Assembly (NCBI RefSeq): GCF_018132105.1
Contig: NZ_JWHL01000013.1
Span: 1 to 64,000, forward strand
Origin: Methanocalculus chunghsingensis
GTDB lineage: Archaea > Halobacteriota > Methanomicrobia > Methanomicrobiales > Methanocorpusculaceae
Direction: 5' to 3'
Length of the DNA: 64,000 bases
Shown here: piece by piece, positions 1-64,000 of the stretch
Layout: every line of letters begins with the position of its first letter
Numbering within the stretch: the first letter of the stretch is position 1
Made by a program: the position numbers and the translations under genes
The notes under the pieces: model-generated
What the model was told of the DNA's origin: nothing
The model's database searches: none
The model's input: only the letters and a program-made list of their open reading frames with translations

Positions 1-357
1 TCTACACCGCCATTGCCACTGGCCTTCTTCCTTCAGGGAGTCATTGACGTATCTAATAACTCTATTGAAACAGCAAAGAAAATTATCCAGCTCAAGGAGA
101 CGCTGATTGAAAGGTTGCTGGAGAAAAATATCGGCGGTGTGTATGCGGTAAAGCTGATCGATACACTCTTTGATCGCCCGATCATCACGATCGGGCAGGT
201 GACAGAGGAGTTACGAATAAGCCGCCAGTCTGCAACCAATCTCGTGGGAAAATTTGAGAAAATTGGAATACTTGAAGAGATTACCGGGAAAGAACGATAT
301 AAGCAGTATATGTTTGTAGACTATGTCAGGATAATCGAGGAGGGAACACGAATATAA
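1..357 (+). CDS. Fic family protein, C-terminal part (truncated by window edge)
   Basis: The reading frame is open from base 1, so the start lies outside the window. The visible residues have the C-terminal layout of Fic/DOC proteins: a helix with FFLQGV, a helical stretch (AKKIIQLKETLIERLL), then a winged-helix tail (ITIGQVTEELRISRQSATN) that Fic proteins use in regulation or DNA contact. The catalytic HPFxxGN motif is not in the visible part. Fic enzymes usually AMPylate protein hydroxyls; target unknown here. The TTG at base 13 is only an in-frame codon, not a convincing start. Confidence 0.7.
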   Translation, partial: STPPLPLAFFLQGVIDVSNNSIETAKKIIQLKETLIERLLEKNIGGVYAVKLIDTLFDRPIITIGQVTEELRISRQSATNLVGKFEKIGILEEITGKERYKQYMFVDYVRIIEEGTRI

Positions 358-487
358 TTCTCTTTACCCCCCAGACGCAACAAGAATCGTGCCAATAGAC
401 ACACATCCCCTGCCGGCAGATGATTTCACCAGAGACCGGACAAAATACCAGGGCATTCACCATATCCGGAATGGCACAAGCCCTCAA

Positions 488-572
488 ATCCACCATCACT
501 CCTTCTTTCCGGGCAACAGCCCCCTGGCCCCCTCATCCTCTGTGAGCCGGCAGGTGAGCCAGCTTTTCAGTG
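488..572 (-). pseudogene. Remnant of an arsR 3' end (partial duplicate)
   Basis: Bases 488-526 are identical over 39 nt to bases 1403-1441, which hold the last codons, stop and 3' flank of the intact arsR at 1411-1821. Similarity then fades but stays visible to about 572 (CTCTGTGAGCCGG is shared). Read on the minus strand it encodes a tail like RGLLPGKKE and a stop, with no gene body behind it. It is either the relic of a second arsR or a repeat made when the HEPN/MNT module arrived. Confidence 0.75.
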
Positions 573-597
573 GGAACTAATCAGGAGAAATGGCAGA

Positions 598-942
598 TCA
601 TAACCGGATACCTTCCCTGAGCACAGTCTGTATAAAGGAGTTCTCCTCCAGAATCAGAGCCTTAAACTCGTCCTGCGTATAACAGATCGGCTCGATGGGA
701 AGATCGGTCAGTTCACGGAAAGCAAGCGAACGGAGGTGAAAGCGTTCGGGAAAATCACCAATCAGGATGAGATCAATATCACTCCCCTCGTGGAAATCCC
801 CCCTGGCAAGTGATCCAAACAGAATGACGACTGCCACCCTCCCTGACTGACGGATCGCATCTGCAAAATCCTGTACCTGGTCCCTCAGCCGTAGAGCAGC
901 TTCTTTGCGATCCCGTAGATCAATTCTGCTGATCTGATGCAT
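598..942 (-). CDS. MNT-type minimal nucleotidyltransferase (antitoxin of HEPN/MNT pair)
   Basis: A 114-residue protein with the polymerase-beta nucleotidyltransferase signature GSLARGDFHEGSDIDLIL: the GS motif followed by the DxD metal-binding aspartates. Small MNT proteins next to HEPN proteins are antitoxins that AMPylate, and so silence, the HEPN RNase toxin (known for the family, inferred here). The gene overlaps the end of the upstream HEPN gene by 58 bp in another frame, as in translationally coupled toxin-antitoxin pairs. A later internal start is possible but would cut into the N-terminal helix. Confidence 0.85.
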   Translation of the reverse strand: MHQISRIDLRDRKEAALRLRDQVQDFADAIRQSGRVAVVILFGSLARGDFHEGSDIDLILIGDFPERFHLRSLAFRELTDLPIEPICYTQDEFKALILEENSFIQTVLREGIRL

Positions 943-1292
943 TGTATCGCATCCTCCTCTTCAAAATATTCTGATGGGGTCAGATTTCCAACAATACTGT
1001 CCGGGTAGCGTGAGGTGATATAAACGCTATCAAGAAGTTTTGCCTCGGTCTTCAGAGCCATGATCTCATTCGCAAATATACCAATCTCGATGATGAGTTC
1101 AAAGATCGAATGGGTTAGAATCCTCCGAAATCCCCTTGCATACAGCAGAGCCTTGAGAACCTTTTCGCTACTCTGCTGTGCCTGAAAACATGCCCACTCA
1201 TAATCACCGGATGAATGGCTGTTCTTCGAGCTTCTCAGATCCTTCTCACCCTGACGAAACCAGCGTTCCGCCTCTCGTTCATTTGCATCCAT
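885..1292 (-). CDS. HEPN domain protein (putative RNase toxin)
   Basis: A 135-residue helical protein. It carries the HEPN catalytic pattern R-x4-H (RRILTH) and the typical YITSRYPD stretch near the C-terminus. The start at 1292 (MDANEREAERWFRQGEKDL) is chosen because HEPN proteins of this type begin with that helix; the frame stays open to 1349 with a sequence unlike the family. It precedes and overlaps the MNT gene, giving a HEPN/MNT toxin-antitoxin module. The RNase role is inferred from the family. The module lies between two copies of an arsR 3' end. Confidence 0.85.
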   Translation of the reverse strand: MDANEREAERWFRQGEKDLRSSKNSHSSGDYEWACFQAQQSSEKVLKALLYARGFRRILTHSIFELIIEIGIFANEIMALKTEAKLLDSVYITSRYPDSIVGNLTPSEYFEEEDAIQCIRSAELIYGIAKKLLYG

Positions 1293-1410
1293 TGCTGGTA
1301 CCAGATTCCCCACGCTTCTTTCTGATGATGAGAGAGTATGACATATCAATATTCCCTTTATTCACAGGAATATCTGAGATAACCACTGCAACAACCCACC
1401 AGATCCACCA

Positions 1411-1821
1411 TCACTCCTTCTTTCCGGGCAACAGCCCCCTGACCCGCTCCCCGCCCTCTGTGAGCCGGTAGATGATCCAGTTCCCGCTCTGCTCACCGGC
1501 GATCAACCCTGCATTCTTCAGGATCGAGAGATGGTATGAAAGACGGGAGTCGGCGATCCCAAGAACAGCCCGGATGACACAGACACAGAGGGGCTGGACC
1601 GCAAGGAGGGTGAGGATCTTGAGCCGGAGGGGATCTGCAAGTGCCCGGAAGGTTGAGACGGCCTCTTCCACCACCTCTTCGGGAGGGAGCCGGCCGATCA
1701 GCCCGGTTATTCCCCCGCATTCGCAGAGGGAGGATTCGATCTCTGCCGGCAGCTCCATCCAGCCATCTTCATCTGCCCTGCCAGTGGCCTGCCCTTCCCT
1801 TCTCCCACCTCTTTGTATCAT
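1411..1821 (-). CDS. arsR: ArsR family metalloregulator
   Basis: A 136-residue winged-helix protein: FRALADPLRLKILTLL opens the fold, LCVCVI is the alpha-3 cysteine pair used by ArsR for As(III), and SRLSYHLSILKNAGLI is the recognition helix. A further CEC sits in an N-terminal extension (residues about 33-35). It is divergent from the arsenic cluster starting at 1986, so it probably represses both directions from the 165-bp intergenic region. The start may be the ATG at 1821 or the internal ATG 21 codons later (MELPAEIESS), which gives a more usual length. Confidence 0.88.
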   Translation of the reverse strand: MIQRGGRREGQATGRADEDGWMELPAEIESSLCECGGITGLIGRLPPEEVVEEAVSTFRALADPLRLKILTLLAVQPLCVCVIRAVLGIADSRLSYHLSILKNAGLIAGEQSGNWIIYRLTEGGERVRGLLPGKKE

Positions 1822-1892
1822 ATCAGGAATACCAGAATAGAATCAGTCCGAAGCAACAAAAAGCTATTTCAAAAAGTTCCGTAATAGAAAGG

Positions 1893-1899
1893 TATATAG
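1893..1899 (+). promoter_or_regulatory. TATA box of the arsenic cluster
   Basis: GTATATAG lies 90 bp before the GTG start of the permease, in an AT-rich stretch. It would place transcription start near 1920, inside the inverted repeat at 1918-1937. Confidence 0.5.
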
Positions 1900-1917
1900 C
1901 CATCAACCACGGAGATC

Positions 1918-1937
1918 ATTTCAACAAAATTTGAAAT
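1918..1937. promoter_or_regulatory. Candidate ArsR operator (inverted repeat)
   Basis: ATTTCAA-N6-TTGAAAT is a perfect 7-bp inverted repeat. A third ATTTCAA copy is at 1867-1873, on the other side of the TATA box. It overlaps the expected transcription start, a position that suits repression by ArsR. Confidence 0.5.
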
Positions 1938-1985
1938 CAGGAGCTGAGAGATGGACAACAATACAGAGAAGAAGAGGAGGAGCCT

Positions 1986-3056
1986 GTGACAGACCTCCTC
2001 ACCGGCTCCCTCATGATGGGATGGACGACACTTGCAGAATATCTCGCCGAGCATGTCGTCACCTGCCTCATCCCGGCATTCTTCATCGCCGGAGGTATCG
2101 CCGCCTTTATCAAAAAAGACGCGATCATGAAGTACTTCAGCCCTGATGCGCCCAAAGCCGTCGCATACGGGATCGCATCCGTCTCAGGCACCGTCCTTGC
2201 CGTCTGCTCCTGTACCATCCTCCCGATGTTCGCAGGCCTCTTCAAGCGGGGGAGCGGGATTGGGCCTGCCATCACCTTCGTCTATGCAGGCCCGGCGATC
2301 AACATCCTTGCGGTCGTCTATACCGCCAAGGTACTCGGTTTTGATCTCGGCCTTGCACGTGCCGTCTTTGCCATCATCCTGGCAATCGCAATCGGCCTGA
2401 TCATGGCGGCACTCTTCCGTTCAGATGATGAGGCGACGAAGAAGAGGATGGCGGCGATGCCGCAGGCACCGACGGGTGACGAGGAGCGGCCGAAATGGAT
2501 CGTCCCGCTCTTCTTCATCCTTCTCATCGGTATCCTGATCGTCGGAACAGCCGCGATCGACTGGATGATCAAGTTCCCGATCATCTATGCCCTCACCCTC
2601 GGGGTGGCATATCTCCTGATATACTTCTTCGAACGAGACGAGGTGACCGAGTGGGGATGGGAGACCTGGGATCTTACAAAGAAGATCTTTCCGATCCTCC
2701 TCATCGGAACATTCGCCCTCGGGATGCTCGCCTTCTTCCTCCCACCGGAGACCTTTGCCCCGTACTTCGGAGAGAGCACCCTCCAGGCAAACCTCCTCGC
2801 CTCATTCGTCGGTACCATCCTCTATATGCCGACGCTCCTTGAGGTCCCGGTGATCGGAACGACATTCGGCTACACATCAGGGATGATGGCACAAGGGCCG
2901 GCACTGGCTCTTCTCCTCTCCGGACCGACCGTGAGCCTCCCCTCGCTCCTCGTCATCTCACGGATTATGGGGGTGAAGAAGACCGTCGTCTATGCAGTTA
3001 TCGTGATCATCTTCTCTGCCCTCGCCGGATTTGGCTATGGACTTATAATGGGGTGA
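1986..3056 (+). CDS. COG0701 permease (ArsP/DUF318-like), putative arsenical efflux
   Basis: A 356-residue polytopic membrane protein, about eight to ten hydrophobic segments split by a charged loop at residues 140-165. The family signature VCSCTILPMFAGLFKRG, with its cysteine pair, is at about residues 73-90, followed by PAITFVYAGPAINI. COG0701 members include ArsP, which exports trivalent organoarsenicals through such a cysteine pair, but many relatives have unknown substrates. The start is GTG with GAGGAGG just upstream; a 12-codon ORF from 1951 ends at the start codon (CTGTGA overlap). It opens the operon after arsR. Confidence 0.82.
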   Translation: MTDLLTGSLMMGWTTLAEYLAEHVVTCLIPAFFIAGGIAAFIKKDAIMKYFSPDAPKAVAYGIASVSGTVLAVCSCTILPMFAGLFKRGSGIGPAITFVYAGPAINILAVVYTAKVLGFDLGLARAVFAIILAIAIGLIMAALFRSDDEATKKRMAAMPQAPTGDEERPKWIVPLFFILLIGILIVGTAAIDWMIKFPIIYALTLGVAYLLIYFFERDEVTEWGWETWDLTKKIFPILLIGTFALGMLAFFLPPETFAPYFGESTLQANLLASFVGTILYMPTLLEVPVIGTTFGYTSGMMAQGPALALLLSGPTVSLPSLLVISRIMGVKKTVVYAVIVIIFSALAGFGYGLIMG

Positions 3057-3322
3057 AGAGGATGGTACACCTGAAGAAGCCATGCTGTGCCGCCGATGCA
3101 CTCCGGCGGATCAGGCAGATTGATATTGGGGGTATCAGCGTCGGCCTTGTCCTGCTCGACGAGATCATCAACAAAGTGTTGATCATGAACCTCGAATCAG
3201 ACGACCGTATCGCAGAAGAGCTTATAAAATATACAAAAATCTTTAACTATATTCCCCCATCAGCAGAGGAGACGTACTGCACTGCCCTGATGAGAGAATA
3301 CAGACATAAGGTGAAACCATGA
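3053..3322 (+). CDS. Small conserved protein of the permease/thioredoxin cassette
   Basis: An 89-residue protein overlapping the permease stop by 4 bp and the next gene's start by 4 bp, so it is translated with both. It has an N-terminal CC pair (residues 11-12), a stretch ISVGLVLLDEIINKVL, and a C-terminal YIPPSAEETYCTALMREY. No known fold is evident to me. Its position between a COG0701 permease and a small thioredoxin suggests an accessory to export or thiol chemistry; this is inference only. Confidence 0.7.
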   Translation: MKRMVHLKKPCCAADALRRIRQIDIGGISVGLVLLDEIINKVLIMNLESDDRIAEELIKYTKIFNYIPPSAEETYCTALMREYRHKVKP

Positions 3323-3555
3323 AGATAGAAGTCCTTGGAACCGGATGCATGAAATGCAAACGCCTTGCAAAGAATGTCGAGAAAGCCGTTGCCGAACTCG
3401 GGATCTCAGCCGATATTGTGAAGGTGGAGGAGATCACCGCCATCATGGAACGGGATGTAATGCTCACACCCGCGTTAATCGTTGATGGGGAGCTGAAGGT
3501 CTCGGGCAGGGTTGCGGATGTTGCCGAACTGAAAGAGATCCTTGGAGGTGCCTGA
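3319..3555 (+). CDS. Small thioredoxin-like protein (redox-active disulfide protein 2 type)
   Basis: A 78-residue mini-thioredoxin: MKIEVLGTGCMKCKRL has the CxxC active site at residues 10-13, and TPALIVDGELKVSGR has the cis-Pro and the following strand. This family (MTH895/TM0996 type) is often found beside COG0701 permeases. It may pass electrons to ArsC or keep the permease cysteines reduced (inference). It overlaps its upstream neighbour by ATGA-type coupling and abuts the DGC gene. Confidence 0.88.
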   Translation: MKIEVLGTGCMKCKRLAKNVEKAVAELGISADIVKVEEITAIMERDVMLTPALIVDGELKVSGRVADVAELKEILGGA

Positions 3556-3956
3556 TGGCAGACCAGCCAGGCTGCAGATGCGGATGCACCGATGACCTCG
3601 CGATCAAACGGATCATCTTCCCCTGTGCCGGGGTTGCCAATGTCGGCCAGATCACAAACAGGGCCGCAATTCAGCTGACTGAGGAAGGATACGGCGGGGC
3701 CGCCTGTGTCGCCCTCCTTGCCACCGGATCAGAGGGGCTGAAGGCGAACCTTGCCACAACAGATGAGATCATCATCCTGGACGGATGCCCGGTCCAGTGC
3801 GCCCGTACAATCGCCGATGCAGAAGGGATAACCTGTCATCAGCATATCATCGCCACCGAATGCGGCATCCGGAAGGGTGGATCCAAGGAGTACACCGACG
3901 ATGACGTGGAGACGATCGTATCCGCAGCCTGGGAAGGCGCAGGACGGAAAGGATAA
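3555..3956 (+). CDS. DGC-domain putative zinc-binding protein
   Basis: A 133-residue protein with the DGC signature LDGCPVQCARTIADAEG and the downstream HIIATECGI. An N-terminal CRCGC adds three cysteines. IIFPCAGVANVGQ is the conserved first strand and loop. DGC proteins are predicted to bind metal through their cysteines; the biochemical role is not known. Its start overlaps the stop of the thioredoxin-like gene by one base. A second DGC gene ends the cluster at 6361-6711. Confidence 0.85.
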   Translation: MADQPGCRCGCTDDLAIKRIIFPCAGVANVGQITNRAAIQLTEEGYGGAACVALLATGSEGLKANLATTDEIIILDGCPVQCARTIADAEGITCHQHIIATECGIRKGGSKEYTDDDVETIVSAAWEGAGRKG

Positions 3957-4010
3957 CCATACCATGAGAATGGAGGCTCTGCCAGCAGATACCTGACAAC
4001 GGGGGATACT

Positions 4011-5090
4011 ATGGAGAACAGACAACTGAGTACCTTTGAAAAATACCTCACCCTCTGGGTGGGACTCTGCATCATCGGGGGGATTGCCCTTGGGAGGGTG
4101 GCGCCCGGGATTGCCGTCACCCTTGATTCCTTTTCTGTGTACCAGATCTCGATTCCTATCGCAATCGCCCTCTTCTTCATGATGTACCCGATCATGGTGA
4201 AGATCGATTTTGGGGAGGTTATGAAGGCGGCAAAGACCCCGAAGCCGGTTGCGCTGACGCTTTTTGTCAACTGGGCGATCAAACCCTTCACGATGTTTGC
4301 CATCGCCACCTTCTTCCTCGGGTATCTCTTTGTTGACTTCCTGCCGGGAACCGAGATCCTGCTTGATGGGAGTGAAGTCTATCTCTATCAGAGCTACATC
4401 GCCGGGTGTATCCTCCTTGGCATCGCCCCCTGTACCGCGATGGTGCTGATGTGGGGATACCTTTCGAAGGGGAACCAGGGGCTCACCCTTGTGATGGTGG
4501 CAATCAATTCACTATTGATGCTCTTCCTCTATGCGCCGCTCGGCGGGTTCCTCCTCGGCGTAGCTGCGATGCCGATTCCATGGGAGACGATCCTCCTCTC
4601 GGTTGCCGTCTATGTCGCCCTGCCCCTTGCCGCCGGATACCTGACCCGCCGGTGGATCCTGCAGTACAAAGGAAAAGCATGGTTTGAGACGAAATTCCTC
4701 CATTACCTAACACCGGTATCGATCATCGCCCTCCTTGGGACGCTCGTCCTCCTCTTCTCCTTCAAAGGAGATGTCATCGTCCAGAACCCATTGACGATCC
4801 TCTGGATCGCAATCCCGCTGACGATACAGACGATTCTGATCTTCATCATCACGTACTTCCTCCTCGCCCGGCACCTGAAGCTCCCGTACGAGGATGCAGC
4901 ACCTGCCGGGCTGATAGGGGCATCAAACCACTTCGAGGTGGCAATAGCAACCGCCGTCATCCTCTTTGGACTCTCATCAGGTGCGGCACTGGCAACCGTC
5001 GTCGGGGTACTGATCGAGGTGCCGCTGATGCTGATGCTGGTGAAGATATGCTTACGAACACAGGGACTATTTGGAGGTGAACCCGTATGA
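4011..5090 (+). CDS. acr3: Arsenite efflux pump, ACR3 family
   Basis: A 359-residue protein with about ten membrane segments. ACR3 landmarks are [21 protein letters not shown] early, the segment with [12 protein letters not shown] (the conserved cysteine of the arsenite path), and the late [19 protein letters not shown]. It exports As(OH)3 driven by the membrane potential. It follows the DGC gene by 54 bp and overlaps the Usp gene start by 4 bp. With ArsC at 5957 it completes an arsenate reduction and export pathway. Confidence 0.95.
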
Positions 5091-5953
5091 AATTGGAAAA
5101 AATCCTTGTCCCGATTGAGATCCACGGTTCAGCAAAAGCAATGCTCCCGGCTGTGGAGGAGATTGCCAGAACAGGAGTGGACGATATCACCCTTCTGTAC
5201 GTGATGAATATCAGGGATACCGGGGGAGATCCCAGCCTCCTTGAACATGATAAAGAAGTGATGAATACCTGGAAAGGACGGCTTTTTGCCTGTGGTACCC
5301 AGGATATAAAAACCGATGTAAGGAGCGGCATCCCCGGGATTGAGATCATCGAGGCGGCAGAAGATGAAAACCCATCCCTCATCGTGATGGGATCACATGG
5401 ACGAAGCCTCATCCCGAGAATACTCCTTGGCAGCCAGACCGATTATGTTCTCAGCCAGGCAACCCACCCGCTTCTCATCCTCAGGCTCTCTATCCTGAAG
5501 GAGGGAGATCCAAACACCTGCACCCTCAGCACAAAGACGGTCTTTCAGAAGATCCTGTTTCTGACAGACTTCTCTGAAGACGCAGAGAAGTGTATTCCTT
5601 TTATCGAATGGATGAGTGCTGCAAACCCCGAGTCCCTGATCATCATGCATGTGCAGGATACACGCCGCCTCTGGTCAGCGACGAAGGAGGAGATCATCGC
5701 CTTCAATGAGAAGGATGCGGTACGGCTGGCAGGGCTTAAGGAGCATTTCAGGAATCTCGCAATCCCGCAGATCGTCACCGAGATGGTGACCGGAAATGCC
5801 ATTGACGAGATTCTCAGTGTTGCTGAAACATTCCGGCCAACTGTGATTGTGATGGGTGCAACCGGCCGGACAGGAACCAGAAGAACAACTCTTGGAGGGG
5901 TGGCAGAGGCAGTGAGCCATCGTGCCGGATGCCACACCCTTATCGTGAGGTGA
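5087..5953 (+). CDS. Tandem universal stress protein (two Usp domains)
   Basis: A 288-residue cytoplasmic protein with two Usp folds. Each ends in the ATP-binding pattern G-x2-G-x9-[17 protein letters not shown] in the first half and [18 protein letters not shown] in the second. It is embedded between acr3 and arsC with a 4-bp overlap, so it is co-expressed with arsenic resistance. Tandem Usps often follow transporter genes and may sense ATP to gate them; that role is inferred. A third, single Usp lies at 6737-7162. Confidence 0.88.
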
Positions 5954-5956
5954 ATT

Positions 5957-6364
5957 ATGAAGAAGATACTTTTTGTCTGCACACATAATGCCGGGCGATC
6001 CCAGATCGCCGAAGGATACATGAACGCCCGCTATGGGAACCGCTTTCAGGCTTTCTCTGCAGGGAGCGAACCAGTAGAGAGTATAAACCCGTATGCAGTT
6101 TATACCATGGCTGAGATAGGGATCGATATCAGAGACCAACGCCCGAAACTGATCGACGACTTCGATGGCATCGAAATGGATCTCCTCATCACCCTCTGCG
6201 ACTCCGGTACCTGCCCGCTCTTCCCGTGGGCGAAGGAGACGATCCACCAGACCTTCCCGGATCCGTCAAAGATAACCGGTACCGAGGAGGAGATTCAGGC
6301 CGGCGTCAGGGAGATACGGGATGCTATCACGACCTGGATCGATGAGAGCTTCGGGAAAGCATGA
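5957..6364 (+). CDS. arsC: Arsenate reductase, low-molecular-weight phosphatase type
   Basis: A 135-residue protein with the CX5R loop VCTHNAGRSQ at residues 8-17 and FPDPSKITGTEEE near the C-terminus, as in thioredoxin-coupled ArsC. It reduces As(V) to As(III). The second and third redox cysteines are in CDSGTCP, where they are closer together than the usual seven-residue spacing. The nearby thioredoxin-like gene is a plausible reductant. Four bases separate it from the Usp gene and it overlaps the next DGC gene by 4 bp. Confidence 0.92.
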   Translation: MKKILFVCTHNAGRSQIAEGYMNARYGNRFQAFSAGSEPVESINPYAVYTMAEIGIDIRDQRPKLIDDFDGIEMDLLITLCDSGTCPLFPWAKETIHQTFPDPSKITGTEEEIQAGVREIRDAITTWIDESFGKA

Positions 6365-6711
6365 GCTATACCATCATCACCTGCTCAGGCATCTCGAATA
6401 CCGGCAAACTCACCACCCGGTCTGCGGCTCTGCTTTATCAGCGATGCGCAGGCGAGATCGACTGCTGCATCCCCGCAACACGGGAATGCGAAGTGATCGA
6501 TGAGGTACTCCGGCATACAGAAGAACTCCTCATCCTTGACGGATGCACTGACTGCTGTGCACTGAAGAAGATTCACCATCTTCAGAGAAGGCCGGATCAC
6601 CACATCATCGCCACCGAATGTGGAATTGTAAAAAATGGGATGAAAGAGCCGACATTTTCGGAGATAGAAGAGCTTACCGCAGTTATCCAAAAAAGAATCA
6701 AAAGGGGATAA
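6361..6711 (+). CDS. DGC-domain putative zinc-binding protein, second copy
   Basis: A 116-residue protein with LDGCTDCCALKKI and the family's HIIATECGI. ITCSGISNTGKLT replaces the first conserved loop. It is distantly related to the DGC protein at 3555-3956 and lacks that protein's CRCGC N-terminus. It is the last plus-strand gene of the arsenic cluster and overlaps arsC by 4 bp. The function is unknown; linkage to arsC suggests metalloid handling (inference). Confidence 0.82.
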   Translation: MSYTIITCSGISNTGKLTTRSAALLYQRCAGEIDCCIPATRECEVIDEVLRHTEELLILDGCTDCCALKKIHHLQRRPDHHIIATECGIVKNGMKEPTFSEIEELTAVIQKRIKRG

Positions 6712-6736
6712 CCCCTCCATCCTTTGAAGACCCGGC

Positions 6737-7162
6737 CTACTTCACGATCATCACAGGGCAGGAGGCATGCTGTGCCACCTTCTGGCTGACACTTCCAAGC
6801 ACCGCCCCTTTCAGAGAGCCAAGCCCACGGCTCCCGATGACGATCAGATCAGCTCCAACCTTCTCAGCGGTTTTGATGATCTCAATTGCCGGGCCACCCA
6901 TCCCGACCTCAAGCGTATAGGACACCCCTTCCTTTTCGATGATATCAAGGATCATCCCTGCCATCACACGTGCATCCTCTTCAAGAACAGCATGGACATC
7001 ATAATTCGCCTTCACAATCCGTGACTGGTTCGGCGGTTCGGGAGCGATGCAGACGACGACAAGCGACGCCCCGTCAAGTGCAAGGACGAGATCAGAAGCT
7101 TGTGCTGCTGCACGCTTTGCATTCTCTGAACCGTCAATAGCAAGAAGTATCGTCTGAATCAT
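6737..7162 (-). CDS. Universal stress protein, single domain
   Basis: A 141-residue Usp with ILLAIDGSENAKRAA at the N-terminus and GSRGLGSLKGAVLGSVSQ as the ATP-binding loop, ending with HASCPVMIVK. It converges with the arsenic cluster; 25 bp separate the stops. The protein is cytoplasmic and probably a homodimer. The promoter probably lies in the 217-bp gap shared with the divergent SulP gene. Confidence 0.93.
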   Translation of the reverse strand: MIQTILLAIDGSENAKRAAAQASDLVLALDGASLVVVCIAPEPPNQSRIVKANYDVHAVLEEDARVMAGMILDIIEKEGVSYTLEVGMGGPAIEIIKTAEKVGADLIVIGSRGLGSLKGAVLGSVSQKVAQHASCPVMIVK

Positions 7163-7379
7163 AAGGAGCCTCTATCCGGTATCGGCGCACCGGAGCAAAT
7201 ACACCGGCACATCTGTTTCAAAGAGAGCAACCCCCCACCATATAAGAGTGTCGGAGCACGAAAACACAAATCAGACAGTACTTTATGGTATATGAATGGC
7301 GATGTGTGTTGCATCTATGGTAATGCCAAACCCCTGAAGAGCAATGGCCATCATACCATACAAATAACGAGGATACACC

Positions 7380-8834
7380 GTGAATTTTAATATAAAAGCA
7401 GATTTGAACGCGCTAAAAAAGGCGTGGTTCTCCAATATAAAGGGAGATACCCTCGCCGGCATGACGGTTGCCCTTGCTCTCATCCCTGAAGCGATTGCAT
7501 TCTCCATCATCGCCGGGGTCGATCCGATGGTCGGTCTCTACGCCTCTTTCTGTATCGCCGTCATCATTGCATTTGCCGGTGGCAGGCCGGGAATGATATC
7601 CGGTGCAACCGGTGCGATGGCTCTGGTGATGGTCGTCCTCGTCCGTGATCACGGGCTCGAATATCTCCTTGCAGCGACCATCCTGGCAGGCACCCTGCAG
7701 CTTCTCCTCGGCTTCTTCAATATCGGGCGATACATCAGGTTCATCCCGTACTCAGTCGTCCTTGGGTTCATCAACGCCCTCGCGATCCTGATCTTCATGG
7801 CACAGCTCCCGTTCCTCGTCGGAGTCTCCCTCGCGGTCTACATCCTGGTCGGGGTAACGATGGCCATCATCCTGCTCCTTCCCCGCCTGACACGGGCGGT
7901 CCCGCCCGCACTCGTTGCGATCGTTGTTGTGACTGCTGCTGCCATCGCACTGAAACTTGATCTCCTCACCGTCGGCGGAATGGGCGAGATCACCCGGGCA
8001 CTCCCCATTTTCCATATCCCGGAGATCCCGCTCACACTGGAGACCCTGCTGATCATCCTCCCCTACTCAGTAACCCTCGTCATCGTCGGTCTCCTCGAGT
8101 CACTCCTCACCGCCTCGATCGTCGATGAGATGACCGATACCGAGAGCGACAAGGATCGTGAGATCAAGGGGCAGGGGCTTGCCAACACCATCACCGGTTT
8201 CTTCGGAGGAATGGCAGGATGTGCGATGATCGGCCAGTCCGTCATCAACGTCAAATCCGGAGGGACAGGGAGGCTCTCATCCCTCGTTGCAGGCCTTGTT
8301 TTGATCACCCTCATCATCGTCTTTGGAGATATCGTCTCACAGATACCGATGGCAGCTCTCGTCGGGGTCATGATCATCGTCGCTGCCAGTACCTTTGAAT
8401 GGGACTCGATCAAAACCCTCCACAAGATTCCACGGGGGGATGCCGCAGTGATGCTCGTCACCGTGGCGATCGTCGTCTATACACATGATCTTGCAAAAGG
8501 AGTCATCGCCGGTATCCTCCTTGCAATCCTCATCTTTGCGTGGAAAAGCTCGATCATCCATGCAACCTCCACCATCAGGAGCGATGGAGTGAAGATCTAT
8601 ACCATGAAAGGGCCGCTCTTCTTTGGAACGACACCAACATTCATGGACTTCTTCGACTACACAGGAGACCCTGAAAAGGTGGAGATCGACTTCCGGCAGT
8701 CCCATATATGGGATCAGTCCGGGGTTGAGGCGATCACAAAGGTGATCCACCGGTACCAGCAGCAGGGGAAGTCTGTCTATGTAACAGGACTCAACCCGGA
8801 GAGCCAGGAGACCCTGGATCGGGGCTACTCCTGA
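7380..8834 (+). CDS. SulP family inorganic anion transporter with STAS domain
   Basis: A 484-residue protein with a GTG start. The N-terminal membrane part (residues about 20-390) shows SulP landmarks: [19 protein letters not shown], the [11 protein letters not shown] loop and [16 protein letters not shown] short C-terminal STAS domain begins near residue 400 ([15 protein letters not shown]). SulP proteins carry sulfate, bicarbonate or other anions; the substrate cannot be told from sequence. The STAS part ends early, so the domain is small. A TATA-like CATATAAG lies near 7237-7244. Confidence 0.92.
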
Positions 8835-8901
8835 GTACTACCATACCCCGCATAACCGTATCACTTGATGATGGAGAAGAACAGAAAACCACTGATCATC
8901 T

Positions 8902-9381
8902 ATGGGAGAGATTCATATCGCCGGATGGGAGACCAGATTCTGGGCATGGCTTATCGATCTCATCCTCATCTCCGTGAGCATGAGGCTTATCGATCAGCTT
9001 ATCTCTTCCATCACGGGATGGAGCCCTGCATCTGAGCTTGCATTCTCTGCCGGTACCTTCTGGTTCATCACATCATTCTGGTCAGGGAGCGTTCTTCTCT
9101 TCTTCTACTGGACCATTATGGAGGGAACAGGCGGCCAGTCTGTCGGGAAGATGGTGATGAACCTCAAGGTGACAGGGAGAAGAGGAGAGACCGCGGGCAT
9201 CCCCAGAGCCGCAGTCTCCGCATTCGGAAAAGCATTCATCCTTCCCCTCGACTGCCTCATCGGATGGCTCGGGATGCCGGGAACCGGTCTGCGCCTCGCA
9301 AACCGGATCTCAGAGACGATGGTGATCCGGTCTGAATACCCTGAACCGGAAGGTGTAACATACATCCGCAAGGACGACTGA
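8902..9381 (+). CDS. RDD family membrane protein
   Basis: A 159-residue protein with the RDD pattern: TRFWAWLIDLILI in the first segment (conserved R and D), a long hydrophobic segment at residues 50-75, and GTGGQSVGKMVMNLKV. A third hydrophobic stretch follows FGKAFILPLDCLIGWLG. RDD proteins are small membrane proteins of mostly unknown role, some linked to ion transport. It lies 67 bp after the SulP gene and 13 bp before cofG, on the same strand. Confidence 0.82.
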   Translation: MGEIHIAGWETRFWAWLIDLILISVSMRLIDQLISSITGWSPASELAFSAGTFWFITSFWSGSVLLFFYWTIMEGTGGQSVGKMVMNLKVTGRRGETAGIPRAAVSAFGKAFILPLDCLIGWLGMPGTGLRLANRISETMVIRSEYPEPEGVTYIRKDD

Positions 9382-9394
9382 TTCAAGAGGATAG

Positions 9395-10396
9395 ATGACG
9401 AACCCGATCACCATGCAGGTGCGCACCATCACCTACTCACGGAACGTCTTCCTCCCCTTAACGACGGTCTGCCATAATATCTGTGGATACTGCTCATATC
9501 GGACACCTGTGCGGGAAGGATGCATCATGGAGCCCGATGCAGTTCGGGAAAGCCTCAGGCTCGGCGCTGCTACGGGCTGTACCGAGGCACTCTTCACCTT
9601 CGGGGAGCGCCCCGGGGAGGTGGAGGGGTTCACCCCCCTCCTCCGGCGGTTCGGGTACGACGACATCCTCGACTACTGTTATGATCTCTCAAAAGAGGCG
9701 ATCGAAGCAGGCCTTCTCCCCCATACAAATGCAGGAATCCTGACCTCCGAAGAACTTGAGCGATTCAGGACGGTCAACGCAAGCATGGGGCTGATGCTTG
9801 AGACGACCGCACGGATCCCCGCGCACAGAGAGTCACCGGGAAAGGATCCCGACGTCAGGATCGCTATGATCGAGGATGCCGGACGGCTGAAGATACCCTT
9901 TACAACAGGCCTCCTCATCGGGATCGGCGAGACGGAAAAGGACAGGGTGGAGTCACTCGAGACGATTGCCGGGATTCACCGGAGATACCACCATATCCAG
10001 GAGGTGATCATCCAGAACTTCTGCCCAAAGCCGGACACCCCGATGGGCAGGGACGGAACCGTCGGCAAAGAAGAGTTCTCAGAGACGATCAGGCTCGCCC
10101 GCGCGATCCTGCCTGACGATGTTGCTGTACAGATCCCCCCAAACCTCGCCGATGCAGAGGAGTTCATCGGATACGGGGTCGATGATCTCGGCGGCGTCTC
10201 CCCGGTGACCGTCGATTACATCAATCCTGAACATCCATGGCCTGAACTTGAGCGCCTGCGTGAAATCACACACGGATACAGGCTTGTGGAGCGGCTCTGC
10301 ATCTATCCGCAGTACATCCGGAAGGGGTGGTTTGATCCGGCACTCACACCACTTATCATGGATCTCGACAAACAGATACAGGAGCGAAATCCATGA
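9395..10396 (+). CDS. cofG: 7,8-didemethyl-8-hydroxy-5-deazariboflavin synthase subunit CofG
   Basis: A 333-residue radical SAM enzyme. The CX3CX2C cluster motif is CHNICGYC at about residues 28-35, and CofG-specific FTFGERPGE and PHTNAGILT follow. With CofH it forms the deazaflavin chromophore Fo of coenzyme F420 from tyrosine and an amino-uracil. cofH is not in this window. It overlaps purC by 4 bp, so F420 and purine genes share a transcript. Confidence 0.95.
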   Translation: MTNPITMQVRTITYSRNVFLPLTTVCHNICGYCSYRTPVREGCIMEPDAVRESLRLGAATGCTEALFTFGERPGEVEGFTPLLRRFGYDDILDYCYDLSKEAIEAGLLPHTNAGILTSEELERFRTVNASMGLMLETTARIPAHRESPGKDPDVRIAMIEDAGRLKIPFTTGLLIGIGETEKDRVESLETIAGIHRRYHHIQEVIIQNFCPKPDTPMGRDGTVGKEEFSETIRLARAILPDDVAVQIPPNLADAEEFIGYGVDDLGGVSPVTVDYINPEHPWPELERLREITHGYRLVERLCIYPQYIRKGWFDPALTPLIMDLDKQIQERNP

Positions 10397-11109
10397 CGCA
10401 GGGTGAACTTCTCTACAGTGGCAAAGCCAAGACCATCTACCTCTCAGACAAGCCTGATGAACTCATCGTCTCCTTCCGTGACGATATTACAGCATTTGAC
10501 GGGGGAAAGAAGGATCGGCTTGAGGGGAAAGGTGCCTCAAATGCAGATGTATCAGCATTTCTCTTCCAGCTTCTTGAGAAGGGCGGGGTACCGACCCACT
10601 TCATAAAGATGGAAGATCCGATCACCATGAGGGTAAAACGGCTCTCGATGATCCCCCTTGAAGTGATCGTCAGAAACCGTGCCGCAGGATCCATCGTCCG
10701 GAGATACCCCTTCATTGAAGGACATATCTTTGAGAAACCCATCATCGCCATCGATTACAAGGATGATACACGGAATGATCCGATGGTCAACGATGAGATC
10801 ATCATCGCCCTCGGTCTGATGACCCAGGAGGAGATCCAGACGGTCAGGGCAGAGGCGCTGCGGATCAACGAGATCCTCAAGAGCTTCTTTGAGAGCATCG
10901 GTATCGACCTCATCGACTTCAAGGTCGAGTTTGGCAGATATAATGACCGGATTCTGCTCGGAGACGAGATCAGCATGGACTCGATGCGGCTCTGGGAGAA
11001 AGGGACACACACATCCCTCGACAAGGACGTCTATCGGTTCGGGAAAGGAGATGTCATGGAAAGCTACCGGGCAGTCACCGGGAGAATCACCGGGAGCGGA
11101 AAACTATGA
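10393..11109 (+). CDS. purC: Phosphoribosylaminoimidazole-succinocarboxamide synthase
   Basis: A 238-residue SAICAR synthetase. It joins CAIR and aspartate with ATP in purine synthesis. Landmarks are LLYSGKAKTIY at the N-terminus, the nucleotide-binding VIVRNRAAGSIVRRYP, and LIDFKVEFGRY with ILLGDEISMDSMRLW. Length and motifs are normal. It overlaps both cofG and purS by 4 bp, which points to coupled translation. Confidence 0.97.
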   Translation: MTQGELLYSGKAKTIYLSDKPDELIVSFRDDITAFDGGKKDRLEGKGASNADVSAFLFQLLEKGGVPTHFIKMEDPITMRVKRLSMIPLEVIVRNRAAGSIVRRYPFIEGHIFEKPIIAIDYKDDTRNDPMVNDEIIIALGLMTQEEIQTVRAEALRINEILKSFFESIGIDLIDFKVEFGRYNDRILLGDEISMDSMRLWEKGTHTSLDKDVYRFGKGDVMESYRAVTGRITGSGKL

Positions 11110-11348
11110 AGTTTGATCTTATCATCACCATCAGCTTAAAAGAAGGGATGCTCAATCCGGAGGCAGGAGCAATCCAGCGTGCCATTGCACACCTCGGATA
11201 TACAACAGACCAGGTGAAGACATCCGACCAGTTCAGAATCACCCTTGATGCAGAAGATAAGGAGAAGGCAGAGGATATTGGACGGGATATCTGTGAGCGG
11301 CTCCTTGCAAACCCGGTGATCCACCGGTACGATATCGAGGTCCTCTGA
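11106..11348 (+). CDS. purS: Phosphoribosylformylglycinamidine synthase subunit PurS
   Basis: An 80-residue protein typical of PurS: ISLKEGMLNPEAGAIQRAI at the start and NPVIHRYDIEVL at the end. It bridges PurL and PurQ in the FGAM synthase complex. Its stop overlaps the start of purQ by one base. purL is not in the window. Confidence 0.96.
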   Translation: MKFDLIITISLKEGMLNPEAGAIQRAIAHLGYTTDQVKTSDQFRITLDAEDKEKAEDIGRDICERLLANPVIHRYDIEVL

Positions 11349-12043
11349 TGCGGGCTGCGGTTATTCAGTTCGGGGGGAGTAACTGCGATCGGGATGTTGC
11401 ATATGTGGTCAGTGAGGTATGTGGTGCCGACTGCGACCTCATCTGGTACAAAGACGGGATCACCCGGGAGTACGATGCGATCATCCTTCCTGGCGGCTTC
11501 AGCTACGGTGACTATCTCCGGGCAGGAGCGATCGCCGCCCGCACACCGATCATGGCAGATGTCATCAGAGCAGCAGAAAAAGGGACACTCGTTCTCGGAA
11601 TCTGTAATGGTGCACAGATTGCCGCAGAGAGCGGACTGGTACCGGGAGTCTTCACCATCAACGCCTACCCGAAGTTCATCTGCGAACCCGCCTGCCTCAG
11701 GGTCGAAAACACCACCTCTCCATTCACCAGGCTCTATAATGAGGGAGAGGTCATCAGCATTCCGATCGCACATAAAGAAGGGCGCTATATCATCCCGGAT
11801 CCAGACCTGCAGCGCCTTGAAGCAGAGAAGAGGGTCGCCTTCCGGTTCTGTGACAGGAACGGAAATGTCAGTGATGCCGCCAATCCAAACGGATCAACCG
11901 GAAATATCACCGGTCTCCTCTCTGAAAAGGAGAACGTCCTTGTGATGATGCCCCATCCCGAACGGGCATCTGAGGAGATACTCGGATCAACTGACGGGAA
12001 GAAGATCTTCGATTCGATGATCGCATATACCGAAGAATCATAA
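11348..12043 (+). CDS. purQ: Phosphoribosylformylglycinamidine synthase subunit PurQ
   Basis: A 231-residue class I glutamine amidotransferase. The nucleophile cysteine is in LGICNGAQ, the oxyanion region in LPGGFSYGDYLRAG, and the catalytic His/Glu in MMPHPERASEE. It supplies ammonia to PurL. It closes the purC-purS-purQ run; the next gene starts 11 bp later after GGAGG. Confidence 0.97.
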   Translation: MRAAVIQFGGSNCDRDVAYVVSEVCGADCDLIWYKDGITREYDAIILPGGFSYGDYLRAGAIAARTPIMADVIRAAEKGTLVLGICNGAQIAAESGLVPGVFTINAYPKFICEPACLRVENTTSPFTRLYNEGEVISIPIAHKEGRYIIPDPDLQRLEAEKRVAFRFCDRNGNVSDAANPNGSTGNITGLLSEKENVLVMMPHPERASEEILGSTDGKKIFDSMIAYTEES

Positions 12044-12054
12044 GGAGGCGCGTT

Positions 12055-12330
12055 ATGGATGAACTTGAGGCGGCACGACTGATCCGCGACTGGGCGAAAC
12101 GGTACGCAGAAACGAATGGATTAAAGCTTAACCCGGACGCAAAGCAGCTCGATGCCGTCATCCGAGGCCTGGCCAGAAAGATGGTGCGGCATGGGGAACG
12201 ATACTGCCCATGCAGGATTATGACCGGGGATCCTGACGTTGATGCAAAGATCATCTGCCCCTGCATCTACCATATGGATGAGATCAGGGGCGATGGCCAC
12301 TGCCACTGCAACCTCTTCTTCAGAGAGTAG
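12055..12330 (+). CDS. Ferredoxin:thioredoxin reductase catalytic-chain-like protein 1
   Basis: A 91-residue protein with three cysteine motifs in the order CPC, CPC, CHC (YCPCRIMTG, CPCIYH, CHCNLFF). These form the [4Fe-4S] cluster and redox disulfide of the FTR catalytic chain. Archaeal forms lack the variable chain of plants and reduce thioredoxin-like partners. It follows purQ by 11 bp with GGAGG before the ATG. A close paralog begins 44 bp downstream. Confidence 0.9.
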   Translation: MDELEAARLIRDWAKRYAETNGLKLNPDAKQLDAVIRGLARKMVRHGERYCPCRIMTGDPDVDAKIICPCIYHMDEIRGDGHCHCNLFFRE

Positions 12331-12342
12331 CCGGCAACCAAA

Positions 12343-12349
12343 TTTTTTT
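12343..12349 (+). terminator. T-run between the two FTR-like genes
   Basis: Seven T residues followed by ATTT lie 12 bp after the first FTR-like stop. Archaeal termination uses such T-runs, so part of the transcripts may end before the second copy. Confidence 0.4.
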
Positions 12350-12374
12350 ATTTGAGGAGTGATCATCCTCCCCT

Positions 12375-12647
12375 ATGCAGAAGATGCGTGCTGAGATCCT
12401 CTCCTGGGCGCAACAATATGCCGAAGAGAACGGATGGGTTCTCAATCCGGATCCGGTTGTGCTCGATGCCGTGATACGGGGTCTTGTCCGGAACCAGATG
12501 AAGAAGGGCGAACGGTACTGCCCATGCAGGATAATGACCGGTGAGCCGGAGGCAGACACTGCAATCATCTGCCCATGCAGGTATCATACCGACGAGATCG
12601 CCTCAGACGGACACTGTCACTGTAACCTCTTCTTCGATCACAGCTGA
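12375..12647 (+). CDS. Ferredoxin:thioredoxin reductase catalytic-chain-like protein 2
   Basis: A 90-residue paralog of the preceding protein. It shares ILSWAQQYAEENGW-like N-terminal helix spacing, LDAVIRGL, and all CPC, CPC and CHC motifs. It differs along its whole length, so the duplication is old or the two copies are under divergent selection. The two could serve different thioredoxin-like partners (inference). It ends 9 bp before the convergent AarF gene. Confidence 0.9.
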   Translation: MQKMRAEILSWAQQYAEENGWVLNPDPVVLDAVIRGLVRNQMKKGERYCPCRIMTGEPEADTAIICPCRYHTDEIASDGHCHCNLFFDHS

Positions 12648-12656
12648 GAGCAAAAC

Positions 12657-14318
12657 TCAGCGGCGCCGGTGAAGAGAGTTCCGTGCCATCCGTATCGCAC
12701 GGGATATGATATAGATCCCGACGATCACAGCAATAGCATACCCGGTAAAGGCGATATACCCACAATACCGGATCGTTGTATCGGAGGCGATGATAAGAAG
12801 GGATGATCCGATAACGATCGATGAGATAAGGAGGGTGATCGTCATCCGGTCGGTTGACCGATCGATCGTCTCCTGAAGCCTTCTGATATCATCGGCAACG
12901 ATATCAACACGAATCTTCCCTTCACCGACCCGCCTCAATGCAAGATTCACCTGATCAGGAATCCTCAGGAGTGCCTGTAATGAGGATATTCCTGTTCTAA
13001 TCTCTTTTTTTATCGCATCAGGAGAGAAGTACTGTTCCTGCATTATCTCTTCGAGATATGGACGCACCCTCCGGTTGAATACAAAGGATGGATCAAGCAG
13101 GAGCGCGATCTCGGTGACCATCCCAAGCACCTTCATCAACCTCATAAATTCCCCGGGAACCCTGACCTGGTACTTTCTCAACATCTCAGAGAGCTCAATG
13201 ATCACCTTTGAAAAGTCATACTGGCTCACTTCATAATCTGAATAATCCATCAGGAGCAGATAGAGATCATCACGGAAAAGCTCTTGTTCTTCATCAGGGA
13301 TGGAAAATCCGAGATCAGAGAATGCCTGGAGAGAGATATCCACGTCAGCGGTAACCAGGCCATGGACAAGCCGGATAAATATTTCACGCCGATCCGGACG
13401 GAGAAGCATACAGATGCCAAAGTCGAGGAATGCCAGATCCCCGTTCTCCATGACAAGGAGGTTTCCAGGATGCGGATCACCATGGAAGAAGCCATCCACC
13501 ATGATCTGGTTGAGATAGGCGGCAAATCCTTTCTCGGATATATCCTTTGAATCAAGTCCCATTCGCCTGATCGATTCCGTATCATCGATACGGACGCCAT
13601 CGATAAACTCCATCGTCAGAACCCGCCGGGAGCTCACCTCCCAGAAGATCCTCGGAACCCTGATGCCTTTTATCGAGGACATATTATTTCTGATCCTCTC
13701 GGCATTCTTCCCATCACGGGTAAAATCAAGCTCTTTTCGGATCTGTACTGAAAAATCACGGACGATGCCGGTCGGGTTGAAGACCCGGAGATCCGGGAAG
13801 ACACGCTCAATCCGTTCTGCAAGCGATGTGAGGATGAGGAGATCGGTCTCGATCACCTCCCCGATACCCGGACGCTGAATCTTGACAGCAACAACTGTGC
13901 CGTCACTGAGGATCCCGCGATGCACCTGGGAGAGAGAGGCAGCCGCGACAGGAAGAGGATCGATATACTCAAACTTTTCTTCCCATCCGGGGAGGCTCTC
14001 GTCAAGGATCACCCGGATCTCAGAGAAGAGGAGCGGGGGGACCTGATCCTGGAGCCGGAGGAGTTCGGCGATCATCTCCGGCGGGAAAAGTTCGCGCCGG
14101 GTACTCATGATCTGGCCAAATTTGATATAGGTCGGCCCGAGCTCTTCAATCGCACAACGTATCCGCTCATACACGGAGTACCCTTTCTCTCTCCCATCAG
14201 GTCCCCTGGAGAGGAGACGATGGGGGAGGCCGGGGAAGAGCTCGCCGACAGCGATCCCAAAACCATGCTTCACAAGGATATCAGCAATCTGGCCGTACCG
14301 TCTCATTCCTGCAAACAT
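12657..14318 (-). CDS. ABC1/AarF/UbiB family protein kinase-like protein
   Basis: A 553-residue protein with UbiB landmarks: the KxGQ-like FGQIMSTRRELFPPE, the lysine strand VAVKIQRPG, HGDPHPGNLLV and the DFG-equivalent FLDFGIC. Two hydrophobic segments sit at the C-terminus (residues about 490-540). Family members are atypical kinases linked to isoprenoid lipid metabolism; the archaeal role is open. It is the last gene of the minus-strand run from ppsA, 48 bp after the MFS gene. Confidence 0.9.
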   Translation of the reverse strand: MFAGMRRYGQIADILVKHGFGIAVGELFPGLPHRLLSRGPDGREKGYSVYERIRCAIEELGPTYIKFGQIMSTRRELFPPEMIAELLRLQDQVPPLLFSEIRVILDESLPGWEEKFEYIDPLPVAAASLSQVHRGILSDGTVVAVKIQRPGIGEVIETDLLILTSLAERIERVFPDLRVFNPTGIVRDFSVQIRKELDFTRDGKNAERIRNNMSSIKGIRVPRIFWEVSSRRVLTMEFIDGVRIDDTESIRRMGLDSKDISEKGFAAYLNQIMVDGFFHGDPHPGNLLVMENGDLAFLDFGICMLLRPDRREIFIRLVHGLVTADVDISLQAFSDLGFSIPDEEQELFRDDLYLLLMDYSDYEVSQYDFSKVIIELSEMLRKYQVRVPGEFMRLMKVLGMVTEIALLLDPSFVFNRRVRPYLEEIMQEQYFSPDAIKKEIRTGISSLQALLRIPDQVNLALRRVGEGKIRVDIVADDIRRLQETIDRSTDRMTITLLISSIVIGSSLLIIASDTTIRYCGYIAFTGYAIAVIVGIYIISRAIRMARNSLHRRR

Positions 14319-14366
14319 CGGATCAATGACGAATGATCCCGTGAGGTAAAAGAGGTTATGGAGGGA

Positions 14367-15518
14367 TCATACCGCCTGGACTTCCCTCTTCGGAATGGCA
14401 AGAGAGAGGAGTGCGGCGATGATGAGGGGGATCGTCAGGGCGACAAGGGCGGTGGAGAGCGTCAGATAATCTGCGATGATGCCAACGACAGAGACCCCAA
14501 GACCGCCTGCTCCGATGGAAAAGCCGATAAGGAGGCCGGATGCCAGCCCGACGCGGCCGGGGAGGTACTCCTGTGCCATCGTCACCGTCACCGAGAAGGT
14601 CGACCAGGTGAGATACCCGACTGCCACCATCAGGAGGAGGGCCATCCACCCGCTCGTCATGAAGAAGAGGACGTACGGAATGATGCAGGCGAAGAGACCA
14701 ATGATCGTCACCTCGCGCCGCCCGTACCGATCCGAGAGAATACCGCCGGATATCTGCCCCACCACCCCGGCAAGGAGCATCAGGGTGAGCATCAGGTTCC
14801 CAAAGACGAGCGAGTAGCCTTCTGTTGCGATCAGGTATGCCGGGAAGAAGGCAACCGATGCCATTATGACCCATGACCGGAGTGCCGCGATGGTGACGAT
14901 CAGGCTGACCGGACGGTACGCGATCGGAACGAACTGCTTCTTCTCCGGAACCTCCGCAACCGGGCGATCCTCCCGCCTCGTCATCATGAAGAGATAGGCT
15001 GCCATCAATATCCCGGGGATCGCGATCAGGGTAAGTGCGGGAAGACCGCCAAAACCGATGAGAACTCCCACGATCACCGGACCTATTGCAAAACCGAGGT
15101 TTCCTCCGGTGACAAAGAACGAGGTGAGAGCACCCCGGTTATGATCTGAGGTATGTCCATGCACCTGAAGGAGGGCGGACGGGTGGAAGAGGGCATGGGC
15201 TACCCCTCCCCCGGCAGCGAAGAGGAGAAGGAGATAATAATTCTGGACGATACCATAGAGGCTGATGCAGATACTGCTCGTCAGGATGCAGAGCCAGATC
15301 GGAGCAGACCAGCCGGAGCGGTCTGAAAGCCAGCCGACAAACGGCTGGAAGAGCGAGGAGGTGATTTGAAAGACGCTCACCAGGAGCCCTGCAAGGAAAT
15401 ACCCGATCCCGGGATAGAGAACAAGCAGGGGGATGAGCGCCGGGATCACCGGGCTGTAGAGATCAATGACGATATGTCCTGCTGTATAGCCGGTGATCGG
15501 CTTTGGAATTTTGAACAT
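14367..15518 (-). CDS. Major facilitator superfamily transporter
   Basis: A 383-residue protein with about twelve membrane segments. The MFS loop motif appears as GWLSDRSG between segments 2 and 3 and again as LSDRYGRRE between 8 and 9. It resembles the fosmidomycin-resistance subgroup (GGVAHALFHPSALLQVHG). The substrate is unknown. Its start follows the methylase stop directly, so the two are co-transcribed. Confidence 0.88.
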   Translation of the reverse strand: MFKIPKPITGYTAGHIVIDLYSPVIPALIPLLVLYPGIGYFLAGLLVSVFQITSSLFQPFVGWLSDRSGWSAPIWLCILTSSICISLYGIVQNYYLLLLFAAGGGVAHALFHPSALLQVHGHTSDHNRGALTSFFVTGGNLGFAIGPVIVGVLIGFGGLPALTLIAIPGILMAAYLFMMTRREDRPVAEVPEKKQFVPIAYRPVSLIVTIAALRSWVIMASVAFFPAYLIATEGYSLVFGNLMLTLMLLAGVVGQISGGILSDRYGRREVTIIGLFACIIPYVLFFMTSGWMALLLMVAVGYLTWSTFSVTVTMAQEYLPGRVGLASGLLIGFSIGAGGLGVSVVGIIADYLTLSTALVALTIPLIIAALLSLAIPKREVQAV

Positions 15519-16115
15519 TCAGATACGCCTCATACAGACGATCTCGACAGGTATCTCAAGGAGATCGCGTCGGTGGAACGAGAACATTCGCGGTATCGGA
15601 AACGAGGCGGAGACGACACCGGAGATCTCAGCCCTCCCCTCGATGTACGGGGTGAGGAAACGGAGTGTCCCTGCATTGAAGATCCCATAGACGACAGGGG
15701 CGATACGTAATGCCGTATCGATGAATGGCCGGTCGGCATGGACTTTCTGAGCCCCGAACGGGGGGTTCATCAGGACAGTATCAAATGATCCCGACACCTC
15801 CGTGATATCCGCTTCAATGAAGGTACAATCAACGGAGAGTGATGCCGCATTCTTCTCTGCAACCTCGATCAGTCTCTGTTCCGTCTCATATCCGGTAACC
15901 TGTTCTGCACCAAGGAGCGCTGCACCAATTGCAAGAATACCTGTTCCTGATCCAAGATCACAGACTGATGCACCATCAATATCCCCGGCAAGATATGCAT
16001 CGAAGAGGAGGCGGGCGGCAACCGTCGCCGGGGTCTGATACTGCTCCTTTGTGGGGTCGGGATCCGGGATCCCGGCGACCTGCTGCATTTTCATCTCAAG
16101 TGTCCGGAGTTTCAT
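15519..16115 (-). CDS. Predicted RNA methylase (COG2263, METTL5-like)
   Basis: A 198-residue class I SAM methyltransferase. VCDLGSGTGILAIGAALLGA binds SAM and LMNPPFGAQKVHADRPFI contains the NPPF motif of adenine-N6 methylases. Eukaryal METTL5 methylates an 18S rRNA adenine; an rRNA target is likely here but inferred. Its ATG overlaps the dph2 stop by 4 bp. Confidence 0.88.
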   Translation of the reverse strand: MKLRTLEMKMQQVAGIPDPDPTKEQYQTPATVAARLLFDAYLAGDIDGASVCDLGSGTGILAIGAALLGAEQVTGYETEQRLIEVAEKNAASLSVDCTFIEADITEVSGSFDTVLMNPPFGAQKVHADRPFIDTALRIAPVVYGIFNAGTLRFLTPYIEGRAEISGVVSASFPIPRMFSFHRRDLLEIPVEIVCMRRI

Positions 16116-17062
16116 GCAACAATCTCATCTATGACGTAGTCATCCCATTTCCTCCTGCCACAGAGGATCTCAAACTCAGGCGGGGAGAGGACCGGAACCG
16201 GAAACCGGATCTGGTCATCCAGTGCCAGACGGGGGCATGCGGTATTCACATAACAGGGGAATCCAAGATTGATCAGCTGATCCCCACTCACTTCACGGAG
16301 AAGAACAATCCCGGCCCGGGGATGGAGGGCGGCGAGAGCCTCTGCCAGACGCATCCTCTCCTGGCCGGACTTCTGCGAGACGATGATTCCAAACCGATCT
16401 GCTGATCGTGCCTTCTCGATGACAGCGAACCGACGCCGGAGAAGCCGTTCGGTCTCCACGACCCCGGCATCACCGGTGAAGGGATCCAGCGTGATCACCC
16501 GTCTGCCGGTCGCTATCGCTGATCCGATCGGGTGAAAGAGGCCGGTCCCGAAGTAGACGAGTTCGTCTGCTCCGGCTTCACGTGCCGCAGCATAGGTGCA
16601 GCCGAGTACCTGGCCGGGGAGGGGTGTCCGTGGTGACGGTGCGGCAATGACAGGGTGGAACCCATGCTTCCGAAGCTCGTCTGCGAGACGGGGAAGGGAT
16701 GGCGCATGCTGCACCGTCGATATGAGACCGATAGCAGGCCCTTTCAGGAGAGAGATGAGGCGGTCGAGCGGGGGTATCTCTGTCTCCATACAGACAGGCT
16801 CAAAGAGGATACGGGGATCATCCCCGAGCGGGGTGTGGCCGAGATGGATCAGAAGATCTGCCCACTCCAGTGCATCGACTGCTGTGTCACAGGCGCCATA
16901 ACAGGGATCACCCGAAATGAGGACCGAGAAGCCTTCCCTCCTGAGTTCTTCGGCCAGGTCCGGGAGGCGTCGTTTCAGCCCCTCCGGTGCCTGTAAGGCG
17001 ATACGCTGCGCCCCACGCATCTTCGCCTTCCTGATGATCTCAGAAGTAGGAATCAAGGACAT
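16112..17062 (-). CDS. dph2: Diphthamide synthase subunit Dph2 (radical 3-amino-3-carboxypropyl transferase)
   Basis: A 316-residue protein. Its three cluster-binding cysteine regions are GDPCYGACD, LGCTYAAA and NTACPRLALDD. The archaeal homodimer uses a noncanonical [4Fe-4S]-SAM cluster to modify a histidine of aEF2, the first step of diphthamide synthesis. The start at 17062 (MSLIPTSEI) is preferred: the frame extends upstream to 17167, but that part lies within hpt and resembles nothing. It overlaps the end of hpt by 23 bp. Confidence 0.92.
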   Translation of the reverse strand: MSLIPTSEIIRKAKMRGAQRIALQAPEGLKRRLPDLAEELRREGFSVLISGDPCYGACDTAVDALEWADLLIHLGHTPLGDDPRILFEPVCMETEIPPLDRLISLLKGPAIGLISTVQHAPSLPRLADELRKHGFHPVIAAPSPRTPLPGQVLGCTYAAAREAGADELVYFGTGLFHPIGSAIATGRRVITLDPFTGDAGVVETERLLRRRFAVIEKARSADRFGIIVSQKSGQERMRLAEALAALHPRAGIVLLREVSGDQLINLGFPCYVNTACPRLALDDQIRFPVPVLSPPEFEILCGRRKWDDYVIDEIVA

Positions 17063-17591
17063 GAACGCCTTCTGAATCGACATCGATACTGACCAGGGAT
17101 TTATACGGCCTGCCGATATCCGGGTTGCCCCGGTTGATAACAAAACAGAGATCAGCAATCTCTGCACCGGTCGATTCTATCGCCGGGAGGAGGGCGCGAA
17201 TCGTCCCTCCGGTACTGATCACATCATCGATGAAGGCGATCCGGTCACCATCAAAGACACTGTTGAGATAGAGTGTCCCCTTCGAGTACCCGGTCGTCTG
17301 GCCGATGGTCACCTCACCGGGGAGTTTGTACTCCCGTTTCCTGACGATGGTATAGGGGATATCGGTCATCAGGGAGAGGACAGTGCCGATATGAATTCCC
17401 ATCGCCTCGGTGACGACGATCTTATTGACATCCGCGAGATCGAGCGCCTTGAAGAGTGAACATGCGACATCCCTGAGGAGCGCAGGCTCAACCAACGGGA
17501 CACCATCGGTGATCGGGTGGATGAAGTAATTATATTCCCCCCGTTTTACAATCGGGCAGGACTGAAAAGATTTTCTGAGTTGTTCAAGCAT
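17040..17591 (-). CDS. hpt: Hypoxanthine phosphoribosyltransferase, archaeal type
   Basis: A 183-residue purine salvage enzyme. The PRPP-binding loop is IAFIDDVISTGGT at about residues 117-129, and KIVVTEAMGIHIGT matches the archaeal subgroup. It converts hypoxanthine (or guanine) and PRPP to the nucleotide. It overlaps mfnA at its start by 8 bp and dph2 at its end, in a translationally coupled run. Confidence 0.93.
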   Translation of the reverse strand: MLEQLRKSFQSCPIVKRGEYNYFIHPITDGVPLVEPALLRDVACSLFKALDLADVNKIVVTEAMGIHIGTVLSLMTDIPYTIVRKREYKLPGEVTIGQTTGYSKGTLYLNSVFDGDRIAFIDDVISTGGTIRALLPAIESTGAEIADLCFVINRGNPDIGRPYKSLVSIDVDSEGVHVLDSYF

Positions 17592-18681
17592 TCATTTCAC
17601 CGATTGTACAAAGGAATGATTCGACGACATCGCGTGTGACATGCGGCATCAGGACGGTCCGCATATGCCCCTGCCTCGTCCGTGAGATCCGCCATCCCTC
17701 AGGTGTGAGGGGGCAGTCAAAGGTGGCGACATTCACATCAGGGGTGACGATACGGGGATAACCATATGCCTCCATCCCCTCAATGAGACGGCGTGTATTC
17801 TCCATGCAGCCGGAGACGATGGCAGAGAGACCCTCCCGGCCGAGGTACTGCAGGACCGCATAGGCACCGGCAACCGGTGCACCGGGACGGGTTCCCGCAA
17901 GCGTACACTCCTTCTTCACAGAGAGGTAGGGTGTATCGACGTTAAGACAGCCAAACGCTCCGGGGTCGCGGAGCAGCAGGGCACCACAGGGGATGGTGCT
18001 CATCCCCATCTTATGGGGATCCACAGAGATGCTCGACACCTCCGGAACAGTGAAATCCCAGGGAGGGATGCCTTCAAGGAACGGTGCAACAAGCCCTCCG
18101 AAGGCGGCGTCGACATGGAAGAAGACACCGTTCTCCCCGGCAACTGCTGCAATATCCCTGATGGGATCGATCATCCCGTACTCGGTCGTGCCGACGATAC
18201 TGACGATGGCAACCGTATTAGAGTCAACAGTCTCTGCGACGGTATCGGGATTCATCCGATACGTTGCATCAAGGGGAACGGACCGCATCTCAAGGCCAAG
18301 CATATCACATGCCTTATCAAAGGAGAAGTGGGCTGATGCCGGGATGATGACATTTGGCCGGGCAACAGGCTTCTGCTTCTTTGCGATCCTGAGTGCCTGG
18401 ATATTTGATTCCGTTCCACCGGATGTTGCATACCCTCCGGCATCCGGATGATGGAAAAGAGAGCCCAGCATCCGGATCAGCTCATCCTCAAGACCCATCG
18501 TTCCGGGGAAGAGACCCGGATCACCAAGATTCGTCTCGATAAAGAGCATATGTGCCCGAACAGCCACCGGATGCGGCCGTGTGCACATGGATGAGAGGAT
18601 CCGATCGTATGACAGGTCGTCACTCCTGACAGACGAAAGAAATGAGAAGAGTTCCTTCTCAGAAGAGCCGTTCTCCTTCAT
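17584..18681 (-). CDS. mfnA: L-tyrosine/L-aspartate decarboxylase MfnA
   Basis: A 365-residue PLP-dependent group II decarboxylase. The PLP lysine is in SVDPHKMGM; HVDAAFGG holds the cofactor aspartate, and ATSGGTESNIQALR the phosphate loop. In methanogens it makes tyramine for methanofuran and, in some species, beta-alanine for CoA. mfnE, another methanofuran gene, is at 46.2 kb. Its start overlaps the ppsA end by 23 bp. Confidence 0.94.
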   Translation of the reverse strand: MKENGSSEKELFSFLSSVRSDDLSYDRILSSMCTRPHPVAVRAHMLFIETNLGDPGLFPGTMGLEDELIRMLGSLFHHPDAGGYATSGGTESNIQALRIAKKQKPVARPNVIIPASAHFSFDKACDMLGLEMRSVPLDATYRMNPDTVAETVDSNTVAIVSIVGTTEYGMIDPIRDIAAVAGENGVFFHVDAAFGGLVAPFLEGIPPWDFTVPEVSSISVDPHKMGMSTIPCGALLLRDPGAFGCLNVDTPYLSVKKECTLAGTRPGAPVAGAYAVLQYLGREGLSAIVSGCMENTRRLIEGMEAYGYPRIVTPDVNVATFDCPLTPEGWRISRTRQGHMRTVLMPHVTRDVVESFLCTIGEMNA

Positions 18682-20953
18682 TGGAACCTTTGGAATATGC
18701 CATATTCAGGATCATTCTCTGTTCGGTCCTGGCAGCCGCCTCACGGATCTTTGCAATTGCATCGATATTTGCCGATACGCTCAGGATGCCATGCTCAACG
18801 AGCCAGGAGACCATCTTCGGATCGGATCCCGCCTGGCCGCAGATCGAACATTCGACACCGGCCGCCCGGCATCTGCCGATGGCATAATCGATCAGTTTCA
18901 GGACTGCCGGATGGGTCGGTTCATACATTGAGGCGACATGCTCGTTGTTCCTGTCCACGGCGAGGGTGTACTGGACGAGATCGTTCGTCCCGAATGAGGC
19001 GAACTTAATCCCTGCTTTGATGAACTCATCGATCATGATAGCAGAGGAGGGGACCTCAACCATGATTCCAAGGGTGACAGCGTCGACATCAACACCCCAG
19101 TCCCGAAGGAGGGATTTTGCCTGGATGAATTCGCGGGGATGGCTGACCAGTGGGAACATCAGGCCCAGGTTCTCATAGCCTGCCTTCCAGAGGCGTTTAA
19201 ATGCCTCTATCTGAAGCCGGAACTGCCCCGGTGTCGATAAATCACGCCGAATGCCGCGCCATCCAAGCATTGGGTTGTGTTCAACGGGCTCATCCTCGCC
19301 ACCCTCCATATTCCGGAACTCATCCGTCGGTGCATCGAGTGTCCTGACCCAGACCGGTTTTCCCGGGAAGGCATCGAGGATGATCTTAATGCCATCATAG
19401 AGCTCGCTGATGAATTCTTCTTCCTTCTGATTCGTGATGAACCATTGCGGGGTTTTATTCATCCCGAGGATCAGATGTTCAATCCTGAGGAGACCGACGC
19501 CGTCTGCTCCGGTTGCCGCAGCCCGCTGTGCTGCTTCAGGGAGGGAGACGTTCACTTTAACGAGTGTCGAGGTGATGAGCGGTGCGGATACCGCCGTTAC
19601 ATCGGCCGGACGGGTCTCTTCTGCCGCCTTCACCTCGCCTTCATAGATGACACCCCGGTCACCATCGATGGTGACGATCTGACCGTCTTTCAGAAGTGAT
19701 GTCGCTTTCTTCGTTCCGACGACCGCCGGAGTACCGAGCTCACGTGAAACGATCGCAGCATGGCAGGTCATGCCACCCTCATCGGTGATGATCCCGCTGA
19801 CCCGTCTCATCGCAGGAACCATATCGGGATTGGTCATCTTCGCAACGAGAATATCCCCTTCCTTCACCGATCCCTGATCCTTGATATGCTTGATGATCGC
19901 AACACGCCCGGTCGCTATACCGGGTGAGGCGCCCTGGCCCTCAAGGATGACGGAACCGGATCCTGTGTAGGAATCTTTCGGTTTGCCTCCGGTCTGCGCT
20001 TTGATCGTTGTGACTGGACGGGACTGGAGAATGTAGAGATCATCACCGACGATGCCCCACTCGATATCCTGGGGCGTGCCATAATGATCCTCTGAGAGTT
20101 TGCCAAGAGCGGCAAGCCGTCCAATCTCTTCTTCCGAGAGGACGACCGCGTTCTTTCTTTCATCAGAAACGGCAACTTCAATTGTCCCTTTTCTACCATC
20201 CGGAATTATCTCGGTCTCCTTACTTGCGATGATCCGATCGATGACCCGCTGTTTTCTCTGATCAAAGACATAGTTGTCCGGGGAGACTGAACCAGAGACG
20301 ACCGCCTCTCCAAGACCCCAGGATCCTTCGATGATCGTCAGCGGCTCACCGGTGACCGGATGAGAGGTAAAAAGAACGCCAGCCTTCTCAGAGAAGATGA
20401 GCTCCTGAACGACGACGGCGATATTAACACTCCGGTCATCGAAACCCTGTTTTGAACGGTAATAGACTGCACGCGCACCATAGAGTGATGCCCAGCACAT
20501 CTGTACCGCCTCAATGACATCATCGCCCCCTTCGATGTTGAGGAATGTCTCCTGTTGTCCGGCAAAACTTGCATCAGGCAGATCTTCGGCAGTCGCACTT
20601 GATCTGACTGCAACGACGGTATTTTTCCCTATGCGGTCATAAGCAGACCGTATCTCGTCAGCCATACCATCCGGAATCGGGACGGACATGATGAGGTCCT
20701 TCGCTTTACTGGCGGCAGCTTCAAGTGCGTTGTTGTCATCGACATCCAGTCCTTCAAGGATCGAGTAAAGTGAATCCTCCAGACCGGTATCAACGAGAAA
20801 ACGGCGGAAAGCCTGTGCTGTAACGACGTATGCCTGAGGGACCGGAAGGCCAATCGATGCCATCTCACCAAGGGAGGCACCCTTTCCTCCCACTGAGGGC
20901 AGATCGCCCTTCCTTATCTCCTCAAGCCAGAGAATGTTCGGCGCATCCTTCAT
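18659..20953 (-). CDS. ppsA: Phosphoenolpyruvate synthase
   Basis: A 764-residue enzyme with three domains. The N-terminal ATP-grasp part runs from GGKGASLGEMASIGLPVP. The swivelling domain has the catalytic histidine in GGMTCHAAIVSRELGTPAVVG. The C-terminal TIM barrel ends with CSICGQAGSDPKMVSW. It makes PEP from pyruvate and ATP for gluconeogenesis after pyruvate synthesis from acetyl-CoA. It heads the minus-strand run down to aarF. Confidence 0.97.
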   Translation of the reverse strand: MKDAPNILWLEEIRKGDLPSVGGKGASLGEMASIGLPVPQAYVVTAQAFRRFLVDTGLEDSLYSILEGLDVDDNNALEAAASKAKDLIMSVPIPDGMADEIRSAYDRIGKNTVVAVRSSATAEDLPDASFAGQQETFLNIEGGDDVIEAVQMCWASLYGARAVYYRSKQGFDDRSVNIAVVVQELIFSEKAGVLFTSHPVTGEPLTIIEGSWGLGEAVVSGSVSPDNYVFDQRKQRVIDRIIASKETEIIPDGRKGTIEVAVSDERKNAVVLSEEEIGRLAALGKLSEDHYGTPQDIEWGIVGDDLYILQSRPVTTIKAQTGGKPKDSYTGSGSVILEGQGASPGIATGRVAIIKHIKDQGSVKEGDILVAKMTNPDMVPAMRRVSGIITDEGGMTCHAAIVSRELGTPAVVGTKKATSLLKDGQIVTIDGDRGVIYEGEVKAAEETRPADVTAVSAPLITSTLVKVNVSLPEAAQRAAATGADGVGLLRIEHLILGMNKTPQWFITNQKEEEFISELYDGIKIILDAFPGKPVWVRTLDAPTDEFRNMEGGEDEPVEHNPMLGWRGIRRDLSTPGQFRLQIEAFKRLWKAGYENLGLMFPLVSHPREFIQAKSLLRDWGVDVDAVTLGIMVEVPSSAIMIDEFIKAGIKFASFGTNDLVQYTLAVDRNNEHVASMYEPTHPAVLKLIDYAIGRCRAAGVECSICGQAGSDPKMVSWLVEHGILSVSANIDAIAKIREAAARTEQRMILNMAYSKGSNEGERLF

Positions 20954-21072
20954 AGCAATCTCAGGTATGAATCAACCCGAGGATACATAAAACAGGGTGA
21001 AGAATCCCGATTAGCAGAAGACGAAGAAAAACCATGATTACCTGCTATGATTATATACGTATGGGGTTTTTC

Positions 21073-22659
21073 GTGAACTATAACGTACTTGTCAGCGATC
21101 CGCTGGCTGAGGAAGGCATTGAGATATTACGACAGTTCTGCACTGTTGATGAAAAGATCGGTCTCTCCGAGGATGAACTGGTTGCAATCATCGGAGAATA
21201 TGACGCACTCATCGTCAGATCCGGGACCGAGGTCACGGCACGGGTGATCGAGGCCGCGTCGAAGATGAAATATATCGGCCGGGCGGGTGCAGGTGTTGAC
21301 AATATCGATACCGACGCTGCAACCCGTAAGGGAATCATCGTCGCAAACGCACCTGAGGGGAACACCCTTGCCGCAACCGAGCATACGATGGCGATGATGC
21401 TCTCCCTCGCACGGAGGATCCCGTCTGCCAATGTATCACTGAAGAAGGGTGAATGGAAGCGATCAAGGTTCATCGGCGTTGAGATGAATGAGAAGACACT
21501 TGGTGTCGTCGGATTTGGCCGTATCGGTAGGGAAGTTGCCAAGCGCGCCCAGTCATTCAACATGCGTGTCGTCGCCTATGATCCCTTCATCACCCCCGAG
21601 CGGGGGGCGCAGTTCGGCGTCGAGATGATGACGGTGGAGGATCTCTTCAAGGTTGCCGATGTCATCACCGTCCATACACCACTCATCAAAGAGACGACGC
21701 ACCTGATCAATACTGACTCGATTGCGACAATGAAAGATGGTGTGCGGATCATCAACTGCGCACGCGGCGGTATCATCGATGAGAATGCCCTCGCTGCTGC
21801 AGTCGCCAGTGGGAAAGTTGCCGGTGCAGCGATTGATGTCTTTGAGGAGGAGCCTCCAACAAACTCGCCGCTCTTTGACCTTGATAATGTCATCGTCACC
21901 CCGCATCTTGGTGCAAGTACTGTTGAGGCGCAGAAGAATGTGGCAGAGTCCATCGCCCACCAGTGCATCGATGTCCTCAAGGGCGGTGCGGCGAAGTATG
22001 TCGTCAATGCACCGATGATCCCGCCTGAGCTTCAGGAGACGATCGAGCCATATGCACGCCTTGCAGAGAAGATGGGGCGTCTCGCCTCACAGGTGGTTGA
22101 TGGCGCGATCACAAAGGTTGAGGTTACCTATGCAGGAGATCTCATTGATATGCGCCAGAATCTTAAGATGGTGACCCGTATGGCGATCAAAGGGATCCTC
22201 GATCCAATCCTTCAGATGCCGATCAACATCGTCAATGCCGAGTTCGTCGCACGCGAGCGCGGAATCGCGGTGGCAGAGACGACGACCGAAGAGTCGCATG
22301 GATTCAAGAATCTCATCAGCCTCACCATCAGGACCACAAAGGGCGAAGAGACGATCAGCGGCTCGGTCTTTGGAAAGAATCGTGTCCGGATCGTTGCTAT
22401 CGGCGAATTTACAATGGATCTCATCCCTGCGGGATCAATCGTCATCTCCCACCATATCGATAAACCGGGCGTCATCGGGCCAACGGCAACAGTCCTTGGA
22501 AGAAACAATATCAATATCGGCGGAATGCAGGTCGGCCGGGTGAAAGCTGGCGATGAAGCGATCATGGTCTTAAATGTCGACTCAGAAGTTCCGGATGCCG
22601 TGATGGAGGAGATGCGGAGCGTCCCCGGTATCATATCGGCAACATTTGCAACCCTCTGA
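21073..22659 (+). CDS. serA: D-3-phosphoglycerate dehydrogenase
   Basis: A 528-residue enzyme, the first step of serine synthesis. Domains in order: substrate/NAD catalytic part with GVVGFGRIGREVA and the catalytic His in TPHLGAST, an intervening domain (about residues 315-450), and a C-terminal ACT domain (IVISHHIDKPGVIG) for feedback by serine. The start is uncertain: the GTG at 21073 gives the family N-terminus (NYNVLVSDPLAEEG). ATGs at 21061 and 21034 are in frame but add unrelated residues and lie on a TATA-like TTATATAC. Confidence 0.95.
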   Translation: MNYNVLVSDPLAEEGIEILRQFCTVDEKIGLSEDELVAIIGEYDALIVRSGTEVTARVIEAASKMKYIGRAGAGVDNIDTDAATRKGIIVANAPEGNTLAATEHTMAMMLSLARRIPSANVSLKKGEWKRSRFIGVEMNEKTLGVVGFGRIGREVAKRAQSFNMRVVAYDPFITPERGAQFGVEMMTVEDLFKVADVITVHTPLIKETTHLINTDSIATMKDGVRIINCARGGIIDENALAAAVASGKVAGAAIDVFEEEPPTNSPLFDLDNVIVTPHLGASTVEAQKNVAESIAHQCIDVLKGGAAKYVVNAPMIPPELQETIEPYARLAEKMGRLASQVVDGAITKVEVTYAGDLIDMRQNLKMVTRMAIKGILDPILQMPINIVNAEFVARERGIAVAETTTEESHGFKNLISLTIRTTKGEETISGSVFGKNRVRIVAIGEFTMDLIPAGSIVISHHIDKPGVIGPTATVLGRNNINIGGMQVGRVKAGDEAIMVLNVDSEVPDAVMEEMRSVPGIISATFATL

Positions 22660-22732
22660 ACCGATGCCCGTGAAGGGCAAAAAAACAATCCTTTTATACT
22701 GCAAACGACAACATTGTAAGGCCGAAGACACG

Positions 22733-22806
22733 GGGCTCGTGGTCTAGCTGGTTATGACGTCGCCTTGACATGGCGGAGGTCCTGAGTTCGAATCTCAGCG
22801 GGCCCA
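22733..22806 (+). tRNA. tRNA-Val (GAC)
   Basis: A cloverleaf with acceptor GGGCTCG/CGGGCCC, anticodon loop TTGACAT giving anticodon GAC, and T-arm CTGAG-TTCGAAT-CTCAG. The discriminator is A and CCA is not encoded. CTTTTATAC near 22691-22699 is a likely TATA box. Confidence 0.95.
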
Positions 22807-22952
22807 TCTTCTTCTTTTCTGACGATTATTCTTATGAACGTCATCTTCCCCTCTTTGGATCGGCGGTTTATAAGTAAAAATGATGTATGCCGGATCCCAT
22901 GAACAATATCGTTCCAAGGGGTGCCAGAGCCCGGAAAAATAGGTTGTTGCGT

Positions 22953-23612
22953 CTATGGCAGGGTATCGTGCGCCTGTTCAAAGTACTCAAGGCCCTTGTC
23001 CATATGAAGTTCAGCTTCGTAGATAAGAACCTGAACAGCTTTGTACGATCCCTTGTCAAGGTACAGATCATATGAACGTTCAAGAGAGAGAGCAGCCAGT
23101 CGATATTCGGCAATCCCATTCTGAAACATCACTCTTGAGTGACGGCAATCGCCTGGCAGATTGAGATTATTAAATGTATTATCCAGATCTGAAATTTCGG
23201 AGCTGAATGTATTAACGGTTCGTAAAGATCTTCGGACCTCATTATCTGCACTCAGCCTTCGGTCGTCATCAACTGCCCAGTCTCTTGGAACAGTAAATCG
23301 TGCAGAATAAAATTTTTCATATAATGTCCGTGCCTCCTGTAAAACAGATCGGTACTCCTCTATGCGAGGATCCGAAGAGGAAACAGGCACCTCTTCAGAC
23401 GAGTCATCAGGAGCAGGAGTACCCACAGGTGTCGGTTCAACCGTACTCTCAGGTATTGATCCCGCAGTACCCTCAAGTGTTGTTTCGGGTGTCAATTCGG
23501 ATTTCGAATCAGATGGGACGGTTGATCCAGGTATATTATCCAGACACCCGGCCACACAAACCGCCATCAGCAGGATACATCCAGCTATGAGAACAATCAT
23601 CAACCTCTTCAT
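22953..23612 (-). CDS. Predicted lipoprotein of unknown function
   Basis: A 219-residue secreted protein. A signal peptide with lipobox VAGC (residues about 20-23) is followed by a Ser/Thr/Pro/Glu-rich linker (to about 80), typical of archaeal surface lipoproteins. The rest is predicted helical (EEYRSVLQEARTLYEKFY, AVQVLIYEAELHMDKGLEY), perhaps a four-helix bundle. No known domain is recognised. An AT-rich promoter region with TATAAATTTA lies just upstream (23636-23650). Confidence 0.75.
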   Translation of the reverse strand: MKRLMIVLIAGCILLMAVCVAGCLDNIPGSTVPSDSKSELTPETTLEGTAGSIPESTVEPTPVGTPAPDDSSEEVPVSSSDPRIEEYRSVLQEARTLYEKFYSARFTVPRDWAVDDDRRLSADNEVRRSLRTVNTFSSEISDLDNTFNNLNLPGDCRHSRVMFQNGIAEYRLAALSLERSYDLYLDKGSYKAVQVLIYEAELHMDKGLEYFEQAHDTLP

Positions 23613-23810
23613 AGAGTATACGTATACTTACACCATTATAAATTTATTTGTTTTTTATTAATAATATAATATTATCAGGTGCAGCAATCTCCAAGCAGAG
23701 ATAAATAACCCCTCAAATTAGCCCTTTTGAAGAACCATAGCATAGAGGAAGATACACAACCTGAGGGAGCAGTTCCTGGGGACTCCGCCCTCATCATCAG
23801 GATACCCGAT

Positions 23811-24587
23811 CTACTCGTCCCGTACAGCCGCAACGACTCCGGGTGAGCGTGCTCCGTTCTTCAGATATATTACCCCGCAGTCCCGTGATCGGGTGAGAAG
23901 CTTTCGGAGATCCTGATCATCAAGCTGGATACCATCATGGCCGCTCCGATATATAATCCGATAACCAAGTGCGGCAAGCCGATCCAGCACCCAGCATGGA
24001 TCATCAGGGAAGAGGAATGGATGGATCTCCACAATTATAACCCGTGGACGGATCCGGAGCGAGCGCAGGATATCTATCTCTGAGCCTTCACAATCGAGTT
24101 CAAGGATATCGCAGTCAGGAAGATCCTTCGGATCAACGGTGACTGCATTAGCAGCATCCCCCCCATAGACATCGATATTCGGGCCGACGATGGCATGATG
24201 TACGCTACAGATGGCGGCAACGCCCTCGATAGCCAGTCGCTCTTCCATCTGGCGGACAGCACGATCGCCACCCTCATAGATCGTCACCAAACCGGTCCTG
24301 CCGACCTTTTTCGCGGCGGTGAGGGCAGTTGCACCATCGCCCCCGCCGACGATCACAACACGATCACCATGTTCTGTCAGAAGGCCATGTGCAGAGGCAA
24401 TACCCATCTCCGAATGCCCGTTGCGTGACACATACCGGCAGACACCAAGGAAGAGATCGACAAAGTCATTATATTTATAAATCGTATGTGCATCCCGTAT
24501 CAGACTCATATCAGGTCTCCCGCTCATCAGGGTACACTCATCCCCATCATTCCCGGAGCAGACCTTCATATATGCAGAAGAGAGCAC
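23811..24587 (-). CDS. FkbM-like SAM-dependent methyltransferase
   Basis: A 258-residue protein. VVIVGGGDGATALTAAKKVG is the SAM-binding strand-loop, and LELDCEGSEIDILRSL is the FkbM-type ExDxEGxE motif. FkbM-like enzymes methylate hydroxyls of sugars or polyketides. No glycosylation or lipid genes adjoin it, so the substrate is unknown. An internal start at MKVCSGND is possible. Confidence 0.72.
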   Translation of the reverse strand: MLSSAYMKVCSGNDGDECTLMSGRPDMSLIRDAHTIYKYNDFVDLFLGVCRYVSRNGHSEMGIASAHGLLTEHGDRVVIVGGGDGATALTAAKKVGRTGLVTIYEGGDRAVRQMEERLAIEGVAAICSVHHAIVGPNIDVYGGDAANAVTVDPKDLPDCDILELDCEGSEIDILRSLRIRPRVIIVEIHPFLFPDDPCWVLDRLAALGYRIIYRSGHDGIQLDDQDLRKLLTRSRDCGVIYLKNGARSPGVVAAVRDE

Positions 24588-24905
24588 TTTCCGGAAATCC
24601 TGAGGGATGATGGTACAGTATGATATTCTGTTTCGATCTCAGATTGTATTATTATTGTCATAGAAAACGCTATAGTCAACATATGATATTATAATAGTTC
24701 ATACAATATAATATACAATACATAAAATTATATCTGCCACATCATCCACATACATATCCTCAGAGGACCCGATTTTGAATACCAATCATCATCCCGATCA
24801 GATACATTCAAGAACCATGAAGAGGGAGAAAGGATCATCGGAGCAGGCAATACCTGCTCCTGATCATCCACACCCCGGTGTGAACACAGACAGGAGTGAT
24901 AGAGA
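24588..24905 (+). promoter_or_regulatory. Gene-free AT-rich promoter and structured leader of sod
   Basis: No coding frame is credible here. Bases 24605-24735 are very AT-rich with several TATA-like stretches (ATATTATAATA, AAATTATAT at 24724-24732). Two perfect inverted repeats follow: GGAGCAGG-N5-CCTGCTCC at 24840-24860 and CACACC-CC-GGTGTG at 24869-24882. An AGGAG ribosome site precedes the sod ATG. Confidence 0.6.
24840..24860 (+). promoter_or_regulatory. Inverted repeat upstream of sod
   Basis: GGAGCAGG-CAATA-CCTGCTCC is an 8-bp perfect stem with a 5-nt loop, 46 bp before the sod start. If transcription begins at the AT-rich region near 24755 it is part of the leader RNA; otherwise it may be an operator. 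Confidence 0.45.
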
Positions 24906-25508
24906 ATGGAAGAGAAGACCCGATACTCACTTCCCCCACTACCATATGGGGCTGGAGAGCTTGCACCACATATCTCAGAGGAGCAGCTCAGCATACACCA
25001 TGACAAACATCATATGGCGTATGTGAATGGTGCAAACGCTAACCTGACCGCACTTGAGGATGCCCGGAAACAGGGAGCAGATCCCAATATGAAAGCCATC
25101 CTCAAGGATCTCTCATGGAACTTCGGTGGACATTATCTGCACTCGCTCTTCTGGACCGGCCTTGCACCAGCAGGCTCGGGCGGGGGCGGTGAGCCGAAAG
25201 GTGCTGTTGGAGAGCGGATACAGGCAGACTTCGGTAGTTTCGACCGTTTCAAAAAAGAGTTTACCCTCGCCGCAGCGAGTGTGGAGGGATCCGGATGGGC
25301 CGCCCTGACCAAATGCCCGCTGACACACAAGCTACAGATCATGCAGATCGAGAAGCATAACACGAATGTTTTCCCAGCCTGCCCGATACTCCTCGTACTC
25401 GATCTCTTTGAACATGCATACTATATTGACTACAAAAACGACCGCGGGGCATTCATCCAGGCATTCTGGAATATCGTCAACTGGGATGAGGTGAACAAGA
25501 GATTCTGA
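24906..25508 (+). CDS. sod: Superoxide dismutase (Fe/Mn family)
   Basis: A 200-residue enzyme. The first metal His is in SIHHDKHHMAYVN, the second in FGGHYLHSLFWTGL, and the Asp and last His in DLFEHAYYIDY. In the last motif F replaces the usual tryptophan (DxWEHAY). It converts superoxide to oxygen and peroxide in the cytoplasm; KatG at 40.8 kb can remove the peroxide. Metal choice between Fe and Mn is not decided by sequence alone. Confidence 0.95.
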   Translation: MEEKTRYSLPPLPYGAGELAPHISEEQLSIHHDKHHMAYVNGANANLTALEDARKQGADPNMKAILKDLSWNFGGHYLHSLFWTGLAPAGSGGGGEPKGAVGERIQADFGSFDRFKKEFTLAAASVEGSGWAALTKCPLTHKLQIMQIEKHNTNVFPACPILLVLDLFEHAYYIDYKNDRGAFIQAFWNIVNWDEVNKRF

Positions 25509-25587
25509 ACCCCCTCTCCTTTTGATTGAGCAATTCCTTTTTCAGTACTTGGGAAACACTTTAACCACCGGATACAACACTCTTTCG

Positions 25588-26091
25588 ATGAATAATACCA
25601 CAAAAGCAGTAGGATACATCCTCATCCTGCTTGCCGTATTCCTCAGCACCGCGGGTTGTGTCGGAGGAACGGTTGCAGAAGAGGGTGATACGGTCAGGGT
25701 CCATTACACAGGAACCCTCGCTGATGGCACCATATTTGACAGTTCCATCAGTAGAGAGCCACTTGAGTTTACCATCGGGGCAGGAGAAGTCATCCCGGGA
25801 TTTAATAACGCCGTACCCGGGATGGCAGTCGATGAGACGAAGACGGTAACGATCCCTGCCGACGAAGCATATGGCCAGCACCGGGATGACCGCCTCTTAA
25901 CCATCGATCGTGAGTATTTCCCGGATGAGCTTGCGGAGGTTGGAACGGGGGTACAGGTCCCGATGGAGAATGGTATGATCGCCCATGGTATCGTGACATC
26001 AGTCAACGAGACTGCAGTCATCCTTGATCTGAATCACCATCTTGCAGGGGAAGATCTGACATTTGAGATCACCCTCGTTCAGATCCTCTGA
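25588..26091 (+). CDS. FKBP-type peptidyl-prolyl isomerase, lipoprotein
   Basis: A 167-residue protein. The N-terminus is a signal peptide with lipobox STAGC (Cys about residue 24), so it is anchored outside. The FKBP domain follows: GDTVRVHYTGTLADGTIFDSS, VIPGFNNAVPGM and ADEAYGQHRDD. The last region resembles the insert-containing archaeal FKBPs with chaperone activity. The start at 25588 is preferred; the frame opens at 25522 but those residues would precede the signal peptide. Confidence 0.92.
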   Translation: MNNTTKAVGYILILLAVFLSTAGCVGGTVAEEGDTVRVHYTGTLADGTIFDSSISREPLEFTIGAGEVIPGFNNAVPGMAVDETKTVTIPADEAYGQHRDDRLLTIDREYFPDELAEVGTGVQVPMENGMIAHGIVTSVNETAVILDLNHHLAGEDLTFEITLVQIL

Positions 26092-26181
26092 ACATTTTTT
26101 CTATAGAGGAACATTTTATCTGATCGTGAATGATAAGAGCCATCAGCTTCTGCGTTCATGGTACTATCAGGAGGAATGAAA

Positions 26182-26718
26182 ATGGATCAGATAATTGAAG
26201 ATGGATTTGTTCGTCTCACTGAGACGATTGAAGAATACAATGGAAAAATAGATGAGCTGGATGAGGCGATCAGATCAGACCTTGGAGGCCTGTTGTCACG
26301 GATGGTCGCGCTTACCACCCCTCTCATCGGATCGCTTGGGCAGCAGTTTCTTCAGAAGACCAAGAAAGATGGGAAGGGAGAGCTCTACGACACCATCCAT
26401 TATGATGAGAAGATGATCATCATCGGACGTGCAGAGGAGCCCGTGACAATCAGACCCGATGACATGACCCGGAAGGTTGACAAGCAATTCTGCGTCCTCA
26501 CAGAGAAAGGGTTAATCGCCGAGCTGATGTTCTCAGATGACGGGTTTATCATCGACAGTTATCTCAACCCCCTGACCGCAGATGAAGCGATCGATTTCTA
26601 TGGTCCCGGTGTCATATATATGCTCTACCGCGCGCTCCACGACTATGCGAACCTTGAAGAAGAGCTGATACATTCGCTCGAGATGACGATCGCTTTTATC
26701 CTGGATGAAAAAAAGTAA
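26182..26718 (+). CDS. Conserved protein of unknown function
   Basis: A 178-residue soluble protein. The ATG at 26182 lies 7 bp after AGGAGG, a better spacing than the ATG at 26176. The N-terminal 45 residues are probably coiled-coil (LTETIEEYNGKIDELDEAI), the middle is beta-rich (MIIIGRAEEPVTIRPDDM) and the end helical. I do not recognise the family; no membrane segment is seen. The neighbours (FKBP upstream, convergent membrane protein downstream) give no hint. Confidence 0.7.
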   Translation: MDQIIEDGFVRLTETIEEYNGKIDELDEAIRSDLGGLLSRMVALTTPLIGSLGQQFLQKTKKDGKGELYDTIHYDEKMIIIGRAEEPVTIRPDDMTRKVDKQFCVLTEKGLIAELMFSDDGFIIDSYLNPLTADEAIDFYGPGVIYMLYRALHDYANLEEELIHSLEMTIAFILDEKK

Positions 26719-26725
26719 TTCCCCT

Positions 26726-27190
26726 TTATTTTTTCCAGCTGAAGAGGGGGAACGTGGGCTTCAACGGTTCATAGACCCCGCCACTCAGGCTGGAGAGGGG
26801 GTACGACTGCTCAACAACATTATCGCTATCAACAGAGGAGAAACGAACAACTGCTTTTGCCTCACGAACCATCTTCTCAAGGGTAAACGTCTCCGTCTCC
26901 TCAGGCTGCAGCTCTTTTATATCAAACTCGATATCAAGTGGAACCAGTGAGACATGAATCCGACGTGCAGGTGCGGTTCCGGTATTTTTCACGATTATTG
27001 TCTTTGCGTCCTCAGAGAGTGAACAGGAGACCTGGGGAATATATGCAGCATCCTGCATAATCCAGAGGGTCATATACAATGCTCCAACGATGACCAAAAT
27101 GATGAGAGCATAGTAGATTTCAATGAATAATGCAGCTCCGATGCAGGCGATAGCCCCGACAACAATCAGTATACTCTGCCGAGAGTCCAT
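26726..27190 (-). CDS. Membrane-anchored protein with CARDB-like extracellular domain
   Basis: A 154-residue protein with two hydrophobic segments (about residues 8-45), then a beta-rich domain: VSCSLSEDAKTIIVKNTGTAPARRI resembles the CARDB/NEW3 type of bacterial and archaeal surface proteins. The role is unknown. It converges on the gene ending at 26718 and lies 63 bp downstream of tRNA-Ile on the same strand. Confidence 0.65.
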   Translation of the reverse strand: MDSRQSILIVVGAIACIGAALFIEIYYALIILVIVGALYMTLWIMQDAAYIPQVSCSLSEDAKTIIVKNTGTAPARRIHVSLVPLDIEFDIKELQPEETETFTLEKMVREAKAVVRFSSVDSDNVVEQSYPLSSLSGGVYEPLKPTFPLFSWKK

Positions 27191-27252
27191 ACTGATACTT
27201 TATGGTCAGAGGATATAAGCGATATGAATCTTGTCTGAAAGAAAAAGGAAAG

Positions 27253-27326
27253 TGGGCCCGATGCGATTCGAACGCATGACCTCTCGGTTATCAGCCGAGC
27301 GCACCACCGGGCTATGCTACGGGCCC
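27253..27326 (-). tRNA. tRNA-Ile (GAT)
   Basis: On the minus strand the acceptor is GGGCCCG/CGGGCCC, the anticodon arm CTCGG-CTGATAA-CCGAG gives anticodon GAT, and the T-arm is ATGCG-TTCGAAT-CGCAT. The discriminator is A and CCA is not encoded. Confidence 0.96.
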
Positions 27327-27451
27327 TGATGTTACCTAAATAGATAGGCACTCGCTACATTTATAGATTGTGAATTGGAAATCCTTTTTGTAACATCCGT
27401 TATTTATGGTCAGAAGACGAGAGTTGATATACAGATAAGCCGGAGTGAGCC

Positions 27452-29221
27452 ATGGAAAAGAGATATCTCCTCGGAAATGTTGCAATCGCACACGCATGCA
27501 GGGAAGCGGGCGTCGATTTTATCAGCGGGTATCCGGGAACACCATCATCTGAAGTGATCGACACACTCAGAACGGTCCCGGAACCGGGATGCCACCTTGA
27601 ATGGTCGGTAAATGAGAAGGTTGCATATGAAAACGCGCTTGCAGCCGCCTGGTGCGGATGCCGCGCTCTTGTAACGATGAAACATGTAGGCGTGAATGTT
27701 GCAGCAGACCCCCTGATGACGAGCAGTTATACTGGCGTCACCGGCGGAATGGTGCTCCTTGCAGCAGACGATCCATTTGCCCACAGTTCCCAGAACGAAC
27801 AGGACTCACGGATGTATGCAGCATTCGCAAAGATACCATGCATCGATCCGGCGAGCATCCAGGATGCACATGACGGGATCATCCGGGCTTTTGACCTCTC
27901 CGAAGAGTTCGGACTTCCGGTTATGATCCGGCCGACGACCCGCATCTGCCATAGCAAAGGGGATATTGAGCTTGGAGAGAGAGCGACCGGGCACCGGAAA
28001 GGAACCTTTCAGCGCAATCCTAAACAGTATGTCGTCATCCCCGCCCACACCAGGATCCTTCACAAAGAGCTGAATCAGAAACAGCCGGGTATCAGGAAGA
28101 GGCTCATTGAGTATGGCTTCAACACTGCGGTCGTCCGGGGAGAAAAAGCCGTCATCGCAGGCGGGATCAGCGCAGAATACATCCGTGAGATCCTCCCGGA
28201 TGATATCTCTATAGCGACGATCGGGGCATACCCGATCGATGAAGAGTGGCTTGCAGCGTTCGTCTCCCGGCATACAGAGATACTTGTCATCGAAGAGATG
28301 ATGCCGATCATCGAAGGTGCTGTCAGGGAGGTCGCCTGCGGTCAGGTGATCTATGGCAAGAAGAACGGGTATCTCCCCCATGAAGGCGAGTTCTCACCAT
28401 CCATCATTGCTGATGCACTCCTTGCCGCAGGGTACATCACCGCTCATCCGTTTCCGACAGTCAGTCCGGCCGGAAACCTTCCGGTCCGGCCACCCATCCT
28501 CTGCGCTGGCTGTATGCACCGCTCCACCTTCTACTCGATGAAGAAGGTCTTCAAGGACGGGATCTTCCCAAGCGATATAGGATGCTATACGCTCGGTCTC
28601 CAGCTCGGTGCAGTCGATACCACCATCTGCATGGGCGCATCCATCACTGTTGCAAGCGGTATCAACAGAAGTGGTGAGGAACGGGATGTCGTCTGTACAA
28701 TCGGCGACTCGACCTTCCTCCATACCGGGATAAACGGCCTTATCAATGCGGTCTACAATGGAGCCGATATCGTCGTCGTCATCCTCGACAACAGGATCAC
28801 GGCGATGACCGGCCACCAGCCCAATCCGAACACCTGCCTCACGGCATCCGGCACAGAGAGCCCGGCAGTATCCCTTGAGGCACTCTGCCGCTCCTGTGGC
28901 GTGACATTCGTTGAGACGGTGGACCCCTATGATCTCTCCCTCCTCCTCGACACCATGAAGAGGGCAAAAGAGGAGAAGGGCGTCCGGGTGATCATCGCCC
29001 GTCAGCCCTGTGTCATCGTCGCCCGGCGGGCGGGGTGGAAACGGCACAAGTACATGGTCGAGGCAGATACCTGCACAGGCTGCAGACTCTGTATAAAATA
29101 CGGATGCCCCGCCATCGAGTTCCACGATGAAGTGGCACGGATCAATGATCTCTGTACAGGCTGTGCCGTCTGCGCCGATATCTGTCCTGCCGGTGCCATC
29201 AGAAGGGAGGTGAAGCGATGA
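27452..29221 (+). CDS. iorA: Indolepyruvate ferredoxin oxidoreductase, alpha subunit
   Basis: A 589-residue thiamine diphosphate enzyme. It begins with a pyrimidine-binding domain (FISGYPGTPSSEVI), and carries the ThDP motif GDSTFLHTGINGLINAVYN in the second half. Two [4Fe-4S] motifs end it: CTGCRLCIKYGCP and CTGCAVCADICP. With IorB it oxidises aryl pyruvates to aryl acetyl-CoA with ferredoxin, or runs in reverse for aromatic amino acid synthesis. It overlaps iorB by 4 bp. Confidence 0.97.
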   Translation: MEKRYLLGNVAIAHACREAGVDFISGYPGTPSSEVIDTLRTVPEPGCHLEWSVNEKVAYENALAAAWCGCRALVTMKHVGVNVAADPLMTSSYTGVTGGMVLLAADDPFAHSSQNEQDSRMYAAFAKIPCIDPASIQDAHDGIIRAFDLSEEFGLPVMIRPTTRICHSKGDIELGERATGHRKGTFQRNPKQYVVIPAHTRILHKELNQKQPGIRKRLIEYGFNTAVVRGEKAVIAGGISAEYIREILPDDISIATIGAYPIDEEWLAAFVSRHTEILVIEEMMPIIEGAVREVACGQVIYGKKNGYLPHEGEFSPSIIADALLAAGYITAHPFPTVSPAGNLPVRPPILCAGCMHRSTFYSMKKVFKDGIFPSDIGCYTLGLQLGAVDTTICMGASITVASGINRSGEERDVVCTIGDSTFLHTGINGLINAVYNGADIVVVILDNRITAMTGHQPNPNTCLTASGTESPAVSLEALCRSCGVTFVETVDPYDLSLLLDTMKRAKEEKGVRVIIARQPCVIVARRAGWKRHKYMVEADTCTGCRLCIKYGCPAIEFHDEVARINDLCTGCAVCADICPAGAIRREVKR

Positions 29222-29802
29222 AGAAGAGTTTTGACGTCATGATCGTCGGCATCGGCGGCCAGGGAACGATCCTTGCATCAAACGTCCTCGGAGAGGCATG
29301 CCTCATCGAAGGACGGAGCGTGAAGGGTGCTGAGACCCACGGAATGGCACAGCGCGGGGGATCTGTTGAGAGCCAGATACGTATCGACGGTGAGTTTGGC
29401 CCACTCATCATACCGGGCACAGCAGACCTTCTCATCGCCTTTGACCTCCTCGAGGCGGTCAGGTATCGTCATTACCTGAAGGAAGGCGGGATGATGATCG
29501 TCAACAATCAGCTGGTCCTCCCGACATCCGCCTTCAGCTCAGGCCAGCCAGTGCCGACCATCGATGATATCTCCACCATGCTCGATGGCGAACATACAGC
29601 CATCGTTGATGCAACCGCCATCGCCACCGCAGCAGGAAGCCCTCTTGCAGCAAATATCGCACTTCTCGGTGCCGCATCCCACACAATCCCCCTCAGGGTT
29701 GAATCCCTTATTGAAGGGGTCAGACGGTGCGTCCCCCAGAAGACCATACCAATCAATGAACATGCCTTCCTCGAGGGGAGAGAGGCCGTAAAATCTATAT
29801 AA
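29218..29802 (+). CDS. iorB: Indolepyruvate ferredoxin oxidoreductase, beta subunit
   Basis: A 194-residue gamma-type subunit of 2-oxoacid oxidoreductases: VGIGGQGTILASNVLGEA and AETHGMAQRGGSVESQIRI are family marks. It partners IorA. Its last codons (EGREAVKSI) are in a 22-bp stretch repeated at 31432-31453, just past the tnpB element. T6 at 29807-29812 is a likely terminator. Confidence 0.96.
   Translation: MKKSFDVMIVGIGGQGTILASNVLGEACLIEGRSVKGAETHGMAQRGGSVESQIRIDGEFGPLIIPGTADLLIAFDLLEAVRYRHYLKEGGMMIVNNQLVLPTSAFSSGQPVPTIDDISTMLDGEHTAIVDATAIATAAGSPLAANIALLGAASHTIPLRVESLIEGVRRCVPQKTIPINEHAFLEGREAVKSI
29771..29792 (+). repeat. Direct repeat, left copy (iorB 3' end)
   Basis: TCGAGGGGAGAGAGGCCGTA and two following A residues match 31432-31453 at 21 of 22 positions. 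The pair bounds a 1.64-kb segment with chaB and tnpB. Confidence 0.85.
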
Positions 29803-29850
29803 ACACTTTTTTAAAAATATAAAAGAAGATACGTGCTTTTTTACACAAAA

Positions 29851-29862
29851 ATTATATATAAA
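29851..29862 (+). promoter_or_regulatory. TATA box of chaB
   Basis: ATTATATATAAA lies 37 bp before the chaB GTG, after the iorB T-run. Confidence 0.55.
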
Positions 29863-29898
29863 TTTGTGCCAGGGTAGGTACTGAGGAGTTGATGAACA

Positions 29899-30135
29899 GT
29901 GCCATACAAAAAAACTGATGATTTACCAAGTGCTGTAAAAGATAATCTCCCCGATCATGCTCAGGAGATATATATGGCGGCTTTTAACAACGCATGGGAA
30001 GAATACCGCAATCCCGAAAAAAGGCGGGATGATGCATCTCATGAAGAAACAGCACACCGGGTCGCCTGGGCTGCTGTAAAAAACAAATATGAAAAAGACG
30101 AAGAAACCGGTAACTGGAAGAAAAAAAGCGAGTGA
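29899..30135 (+). CDS. chaB: ChaB family protein
   Basis: A 78-residue protein with the ChaB pattern: LPSAVKDNLPDHAQEIYMAAFNNAW and AHRVAWAAVKNKYEK, ending in a lysine-rich tail. ChaB proteins are small helical proteins, once linked to cation transport in E. coli and common beside mobile elements. The GTG start has GAGGAG 10 bp upstream and its own TATA box. It lies inside the repeat-bounded segment with tnpB. Confidence 0.85.
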   Translation: MPYKKTDDLPSAVKDNLPDHAQEIYMAAFNNAWEEYRNPEKRRDDASHEETAHRVAWAAVKNKYEKDEETGNWKKKSE

Positions 30136-30180
30136 ACCACCCCCCTGAAGTAAGGGGTTTCCTGCGCCACCCCCTCACCC

Positions 30181-31430
30181 CCGCAAGTTACAATACCCAC
30201 CTGTTCACGATCTAACAGGCAGGAAGCCCACGACTTCAGTCGTGGGATGAATGCTGCCATAGATATCATTAAATAAATAGAACACATAGATCTATATAGT
30301 GCTTCTAACGGTGAAAATGAAACTCCATCCAACCGAGGATCAACACCAGAAACTACTTCGTACAATGGAGCGTTTCAACGAAGCATGCAACTACGTTTCT
30401 GAATTCGCGTGGAGAAACAGGATCTTTAACAAAGTCGAACTTCAAAAGAACCTGTACTACGATATTCGCGGTACATTCAACCTATCATCTCAAATGGTAG
30501 TCCGTTTAGTAGGTAAGGTATCTGAAAGTTATCTTGCAGATCGATCCTGTTACCATGAGTTTAAACCTCATGGAGCAGTCATCTATGATCAACGTATCCT
30601 GACCATAAAGACTCTTGATACCTGTTCTATCCTGACACTTGAAGGAAGAGAGATGGTATCGATGTCATACGGCAGATACCAACCTCTCGATCTTAAACGG
30701 GTAAAGGGTCAGGCTGATCTCGCCCTCATCAAGAACCAGTTCTATCTCCTGATCGTGGTAGACGTACCTGAAGAACCACAGATTGAGCCTGAGGAGATCA
30801 TCGGAGTCGATCTCGGTATCGCCAATATCGCAACAACATCGACAGGTGAAACCTTCTCCGGGCAGAAATGTACTGAATCCAGAAAGAGATACACCCGTAT
30901 TAAAGCGGATCTTCAATCCGTTGGTACATGGGACGCAAAAAAACATCTCAAAAAACTCAGTGGAAAAGAACGCCGATTCAAGAATGATACAAACCACTGT
31001 ATCAGCAAACAGATCGTCGCTGAAGCCAAAGGCACACACTCCGGTATCGCGTTGGAAGATCTGACAGGTATCCGTGATCGGACACCCGGTTATAAGGCAT
31101 TAGCAGCGGCAATCGGTAAATGGGCGTTTTATGAGATAGCAATGTACATCCGATATAAAGCACATATGGCTGGTATCCCGGTCTACCTCGTTGATCCCCA
31201 CTATACATCCCAACAATGTTCCCATTGTGGATATACGAGCAGGGAAAACCGGAAAACCCAGTCTGACTTCTTCTGTATCAAATGTGGACATACGGATAAC
31301 GCGGATATCAATGCCGCAAAAAACATTGCATCAAGGGCTGATGTCAACCAGCCTATCGCACTCCGTCCTGAACCAAAGCGCTCAGGAAGATGGAAGGGTA
31401 AGCCCACGGCTTTAGCCGTGGGTAGTTGAC
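30181..31430 (+). mobile_element. IS1341-type (IS200/IS605 family) element with tnpB only
   Basis: The element carries tnpB and no tnpA. Upstream hairpins mark the left end: CCTGTT/AACAGG (about 30200-30219) and CCCACGAC-TTCA-GTCGTGGG at 30227-30246. The right end is the hairpin CCCACGGC-TTTA-GCCGTGGG at 31403-31422 followed by TAGTTGAC. The left limit is approximate. Without tnpA it cannot move by itself unless helped from elsewhere. Confidence 0.82.
30299..31429 (+). CDS. tnpB: RNA-guided TnpB nuclease (IS605 OrfB)
   Basis: A 376-residue TnpB. The RuvC residues are all visible: Asp in GVDLGIANIATTS, Glu in ALEDLTGIRDR and Asp in DNADINAAKN. A four-cysteine zinc ribbon (CSHCGY and CIKCGH) sits between the last two. 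It should be an active omegaRNA-guided DNA nuclease. The C-terminal codons (KPTALAVGS) are read through the right-end hairpin, so the gene's 3' end also encodes the guide RNA scaffold. The GTG start at 30299 gives the usual LLTVKMKLHPT N-terminus. Confidence 0.95.
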   Translation: MLLTVKMKLHPTEDQHQKLLRTMERFNEACNYVSEFAWRNRIFNKVELQKNLYYDIRGTFNLSSQMVVRLVGKVSESYLADRSCYHEFKPHGAVIYDQRILTIKTLDTCSILTLEGREMVSMSYGRYQPLDLKRVKGQADLALIKNQFYLLIVVDVPEEPQIEPEEIIGVDLGIANIATTSTGETFSGQKCTESRKRYTRIKADLQSVGTWDAKKHLKKLSGKERRFKNDTNHCISKQIVAEAKGTHSGIALEDLTGIRDRTPGYKALAAAIGKWAFYEIAMYIRYKAHMAGIPVYLVDPHYTSQQCSHCGYTSRENRKTQSDFFCIKCGHTDNADINAAKNIASRADVNQPIALRPEPKRSGRWKGKPTALAVGS

Positions 31431-31452
31431 TTCGAAGGGAGAGAGGCCGTAA
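31340..31452 (+). ncRNA. Predicted omegaRNA (reRNA) scaffold and guide of tnpB
   Basis: In TnpB systems the guide RNA comes from the 3' end of tnpB through the right end and about 16-20 nt beyond. Here the conserved block (31344-31365, shared with 52055-52076), the hairpin at 31403-31422 and TAGTTGAC form the scaffold. The guide would be the sequence from 31431. The 5' limit is a guess. Confidence 0.6.
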
Positions 31453-31453
31453 A
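31432..31453 (+). repeat. Direct repeat, right copy (iorB 3' end duplicate)
   Basis: It matches 29771-29792 at 21 of 22 positions and stays in the iorB frame (EGREAVN, then 11 more codons before TGA). It begins one base after the element's right end, exactly where a TnpB guide begins. Confidence 0.85.
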
Positions 31454-31471
31454 CCAATACATCATCTTTTT

Positions 31472-32197
31472 TCAAAAAATCTGAACAGGATCCGAATCAA
31501 GGGATCTCTTCCACCCGACATACAGAAAGACAAGACCGCACCAGATGAGTGCTGCGGTACCGATCAGCGGATCTCCACCCCTGACAAGCGGGTAGAGAAT
31601 GTTTGATGAGATATCCCGCAGGTGAAGGAGGAGAAAAATGCCAAACCCTAAAGATATGACACCGGCACCTGTCAGGAAGAGATACTGGAGATCGGGGAGA
31701 TGGATATTCAGGCCGAAGCGTTCCGAGAGGGGCTTTGCATAGAAGATGATCGTAAAGAGAACAAGCAGAGAGATGGATAGCCACTCCTGTGGCGAGGTCA
31801 GTTCACGCCAGAAGGAATTGATGAAGTAACTGGTATACTGGCCCTGGGGGAAAGGACCATAGAGAGGATAGAACCAGACCTCTCTGTTTATCCACATCGA
31901 ATCAAGGATCTGGTGAACGAACATTCCGGCGGCGACACCATATCCCGCCACCGATCCCCGAAAGCGGTAGATGAGATATCCGACAGCAAGAGCGATACAG
32001 ATACCAAGGAGTGAATGGCCTATCAATCTGCCATAGCCGAATGACTCCGCCAGGATAATATGCCCAAGCGGCTTATCGATGAGATCCGGAAGAATAGAAC
32101 CGAAGGCAACCGGGAAAAACCATCTCCTGGAACGGAAGCACTCGGAAATGAAGAGAGCTGTTGCGACACCCACAAGGAGATGGAAGAAAAAGTACAT
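31472..32197 (-). CDS. Membrane protein of the YdjM/DUF457 metal-dependent hydrolase type
   Basis: A 241-residue protein with about six to seven hydrophobic segments. Polar residues of the family are at HLLVGVATALF, ILPDLIDKPLGH, GHSLLG and FVHQILDSMW, giving a cluster of His and Asp within the membrane part. Proteins of this type are predicted membrane hydrolases. The substrate is unknown. Its stop is close to the end of the iorB repeat, and tRNA-Ala lies 49 bp upstream. Confidence 0.75.
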   Translation of the reverse strand: MYFFFHLLVGVATALFISECFRSRRWFFPVAFGSILPDLIDKPLGHIILAESFGYGRLIGHSLLGICIALAVGYLIYRFRGSVAGYGVAAGMFVHQILDSMWINREVWFYPLYGPFPQGQYTSYFINSFWRELTSPQEWLSISLLVLFTIIFYAKPLSERFGLNIHLPDLQYLFLTGAGVISLGFGIFLLLHLRDISSNILYPLVRGGDPLIGTAALIWCGLVFLYVGWKRSLDSDPVQIF

Positions 32198-32246
32198 CAG
32201 ACACCGTGGAGAAATATTTAATTCAGAATAATATATATTATTTCGA

Positions 32247-32318
32247 TGGACCCGGCGGGATTTGAACCCGCGGCCTCAACGTTGCGAACGTTGCGATCTA
32301 CCCCTGATCTACGAGCCC
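32247..32318 (-). tRNA. tRNA-Ala (CGC)
   Basis: On the minus strand the acceptor is GGGCTCG/CGGGTCC, the D-arm GATC/GATC, the anticodon arm CAACG-TTCGCAA-CGTTG gives CGC, and the T-arm GCGGG-TTCAAAT-CCCGC. The discriminator is A. It begins 12 bp after the tfb stop on the same strand. Confidence 0.95.
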
Positions 32319-32330
32319 TTAGAAAAAGAA

Positions 32331-33338
32331 TTAGAGAATAATCTCAATATCTAATTTCTCTGCCAGTTCCTTATATCTGTTCCGGATTGTGACCTCGGTG
32401 ACACCCGCAACCTCGGCAACCTCACGCTGGGTCCGGCGTTCGCCTGAGAGGATCGAGCTGATGTAGATTGCAGCTGCTGCAACACCGGTCGGCCCACGGC
32501 CGCTCGTCAGTTCCCGCTCACCGGCCTGCCGGAGGATCTCGACAGCCCGGCTCTGCACCTCACCTTTAAGGGTCAGTCCCGAGCAGAAACGGGGAACATA
32601 GTCGATTGGCGAGGTTGGGAGAAGCTTCAGCCCGAGTTCCCGGGAGATAAACCTGTATGTCCTGCCGATCTCTTTGCGTGAGACACGCGACACCTCTGCG
32701 ATCTCATCGAGGGTTCGTGGTACACTGCACTGACGACAGGCCGCATAGAGTGCGGCAGCGGCGACCCCTTCGATGGATCTCCCACGAATGAGATTCTTAT
32801 CAACGGCATCACGGTAGACGACAGCGGCCGTCTCACGGACGTTTCTTGGAAGACCAAGTGCCGACGCCATCCTGTCAAGTTCGGAGAGGGCGAAGGCAAG
32901 ATTCCTCTCGGTCGCGTTGGAGACACGGATACGTCGCTGCCATTTCCGGAGACGATACAGCTGGGCACGGTTCTTCGATGAGATGGCACGACCATAACTG
33001 TCACGATTTCTCCAGTCGATCATCGTCGAGAGACCTTTGTCATGAATGGTGAAGGTCATCGGCGCACCAACACGCGACCGCTTCATCCTCTGGTCGTGGT
33101 CAAACGCACGCCACTCAGGACCACGATCGATGAAATCGTCATCAAGAACCAGACCACAGCTCTGGCAGACGAGTTCGGCTCTCTCATAGTCATGGATAAG
33201 CTGTCGGCTTTTGCACTCGGGACAGACAGTCTGGATATGCTCCTCCTGCTTCTGCTTCTCCTGGACCACCGCCTTCTGGCGGAGTTTCATCGCTTCACGT
33301 TCTGATTTAAGCTGTTTTAACTTCTCTATTTCCTGCAT
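32331..33338 (-). CDS. tfb: Transcription initiation factor B
   Basis: A 335-residue TFB. After a lysine-rich N-terminal helix comes the zinc ribbon CPEC...CQSC (residues about 38-60), the B-reader region ([20 protein letters not shown]) and two cyclin folds. It bridges TBP-bound promoter DNA and RNA polymerase. The start at 33338 ([11 protein letters not shown]) with GGAGAAGGTGA upstream is preferred over the open frame to 33389, which lies in gar1. It overlaps gar1 by 13 bp. Confidence 0.96.
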
Positions 33339-33574
33339 ATCTTCACCTTCTCCCTCACATAGAGCTTCTCGCCTTCCTGAAGACGGCAATCTGTTTTACA
33401 GACGATTGTTGCATATGGGGAGGCAATATTTCCGAAGAGATCAACGATCTGCCCGACCGGCTTCATGCGGCTGTCTACCAGATCACAGTACAACGGTGGC
33501 AGTTGGCCTGCATCACAACGGGCAACCATCAGACGGCGACCGCAAATACTAAGTATTCGACCAGCAAATTTCAA
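33326..33574 (-). CDS. gar1: H/ACA RNA-protein component Gar1
   Basis: An 82-residue beta-barrel protein ([42 protein letters not shown]) of the pseudouridylation complex with Cbf5, Nop10 and L7Ae. The start codon is TTG. A TATA-like TTATATAAC (33617-33627) sits upstream. The gar1-tfb pairing is common in euryarchaea. Confidence 0.92.
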
Positions 33575-33677
33575 AACAAACCCTCAATCATGAGATTCCA
33601 GAATCATTTCGGAAACTTTATATAACTATATATGAGTCCCCAACACTATTTAAAGATTTTGAAAAAGTATAAAAGCA

Positions 33678-34331
33678 CTAGAACCTGTTGACAGAGTCCA
33701 TTTTATATTGCATTGCCTTTTCAACCTCTGCTTCAGTCATTCCTGCGCCACGGCCCACGAGCCATTTTGCATCACGATCCAGCAGATCACGCGGATCATG
33801 TGCATCCGACTGTATAACAAGGCCACATCCGGTCTCACGTGCCATTCCGAGTACATGCCCATTCATCCGATTATGACCGTTTCGGGAGGTTATCTCAAGA
33901 AATACCCCATTCTCTGCTGCAATTATCGCATCAGCATGTGAGAGAAAGCCGGGATGGGCAAGGATATCGACATCGGGAGACGAGACTGCGGCAGCATTTG
34001 TACCTTCAGCTACCGGCTCAACGACCGTCTCACCATGAACCAGAACAACCTCGGCACCGAGCTCTCTTGCCTCTCGTGCTATACCGGGAATCTCTTCAGG
34101 AGGAACATGGGTTATCTCAACGCCGCAGAGGAGATCGACATCAAAGAGAGAGGCAGAGCGCTTGAGCCTGGAAACGGCCCCGATCACCACCTCAAGATTC
34201 GTCGCATCGACATGATCGGAGATGGCAACGGATCTGTAACCAAGAACGGACATCCGCCGGATCAGTTCAATCGGAAGCATGCTGCCATCCGAGAGTGTCG
34301 TGTGGCAGTGATAATCGTACATGCCGGTCAT
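33678..34331 (-). CDS. PHP-domain phosphoesterase (histidinol phosphatase-like)
   Basis: A 217-residue PHP protein. Metal-binding motifs are YDYHCHTTLSDGS at the N-terminus, SDHVD, LLCGVEIT, LAHPGFLSH and VIQSDAHDP. PHP proteins hydrolyse phosphate esters; the substrate could be histidinol phosphate or another. The ATG at 34331 overlaps the srp19 stop as ATGA, so the two are translated together. Confidence 0.88.
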   Translation of the reverse strand: MTGMYDYHCHTTLSDGSMLPIELIRRMSVLGYRSVAISDHVDATNLEVVIGAVSRLKRSASLFDVDLLCGVEITHVPPEEIPGIAREARELGAEVVLVHGETVVEPVAEGTNAAAVSSPDVDILAHPGFLSHADAIIAAENGVFLEITSRNGHNRMNGHVLGMARETGCGLVIQSDAHDPRDLLDRDAKWLVGRGAGMTEAEVEKAMQYKMDSVNRF

Positions 34332-34603
34332 TGCTTCTCCGGAAGATTCTTTGTGATCTTTCTGATGAGCGACTCCTTGCTTCCGTCCCACGAGATACGA
34401 AGCCGCCCCTCACGATGAGACCAGTGCGCAGGATGAGAGTTCGGCTCGATGACAACATCGGAGATCCCGATCCTGCGTGCAGTACGTTCAATATCCTGGA
34501 TCTTTGGAGACTTCAGAGCAAGCGACTTTGGAATACGCCTCCCTTCAGCACGGGTGAGTGTGCCATTAAAGTAGCAGGGGTACAGGATCCGCTCAGTTCC
34601 CAT
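34328..34603 (-). CDS. srp19: Signal recognition particle protein SRP19
   Basis: A 91-residue protein: RILYPCYFNGTLTRAEGRRI and a C-terminal IRKITKNLPEKQ. It binds helices 6 and 8 of the SRP RNA, whose gene is at 44469-44774. The start at 34603 is preferred because it sits about 26 bp after a TATA box on its strand, consistent with a leaderless message. Confidence 0.93.
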   Translation of the reverse strand: MGTERILYPCYFNGTLTRAEGRRIPKSLALKSPKIQDIERTARRIGISDVVIEPNSHPAHWSHREGRLRISWDGSKESLIRKITKNLPEKQ

Positions 34604-34626
34604 ACCTATTACATTCGCGATGAACC

Positions 34627-34632
34627 TATAAA
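34627..34632. promoter_or_regulatory. Shared TATA element between srp19 and hypB
   Basis: TATAAA reads as TTTATA on the other strand. It is about 24 bp before the hypB ATG and about 27 bp before the srp19 ATG, the normal TATA-to-start distance in each direction. Confidence 0.5.
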
Positions 34633-34653
34633 CAGATCCCGCCAATTAGGTAT

Positions 34654-35301
34654 ATGCATCAGATCGATCTTCACATGGAGAAGGATATCTTCGAGGGAAA
34701 TACCCGTCTTGCTGAAGCAAATGCCCGCCACCTCAAGGCGCATGGCGTACGGGCGTTTGATCTGCTCGGCGCAATTGGATCCGGCAAGACCGCGCTGATC
34801 GAGAAGATGATTCCAATCCTCTCCGCGCGTGGGATCCGGGGAGGAGCCATCGCAGGCGATGTCTATGGCGACGATGATTTTCAGCGGATCGTCAGGACAG
34901 GAATACCCGCCTATAACGCTAATACCGGAAAAGAATGCCACCTCGATGCCCATCTCGTTGAACATGGGCTGCATCATCTGCCACTTGATGATATCGATAT
35001 TCTTTTTATAGAAAATGTCGGCAATATGGTCTGCCCGACTGATTTTCAGCTCGGTGCAGAGAAGAGGATCATCGTCATCAGTTCGACCGAAGGGGATGAT
35101 GTCGTCAACAAACACCCGATGATGTTTCGCAGTGGTGACATTGCCGTCATCAACAAAGTAGATCTTGCCCCTCTCATCGGATCGGATCTCGACAGAATGG
35201 AGGCGGATATCAGGAGGTATAACCCCATGATGCCCATATTCCGGACAAATCTGAAGACTGGAGAGGGATCAGAGGAACTACTGGATGCGATCCTTGCATG
35301 A
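34654..35301 (+). CDS. hypB: Hydrogenase nickel incorporation protein HypB
   Basis: A 215-residue GTPase. The P-loop is LLGAIGSGKTALIEK, the switch region FIENVGNMVCP carries the metal-site cysteine, and INKVDL is the guanine-specificity motif. It delivers nickel to [NiFe] hydrogenases. It lacks a poly-histidine N-terminus. hypA is not adjacent. Confidence 0.95.
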   Translation: MHQIDLHMEKDIFEGNTRLAEANARHLKAHGVRAFDLLGAIGSGKTALIEKMIPILSARGIRGGAIAGDVYGDDDFQRIVRTGIPAYNANTGKECHLDAHLVEHGLHHLPLDDIDILFIENVGNMVCPTDFQLGAEKRIIVISSTEGDDVVNKHPMMFRSGDIAVINKVDLAPLIGSDLDRMEADIRRYNPMMPIFRTNLKTGEGSEELLDAILA

Positions 35302-35352
35302 TGGCAGATCCGGATGCGAGACCCAACCTTAAATACATCTCAAAGTGAAATA

Positions 35353-35379
35353 TAGAGAACTCTACTTGGGGATACCCAA
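35353..35379 (+). promoter_or_regulatory. Two small hairpins in the rps8e leader
   Basis: TAGAG-AA-CTCTA (35353-35364) and TTGGG-GATA-CCCAA (35366-35379) are adjacent perfect inverted repeats. TTAAATAC at 35329-35336 is a likely TATA box, so at least the second lies in the leader. Confidence 0.35.
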
Positions 35380-35411
35380 AGACGAGATACTATCCATCAT
35401 GAGGAACATCA

Positions 35412-35789
35412 ATGCTCTGGCAAGGAAGATCAATCAGAAAGCCATCAGGCGGACGGTACCACCCCTCCTGCGGCAAAAAGCGTTTTGAGATCGGCAGATC
35501 CCCGGCTGAGACCGTTATGGGAGATACCCGGAACCGTATTATCCGGACACGCGGAGGAAACACAAAAGTTCGCGCACTCCGCTGTGGGTTTGCATCAGTT
35601 TCGGATTCAAAGACAGGGATGACGAAGAAAGTCGCTATCCAGAACGTCGAGTCAAATACCGCAAACCCTAACTATGTCCGCCGTAAGATGCTGACAAAAG
35701 GGGCGATTATTAAGACGGAGATCGGGAGCGCACGGATAGTTTCCCGCCCCAGTCAGGATGGCGTCGTAAACGCTGTCCTGATCGAATAA
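35412..35789 (+). CDS. rps8e: Small subunit ribosomal protein S8e
   Basis: A 125-residue protein with MLWQGRSIRKPSGGRYHP at the N-terminus and GGNTKVRALR, NPNYVRRKMLTKGAIIKT typical of archaeal S8e. GAGGA precedes the ATG by 6 bp. A T8 run (35798-35805) follows the stop. Confidence 0.97.
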   Translation: MLWQGRSIRKPSGGRYHPSCGKKRFEIGRSPAETVMGDTRNRIIRTRGGNTKVRALRCGFASVSDSKTGMTKKVAIQNVESNTANPNYVRRKMLTKGAIIKTEIGSARIVSRPSQDGVVNAVLIE

Positions 35790-35797
35790 TCCATACC

Positions 35798-35805
35798 TTT
35801 TTTTT
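35798..35805 (+). terminator. T-run terminator of rps8e
   Basis: Eight T residues lie 9 bp after the rps8e stop, followed by a region with the stem GGAGGT/ACCTCC (about 35824-35844). Confidence 0.5.
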
Positions 35806-35910
35806 ATTCCGCCACGCTGTGCCGGAGGTACGGAAGAGACCTCCAGGACAGGTACATGGGACGATCAGGGGATAGAGTTTTAGTCCCATATCATCCCATA
35901 TACGAGTAAT

Positions 35911-36333
35911 ATGCGTCGAGTCTCATACCAGTTCCCAAACCGCTGTGATATTGTCTTTGAACATAGTGTTCCCTTTTCACAAGCGGTGAGATCCATCTGT
36001 AGAATGGACGGAAAGCAGACGAATTTCAGAACCGACAGGGGACTCTTTAAACGCGAGATCCATGTTGAGATAGCCTGTGATAAGACTGGTTTTGAAAAGG
36101 TAAGCACAGATTCAGAATTTATCGATGAGATCAGTGAACGCGCCGATTTCATCCTTCGGATCAACGACACCCTTCTTAAAGGTGAAGGCAGATATCCGAC
36201 GGCGGAGTATACATTCCTCCTCAGGATCGATGATCTCGGAAGCCGTGTGGAGGGATTCATTATCCACCAGGGGAGGGATGGTGAAATCGATGCACTGGAT
36301 GTCAAGAATCTGTTGAAGGGTGCCCTCTCGTGA
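35911..36333 (+). CDS. Conserved archaeal protein of unknown function
   Basis: A 140-residue soluble protein, mixed alpha/beta by appearance (RSICRMDGKQTNFRTDRG, YTFLLRIDDLGSRVEGFI). I do not recognise the family. Its stop overlaps the start of the DUF2240-like gene by 4 bp, so the two are likely made in fixed ratio and may act together. Confidence 0.7.
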   Translation: MRRVSYQFPNRCDIVFEHSVPFSQAVRSICRMDGKQTNFRTDRGLFKREIHVEIACDKTGFEKVSTDSEFIDEISERADFILRINDTLLKGEGRYPTAEYTFLLRIDDLGSRVEGFIIHQGRDGEIDALDVKNLLKGALS

Positions 36334-36809
36334 GTCTCAAAACCATTGTAGCTGCCGCATTTAAACATCTCAGAAAAAACAGGCTTCAGAAGGTTGAGTT
36401 CATCTATTATATCGCAATCGACCGAAAATGGATGAATAAAGAAGAGGCGACCCTCCTTCTCGAACGGGCACGTGATGCAGGGCTGATCAACCTGCAGGAA
36501 GGGGTCTATATACCCGGTTTCGATCTCGCAGAAGTTGAGATACCTCTTGGATTTAAGCCATCCACCGCCGTTCTGAAGAAGGAAGATCCGATCGAGCGGC
36601 TCGTCTCTGAGATCGCCGGGAAGGCAGGAACAGATCAACGGGCAATCTATGCTGAAATGAATATGATCACCCATGATCACTTTGACGACCGGCTCCTGCC
36701 GGAAGCGGCAGTGATGATCCTTGCACGCCGGTATCAGGTCGATGCCGGAACCTATCGCGACGAACTGATGAAGAGCCTTGTTCAACAAGGCGACAAAAAG
36801 CCGGACTGA
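36330..36809 (+). CDS. DUF2240-like protein
   Basis: A 159-residue protein with the start KTIVAAAFKHLRKNRLQKVEFIYYIA and ATLLLERARDAGLI, resembling DUF2240 of methanogens. The first half looks like a winged helix and the second like a short helical domain (LPEAAVMILARRYQVD). The name rests on memory of the pattern, not on a search. It is translationally coupled to the preceding gene. Confidence 0.6.
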   Translation: MSLKTIVAAAFKHLRKNRLQKVEFIYYIAIDRKWMNKEEATLLLERARDAGLINLQEGVYIPGFDLAEVEIPLGFKPSTAVLKKEDPIERLVSEIAGKAGTDQRAIYAEMNMITHDHFDDRLLPEAAVMILARRYQVDAGTYRDELMKSLVQQGDKKPD

Positions 36810-36842
36810 ATTGAGGGAGGCCGACTGAAAAAAAGATAGGGC

Positions 36843-37244
36843 TTATTCAGCCTTTGCTTCTTCTTTTGGAGCGAAGATTTCTGCAAGAGGAGTCTTGCCG
36901 GTCTCAACGACCTTGACATTGATCTGTACAAAGTCAGATGTGATCTCAGATCCCCGAACAGTCTTTCTCCGCCGCTCGCCGCGCTTCGTTGGGTTGAACC
37001 CGTTTCCACCTGTCAGGAGGAGATGACGCCGTGCGGATCCCGGAAGACCTCTCCGTGCAGGGATACCGGTCCTGTCACTCCCGCCTGTAATCTCAATGCG
37101 ATATCCGTCAAGCCCGATGACACCAGCGTCGATCTGGTGTGAGATCGACTTTCCGATAAATGCACCAGCTGCACCGCCACTTGCTACCGTATTGTAGGAA
37201 CGGCCGGTCTCTGGATCTGATATAACAATTTTAAAGTCTACCAT
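36843..37244 (-). CDS. rps6e: Small subunit ribosomal protein S6e
   Basis: A 133-residue protein with VDFKIVISDPETGRSY, FIGKSISHQIDAGVIGLDGY and GIPARRGLPGSARRHLLL, typical of S6e. The ATG at 37244 has GAGGAG 13 bp upstream; a TTG at 37256 is too close to it. It follows infB by 68 bp on the same strand, a common archaeal pairing. Confidence 0.96.
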   Translation of the reverse strand: MVDFKIVISDPETGRSYNTVASGGAAGAFIGKSISHQIDAGVIGLDGYRIEITGGSDRTGIPARRGLPGSARRHLLLTGGNGFNPTKRGERRRKTVRGSEITSDFVQINVKVVETGKTPLAEIFAPKEEAKAE

Positions 37245-37312
37245 GTATCGAAACAACTCCTCGTTCTTTCCGAAGCCGAAGTACCCATATTGTTTGAGCG
37301 TCCCGGTTAATA

Positions 37313-39088
37313 CTACTTACCCCAGAAGGGATTATCCCTCCTCCTGATCAGCGCGTACTCTGAGAGTGCCTCCTGGGAGCTGACGTTAATATGAGAGAGC
37401 ATCTCCCGCTCGAGAACCTTCACATGCCGCTCGGGAATTTCAACATAGAGCGTATCACCGACATGAATCTGCCTCCCAACCGTCGGCCCCTCAATCGATA
37501 CGGCGATCTCCATCCCTTCAGTCGCCTCAGTCACGGTCTCGCCTTTATCCTGCATCATCTTGACCGTCCCGACCGAGCGGCCATCCAGGCTCATAAGATG
37601 AACCTTCGGCCTGAGGAGACCCCCCAGAATACGAACACCAACAACTGCCGGATCGCTCTGACGGAAGATGCAGTTTGGAAGGAGCTGTATCTTGGCAGGC
37701 ATGATGATCGCTTCAAACTGTTGCGCCTCACGCCTGCGTATCTCCTCATCCCGCCACTCGATGTAGTCATCGATCACCCGGTAGATGATATTACCAGAGA
37801 ATACTTTGATATCAGCATACCGTGGATGTTTGAGCATCTCCTCGACATCGGGCAGAATATCAGTTGCAAAACAGATGATGACCTTATGGAGCGGCTCGCG
37901 CATCGTCTCAAGCTCAATGATGTCATGGCGGCTGACCGGTCCGACATCTGCACGCATAATCTCGATCTCCTTGGCCTCAAGCTCTTTTGAGAGGGCCTCA
38001 AGCGCACCAATGGTATCTGCCTTGATGCTGATACCAAGGTTTGAGAGTTTAACATTGACCGCCTGCATCTCCGCATTGATCGCGTCAATCACCTCATCGC
38101 GATTCCCTTTGATGACACGGAGCGGAGAACCGGAGATGACCTCGTCAAGGTTGGGTGCGGCGAGTTTGATACCCGCCGCGGCTGTGACTGACTTCACCCG
38201 TTCGAAGCGATCTTCAATAAGCATCTCCTTCATGGGGCGTGCCTTCAGGACAGAACGTACTTTTGTAACGATACATCCCGATGCACCGGCAACACCGATC
38301 TCATCCCCGACCGAGAGGGTTCCATCATACAGGATGAGATCAAGGGTCATCCCAAGGCCACGTTCCTCCTTCACCTCAAGGACAGTCCCCTGGCCGGGGC
38401 CATCCGCCGTTATCTTCAGTGATTCGGTCAGGTACCGCTCGGCAAGGCCGATCATCACCATCAGGAGATCAGGGATACCTTCACCAGTGATCCCGGATGA
38501 TGGAACGATTGCGATGTTCCGTGCAAAGTCACGAACACGGTCATAGCGTTCGGAGTTGAAGCCAAGATCAGAGAGCTCTCCGACAATCTCATAAAGCCGG
38601 GTTTCAAGGATTCCCTGGACACGCTCATTCTGTTTCGCATACGTCTTCTGGAACGGTTCATCCGGGTGAACACGCCATCCGGGGATACGATCCACCTTGG
38701 TTGCAGCTATGACAAAAGGTGTCTTACAGTTCCGAAGGATCTGAAGAGCCTCCTGTGTCTGTTGTTTAAAACCCTCATTAATATCGATGACCAGAATTGC
38801 AATCTCCGCCAGGGCACCCCCGCGTGCGCGGAGAGTGGTGAAGGCGCGGTGGCCGGGGGTATCAATGAAGAGAAGGCCCGGGATCGTGATCTCGGTCTTT
38901 CCGGTCAACCCGCTCATCTTTCGTATTGCGTCAATCGGTATCAGTGTCGCTCCGATATGCTGGGTAATGGCACCTGCCTCTGTATTTACGACCTGTGAGC
39001 CGCGGATCTTATCAAGGAGTGACGTTTTACCATGATCTACATGCCCGAGGACACACACGATCGGCGTTCTGATGTTGTTCTTTGCCAT
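37313..39088 (-). CDS. infB: Translation initiation factor aIF5B
   Basis: A 591-residue GTPase. G-motifs are GHVDHGKT at residues 15-22, DTPGHRAFTTLRARGG and ATKVD. Beta-barrel domains II and IV and the linker helix follow (VHLMSLDGRSVGTVKMMQ). It joins ribosomal subunits after start selection. The IF2-type N-terminal extension is absent, as in archaea. Confidence 0.97.
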   Translation of the reverse strand: MAKNNIRTPIVCVLGHVDHGKTSLLDKIRGSQVVNTEAGAITQHIGATLIPIDAIRKMSGLTGKTEITIPGLLFIDTPGHRAFTTLRARGGALAEIAILVIDINEGFKQQTQEALQILRNCKTPFVIAATKVDRIPGWRVHPDEPFQKTYAKQNERVQGILETRLYEIVGELSDLGFNSERYDRVRDFARNIAIVPSSGITGEGIPDLLMVMIGLAERYLTESLKITADGPGQGTVLEVKEERGLGMTLDLILYDGTLSVGDEIGVAGASGCIVTKVRSVLKARPMKEMLIEDRFERVKSVTAAAGIKLAAPNLDEVISGSPLRVIKGNRDEVIDAINAEMQAVNVKLSNLGISIKADTIGALEALSKELEAKEIEIMRADVGPVSRHDIIELETMREPLHKVIICFATDILPDVEEMLKHPRYADIKVFSGNIIYRVIDDYIEWRDEEIRRREAQQFEAIIMPAKIQLLPNCIFRQSDPAVVGVRILGGLLRPKVHLMSLDGRSVGTVKMMQDKGETVTEATEGMEIAVSIEGPTVGRQIHVGDTLYVEIPERHVKVLEREMLSHINVSSQEALSEYALIRRRDNPFWGK

Positions 39089-39265
39089 ATCTGATACCCC
39101 TCCTGAAAAGCCGGGATTACCTGATTAATCCCGAAAAGTGATACTCTATAACGCATTCGGAGTATTATATTCTTTCGAGGAGAAGAAGCGGAGAGGGGAA
39201 GATGATCCTAAGACTCATTCCGTTAATTTAAAGAGCTTGAACCGGCAATATAAGTGGGCATTTAT

Positions 39266-39338
39266 GCTAGGGTAGGGTAGCTGGACATCCTATAGGACTG
39301 TGGATCCTTTGACCCGGGTTCGAGTCCCGGCCCTGGCC
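39266..39338 (+). tRNA. tRNA-His (GTG)
   Basis: Acceptor GCTAGGG/CCCTGGC, anticodon loop CTGTGGA with GTG, and T-arm CCGGG-TTCGAGT-CCCGG. The discriminator is C, as expected for histidine. The base before position 1 is T, so the G-1 of mature tRNA-His would have to be added after transcription. The anticodon stem has one T-T mismatch at its outer pair. Confidence 0.9.
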
Positions 39339-39608
39339 TGAATCTCCTTTTTCCTCGATAAATTTCGCCTTCAGATTGATTGCATGACATAAGTGGATCC
39401 ACACCTCGATCAATAAAAAGCCGGCGGGATTGATTCAAAACTCTATAAAAGAGTAACGTAATTTTGCTATTCCTGATGACATACACCATCAAGATAAATA
39501 TTATATCATATTACATTCAACATGAATACAAATATATAAATTTAAATATAACGGCAATTGCCACCATTCTGGGAATGGATGTAATAATCATATCCGGAAG
39601 AGATCTGA

Positions 39609-40553
39609 ATGAATATCATAATAATTACGCAAGGTATACCTCCGCCAGTCCATGCATTATTGCAATCTCGCCACCATATTACGGGAATTGTGGAGGATTC
39701 CCCCCGGATCCCCCCCTCAGGATTGAAACGGAGCATCCAAAATATCATTTCAACTCTCAAACCAGGTACCCGTACACTCGCATCACTCTGTCAGGAAAAT
39801 GCCATCCCCTATTTTTATCTGGATAATAACCAGGAGTCTCTCAGGGAATGGGTACGATCAATAGATCCGGATCTCATCATCATCTATTCAATGTCACACC
39901 TGCTGAGGGCAGAGATCATATCCATCCCACCATATGGAGCCATTAACATCCATCCTTCATTATTACCTTCATATCGGGGACCAGATCCTATCTTCTGGAT
40001 GTATTATACCATGGAGAAGAGAGGAGGCATCACCATTTATTTCATTGACGAAGGAGAGGACACCGGAGATATTATTTATCAGGAGAGTTTTGAGATACCC
40101 CCTGGCAGCAACGGGCAGGACCTGCAACATGAGATAGTCGAAAAGATCGGGGTACCACTCCTGTTACAGGCAATCGATGCGATAGAGAGGGGAGATGCAC
40201 CGAGAATACGGCAGCCTGCAGAAAGCCCAACGATACGGGCGAGATACATCCTTCCAGAAGAGCAGAAGGGGATGATCGACTGGGAAAACTGGGAGATCCA
40301 GAGGATCTGGCATTTGATGAGAGGCTGTGCAAAGTGCAAGAAACTTGTTGCACCACCAACAGGTTTGTATACAGGTCAACGATGGAAAATCGGGGAATAC
40401 AGGATCTGTGATACAACGAATTTGAATAAAGGAGTGGTACTCCAAAAATCCGAGGGATATTGTGTTGCAGGCAGGGATGGGATTATTTATCTTACCATTG
40501 ATTTTGATATAAAGAAAACAATACACCATTTCTTTGACACCCTCATTCCATAA
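39609..40553 (+). CDS. Formyltransferase family protein (Fmt/ArnA-like)
   Basis: A 314-residue protein. The formyltransferase core has catalytic Asn-His in GAINIHPSLLPSYRGPDP and Asp in IDEGEDTGDI. A C-terminal region similar to the Fmt barrel begins near residue 205. Archaea start with unformylated methionine, so the substrate is more likely a sugar nucleotide or other amine. The gene and its 270-bp upstream region are AT-rich compared with the neighbours, which suggests acquisition. No sugar genes adjoin it. Confidence 0.75.
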   Translation: MNIIIITQGIPPPVHALLQSRHHITGIVEDSPRIPPSGLKRSIQNIISTLKPGTRTLASLCQENAIPYFYLDNNQESLREWVRSIDPDLIIIYSMSHLLRAEIISIPPYGAINIHPSLLPSYRGPDPIFWMYYTMEKRGGITIYFIDEGEDTGDIIYQESFEIPPGSNGQDLQHEIVEKIGVPLLLQAIDAIERGDAPRIRQPAESPTIRARYILPEEQKGMIDWENWEIQRIWHLMRGCAKCKKLVAPPTGLYTGQRWKIGEYRICDTTNLNKGVVLQKSEGYCVAGRDGIIYLTIDFDIKKTIHHFFDTLIP

Positions 40554-40730
40554 TCTGACGGTATGTTCCACCCATTGCCCCTGAATTCATACCGATTATT
40601 CTTCAGTGACAGGTCATATCATCAGATCACTTGTACACACTTCGTAAAATGGAGAAAATCCATTTTTAAAAAATATCCGGGAAGATATACCCGGAACGAT
40701 TCAGATCGACACTCGGGCCCACAGAGGAAC

Positions 40731-40740
40731 TATTATATAA
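40731..40740 (+). promoter_or_regulatory. TATA box of katG
   Basis: TATTATATAA lies 41 bp before the katG ATG; AGGAG sits 11 bp before the ATG, leaving a leader of about 15-20 nt. Confidence 0.6.
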
Positions 40741-40753
40741 CCACAGTCGATAA

Positions 40754-42976
<2,223 letters not shown>

Positions 42977-43007
42977 TATCCTCAAATGATTGGATAATGG
43001 GTATTCG

Positions 43008-43066
43008 GAGAGTGGTGGCAGACACCCCACTCTCTGGTGGAACCATCACCGAACCACACCTTTTTT
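43008..43066 (+). terminator. Hairpin and T-run after katG
   Basis: GAGAGTGG (43008-43015) pairs with CCACTCTC (43027-43034); a T6 run is at 43061-43066. It probably ends katG transcription. Confidence 0.5.
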
Positions 43067-43126
43067 AGTTCATAGAACAATGGATATTGCTACGATACGG
43101 TAATCACCGGTATCACACCTTCCAGA

Positions 43127-43200
43127 GGGCCTGTAGCTTAGCTGGTTAGAGCGCCCGGCTCATAACCGGGCGGTCATGCGTTCGAATCGCATCAGGCCCA
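43127..43200 (+). tRNA. tRNA with CAT anticodon (probable Ile2, or elongator Met)
   Basis: Acceptor GGGCCTG/CAGGCCC, anticodon arm CCCGG-CTCATAA-CCGGG, T-arm ATGCG-TTCGAAT-CGCAT, discriminator A. The T-arm is identical to tRNA-Ile(GAT) at 27253, and the acceptor resembles it, which favours the isoleucine tRNA whose C34 is modified to agmatidine. It is not an initiator type. Confidence 0.92.
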
Positions 43201-43424
43201 TTTCTTATCTCTTCTTCCAGAAGTATTCACCAATCAGCCCACGCCAGCTATGGCGCGCATAAGAAACGCCATAATGTCCATTCAAGAGAGAGGAATGACC
43301 ATCATCGCATAGAGTGACCTGCTACAAATAAACCTATACCGTGCAATAAATCAAAATTCCTCAACCAGAACAACGCCCTATCCATACGCTGATACTTTAT
43401 CAGCTTCCGCCACAAGGGACGTTT

Positions 43425-44453
43425 ATGAAGTGTCCGGTCTGTGGTGATGACTGCGTCTCCGATGCATTCGAGATTATCAATAGTATGGAGACGATATTTG
43501 CCCCCTGCCCCCGATGCAGGGGAAGACGGCTTGACAAGAAGATCCCCCCACCTGAATACATCCCCCCACCCCCCTGTATCTGCGGGAAACGATTCATCGA
43601 TGATGTATTTGCCCATATATACCGTATCGGACAGGATGAGGGAGAGATTACAGGAACCGAACCACTGAAAGAGGTTGGAACCCCCCTCATCCATCCGGGA
43701 ATGGTCCTCAATGAAGCCCCGTACCTTCCACCCCGAACCCTTGTCCTCCTGACCGACCTCTTCTCTGAAAAGACAGCAGAGAGGATCGTCGCTGAGATAC
43801 CTGAGGTCAGGGGAGTCGTCCTTGACAACCACATCACCCCCGGATTAGCCGATCCAGATACGATGGAACTCCCGGATACCCATACCCTCCTTGCCGGGTG
43901 CGATGTCCGGGCGAATATATTCACAACCCAGGTCGGCCCCATCGTCATCTATAAACAGACATCAATGATGCATATTGAATTTCCACGCCCGGTAAACCCG
44001 AAGATCCTCACAGTCGATCGGCAGGTCTTCACAAAGAAGCCAAAGACCTTTGTGGATGCCTGTTGCGGCCCCGGCACTCTTGGGATCGTCGCAGCACGCC
44101 TGGGAGTCCCGCATATCATCCTGAATGATGCCTGGTACGCCGCCGCCTTCTGGACGGCGTTTAATCTCAAGGTAAACCACGCCTATCTTGGTATCGATGA
44201 CGTGGAGATCCGTGAAAGCTATCAGGCGATGGCAGAACACGCGGTAAGACGCGAACCCCACCTCGTCGCCACCACACGTGGGGGAATTGCTGTTGAGGTA
44301 TATCAGGGAGACTACCGCCTTCTCACCCCCCATATACCACAGAAAGATGTACTCACGGTGATCGACTTCTTTGATAAAGCCTCACGGGAGATGGTCGAAG
44401 AGGTGATCACCCGCTGGAAGGCAGATAATAAAGGAGATGTATTTATCCCATAA
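43425..44453 (+). CDS. Zinc-finger SAM methyltransferase-like protein of methanogens
   Basis: A 342-residue protein. The first 55 residues have three cysteine pairs (CPVCGDDC, CPRCRGRR, CICGK), probably a zinc-binding module. The C-terminal half contains the SAM motif FVDACCGPGTLGIVAARLG and a following acidic strand IILNDAWYA. The middle (residues about 95-185) is a beta-rich domain I do not recognise. The target is unknown. The last codons contain the TATA box of the SRP RNA gene. Confidence 0.75.
   Translation: MKCPVCGDDCVSDAFEIINSMETIFAPCPRCRGRRLDKKIPPPEYIPPPPCICGKRFIDDVFAHIYRIGQDEGEITGTEPLKEVGTPLIHPGMVLNEAPYLPPRTLVLLTDLFSEKTAERIVAEIPEVRGVVLDNHITPGLADPDTMELPDTHTLLAGCDVRANIFTTQVGPIVIYKQTSMMHIEFPRPVNPKILTVDRQVFTKKPKTFVDACCGPGTLGIVAARLGVPHIILNDAWYAAAFWTAFNLKVNHAYLGIDDVEIRESYQAMAEHAVRREPHLVATTRGGIAVEVYQGDYRLLTPHIPQKDVLTVIDFFDKASREMVEEVITRWKADNKGDVFIP
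44440..44447 (+). promoter_or_regulatory. TATA box of the SRP RNA gene
   Basis: TATTTATC inside the last codons of the methyltransferase gene is about 26 bp before the predicted SRP RNA 5' end. Confidence 0.5.
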
Positions 44454-44468
44454 CAACCGATTGTTTAC

Positions 44469-44774
44469 GGGAACTAGCCCGGGTGGTTAGACGTCACCTG
44501 TGACCCGAAACCGTCGATATGCGGGGGGCGAAGTCTGAGGAAGGCTGAGGCAGCCCTCGGAAAGCAGGTACTTCCGACGTAGAAGCCTCGTCCTGTGAGG
44601 TCAACGGACAGGGACCAATCTTCCGGAGGGAAGTGCGGCCTGTTGCCGCAGGGATCGGTTCAGGCCCGGAAGGGAGCAGACTTACTGTGGACGTATGGCG
44701 CCCACGGGGAAGCGGGGTGGAGAAGGAAGCCCTGTGGAACGAGGGTATGTGCGGTCGACCGATGACACGTTCCC
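44469..44774 (+). ncRNA. ffs: Signal recognition particle 7S RNA
   Basis: The universal helix 8 signature CAGGCCCGGAAGGGAGCAG is at 44661-44679. The ends GGGAAC (44469-44474) and GTTCCC (44769-44774) pair as helix 1 of archaeal SRP RNA. The length of about 306 nt is normal. It scaffolds SRP19 (encoded at 34.3 kb) and SRP54. The mdh ATG starts only 15 nt after the 3' end. Confidence 0.93.
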
Positions 44775-44788
44775 ATTCTCTGATTTCT

Positions 44789-45742
44789 ATGGTGAAAGTA
44801 GCGATTATCGGAGCGACAGGGCAGGTTGGATCCTATGCAGCCCATGCAATCTCGCAGATCCCTCAAATCAAGGAGGTTACACTCTTTGGCCGTGATGGGA
44901 ACCAGCAGTACCTTGAAGGACTCTCCCGGGACCTTGTTGACTCATTTGCAGCCCGAGGAACCAATACAAGGATAAGCTGGAGTTGTGATGAAAAGGATCT
45001 CCGTGGATCGGATATCATCATCCTGACATCCGGGGTTGCACGGAAAGCAGACCAGAGCAGGCTTGATCTCGCTGTTGAGAACGGAAAGATAGTTGCCTCC
45101 TTTGCCGAAAAGATCGGCAGAACAGCCTCAGAAGCTCTTCTTCTTATCATATCAAACCCCGTCGATATCATGACGGCAGTCGCTTTGAAGTATTCAGGTC
45201 TTCCACCACACAGGGTCTTCGGACTTGGGACACATCTCGACTCAATGCGCCTCAAATCCTGTATTGCTGAATTTTTCAATGTGCATGTATCTGAAGTACA
45301 TACACGGATCATTGGTGAACATGGTGACACAATGGTCCCCCTCTGGTCAGCGACGACGATTGGCGGTATTCAGATTAATAATCTCCCGGCCTTCTCGCAC
45401 CTTCCAAAAGATAAGATCATGGAACGGGTCAAGACGAGCGGATCCCTGATCATCAGGAGTAAAGGATCAACGGTCTATGGACCTGGAGATGCAATAGCAA
45501 CGGTCGTCCGGACAATTGTCGAAGATGAGCACCGAATCCTTACCGTCTCCGCCTTCATCAAGAAGGAGGTTCATGACATTGGAAGTGTCTGCATCGGCGT
45601 TCCTGCACGTATCACACGCGGTGGTGTCTTTCCTGTACCGATAAAACTGCCCGATGATGAGCTGGAAGCGTTCCGAAACTCCACAGAAACAATTCGGAAT
45701 GTGACACGGCAGGTCTTTGAAGCACTCGAAGAGAGAGAATAA
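44789..45742 (+). CDS. mdh: Malate dehydrogenase (LDH/MDH superfamily)
   Basis: A 317-residue NAD(P)-dependent dehydrogenase. VAIIGATGQVGSYAAHA is the dinucleotide loop, LTSGVARKADQSRLDLA the region before the active-site loop, and IIGEHGDTMVPLWS has the catalytic His. GATGxVG instead of GAGxVG is the archaeal type that accepts NADPH. The frame is open upstream to 44633 through the SRP RNA, but the ATG at 44789 gives the family N-terminus. Confidence 0.92.
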   Translation: MVKVAIIGATGQVGSYAAHAISQIPQIKEVTLFGRDGNQQYLEGLSRDLVDSFAARGTNTRISWSCDEKDLRGSDIIILTSGVARKADQSRLDLAVENGKIVASFAEKIGRTASEALLLIISNPVDIMTAVALKYSGLPPHRVFGLGTHLDSMRLKSCIAEFFNVHVSEVHTRIIGEHGDTMVPLWSATTIGGIQINNLPAFSHLPKDKIMERVKTSGSLIIRSKGSTVYGPGDAIATVVRTIVEDEHRILTVSAFIKKEVHDIGSVCIGVPARITRGGVFPVPIKLPDDELEAFRNSTETIRNVTRQVFEALEERE

Positions 45743-45750
45743 AAAAAAAG

Positions 45751-46011
45751 TTAGATCATTCGGCTGAGATCAACAATCTCTGCACGATCTACACCAGGTA
45801 TATCAAGGAACTGTGACTCGATACCATCTGTTGCACCCTCTTCATCCTGGATGACGGTTGCAACCTTGAGGGCAACGAGGCCAAAGCCGATTGGCTCATC
45901 CCTCATATCAGAAACACCTGGAATCTTTTCACGAATCGCTGCTTTTAATGCCTCAATATCCACTTCAGGAGACTCGGGCATTACCCTGAGAATAACTGCG
46001 ACAGCTCCCAT
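45751..46011 (-). CDS. ef1b: Elongation factor 1-beta (aEF1B)
   Basis: An 86-residue nucleotide exchange factor for aEF1A: VAVILRVMPESPEVDIEALKAAI at the N-terminus and EPIGFGLVALKVATVIQDEEG. The ATG at 46011 is 2 bp after the stop of a zinc-ribbon gene with GAGG overlapping that stop. A run of nine T residues on this strand follows the gene. Confidence 0.95.
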   Translation of the reverse strand: MGAVAVILRVMPESPEVDIEALKAAIREKIPGVSDMRDEPIGFGLVALKVATVIQDEEGATDGIESQFLDIPGVDRAEIVDLSRMI

Positions 46012-46013
46012 CC

Positions 46014-46175
46014 TCACGGCCCCTGAAATCCACATTTCTGACAGGCATACGGAATGCTCTGATGTCTGCATCGTGCACACCGGCGTATCAGCTCGGCGCA
46101 CTCAGGACACTTAAATTCAGTCGCGCCACGCTCAGCGAGCGGAGCGTTACATGACGTGCACTTAACCATTGACAT
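46014..46175 (-). CDS. Small zinc-ribbon protein (53 residues) upstream of aEF1B
   Basis: It encodes 53 residues with four zinc knuckles: KCTSCNAPL, KCPECAEL, RCARCRHQ and ACQKCGFQG. GGGAG lies 7 bp before the ATG at 46175. Two zinc ions could be bound. Such double zinc-ribbon miniproteins precede aEF1B in many euryarchaea; a translation role is likely but unproven. Confidence 0.88.
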   Translation of the reverse strand: MSMVKCTSCNAPLAERGATEFKCPECAELIRRCARCRHQSIPYACQKCGFQGP

Positions 46176-46209
46176 AGTCGGACTCCCTTATATGATTGGG
46201 ATACCTCGG

Positions 46210-46812
46210 TTATAATTCCTCTGTCCTGCCAGTGATGATCGTACCTTCCTTTCCCTCACCTGACAATGCTCTTCTGAGTGCTTCAGGGCTCCTTCCATTG
46301 ATAACAAGAGCACACATCTGATTCCTGAGAATGAACGGGATGAAAGCGGGATCAACGGTATCAGTTACGACCGGAGAAGAGACCTCTGCGAGCATCGCAC
46401 CCTCCGAGATGACACCATCAACTGATTTAAGGAGAATCAACGGAAGATCGAGGCGCCATGCAACCCATGCAGCAATCGTATCCGAGGTGATATCCCAGGA
46501 ATGTGGGAAAGGGTCTTCTCTCCTCATCGCGCAGTAGGGCAGAAAGACGGACGACTCATTCACGCGCACGATCCGATCGATTGTCGGAAGTCCATGGGAT
46601 GCAATATAATGCCCATACTGATCCATCGCAGATATCGCCATCCAGTGAGCAGCATCAGCGTTGGGATCAAGCTGCCGGACAACATCTGCAAAGGCCCCTC
46701 CTCCAGGAACGATGAGACAGACGATATTATGATCGGCAAGAACCGGGATCAGTTCCGGGACGAGATCAAGCAGGCTTCCCCCGAGCTTGATGACATATGC
46801 AGTCTCCTCCAT
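46210..46812 (-). CDS. mfnE: MfnE, aminomethylfuran phosphate kinase (amino acid kinase family)
   Basis: A 200-residue amino acid kinase: VIKLGGSLLDLVPEL and VPGGGAFADVVRQLD bind the phosphates, and DITSDTIAAWVAWRL plus LLKSVDGV are nucleotide-site motifs. This small archaeal branch includes MfnE, which phosphorylates aminomethylfuran phosphate in methanofuran synthesis. The start at 46812 is preferred; the frame to 46869 overlaps the divergent gene. Confidence 0.78.
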   Translation of the reverse strand: MEETAYVIKLGGSLLDLVPELIPVLADHNIVCLIVPGGGAFADVVRQLDPNADAAHWMAISAMDQYGHYIASHGLPTIDRIVRVNESSVFLPYCAMRREDPFPHSWDITSDTIAAWVAWRLDLPLILLKSVDGVISEGAMLAEVSSPVVTDTVDPAFIPFILRNQMCALVINGRSPEALRRALSGEGKEGTIITGRTEEL

Positions 46813-46863
46813 ATACAGGAATGAAACCGGGACGGTAAAAAAGGAGTAGATCAGATCTCTTTC

Positions 46864-48552
46864 ATGCACAAGAGCCTCCTCTCACTCTTGATTCTGCTTC
46901 TGCTCATCCCGGCAACCGTATCTGCAGGGATCACCGTCATCGCCTTCTGCCCGGACCCCTACCTCCCCAATGATCCGGACGAGTTCATTGTCCTCTCAGG
47001 GCAAGGGGCGCTTGACGGCTGGACTATCAGGGATAATCAGGCAACACTCAGTTTTCCACCAGGGAGAAGAATCGATGGCGATCTTGTCATTGCACGGCAG
47101 GCGGAGGCATATAAACTGACCCATGGCACATACCCGGACTTTGAGTGGGAGGAGTCAACGCCGGCAGTTCCAAACGTCATCAGAAATGGACAATTCATCC
47201 TTGCAAATGCCGCTGATGAGATCACACTCCATTATCATGATGAGCTGAGGTTTGCAATCACCTGGCCCCAGGACCTCCGGTCCCGCGAAGGGCAGGTTCA
47301 CCGGATAATTGACGGTGAGTGGAATCCCCGCCCCTTCATGATCGGGCAGAGCGATTTCTCCCCATTACGTGTCGAGGGTGTCTCAGCCACCCTCTTTGTC
47401 TCCCCGGACTCTGCATATGAGGTCTTTGAAGAGGCGATCCTCTCGGCAGACCATACGATCCTTATGTCCGTGTATGAGTTTACCCATCCCGGAATTGCAG
47501 ATCTCATCCAGGATGCCCACAACAGGGGCGTCAATGTGAGGATTCTCCTTGAGGGAGGGCCGGTCGGAGGAGTATCACCCGATCAGACAAACCTCCTCTC
47601 AGGACTGAACCGGACAGGCATTCCGGTCGATATGATGGGATCTCCCGGTGGGGAGCGATCCAGGTACCGGTTCCTCCACACCAAGTACCTCATCATCGAT
47701 GGTGAGTCCGTCATCATCACAAGTGAGAACTTCAAGGAGAGTGGAATTCCGTTTGCAGGTTTTGAAGGAAACAGAGGATGGGGGGTATGGATTCATGATC
47801 GCAGATTTGCCGATTATTTCACCATGGTCTATGCAGACGATGCTTTGGGAAGGGACATCACCCCGATCATTCCGGTTGCCACCATAAATGACCCGGAGAG
47901 AGACCGCCTCACACCCCGTACATCCCGGTACGCGCCGATCATTATCCATGAAGCGACGGTTATGCCGGTCATCTCGCCCGACACCTCCCACCTCGTCCCG
48001 GCAATGATCACTGAAGCAACAACATCAGTTGAGATACAGCAGGCATACATCAGAAACTGGACCCGAAACGATCCGAACCCGTGGCTGGATGAGGCAGTCG
48101 CTGCGGCGCACCGGGGGGTTCATGTACGGATTCTTCTTGATGCAAGCTGGTTTAATATCGTTGGAGATAATGACAACGACGAGATGGTCGCGTTCATCAA
48201 CGCATATGCACAACGGACTGATATCCCCCTCGAGGCACGGCTGATCGATGCCCGCCGTGCCGGGATTACCAAGATCCATACAAAAGGGGTGATCATTGAT
48301 GGACGGGCAGTCCTGGTATCCAGCATCAACTGGAATGAGAACTCTCCAATGAATAACCGGGAGGCGGGGGTGATCATTGAGCACCCGGAGGCTGCTGCAT
48401 ACTACCTGAGAGTCTTTAACGAAGACTGGAAAAGTGGATACCAAAGCCGGGAGCCTACGCTCATTGAAGGTGACTGGATAAAACCGGCGATCGCCGCCTC
48501 GATGCTGATCTTCTTTGCAGGGATCATCATCGGGAGGAGATTCCTTAGATAA
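46864..48552 (+). CDS. Secreted phospholipase D-like protein with N-terminal lamin-tail-like region
   Basis: A 562-residue protein with a signal peptide (SLLSLLILLLLIPATVSA). Residues about 22-130 resemble a lamin-tail/LTD fold (FCPDPYLPNDPDEFIVLSG, GWTIRDNQATLSFP). Two PLD catalytic repeats follow with HKD motifs HTKYLIIDGESVIITSEN and HTKGVIIDGRAVLVSSIN. A C-terminal membrane helix (AIAASMLIFFAGIIIG) would anchor it outside. It could be a surface nuclease or phospholipase. Confidence 0.88.
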   Translation: MHKSLLSLLILLLLIPATVSAGITVIAFCPDPYLPNDPDEFIVLSGQGALDGWTIRDNQATLSFPPGRRIDGDLVIARQAEAYKLTHGTYPDFEWEESTPAVPNVIRNGQFILANAADEITLHYHDELRFAITWPQDLRSREGQVHRIIDGEWNPRPFMIGQSDFSPLRVEGVSATLFVSPDSAYEVFEEAILSADHTILMSVYEFTHPGIADLIQDAHNRGVNVRILLEGGPVGGVSPDQTNLLSGLNRTGIPVDMMGSPGGERSRYRFLHTKYLIIDGESVIITSENFKESGIPFAGFEGNRGWGVWIHDRRFADYFTMVYADDALGRDITPIIPVATINDPERDRLTPRTSRYAPIIIHEATVMPVISPDTSHLVPAMITEATTSVEIQQAYIRNWTRNDPNPWLDEAVAAAHRGVHVRILLDASWFNIVGDNDNDEMVAFINAYAQRTDIPLEARLIDARRAGITKIHTKGVIIDGRAVLVSSINWNENSPMNNREAGVIIEHPEAAAYYLRVFNEDWKSGYQSREPTLIEGDWIKPAIAASMLIFFAGIIIGRRFLR

Positions 48553-48558
48553 AAAAAT

Positions 48559-48873
48559 TTAACGTCGTTCTTTCTTGGCACACCGGCAGATATCACAGAT
48601 AGTGATGCTGCCGGATCCATCATTCATGACGGTAAAGGCCCATCGATCAAGCATCTCTGCCATATCATCAGAGAGTTCGAGATCTCCGGATCCTCGCTTT
48701 CTGCTCAGGTACTGTGATATGGCGGCACGTGAGATCCCAAGACGGCGAGAGACCTCGCTCTGCCTCACACCCTGCTTCTGAACCAGACGGCATACCAGCT
48801 CCGCCCTCATACGGGGGAGATAGTTCCGTGCCAGTTCATCACAGAGCATGATGTCGCAGAGCGGTCTCTTCAT
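48559..48873 (-). CDS. HTH transcriptional regulator with C-terminal cysteines (COG2522-like)
   Basis: A 104-residue protein. The XRE-type helix-turn-helix is GVRQSEVSRRLGISRAAISQYL (residues about 35-56). The tail CDICRCAKK has three cysteines that could bind metal or a redox signal. It overlaps the upstream winged-helix gene by 4 bp, so the two regulators form a pair. Confidence 0.8.
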   Translation of the reverse strand: MKRPLCDIMLCDELARNYLPRMRAELVCRLVQKQGVRQSEVSRRLGISRAAISQYLSRKRGSGDLELSDDMAEMLDRWAFTVMNDGSGSITICDICRCAKKERR

Positions 48874-49106
48874 GCAGTTGCCCTCTGGGGTTCACTCACC
48901 CTGCATTCATAGATGATCTGCCGGGCATCCCTGAAGTTAAACTTCTCAAGGATCAAACCCTGATCCTTAAGCCTCTTCAGGGCATACCGCACCGTCCGGG
49001 GTGCAAGGCAGCTCTCTTTAACGATATCCTTGTGTGTCATCGAACCACCCTGCTCAAGCAGATGGAGAACCTTCTGTGAGGAGGGAGGTAACAACTCGGG
49101 ATGCAT
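48870..49106 (-). CDS. Small winged-helix regulator (MarR-like)
   Basis: A 78-residue protein made almost only of a winged helix: VLHLLEQGGSMTHKDIVKE, then the recognition helix APRTVRYALKRLKDQGLI and a wing with RQIIYECRV. It is coupled to the downstream HTH gene and divergent from the OB-fold gene at 49176. A palindromic TTAACGCTGTTAACA (49112-49126) sits just upstream of its start and may be the operator. Confidence 0.8.
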   Translation of the reverse strand: MHPELLPPSSQKVLHLLEQGGSMTHKDIVKESCLAPRTVRYALKRLKDQGLILEKFNFRDARQIIYECRVSEPQRATA

Positions 49107-49111
49107 AGAGA

Positions 49112-49126
49112 TATGTTAACGCTGTT
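49112..49126. promoter_or_regulatory. Candidate operator TTAAC-GCT-GTTAA
   Basis: A perfect inverted repeat TGTTAACGCTGTTAACA-like (core TTAAC-N3-GTTAA) lies between the divergent winged-helix gene and the OB-fold gene. Confidence 0.45.
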
Positions 49127-49175
49127 AACATAAGAACCTATCGATTGATAAGAGGTAGGAGTTAAAAGAATCTGT

Positions 49176-49535
49176 ATGGTATACCGGCCTGAAAGAAAAG
49201 CTCTCTTCCTCCTTCTTGGATCTCTCCTCATTATCCTTCTTATCCATGCAGGGATCACAGTGACTGGACCAGAAACCTTTTCAGAACCCTTTGATCCAAC
49301 CCTTTCTGACGGATCAAGGGTCTCAATAGAGGGATCAGTCGAGGAGATCCAAAAGACCCGGTCTGGGGGACATTGGAATGCTGTCGTCTCCGGAACCCGA
49401 ATATTTATTCCACGGGGAACAGGAGATCCAGGTCTCCGGATAGGAGATCAGGTTACTATCTATGGTATCCTCACAACCTATGAGGGGAAGCGGGAGATCA
49501 CGGTACAGAATATGCGGGATATTATCAGGTACTGA
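49176..49535 (+). CDS. Membrane-anchored OB-fold protein
   Basis: A 119-residue protein with one N-terminal hydrophobic segment (LFLLLGSLLIILLIHAGI), then an OB-fold: SRVSIEGSVEEIQKTRSGGHW and LRIGDQVTIYGILTTYEGKREITVQN. It may bind nucleic acid at the outer face or act as a small secreted OB protein. Its distance from PLD-like protein (0.6 kb) makes a shared role with extracellular DNA conceivable. Confidence 0.72.
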   Translation: MVYRPERKALFLLLGSLLIILLIHAGITVTGPETFSEPFDPTLSDGSRVSIEGSVEEIQKTRSGGHWNAVVSGTRIFIPRGTGDPGLRIGDQVTIYGILTTYEGKREITVQNMRDIIRY

Positions 49536-49540
49536 ACTTT

Positions 49541-49717
49541 TCAGCGGGGTTTGGATTCGAAGATATCCGACTGGTTCTTCCCATCGAATCGAAGCTTTCC
49601 AAATTCCTTCTTCCGGGTTGCATCCTTGATCTCGATCTTCTCATCTTTCTTCGTTTTTTTCCCCTCAACCCCGGAACCAGGAGTAGAATCGCCATTATTG
49701 ATTGTGATACGGGACAT
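49541..49717 (-). CDS. Possible small charged protein (58 residues)
   Basis: From the ATG at 49717 the frame encodes 58 residues, lysine- and aspartate-rich and without a hydrophobic segment (EGKKTKKDEKIEIKDATRKK). It fills an otherwise empty gap between convergent genes. The start at 49780 would overlap the transporter stop. Coding evidence is weak: no family is recognised. Confidence 0.35.
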   Translation of the reverse strand: MSRITINNGDSTPGSGVEGKKTKKDEKIEIKDATRKKEFGKLRFDGKNQSDIFESKPR

Positions 49718-49761
49718 AAATGGGGTATTTGCCCCCTCCGGATATAAGAGTGTTGGAGAGG

Positions 49762-51276
49762 TTATGGGTTCAGAGCCCATCCGGGGGGATCAGCTGTGAA
49801 TCCAACTGCCCACATCACAACCGTGAAGAGGAAGATCGTCCAGAAGAAGACACCTATCAGGTTCAATCCCCATCCGGACCGGACAAGTGTTCTGATATCG
49901 ATATAGCCGGTCCCAAATGCGACTGCGTTTGGCGGGGTTGCCACAGGAAGCATGAATGCAAGAGATGCACAGACCGCCGCAGTCATCATCAGCACATAGG
50001 GGTGGAGACCCATCGATACGGAGGTGACTGCCATGATCGGCATCATCACAGAGGCGATGGCGGTGTTTGATGATACCTCGGTGAGGAGGGAGACGACAAG
50101 TGCAACGATCAGGGCGATGACAACGATCGGGAGGAGATAGAGCATCGAGAACGAGTCAACGATCAGTGTTGCCAGTCCACTCTTGATGAATGCAGCCGAG
50201 AGGCAGAGACCACCACCAAAGAGGATCAGAATGCCCCAGGGGATCTTCTCTGCCCATTCCCAGTTCATCGTGAATATACCTTCTCTCCAGTTTACGGGAA
50301 GAACAAAGAGGAGGATAGCTGCAAATATCGCAATCCCGGTGTCTGAGATACCGGGGAAGATGATATCAAGACCTGGAACGGTCAGTCCACCAATAACTTT
50401 TGTTTTCGCAAATATCCAGGAGAAGGCTGCCAGCAAAAAGACGAAAAGTGTCCACTGCTCTCCCCTGCTCATCGGGCCAAGCTCATCCATCTCCTGTTTG
50501 ATGACATCCTTCGCCTGGGAGAGTTTCCTTGGGAGATGCCGATATGGCACTTTGATAAGCCAGAGCCAGACGATAGGGATGAGCATTGCTGCAAGGGGAA
50601 TACCAAACTTCATCCAGGTAAAAAAGTCAATCTCCGGAGCCTCGGGGAAGAGGATCTTCATCTGGGCAATGAAGATACCATTCGGCGGCGATCCGATGAT
50701 CGTCCCGAGACCACCGATATTGGCTGCATAGGCAACAGCGATGACAAGACAGCCTGCGAAATCACGCTGCTCTTCATTCATCTCATTAAGTTTGGTATTT
50801 ATCCCCGGCATCACCGTTGCAATAATTGCAATGGCGATTGGAATCATCATCATCGCTGTGGCGGTATTTGATATCCACATCGATAGGAAGGCGGTTGCAA
50901 CCATGAAACCAAGAATAAGCCTCCGGGGACTGGTTCCAACGATATTGATAATATGAAGGGCGATTCGTCGATGAAGACCCCACCGCTGCATCGACATTGC
51001 GATGATAAAACCACCCATAAAGAGGAAGATGACGGGATCCGCGTACGGAGTTGTCGCTTCCCTCACCGTGAGAACCCCAAGGAATGGGAAGAGGACAATG
51101 GGAAGAAGTGCGGTAACCTCAAGGGGAATTGCCTCAGTCACCCAGAATATCGCCATCAAGACCGTCACAGCAAGGACATACCGTGCCTCAATGGGGATGA
51201 GTGCCGGATCTATCGGTACCAGCAGTAATATAAAAAAAGCCAGTAAACCGATTGCTTTCCCGATCTCTTTCTTCAT
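49762..51276 (-). CDS. SLC13/DASS family anion transporter
   Basis: A 504-residue membrane protein with two DASS hairpin signatures holding the SNT motif: MWISNTATAMMMIPIA and EVSSNTAIASVMMPI. They form the sodium and substrate sites. DASS carriers move dicarboxylates or sulfate with sodium. A methanogen could use it for C4-acids in biosynthesis. The length is normal. Confidence 0.92.
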   Translation of the reverse strand: MKKEIGKAIGLLAFFILLLVPIDPALIPIEARYVLAVTVLMAIFWVTEAIPLEVTALLPIVLFPFLGVLTVREATTPYADPVIFLFMGGFIIAMSMQRWGLHRRIALHIINIVGTSPRRLILGFMVATAFLSMWISNTATAMMMIPIAIAIIATVMPGINTKLNEMNEEQRDFAGCLVIAVAYAANIGGLGTIIGSPPNGIFIAQMKILFPEAPEIDFFTWMKFGIPLAAMLIPIVWLWLIKVPYRHLPRKLSQAKDVIKQEMDELGPMSRGEQWTLFVFLLAAFSWIFAKTKVIGGLTVPGLDIIFPGISDTGIAIFAAILLFVLPVNWREGIFTMNWEWAEKIPWGILILFGGGLCLSAAFIKSGLATLIVDSFSMLYLLPIVVIALIVALVVSLLTEVSSNTAIASVMMPIMAVTSVSMGLHPYVLMMTAAVCASLAFMLPVATPPNAVAFGTGYIDIRTLVRSGWGLNLIGVFFWTIFLFTVVMWAVGFTADPPGWALNP

Positions 51277-51398
51277 TCCTTCACTGTATTGAAGTCAGAG
51301 GATATTAGCATTCCTTTTTGTTTTACCATCATTACAAAGAGACGTAAAAGAGGAAAGATACCACTACGTGAGTTTTTTCAAGAGAAAAAATGAGAGAT

Positions 51399-51917
51399 TT
51401 ATTTCCCTTTTTTGAGCTTTTCAAGAGATTTAAGAACCGATTTGCGGACCCGTTCACTCTCATCCCCTTCTGCAGAAAGCAGGGCGTCTTCCGCGGCATC
51501 ACCCCCGATCTCTCCAAGAGCCCATGCAGCCTTCTCCCGGACCAGCCGATCGGGATCTCTGGCGAGAAGAGTGGCAAGTGACTCCACGGCTTCTGGATCA
51601 GCAATCCCACCAAGCCCTTCAGCTGCACCGATCCGTTGCCATTTATCATCATCATCGAGCATCGAAATCAGGTGGGGAACGGCCTCGGGATCTCCAAGCC
51701 TGCCAAGCGATTTTGCAGCGATCCAGCTGACATCAACATGGGGATCAGAGAGTGCTTCAATGAGAGGGCCGACAGCCCGCTGATCACCTTCTTCCCCAAG
51801 AGCTTCCGCAGCCCGCCATCGATAATTCAGTGTTCCTTCACGAAGAAGTGTTATCAGATGAAAGAAGAGCTCATCCTTCCTAACAGTACTATTCACACGT
51901 TCAACCACCATACACAC
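51399..51917 (-). CDS. HEAT-repeat (PBS lyase type) protein
   Basis: A 172-residue protein of four to five HEAT repeats of about 31 residues, each with the pattern RxxAAEALGxxGDxxAVxxLIxxL (RWRAAEALGEEGDQRAVG, SWIAAKSLGRLGDPEAVP, QRIGAAEGLGGIADPEAVE, REKAAWALGEIGGDAAED). It is likely an adaptor or binding protein; a lyase role is not implied. The downstream region ends in a basic tail. Confidence 0.9.
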   Translation of the reverse strand: MCMVVERVNSTVRKDELFFHLITLLREGTLNYRWRAAEALGEEGDQRAVGPLIEALSDPHVDVSWIAAKSLGRLGDPEAVPHLISMLDDDDKWQRIGAAEGLGGIADPEAVESLATLLARDPDRLVREKAAWALGEIGGDAAEDALLSAEGDESERVRKSVLKSLEKLKKGK

Positions 51918-52044
51918 CTACGCCGCATACGACACAGGGTATCATAAATGTGCTGATCGCGATCCTCTTATACCCCGACCTCACGATCAAACGTGTGTAA
52001 GGCACTTCCTCCGGGGAGACAACGGTTATTATGCACATATCTAC

Positions 52045-52141
52045 GGGCTGTCTATCAACCAGCCTATCGCACTCCGCTCTGAACCAACCCGGATCAGAGA
52101 GATGGAAGGGCAAACCAATGACTTTAGTCGTTGGTAGTTGA
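52045..52141 (+). ncRNA. Orphan TnpB right end / omegaRNA-like sequence
   Basis: A 22-nt block (52055-52076) is identical to 31344-31365 in the 3' end of tnpB. Similarity continues through GATGGAAGGG to a hairpin ACCAATGAC-TTTA-GTCGTTGGT (52114-52135) and TAGTTGAT. The hairpin differs from the tnpB one by paired changes. No tnpB body or left end is present. It is either a relic or a kept guide-RNA gene. Confidence 0.75.
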
Positions 52142-52153
52142 TATGATACTCAT

Positions 52154-52540
52154 ATGGAGACCAAGAGAGGTGAAGAGTGCCGCACCTTTGCGGTAACGCC
52201 GGGTGAGAAGATCGATATTCTCGAGCTTGAAGAGCTTGGTAGGCGATATAATATTGTCATTTACCTGTACTTCGAGGATGAGCTCGCCAGAAAAGTATCA
52301 ATCTCCGACGATCTCGCCACATATAAAGACGTTCCTGAATATGAACGCCCCTTTATCCGGCTTGAGTCATTTATATCTTTTGCAGGCAGTCAGGATCCAG
52401 GGTTTCGGGATAAGCTCTCAGAACTCCCGCTGATCCTTGAGGTCATCGCCTGTGGCGAAGCAGTCATTGAGGGTGAAGAGCGCCGGTATATCACCACACT
52501 GATGCCATTTCTTGACGAGATGGACGCCCTTGAAATCTGA
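52154..52540 (+). CDS. Conserved protein of unknown function
   Basis: A 128-residue acidic, probably cytoplasmic protein with alternating strands and helices (RYNIVIYLYFEDELARKVS, LPLILEVIACGEAVIEG). I do not recognise it. It begins 13 bp after the orphan TnpB right end, which has replaced or displaced its upstream region, and it converges with the zinc transporter permease. Confidence 0.6.
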   Translation: METKRGEECRTFAVTPGEKIDILELEELGRRYNIVIYLYFEDELARKVSISDDLATYKDVPEYERPFIRLESFISFAGSQDPGFRDKLSELPLILEVIACGEAVIEGEERRYITTLMPFLDEMDALEI

Positions 52541-52564
52541 GGGAAACAGGTACGCGGATGGTTC

Positions 52565-53374
52565 TCATCCGGAAAAGTGCCGCCCTGCGAGAGCGGCAGC
52601 ATATATCCCTGCACCCACAAGGATGATCATCGCTCCTGAAGGGAGATCGAGGGAGTACGAAAGGATGATCCCGGTAAAAACCGTTCCAATCCCGATCAGA
52701 ACAGCCGCCCCCATCATCGACGGGAGCGTCCGGGTGAACAATCGTGCGGTTGCCGCAGGCAGTGTCAGAAGAGCGATGACAAGGATGATCCCAACGACTG
52801 ATATGAGAAGAACGACTGTACCGGCAATCAGAAGAAAGAGCAGAAGGGTGAGCCCGCCGACCGGGAGCCCCATAATCTCTGCATACTCCTCATCAAAAGT
52901 GACCGCCGCCAGCTGATTGAAGAAGATCGAGACGACTGTCAGGATCAGCAGAAGAAGCAACCCCATCATCAGGAGATCCTGATAAGGGACGAGGAGAATG
53001 TTTCCAAAGAGATAACTGAAGAGATCCGGGGCATATCCAGGTGTAAGGGCGATGAAGATGACACCTGTTGCCATACCGGTTGCCCAGAGTGCACCAGTTA
53101 TGGTATCAGTCTCCTGAAGCTCATGGGTCTTGAGATACCAGATCGCAACCGCTGCACCCACGGTAAAGAGAAAAGCGCCAAGAAGCGGATCGATCCCAAG
53201 GAAGTAGCCAAGACCGACTCCTCCGAATGCAGCATGAGAGATCCCTCCACTCGTTGCAACCATCCTTCTGACGATGACAAAACTTCCGGTGATCCCACAG
53301 GCGATTGCTGCTATTATTCCGGCGATGATCGCATTCTGGAAGAAGCCATACCCCAGTATCTCAAACATCATCAT
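52565..53374 (-). CDS. znuB: Zn/Mn ABC transporter permease
   Basis: A 269-residue permease with about eight to nine membrane segments: GIIAAIACGITGSFVIVRRMV, the ABC-3 signature GGISHAAFGGVGLGYFLG, and FDEEYAEIMGLPV near the coupling helix. It transports zinc or manganese with ZnuA and ZnuC. Three possible ATG codons begin at 53374; the frame to 53452 lies in the ATPase gene. It overlaps that gene by 14 bp. Confidence 0.93.
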   Translation of the reverse strand: MMMFEILGYGFFQNAIIAGIIAAIACGITGSFVIVRRMVATSGGISHAAFGGVGLGYFLGIDPLLGAFLFTVGAAVAIWYLKTHELQETDTITGALWATGMATGVIFIALTPGYAPDLFSYLFGNILLVPYQDLLMMGLLLLLILTVVSIFFNQLAAVTFDEEYAEIMGLPVGGLTLLLFLLIAGTVVLLISVVGIILVIALLTLPAATARLFTRTLPSMMGAAVLIGIGTVFTGIILSYSLDLPSGAMIILVGAGIYAAALAGRHFSG

Positions 53375-54122
53375 GCTCCCTGAGTACCCGGTGCGGCACC
53401 CCATGGGCGATGAGATCAACAGGGCAGCCATAGACAGATATGAGCATATCATCGGTTATCATCGCGTCACCATGGGTGTAAAGACGACGGTTTAAGCATG
53501 CGATCCGGTTCACTCTCCCGGATATCGCACCAATATCATGCGTGACGATGATCACCGTCATCTCGTCAAGAAGAGTGGCGATAAGACTGAAGAACTGTTC
53601 TTCAGTCGGGGCATCGACATAAACGGTCGGCTCATCAAGGATAAGAAGTCGTGGCTCTCCTGCAAGTGCCCTGGCAATGATCACACGCTGCTGCTGGCCG
53701 CCGGAGAGTGTCGAGATAGGAAGATCCCCGACTCCGAAGAGGCCGACCATTCCGAGCGCCCGCTCTGCCGCCTCATGATCCTCATCCCGGTACCTCCTGA
53801 AGAGACCCGGAATATGGGAGAGACGCCCCTGCATTACCATTTCGGTAACTGTGATCGGATAGGAGAAATCAAAGGTATGAAACTGGGGAACATACCCAAC
53901 CATCCGCCTTCCTTCACCAGGGGAATGGCCAAAGATGGATATTCTCCCTGACGAGAGGGGGAGAAGGCCGAGAAGAGCCTTGAGGAGGGTGGTCTTTCCC
54001 CCGCCATTCGGCCCGATGACTGCGGCAAAATCATGTTCCCATACCTCCCAGGATACGCAGTCAAGAACGAGATTCTGCCCATACCGGACAGAGACATCCT
54101 CCATCAGAAGTGCTGCCGTCAC
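53361..54122 (-). CDS. znuC: Zn/Mn ABC transporter ATP-binding protein
   Basis: A 253-residue ABC ATPase: Walker A GPNGGGKTTLLKALLG, Q-loop VPQFH, signature LSGGQQQR and Walker B LLILDEPT with the switch His in VTHD. In the last strand of the dimer YVDAPTEEQFF fits metal-uptake ATPases. It overlaps both neighbours by a few bases. Confidence 0.95.
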   Translation of the reverse strand: MTAALLMEDVSVRYGQNLVLDCVSWEVWEHDFAAVIGPNGGGKTTLLKALLGLLPLSSGRISIFGHSPGEGRRMVGYVPQFHTFDFSYPITVTEMVMQGRLSHIPGLFRRYRDEDHEAAERALGMVGLFGVGDLPISTLSGGQQQRVIIARALAGEPRLLILDEPTVYVDAPTEEQFFSLIATLLDEMTVIIVTHDIGAISGRVNRIACLNRRLYTHGDAMITDDMLISVYGCPVDLIAHGVPHRVLREHDDV

Positions 54123-55015
54123 CTCATCGCCTCTTCAAGAGATTCAGCCACATGAACGAAGTTGCTCAGATAGCCTTCTGCAAGGGGATTGATCACGATC
54201 ACCATCGCGTCTGCCTCTGCTGCGATCACCTCCGCGGTCTTCTGTGAGAACTGTGGTTCTACAAAGATGATGGGGATCTCATCCTCACGGGCAATCCTGA
54301 CAATCTCTGCAATATCGCGTGCTGTCGGTTCTTTCCCCCCGACGAAGACGGCGATCTGTTCCAGACCATACTCTCTGGCAAAGTACCCCCAGGCATCATG
54401 GGTAACGATGAAGCGCCTGATACGGAGATCCGTCAGGTCCTCCCGGAGCCGGGTATCGGTCTCCATGATCGCCTGATGATACTCTGCAAGGTTCTCCCGA
54501 TAGAATGCCTCACCATCCGGATCCAGCATGATAAGCGATTCCGCGATCGATTCGGCCATAACCCCCCCGTTCACCGGAGATAACCAGATATGTGGATCAT
54601 ATCCCGCATCCCCATGATCCTGGCCGCAATCATGGTGATCATCCATCAGAATCAGATCGATGCCATGAGAGAGATCAACGATTCGCAGGCGGTGATTTTG
54701 TGAGGAGAGGCGTCCGACAAGCTGATCCTCAAATGGAAAGAGGCCTTCACCAACCCTGAAGAAGATATCGGAACGTGATATCCTGCTGATCAGGCCGGGT
54801 CCCGGCTCAAAGGTATGGGGCTCAGAACCCGGAGGAACAACGACCGTCACCGAGACGCGATCCCCTCCGATCACCTCAACCATCTCTTTCAGGGGAGGGA
54901 TAGTGACCGCGACCTGGAGTACACCATCCGAAGAGACGGTATCATTCCGGATGCATCCCGAAGAGAAAGATGCGATAAGAACGAGCAGAAGCATCAGGAG
55001 TGTCGTCCTCATCAT
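54119..55015 (-). CDS. znuA: Zn/Mn ABC transporter substrate-binding lipoprotein
   Basis: A 298-residue cluster A-I binding protein with lipobox FSSGC. Metal ligands are the His of PGSEPHTFEP, the His of DPHIWLSP, the His of VTHDAWGYFA and the final Asp. A short His/Asp loop (DDHHDCGQDHGD) between the first two matches zinc-specific members. It starts 3 bp after the regulator stop. Confidence 0.94.
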   Translation of the reverse strand: MMRTTLLMLLLVLIASFSSGCIRNDTVSSDGVLQVAVTIPPLKEMVEVIGGDRVSVTVVVPPGSEPHTFEPGPGLISRISRSDIFFRVGEGLFPFEDQLVGRLSSQNHRLRIVDLSHGIDLILMDDHHDCGQDHGDAGYDPHIWLSPVNGGVMAESIAESLIMLDPDGEAFYRENLAEYHQAIMETDTRLREDLTDLRIRRFIVTHDAWGYFAREYGLEQIAVFVGGKEPTARDIAEIVRIAREDEIPIIFVEPQFSQKTAEVIAAEADAMVIVINPLAEGYLSNFVHVAESLEEAMR

Positions 55016-55018
55016 CGA

Positions 55019-55447
55019 TCACTCCGGGATACCGCAGATCTCATCATGATCAATACGGCCACAGACCGACATTGTCGGGTGACCACATGATGCACAGATC
55101 CGGTTTATCGCCTCACGCGAGACATAGTATTCAAATTTTTTCACTTCAGCACAGGCTTCACCAGGGGTGAAACCATAGTGAGAGAAGAGAAGGGAGAGAA
55201 TTTTATGGCGCCTTTCAAGAAATTGAGCCATTTTATATCCATTCTCTGTCAGGATGGCTTCAGAGTACGGCTCGTGAACAAGAAGACCGGCTTCTGCAAG
55301 ATCCTTGATCACCTTCGTCCCGGTTGATGGGGATACGCCAAAGGATCGCGCAATATCCATCGTTGTTACACGACCTCCTGCCTCCAGAATGAACTTCAGA
55401 TACTCTGCTCTTCCGGGTGTTATCTCAAATTCATCGAGAGATGACAT
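55019..55447 (-). CDS. DtxR/MntR-like metal-dependent regulator
   Basis: A 142-residue protein: winged helix (TTMDIARSFGVSPSTGTKVI, LTENGYKMAQFLERRH) and a dimerisation helix bundle with FTPGEACAEVKKFEYYVS. The C-terminus has CASCGHP, SVCG, EICG: four cysteines plus His instead of a FeoA-like domain. The start at 55447 lies about 26 bp from a TATA box, supporting a leaderless message. It heads the znuABC run and probably represses it with bound metal. Confidence 0.88.
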   Translation of the reverse strand: MSSLDEFEITPGRAEYLKFILEAGGRVTTMDIARSFGVSPSTGTKVIKDLAEAGLLVHEPYSEAILTENGYKMAQFLERRHKILSLLFSHYGFTPGEACAEVKKFEYYVSREAINRICASCGHPTMSVCGRIDHDEICGIPE

Positions 55448-55468
55448 ACCCTGAACAGCATTCTTCAG

Positions 55469-55491
55469 ATTATATAATTTTCGGTTACCGA
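55469..55491 (-). promoter_or_regulatory. TATA box and palindrome of the zinc-uptake operon
   Basis: ATTATATAAT (55469-55478) is followed upstream by TCGGT-T-ACCGA (55481-55491), a perfect 5-bp inverted repeat where TFB contacts DNA. Binding there by the regulator would block initiation. Confidence 0.5.
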
Positions 55492-55559
55492 CACTTCTTT
55501 TTTTCCAGCGATGATCATCTCTTTGTAGTATGACGCCAGAGGAGTCGATCAGAGGGAGC

Positions 55560-56555
55560 ATGATGACAGGGAAGCGTATCTTTCAGAAGCCGGTCGTGGT
55601 TGTAAGCCGTTGTATCGAGTTTGATCATGTGCGGTATAATGGAGACATGATCACAAGCCATGCGGTCTCGTCGATGAAGCCACATATCACCTTCATTCCG
55701 ATCTGCCCGGAAGTTGAGATCGGGCTTGGCATCCCCAGGGATACGATCAGGATCGTTCTGACAGAAGAGGGAGAGAGGCTGATACAGCCATCCACCGAAC
55801 GGGATCTCACCGATGAGATGTCCACCTTCTGCTCATCATTTCTTGATAGCCTGCCCACTGTGGATGGATTCATCATGAAGAATAAATCACCGACCTCCGG
55901 GATCTCAGAGGTGAAGAGATACCCATCTGCAGGGAAATCCGCACCCATCGGAAAAGGGCCGGGTTTCTTCGGCAGAATGATACTGGATCGGTACACGGAC
56001 TACCCCATCGAGGATGAAGGGAGGATACGGAACCGGAGGATCCGGGAGCACTTTCTCACCCGTATCTTCTGCCTTGCTGATCTCCGTGCCGCAGAAGAGA
56101 AGGGGACGATGCAGGCGATCATCAGGTTCCATACAGAGAATAAGCTCCTCTTCATGGCATACAGCCAGCCGATGCTCCGAAAGCTTGGAGCCATCGTGGG
56201 AAACAGGGAGCGGCAGCCGGCTGCTGATATCTTCAGTCAGTACAGACCGATACTCCTTTCAGGAATGCGGAGGGCTCCCCGTTTTACCTCTGAAATAAAT
56301 GTCGCCCTCCATTCTTTCGGACATCTGAAGAAGAGCATCTCCCGGGACGAGAAGGCTTTCTTCCTTGATGAACTTGAGTCATACCGACAGGGAAGAGCGC
56401 CACTATCCGGACTGAAGACCCTCCTCCGGGCATGGATTCTGAGAAGCGGCACCCCGGAACTGGCAGAGCAGACATGGTTTGCCCCCTACCCGGATCCGTT
56501 GATGACCCTTGAGCCTGAGGATACCGAACGCGGGCGTGATATGGAGGTCACCTGA
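55560..56555 (+). CDS. DUF523 and DUF1722 fusion protein (YbgA-like)
   Basis: A 331-residue protein. The first 140 residues are DUF523 (VVSRCIEFDHVRYNGD, FIPICPEVEIGLGIPR, IMKNKSPTSG) and the rest DUF1722 (FHTENKLLFMAYSQPMLRKLG). DUF523 proteins are predicted thiouracil-desulfurase-like enzymes; DUF1722 is of unknown role. ATG at 55560 or 55563. It is divergent from the zinc regulator and converges with the methylthiotransferase with 8 bp of overlap. Confidence 0.88.
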   Translation: MMTGKRIFQKPVVVVSRCIEFDHVRYNGDMITSHAVSSMKPHITFIPICPEVEIGLGIPRDTIRIVLTEEGERLIQPSTERDLTDEMSTFCSSFLDSLPTVDGFIMKNKSPTSGISEVKRYPSAGKSAPIGKGPGFFGRMILDRYTDYPIEDEGRIRNRRIREHFLTRIFCLADLRAAEEKGTMQAIIRFHTENKLLFMAYSQPMLRKLGAIVGNRERQPAADIFSQYRPILLSGMRRAPRFTSEINVALHSFGHLKKSISRDEKAFFLDELESYRQGRAPLSGLKTLLRAWILRSGTPELAEQTWFAPYPDPLMTLEPEDTERGRDMEVT

Positions 56556-57765
56556 TGAGATCACCCAACAGGTAATGATACCGATGGCCGGTGATCCGGA
56601 CCCGTTGGGCACTCCCTATTTCCAGAGGTTCGCTGATGATGATCGGCCGGTAGGAACGGTCACGGGTGGTGACAGTCCCTTCTTTGACAACCTCCGTCAC
56701 CACCACATCCATCTCCTTACCGATGAAGGATGTATAGATCTCATCAAAGATCCCGCGTGCAACAGCGGTAGCCTGCCGTGATCGATCCTTCTTGAACCGG
56801 TCCGGCATATCATACCATGATGCTGCAGGAGTACCCGGCCGGGCAGAGTACCTGGTAATATTGATCTTCTCCGGCCGGATCACCCGGAGGAGATCGATCG
56901 TCTCAGAAAAATCCTCCTCGGTCTCACCGGGAAATCCACAGATGATATCGGTTGAGATCCGTGCATTTGGAAATTCCTTTCGTATCATCTCTGCGATACA
57001 GATGATGTCGTCCCGTGTATACCGCCGCCCCATCCTCCGGAGGACGGTATCTGACCCGGACTGCACCGGGATATGAAAAAATGAGAAGATACGTTCATCC
57101 CTGCATGTGCTGAGAAGACGATCAAGGACAGGGCGGAGGGTATCCGGGTTCATCATCCCTATCCTTACCGCAAAGGACCCTGGCACTGCACAAATTGCAT
57201 TGAGGAGATCCCCGAGGTCCGATCCGAGATCCATGCCCCAGGCAGATATATCCTGTGCCGTCAGCTGCACCTCCACCGCGCCGCATGCAACCCTCCCCTT
57301 CAGTTGCCGGATCACCTCTTCCATCGGATAACTCAGAAGAGGACCGCGTGCCTTCCTTGTGATACAGTATGTACAATGGCCGGTGCATCCCCGGGCGATC
57401 TGGATCACTGCCACCCGCCCGTCAGGCTGGGTCCCGGCAGACTGATAATGAGCATGAATCGTATCCGGATCAATCACGATACCACCACAAGCGGGGTCGA
57501 TCTTCGGGAGGCATCCGGTGACATAGACCTCCTGCCCTGCGAGGAGGGAGAGGCGCTGCCGCATCTCCCGTTCGGTCTTCTCGACAACGATACAGGTATT
57601 GACAACGATTGTATCTGCTTCTTCTGCCGATGCGACGATCTCACATCCCTGCCCTCTCAGGATGACCGCTATCTTCTCAGAATCACCGGCATTGTATGTA
57701 CACCCGTAGGTCTCAATATACACCCGTCTCTTCTCTATCTGGCGAATCGGATCTGGTAAAGCCAT
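56548..57765 (-). CDS. tRNA methylthiotransferase (MiaB/MtaB family)
   Basis: A 405-residue radical SAM enzyme. The N-terminal UPF0004 domain has cysteines in ETYGCTYNAGDSEKI, VVNTCIVV and VTGCLPK. The radical SAM motif is RGCTGHCTYCITRKARG. A TRAM-like barrel ends the protein. Archaeal members act on t6A37 of tRNA (ms2t6A). The start at 57765 (MALPDPIRQ) is preferred over a 104-residue unrelated upstream stretch. Confidence 0.93.
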   Translation of the reverse strand: MALPDPIRQIEKRRVYIETYGCTYNAGDSEKIAVILRGQGCEIVASAEEADTIVVNTCIVVEKTEREMRQRLSLLAGQEVYVTGCLPKIDPACGGIVIDPDTIHAHYQSAGTQPDGRVAVIQIARGCTGHCTYCITRKARGPLLSYPMEEVIRQLKGRVACGAVEVQLTAQDISAWGMDLGSDLGDLLNAICAVPGSFAVRIGMMNPDTLRPVLDRLLSTCRDERIFSFFHIPVQSGSDTVLRRMGRRYTRDDIICIAEMIRKEFPNARISTDIICGFPGETEEDFSETIDLLRVIRPEKINITRYSARPGTPAASWYDMPDRFKKDRSRQATAVARGIFDEIYTSFIGKEMDVVVTEVVKEGTVTTRDRSYRPIIISEPLEIGSAQRVRITGHRYHYLLGDLIR

Positions 57766-57893
57766 TGCTGATACCCAAAAAGATGGGGTTTGCAGAAAGA
57801 AGAAACCACTCATCAGAGCAGATTCATGAGACCGGGGCGGCTGGACTATCCTGTGGGGAGATACTTTAAGCGATCCCGGAATAGTATGCCCAT

Positions 57894-58502
57894 ATGAATG
57901 GCTCAGATCGAGACGTACTGAAACGAATCGCGGTGATCCGAAGCTATGGCCATTCCCTGAGCGTTGATAGAGAACATGATGAACAGGTAAAGAAGAATGC
58001 CCTCCTCCTCTTCGATGGGCTTCGTCCTCTTCATGCTCTCGGGGAGGATGCACGGTTTCTCCTTGCAGCAGCCGCACTCCTCCACGATATCGGCTGGAGC
58101 CAGGGGCCAGAGGCGCATCATAAGAGCAGCCAGCGATTGATCATGGAAGATCACTCCCTGCCTCTGGATGAGAGGGAGCGGACGATAATCGGTCTTCTCG
58201 CACGATACCATAGAAAAGCGTTCCCTTCAATGAAGCACAGAGGCTTTGCCGACCAAAACGATGAGGACAGATCTCGTATCGGGATGCTCGCCTCCATCCT
58301 CAGGATCGCAGATGGACTTGACCGGACACACCGGTCACTTGTAAAGGATATCCGCGTCACCATCACCGGAGACAGGGTAACCATCAGCTGTTCATCTGAT
58401 CAGGGAGGAGATGCCGAATGGTACTATGGGACCCGGAAAGCAGATCTCTTCACCAGGATCTTCGGCAGAGAGGTCGCCATCGAGTGGATTGTGGAGGATT
58501 AA
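57894..58502 (+). CDS. HD-domain protein (Ppx/GppA C-terminal type)
   Basis: A 202-residue HD protein: HD in LLHDIGWSQG, His in HHKSSQRLI, YHRKA and the distal Asp in LRIADGLDRTHRS. It resembles the HD part of exopolyphosphatases without the actin-like part. It may hydrolyse nucleotides or polyphosphate. It ends in 4 bp overlap with the convergent coiled-coil gene. Confidence 0.87.
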   Translation: MNGSDRDVLKRIAVIRSYGHSLSVDREHDEQVKKNALLLFDGLRPLHALGEDARFLLAAAALLHDIGWSQGPEAHHKSSQRLIMEDHSLPLDERERTIIGLLARYHRKAFPSMKHRGFADQNDEDRSRIGMLASILRIADGLDRTHRSLVKDIRVTITGDRVTISCSSDQGGDAEWYYGTRKADLFTRIFGREVAIEWIVED

Positions 58503-59077
58503 CGGGAGAGCCGCCCCGCAAGCCGTTCAAGCCATGATTTCCGGAGCTCACGTTCACGGAGATCCTCTTCCAGCTCCCGGATCTGTGACCATAAGGTCCG
58601 AAGATCTCTGCGCTGACTCTCCACCTCCTCCCTGAGGAGAGAGATCTCCCGGATGATCCGTTCGGTATCAGCCGTCATTCCATCCCGGACAACACCTATC
58701 TTCTGATCAATACGGGTGACTGCGTCACTGGTCCGCCGAAGAGAGATAAGAGCCTCATCGCCAAGCTCCGGGGAAGGGGAAGGCGGGGGGCTGGATACGG
58801 ATTTTTCAGAACTCTCATCCATGGATGCGGCAATATCCCCAAGAGAACGCCCTCCTTTGAGAACCGAGATGATAGGGGCACGGCTGAGTCCCTGTGCTGA
58901 GAGATCTGCTATCACCCTGAATTTTCTGACTGCGGACTGGTCATAAAGCCTGACCTTTCCAATGGTTGTATATGCAAGATATTCGTCGTACTCATCAGCA
59001 TACTGCCTGATGAGATCCTCGGGGAGGGAGAGGAGGGCTGCCATCTCTGCTATACGAATTTTTTCTTCTTTCATCAC
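58499..59077 (-). CDS. MerR-like HTH protein with C-terminal coiled coil
   Basis: A 192-residue protein. The N-terminus is MerR-like (IAEMAALLSLPEDLIRQYADEY, KVRLYDQSAVRKFRVIADL). A proline/serine linker (SSPPPSPSPELGD) leads to a long coiled coil (residues about 125-180, REISLLREEVESQRRDLRT). It is probably a DNA-binding dimer with a role in gene control or nucleoid organisation. Confidence 0.78.
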   Translation of the reverse strand: MMKEEKIRIAEMAALLSLPEDLIRQYADEYDEYLAYTTIGKVRLYDQSAVRKFRVIADLSAQGLSRAPIISVLKGGRSLGDIAASMDESSEKSVSSPPPSPSPELGDEALISLRRTSDAVTRIDQKIGVVRDGMTADTERIIREISLLREEVESQRRDLRTLWSQIRELEEDLRERELRKSWLERLAGRLSR

Positions 59078-59207
59078 GCGATCACTCTGGTAATGATACT
59101 AGGAAAGTCTACTACATAACCCTCTTTATCAATCTGCTCGTCATCGCTCCAGGTTCCTCGACGAGAAAGGACTTATGGCAGTCAGATGACATGTACTCTA
59201 TAGAAGA

Positions 59208-61313
59208 ATGACCAAACCAGGTGCATCCTCATCAAGCCCGGATAACCGGGAGTTTAAAGGCATCCTTATCAAAAAAGAGGCATTCACCGCTATTCTAACA
59301 GGGGACAAGGTCATCCTCTCGCCTGAATCCGGGGTGGGAACGCGGCGTGAGTTCCATCGGTCAAGCCTCTTTGATGCGGTCCCTGAGCTGAACCCGGACG
59401 GGCTCCCCTCCATCGCTCTTGCAATCAACGCGGGAGGGATCGTACGCCGCATGATCGTTGCATTTCCGGAATGGGCCGGGGGAATATCGTCCCGGGACCG
59501 TTTCGGAGAGATGCTACACCTGATGATGCAGGGAGGTTGTACCCCTCCGCAGGTAGCCGGTTCAACGGTCAGGATTAAAGGATCAGAATATAAATTAGAG
59601 ATCCTCGAAGACGGGATTACGATCACACCTGCATCGGGGGGAGGAGCTCCGCGCATCTATCAGCGCTCTGCAATCGTTGGGTGCAGAAGGGAAGAGGGAG
59701 AGCTTCCATCACTTCTCCTCCGGATCCATGCCGGTGGTGCAGTCAGGGAGATGATCCTCTCTTTCCCGGAAGGGGCGGTTGCACGGGATCAGGCAGATAC
59801 AATGATCCGACAGTTGCTTCCTGTAGCAAAGGCTCAGAAGAGGGAAAAAGAGCTGGTATATATCGATTCAATCCCGGGAGTCGTCATCAAAGGCCAGACC
59901 TTTACAATAGGAATCGCTGATGCCGGCATCAGGATAACACCCGGATCCGGGGAGGGGGCCGAGAGAGAGTTCCTCCGATCGGATCTCTTTGATATCGTCT
60001 CCGAGTTCACTCCTGATGGCGAATATTCCGCTGTACTCGCCATTATGACCGGAACCGGTGTCCGCAGGATGAACATTACCTTCCCGGCCGGGATGGCCGA
60101 TCGGGATAGGGCAGTCAGATATGTGAAAGAGATCATTGATGGGGTGCCACAGACAGCTCCAACTGATCACACAAAGCGAGAGAAGAGAGCCAGTGAGAAG
60201 GAATACCCGATATGCCAGCGATCAGGGCTGATGACCCCGGAAGGGAGGCGGGGGCTTCTGCTCACCTCACAGAGGCTGATCATCTATGAGGGAGATGAGC
60301 AGAATGTGGCGATCATCAGAGAACACCCACGCCGTTCGATTCTTGACGCATCACCCTGCATTGACAGCTCGGGAGAACAATCGATTCTTATCTCATTCAT
60401 CGGAAAGGAGAAAGAGATAGGACAGCATCACCTGACCTTTGGAGAGGGGGAGGAGCGGGATGCCTGGATTGTCCTTCTGACCTCCGATGAGACACCGCCA
60501 CCCCTCATCGAAGAGGAAGAGCCGGAGATCACCCCTCTTGAAGAGAATAGTGGAGAAAACAGACAGGAGGAGGAGACGGATGAAGATCCCGAATATTCTC
60601 CGCCAGATAATGAGAGCGGGAAACCCCCGTCACCAGAGCGGTGTCCGGTCTGTAATACAATCCTCACCCCCGAGAGCCCCTGGTGTGATATCTGTGGCAT
60701 CAGACTCTCATCTGAAGGAGACTGGAGAGAGTCGGGTGAGGAGTCTCCATGCATCGGGATATCCCCCCCACGTGAGTTTGGAAGGTTTCTCACATTTCTC
60801 ATCGCACCCTCCGGTGCAGGACAGTTCATTGACGACCCTTTGTATAAACCATTCCTCGTCTTCATATCAGCAGTCCTTCTCTGTATCTTCAGCAACCTTC
60901 TGGCGATTGCAACAGTGTTCCGGTATTTCAATATTGATCCCTCGCTCTATCCGGTACTAACAGAACTGACCACAGAACCGGGCGCAGCAGCGTTTTTTAT
61001 CCTGAATATCCTTCTGATCACTGCTCTTCTGGTTCTGGTCACAAGTATCATCGCATATCTCATCACCGGCAGGATTGAGGGGGGATTTGGAAAAATCTTC
61101 AGGATAACCCTCTATGCGATTCTCCCGTTTGGAATCGCAGGCCTCATCCCGGTCATCGGTATTCTCCTTGCCGCCTGCTGGTCCATCATCATCATCTCCA
61201 TCGCACTCAGGAGTACCTTTGATTTTTCAGGTCCGGCATCCCTCTTTCCGCCCACTCTCTCCTATTCAGTATTGCTCACCCTGATCGTTCTTCTGCCGGG
61301 AGGTCTCCTCTGA
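59208..61313 (+). CDS. Multi-domain membrane protein: four PH-like repeats, zinc ribbon, Yip1-like segments
   Basis: A 701-residue protein with an unusual order. Four related repeats of about 95 residues (near 14-107, 115-205, 215-312, 330-425) share strands such as DKVILSPESG, DGITITPASG, AGIRITPGSG and a following RSxLFD. Then an acidic linker (about 430-475), a zinc ribbon (CPVCNTILTPESPWCDICG), and four to five hydrophobic segments to the end, like a Yip1 domain. The repeats face the cytoplasm if there is no signal peptide. It overlaps the PKD gene by one base. Confidence 0.75.
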   Translation: MTKPGASSSSPDNREFKGILIKKEAFTAILTGDKVILSPESGVGTRREFHRSSLFDAVPELNPDGLPSIALAINAGGIVRRMIVAFPEWAGGISSRDRFGEMLHLMMQGGCTPPQVAGSTVRIKGSEYKLEILEDGITITPASGGGAPRIYQRSAIVGCRREEGELPSLLLRIHAGGAVREMILSFPEGAVARDQADTMIRQLLPVAKAQKREKELVYIDSIPGVVIKGQTFTIGIADAGIRITPGSGEGAEREFLRSDLFDIVSEFTPDGEYSAVLAIMTGTGVRRMNITFPAGMADRDRAVRYVKEIIDGVPQTAPTDHTKREKRASEKEYPICQRSGLMTPEGRRGLLLTSQRLIIYEGDEQNVAIIREHPRRSILDASPCIDSSGEQSILISFIGKEKEIGQHHLTFGEGEERDAWIVLLTSDETPPPLIEEEEPEITPLEENSGENRQEEETDEDPEYSPPDNESGKPPSPERCPVCNTILTPESPWCDICGIRLSSEGDWRESGEESPCIGISPPREFGRFLTFLIAPSGAGQFIDDPLYKPFLVFISAVLLCIFSNLLAIATVFRYFNIDPSLYPVLTELTTEPGAAAFFILNILLITALLVLVTSIIAYLITGRIEGGFGKIFRITLYAILPFGIAGLIPVIGILLAACWSIIIISIALRSTFDFSGPASLFPPTLSYSVLLTLIVLLPGGLL

Positions 61314-62800
61314 TGAGAGCACCTCTCCTTATTCTTCTCATCCTTGCATTCATCTGCACGGTCGCATCCGCAGCCTTCCCGACCATCACCAGCAACACCA
61401 CCACAGGCGTGGTCCCGACAACCATCATCTTCACCGGATCGGTGGTGGGAAACGAAGAAAACCCAACCGACTGGTCATGGAAATTCATTCGTTCAGGCGA
61501 CCCATCAAGCAGGCAACCTGTCGTTGCAAGCGGTAATCCGGTCACCGTTACCTTTGACCGTGCAGGAACCTGGCATGCGACCCTTCAGGTGAGCGTTGAT
61601 GAAAGGCATCCGGTGAGTACACCCTATAATGTGATGATTTATGAGCGGGAAGCCGTACCCGAGCCCGGTTTCACAGCAAGCACCAGAACAGGTCCCGCAC
61701 CGCTCACAGTCACCTTCACCGACAGATCGACGAATACTCCGACGAACTGGCACTGGGGATTTGGTGACGGCGCAACAGGGTCCGGCCAGGTGGTGACCCA
61801 TACCTATACAGAACCCGGAACATATACCATCTCACAGAGAATCAGGAACCATGCCGGGAGTTTCTCAAAGACCTGGCAGAACCATATCACCGTCACCACA
61901 CCTCCGGTTGCCGAATTCAGTCTCAACAGAACCGGTGGGGAGCCACCGTTTTCCGTCGCCTTCAGAGATACATCAACCGGTGGGATCATCAGCCGGGAAT
62001 GGGACTTTGGCGACGGAACGAAATCGGATCAGATCAATCCGGTGCATACCTATACCCGCCAGGGAGTCTATACCGTCTCGCTCACTGTTATGAATAGTAA
62101 TGGAACTATGAGCCTGAGCAGAAATAACCTCATCATCGTCAACAGACAGGCGATAACAGACTTTGCAGCCAATGTGACAACGGGGGGAGCACCACTCTCC
62201 GTTCAGTTCATCGATCTCACAAGTGGCAGCCCGAACCAGTGGATCTGGGATTTTGGGGATGGCAAAAAATCGATTGTGCAGCATCCGGTACATACATACC
62301 AGAACCCGGGCACATATGCAGTCTCTCTTGTAAGTTCCGGCAGGCAGGGAGGTGGAACACTCCGCAGAACCGGGTATATCACCGTCGTCACCCCTCCAAA
62401 AGCGGCGTTTGATGCAGATATCACCTTTGGATCCGCACCTCTGGCCGTTCAGTTTTCAGATCGCTCCACAGGATCTCCGAAAGAATGGATCTGGAATTTC
62501 GGGGATGGAACAACCAGCATCAGACGCCATCCATCCCACACCTATACCGGCGAGGGGGTCTTTCCGGTATCGATGACGATCAAAAATGAGTTTGGTACTG
62601 ATACCATCTCCAGAATGGGATATATTACCGTCATGCAGCCGACACCTGCACCGGTAGTAATGGTGAGAGAGGCGGCCGAACCGATCATTGAGGAGAATCA
62701 GACTGTTGCAGCCAACTTCTCCCTGGAGATTCCACTGAAACATCCCGGTGCTGCAATTGCCGAATTTATCAGACTGCTCGAGGATCTGATACGAAGGTAG
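61313..62800 (+). CDS. Secreted PKD-repeat surface protein
   Basis: A 495-residue protein with a signal peptide (LLILLILAFICTVASA) and five PKD-like repeats of about 85 residues. The typical WxFGDG motif appears four times: WGFGDGATGS, WDFGDGTKSD, WDFGDGKKSI and WNFGDGTTSI; the first repeat is degenerate. There is no clear C-terminal membrane helix, so it is either secreted or held by other proteins. It is coupled to the 701-residue gene. Confidence 0.92.
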   Translation: MRAPLLILLILAFICTVASAAFPTITSNTTTGVVPTTIIFTGSVVGNEENPTDWSWKFIRSGDPSSRQPVVASGNPVTVTFDRAGTWHATLQVSVDERHPVSTPYNVMIYEREAVPEPGFTASTRTGPAPLTVTFTDRSTNTPTNWHWGFGDGATGSGQVVTHTYTEPGTYTISQRIRNHAGSFSKTWQNHITVTTPPVAEFSLNRTGGEPPFSVAFRDTSTGGIISREWDFGDGTKSDQINPVHTYTRQGVYTVSLTVMNSNGTMSLSRNNLIIVNRQAITDFAANVTTGGAPLSVQFIDLTSGSPNQWIWDFGDGKKSIVQHPVHTYQNPGTYAVSLVSSGRQGGGTLRRTGYITVVTPPKAAFDADITFGSAPLAVQFSDRSTGSPKEWIWNFGDGTTSIRRHPSHTYTGEGVFPVSMTIKNEFGTDTISRMGYITVMQPTPAPVVMVREAAEPIIEENQTVAANFSLEIPLKHPGAAIAEFIRLLEDLIRR

Positions 62801-62884
62801 CCGGAAGATAATCCCCACCAACAAATATAGTTTATACATTTTTTCATAAAACCATTTAAATAATTTAAATCTGATCCTTCAGAT

Positions 62885-63130
62885 ATGAGTTTTAAGACCG
62901 AAGTAATCGAGAAGATCGCTGCATTAATGACCGTTGCATTCGGACTTATCGCAGCACTTGCCTGGAACTCATCAGTTCAGGCACTCTTTCGTGAACTGTT
63001 TGGAACACAGGATAATTTATCGGCGATGTTTGGATATGCAGTCCTTGTGACAATTCTCGCCGTTCTCATCACCATATGGATTGCACGCATCTCTGCAAAA
63101 GCACTGCAGGAGGAGAAGAAGCCAGAGTAA
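62885..63130 (+). CDS. DUF5654-like small membrane protein
   Basis: An 81-residue protein with two membrane segments (about 10-27 and 46-66): MTVAFGLIAALAWNSSVQALF and YAVLVTILAVLITIWIARI. The order resembles DUF5654. The function is unknown. An AT-rich promoter with TTTAAATAATTTAAAT lies just upstream (62853-62868). Confidence 0.75.
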   Translation: MSFKTEVIEKIAALMTVAFGLIAALAWNSSVQALFRELFGTQDNLSAMFGYAVLVTILAVLITIWIARISAKALQEEKKPE

Positions 63131-63305
63131 GAGAAGAGAATCTTATGGAAGATACTCTGGCAACAATTCCTATCCTCATTGATATACAATTGTCAGAAAG
63201 GAGCCCCTGTTGGAGGCTCCTCGTCATCTAATGAGTGAGGATCAATTACCCCCCTCAGAAGGAAGGAAATTTCTGAAAAGGTAATGATATAGAATACCCA
63301 TCTGA

Positions 63306-63749
63306 TCAGGGTGTCTTCGAATGACTTCTGTGGAGACCGGAGAGTTCACAGGATGCCCCGCATTCAACACCATTGACCACCCTGTATGCATCTGCAAGGA
63401 CGGCGGCATTGGCGAGGAGACCGGCGATGAGCACTGTTTCAAGGATCTCTTCACGGGTTGCTCCCTTCGCCTGTGCTGCCCTCATATGATAATCGACACA
63501 GTGGCTGCATTTTAAGGCAGCTCCGACAGCCATGCTGATCAATTCGACCACTTTCGGTTCAAGTGTCGATAACTGGGTGACCGAGTCCTTATAGAGGAGA
63601 TGCGAGATGAGAACCTCCGGCCTCTCCCCCATTCTCTGAAAGATCAAAGGAACCGCACCGTACTCGCCCTCAATCTCCTTCAGCCAGTCCTGGGCTGTGG
63701 AATCCGTTCCTTTCTCCTGTATCCGCTTAATAATCGTCTCGAAATTCAT
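63306..63749 (-). CDS. Carboxymuconolactone decarboxylase / AhpD-like protein
   Basis: A 147-residue protein with AhpD CxxC and His: KCSHCVDYHMRAAQAKGATREEI. It may act as a thiol-dependent peroxidase partner or as an alkylhydroperoxidase. An additional CGASC lies at the C-terminus (VVNGVECGASCELSG). It is 6 bp downstream of the gene cut by the window edge and probably co-transcribed. Confidence 0.85.
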   Translation of the reverse strand: MNFETIIKRIQEKGTDSTAQDWLKEIEGEYGAVPLIFQRMGERPEVLISHLLYKDSVTQLSTLEPKVVELISMAVGAALKCSHCVDYHMRAAQAKGATREEILETVLIAGLLANAAVLADAYRVVNGVECGASCELSGLHRSHSKTP

Positions 63750-63755
63750 TCCCGT

Positions 63756-64000
63756 CTACACCACGATATGAGTCTCTGAAAAGGGTTTGATCCGAACCAA
63801 TATGTAATCACGCATTCGCGACGGTATGACATCTGCGATATCACTAACGGTAACACCCTCTTCCACCGGGAGTCGCCGTATGGTCTCTGCATACCGGGTA
63901 AATGGAAGTTTCACACGGACTCCGGCAAGCTGTACTGTTATCGGGGTCGGGGAGAAGACCTCATCAATCTCAGGAACACCCTCCTGGATAACATCCTGCA
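63756..64000 (-). CDS. C-terminal part of an unidentified protein (truncated by window edge)
   Basis: The frame stays open from the window edge to a TAG at 63756-63758, giving about 81 residues with alternating charged and hydrophobic stretches (PITVQLAGVRVKLPFTRYAE, VSDIADVIPSRMRDYILVRI). It appears soluble. I do not recognise the family. Its stop is 6 bp before the AhpD-like gene. Confidence 0.7.
   Translation of the reverse strand, partial: QDVIQEGVPEIDEVFSPTPITVQLAGVRVKLPFTRYAETIRRLPVEEGVTVSDIADVIPSRMRDYILVRIKPFSETHIVV

Follow-up and report, generated by a model that had tools for sequence, protein, structure and literature searches.

The 64,000-nt stretch of Methanocalculus chunghsingensis DNA analysed here (NZ_JWHL01000013.1, positions 1 to 64,000; the window) carries, at positions 51985-52142, what is very probably a copy of a homogeneous PATE, a non-autonomous element of the IS200/IS605 family. 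The features of this locus and of a tnpB element in the same window, all on the plus strand, are as follows.

51981..51984, plus strand: target TCAC, the cleavage site CL and presumed TAM, host DNA at the left flank (from the empty site in the sister species G007; TCAC also flanks all other copies)
51985..52142, plus strand: window PATE copy, 158 bp, a left-end-truncated member of a family of 227-232 bp
51985..51992, plus strand: left-end remnant GATCAAAC (from the alignment of copies)
51993..52038, plus strand: predicted RNA 5' domain, H0, a GTGTGTA / TGCACAT-type stem with an inner CTTCC-TCCG-GGGAG hairpin (RNAalifold on 8 PATE copies and fold of the window copy)
52046..52064, plus strand: H1 hairpin, GGCTG...CAGCC, common to tnpB right ends (20-sequence covariation)
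52077..52099, plus strand: H2 hairpin, CTCTGA...TCAGAG, with the strongest covariation
52111-52114, plus strand: guide GR, CAAA, the 5' foot of H3 (IS608 rule, PMC5934647)
52114..52135, plus strand: H3 hairpin, ACCAATGAC-TTTA-GTCGTTGGT, which at the same time is the subterminal palindrome of the right end for TnpA
52139..52142, plus strand: right cleavage site CR, TGAT, the element end (empty sites and GR/CR covariation)
52143..52162, plus strand: host DNA in guide position, ATGATACTCATATGGAGACC, which takes in the start codon (52154) of a 128-aa open reading frame (from the mapped right end)
30209..31430, plus strand: tnpB-only IS605-type element with TCAC target, whose LE is 100% identical to the PATE LE over 50 nt
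30299-31429, plus strand: TnpB, the candidate protein partner (Pfam PF07282 and PF01385; intact reading frame)

Neither tnpA nor tnpB nor any other protein-coding gene lies between the ends of the window element, and the same holds for the full-length copies. The bounds 51985-52142 were set by empty-site comparisons. For four elements (the window copy, L003, L004 and L030) a clean empty site was found in another species, and each of them sits directly 3' of TCAC, ends in TAGTTGAT (TTGAT) and lacks a target duplication. The window copy falls short of the full length because about 72 bp are missing between GATCAAAC and GTGTG, a deletion that removed the LE hairpin, the guide GAAG and the TATA-like spacer. 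Since the site is empty in G007, the insertion is either recent or was lost in that species, and the window copy appears to be a young insertion. Without left hairpin and TATA-like box this copy should be immobile, so that mobility has probably been lost, and its RNA could come only from a neighbouring promoter. The insertion point is 11 bp upstream of where the 128-aa open reading frame (52154-52540) starts; this frame has no Pfam match and has close matches in seven of eight Methanocalculus genomes.

A multi-copy family of tnpB-less elements

A preliminary description of this DNA had called the locus an orphan TnpB-type guide-RNA end. We indeed find a tnpB right end with guide-RNA scaffold that stands without tnpB, and its identity with the tnpB 3' end (52055-52076 to 31344-31365, TCAACCAGCCTATCGCACTCCG) was reproduced. 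However, it is not a lone locus: a search of the same genome (2.13 Mb, 51 contigs) returned four further tnpB-less copies with 96-97% identity, five with the window copy, as well as four tnpB-linked copies with 83-85% identity. That description had missed the mobile multi-copy PATE family, its defined ends, the left-end truncation of this copy, and H0, H1 and H2 upstream.

From 5' to 3', a complete copy of 227-232 bp consists of an LE hairpin (GATCTAACAGGCAGGAAG-CCCACGAC...GTCGTGGG), an AT-rich spacer of about 40 nt, about 50 nt that are absent from tnpB and about 98 nt resembling the tnpB 3' end. The RNA predicted for complete copies is about 150 nt long, of which 98 nt match the tnpB 3' end. 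Near-terminal palindromes are found at both ends of the family members, with the left one missing in the window copy.

G007 contains two complete PATE copies and one truncated copy. One orthologous insertion (L005/L057) is present in both species, with 2 mismatches in 239 positions, compared to 30 in 300 in the right flank and 9 in 299 in the left flank; as it is not clearly less diverged than the left flank, we did not use it as evidence for selection. A divergent complete copy was detected on an IMG/VR contig (IMGVR_UViG_3300000477_000008, L116:6600-6830). There it seems to lie within a protease-like gene (phrog_20754) and to disrupt it, and PATEs may therefore travel on archaeal viruses.

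A covariance-model search of 232 genomes of the order gave matches in 38. Most of the right ends checked are linked to tnpB, solo right ends occur singly in relatives (L111, L112, L114, L141), and multi-copy PATEs were found only in the window genome and G007 among the genomes searched. The element had no match in a plasmid collection, and a PATE-specific pattern was absent from GTDB genome contigs (own genome and near relatives set aside) and, in one form of the pattern, from IMG/VR. Rfam covariance models gave no match to positions 51900-52300 at E <= 1.

Additionally, three elements of about 44 bp were observed in G007, at L067:1497-1549 (C1:235476), L068 (C22:11514) and L069 (C1:83898), in which LE is fused to RE through one hairpin (TCAC followed by GATCTAACAGGCAGGAAGCCCACGACTTCAGTCGTGGGTAGTTGAC). 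They probably arose when the LE and RE hairpins, which are identical, recombined, much as solo LTRs do.

This kind of element is already known, both as PATEs and as PATE-like elements with a tnpB 3' end, and the value added here is the evidence at the RNA level. The Haloquadratum walsbyi PATEs, in the portion of their description drawn on here (PMC3119063), likewise lack a transposase gene, terminal inverted repeats and target duplication and have near-terminal palindromes; among them are insertions restricted to one strain or species, homogeneous types with multiple copies and short terminal-only forms produced by repeat-mediated deletion, and the 44-bp hairpins resemble the last of these. 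Unlike the present analysis, that portion of the account, which predates the discovery of TnpB function, is silent on a guide-RNA scaffold or its conservation. A PATE-like element of Halanaerobium hydrogeniformans (about 271 nt; PMC7290912) also combines an LE hairpin with the last 58 nt of tnpB and the whole right end; it is described as a single copy, and the sections consulted report neither RNA analysis nor a multi-copy family nor empty sites.

Element ends, transposase and nuclease

In IS608, the cleavage sites TTAC (left) and TCAA (right) pair with the tetranucleotide guides AAAG and GAAT at the feet of the hairpins (PMC5934647). The same GL-CL and GR-CR pairing was found here, and relatives that carry TnpA use IS608's own combination of TTAC and AAAG (n = 10). 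PATEs and tnpB-only elements differ from IS608 in using TCAC with GAAG (n = 14), with one PATE exception; the left-end guide rule is not followed by L004 and by the window copy with its truncated end. The right-end pairs are CAAG/TGAC in tnpB copies (n = 18) and CAAA/TGAT in PATEs (n = 7), again distinct from IS608; five cases depart from this, several of which are solo right ends. As the shifts at both ends keep the IS608 pairing, they place the family in IS200/IS605 and indicate its mode of movement. At the level of sequence, the target TCAC without duplication, the end hairpins and the guides following the IS608 rule thus establish the PATE as an element that would be moved by a Y1 TnpA supplied in trans, through single-strand 'peel and paste'. 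Columns 71 and 100 of alignment A3, together with the tabulated LE and RE pairs, document that within one archaeal order the guides and cleavage sites of the transposase have changed in a compensatory manner at the DNA level.

A complete TnpA with matching ends was not assembled in the window genome or in the sister species. In the window genome only part of a TnpA is present, at the edge of a contig and with a left end of different sequence; TTAC-type TnpA elements occur in Methanocalculus. The candidate TnpB partner proposed in the preliminary description is encoded in the same genome (30299-31429) and by inspection has the RuvC-type motifs GVDLGI, LEDL and NADIN. It is the one complete TnpB in a set with three partial ones, at least two of which are cut by contig ends. 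Two partial tnpB copies (G000 C15:2 and C4:62281) run into contig ends, which suggests that the assembly breaks at tnpB repeats and that the copy number of tnpB and TnpA may be underestimated.

Base pairing in the guide-RNA region

Covariation was analysed in an alignment of 20 sequences, seven from PATEs and 13 linked to tnpB, and it supports H1, H2 and H3. Base pairing is kept across relatives (96.9% of cells paired), with both-sided changes in 11 of 21 pairs, as the preliminary description would lead one to expect. The covariation score was 0.402, with shuffled alignments reaching 0.187 and slid partners no more than 0.13, and the base-pairing covariation in the scaffold is real. All seven pairs of H2 have both-sided changes across the set; in H1 this applies to one pair, U-A to C-G in relatives. 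Both hairpins lie outside the TnpA site of the IS608 model. RNAalifold placed an additional GCACTCC/GGAAGGGC stem around H2, which is nearly invariant and therefore uninformative. Most of the covariation lies between tnpB lineages; within the PATEs alone it is thin owing to the high identity of the copies, with one double change, in H2 of the viral copy.

Among six complete copies, 15 of 150 columns vary in the RNA region, compared to 14 of 41 in the adjacent spacer (Fisher P = 4e-4, an approximate value because the copies are related). A TATA-like box lies about 24.5 nt upstream of TGTGCA, the predicted RNA start, at a similar distance in several copies, and in the viral copy it reads exactly TTTATATA. 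When folded, the window RNA exceeds shuffled sequences in stability by a small margin only (z = -1.83). Covariance model R1 gave 104 bits for the window copy, a score obtained by construction since PATEs are part of the model's own alignment, and 112-115 bits for the best tnpB-linked copies.

The preliminary description had based its case on H3. Both loci do close with a TTTA-looped hairpin of nine pairs and then TAGTTGA, and this pattern occurs at these two loci only in the window (0.01 expected). Compared to the 30.3-kb tnpB copy, pair 3 has changed from C-G to A-T as described, and pair 5 from C-G to the wobble U.G; the second double change, at pair 7, is G-C to A-T and not C-G to A-T. The outermost pair is G.U in the tnpB copy and A-U in the window copy. 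Yet against the consensus of its own family (CCAACGAC/GTCGTTGG), the window H3 differs in one base, a C to T change that gives the wobble. The pair-3 change is common to the whole PATE family and pair 7 varies among tnpB copies as well (CCCACGAC vs CCCACGGC), so that neither is an independent compensation at this locus, and we rejected the reading that this pair of changes proves a function of the RNA there. The argument that random decay would have broken the stem does not hold either, given the apparent youth of the copy and its three substitutions in the RNA part, two of which lead to wobbles while one breaks an H2 pair (A.A mismatch at 52083/52093).

Moreover, H3 is also a DNA hairpin read by the IS200/IS605 transposase. 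Its conservation alone is therefore no proof of an RNA, and the DNA-level constraint that TnpA places on H3 and its foot weakens the stem argument further. H3 has mismatches in some PATE copies (L004, L116). Since the RNA region is also homologous to the C-terminal codons of TnpB and H3 serves TnpA, not all of the conservation is specific to RNA. What points to the RNA level is the pairing of H1 and H2 together with the lower variability of the RNA region relative to the spacer. From the sequence comparisons we conclude that the PATE family joins IS200/IS605 ends to a conserved guide-RNA scaffold.

Possible roles of the PATE RNA

Elements that cannot move on their own are generally regarded as bare ends. 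By its sequence and covariation the PATE has kept more than these, namely the whole tnpB guide-RNA scaffold (H1, H2 and H3) together with a 5' domain. Complete copies would most likely give rise to an omega-RNA that takes its guide from the host DNA immediately right of the element. A TnpB produced by tnpB elements in this genome may load that RNA in trans, a step to which we give a little under an even chance. By analogy with ISDra2 (PMC8612924), the loaded TnpB would cut the TCAC-plus-flank site left by PATE excision, and repair of the cut would copy the PATE back, leading to its retention. The ISDra2 reRNA is similar in length (about 150 nt) and in comprising the tnpB 3' end and the right end, with the flank as guide and a TAM equal to the transposase target (PMC8612924); unlike ISDra2, with its target TTGAT, the scaffold here stands without tnpB and the target is TCAC. 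The full reading, in which the family is a mobile and self-contained guide-RNA gene with its own archaeal promoter and omega-RNA that hijacks TnpA in order to move and TnpB in order to be retained, both in trans, is tentative and, taken as a whole, rather unlikely.

The strongest competitor is that the tnpB 3' part is a functionless leftover of an internal deletion and that the element spreads passively through recognition of its ends by TnpA. We consider this quite possible, if somewhat less than evenly so. TnpA alone explains H3, the solo 44-bp LE-RE elements of the sister species demonstrate that remnants without scaffold arise easily, and PATEs formed by repeat-mediated deletion are among those described for H. 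walsbyi (PMC3119063, in the portion drawn on here). It accounts less well for an RNA region about 3-4 times less variable than the spacer of the same element, for pairing in H1 and H2 that is kept outside the IS608-type TnpA site, with a double change in the viral copy, and for the TATA-like box that precedes the RNA.

Another explanation concerns the window copy, whose RNA could be made from a host promoter as a leader or guide that controls the downstream 128-aa gene. The insertion lies just ahead of an open reading frame with close matches in most Methanocalculus genomes, and the deletion sets the RNA 5' end about 25 nt past a TTATA box that, where the site is empty, would drive a leaderless gene. 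From this spacing one may only guess that the RNA is made from the promoter of the downstream gene itself. Because the insertion is found in a single species, the arrangement is not conserved and the TATA box is weak in relatives, such a co-opted regulator is very improbable, and a fusion of the RNA to a host promoter, by which the host gene may carry an omega-RNA leader, is much less likely than the reading proposed for the family.

Decay of one full tnpB element into a solo right end, of which relatives offer examples (L111, L114, L112, L141), is contradicted as a local origin by the empty site in G007 and by four nearly identical copies that share a 5' part absent from tnpB, which indicate insertion as a PATE, and we give it hardly any weight. 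A short peptide, the C-terminal tail of TnpB, is very improbable as the conserved product: the frame INQPIALRS..REMEGQTNDFSRW is open in all copies, but its start codon is not conserved, the upstream frame is broken in two copies and out of register in the viral one, and conservation tracks the stems via compensatory changes.

With regard to targets, the DNA in guide position at 52143-52162 recurs nowhere else in the genome as an exact match, and the window guide has no match on viral contigs. The guide of the orthologous copy matched three viral contigs at one homologous site over 14 guide bases only, which we judged to be chance.

Should the guide RNA kept by PATEs still work, TnpB would be a shared good exploited by elements without the gene, and counts of guides limited to tnpB-adjacent loci would miss part of the TnpB repertoire. 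An element whose RNA is used by TnpB would be a parasite of two proteins encoded elsewhere. The family provides a clean test set, with one intact TnpB, several PATE guides and mapped empty sites, in which the solo hairpins without scaffold are natural controls, and it separates DNA-level (TnpA) from RNA-level (TnpB) constraint within one right end. Meers et al. (2023) are said to have discussed PATEs beside TnpB elements. Altae-Tran et al. (2021) reportedly described trans-acting stand-alone omega-RNA loci, where the guide-RNA locus lies apart from the nuclease gene, for IscB and not for TnpB.

The window genome also contains an IscB-like gene (L010:216-1533; G000 C12, about 84495-85812, minus strand) encoding 351 aa with an RRXRR domain. 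It sits between left and right ends that resemble those of the tnpB and PATE elements, and IscB and TnpB elements therefore seem to share end sequences.
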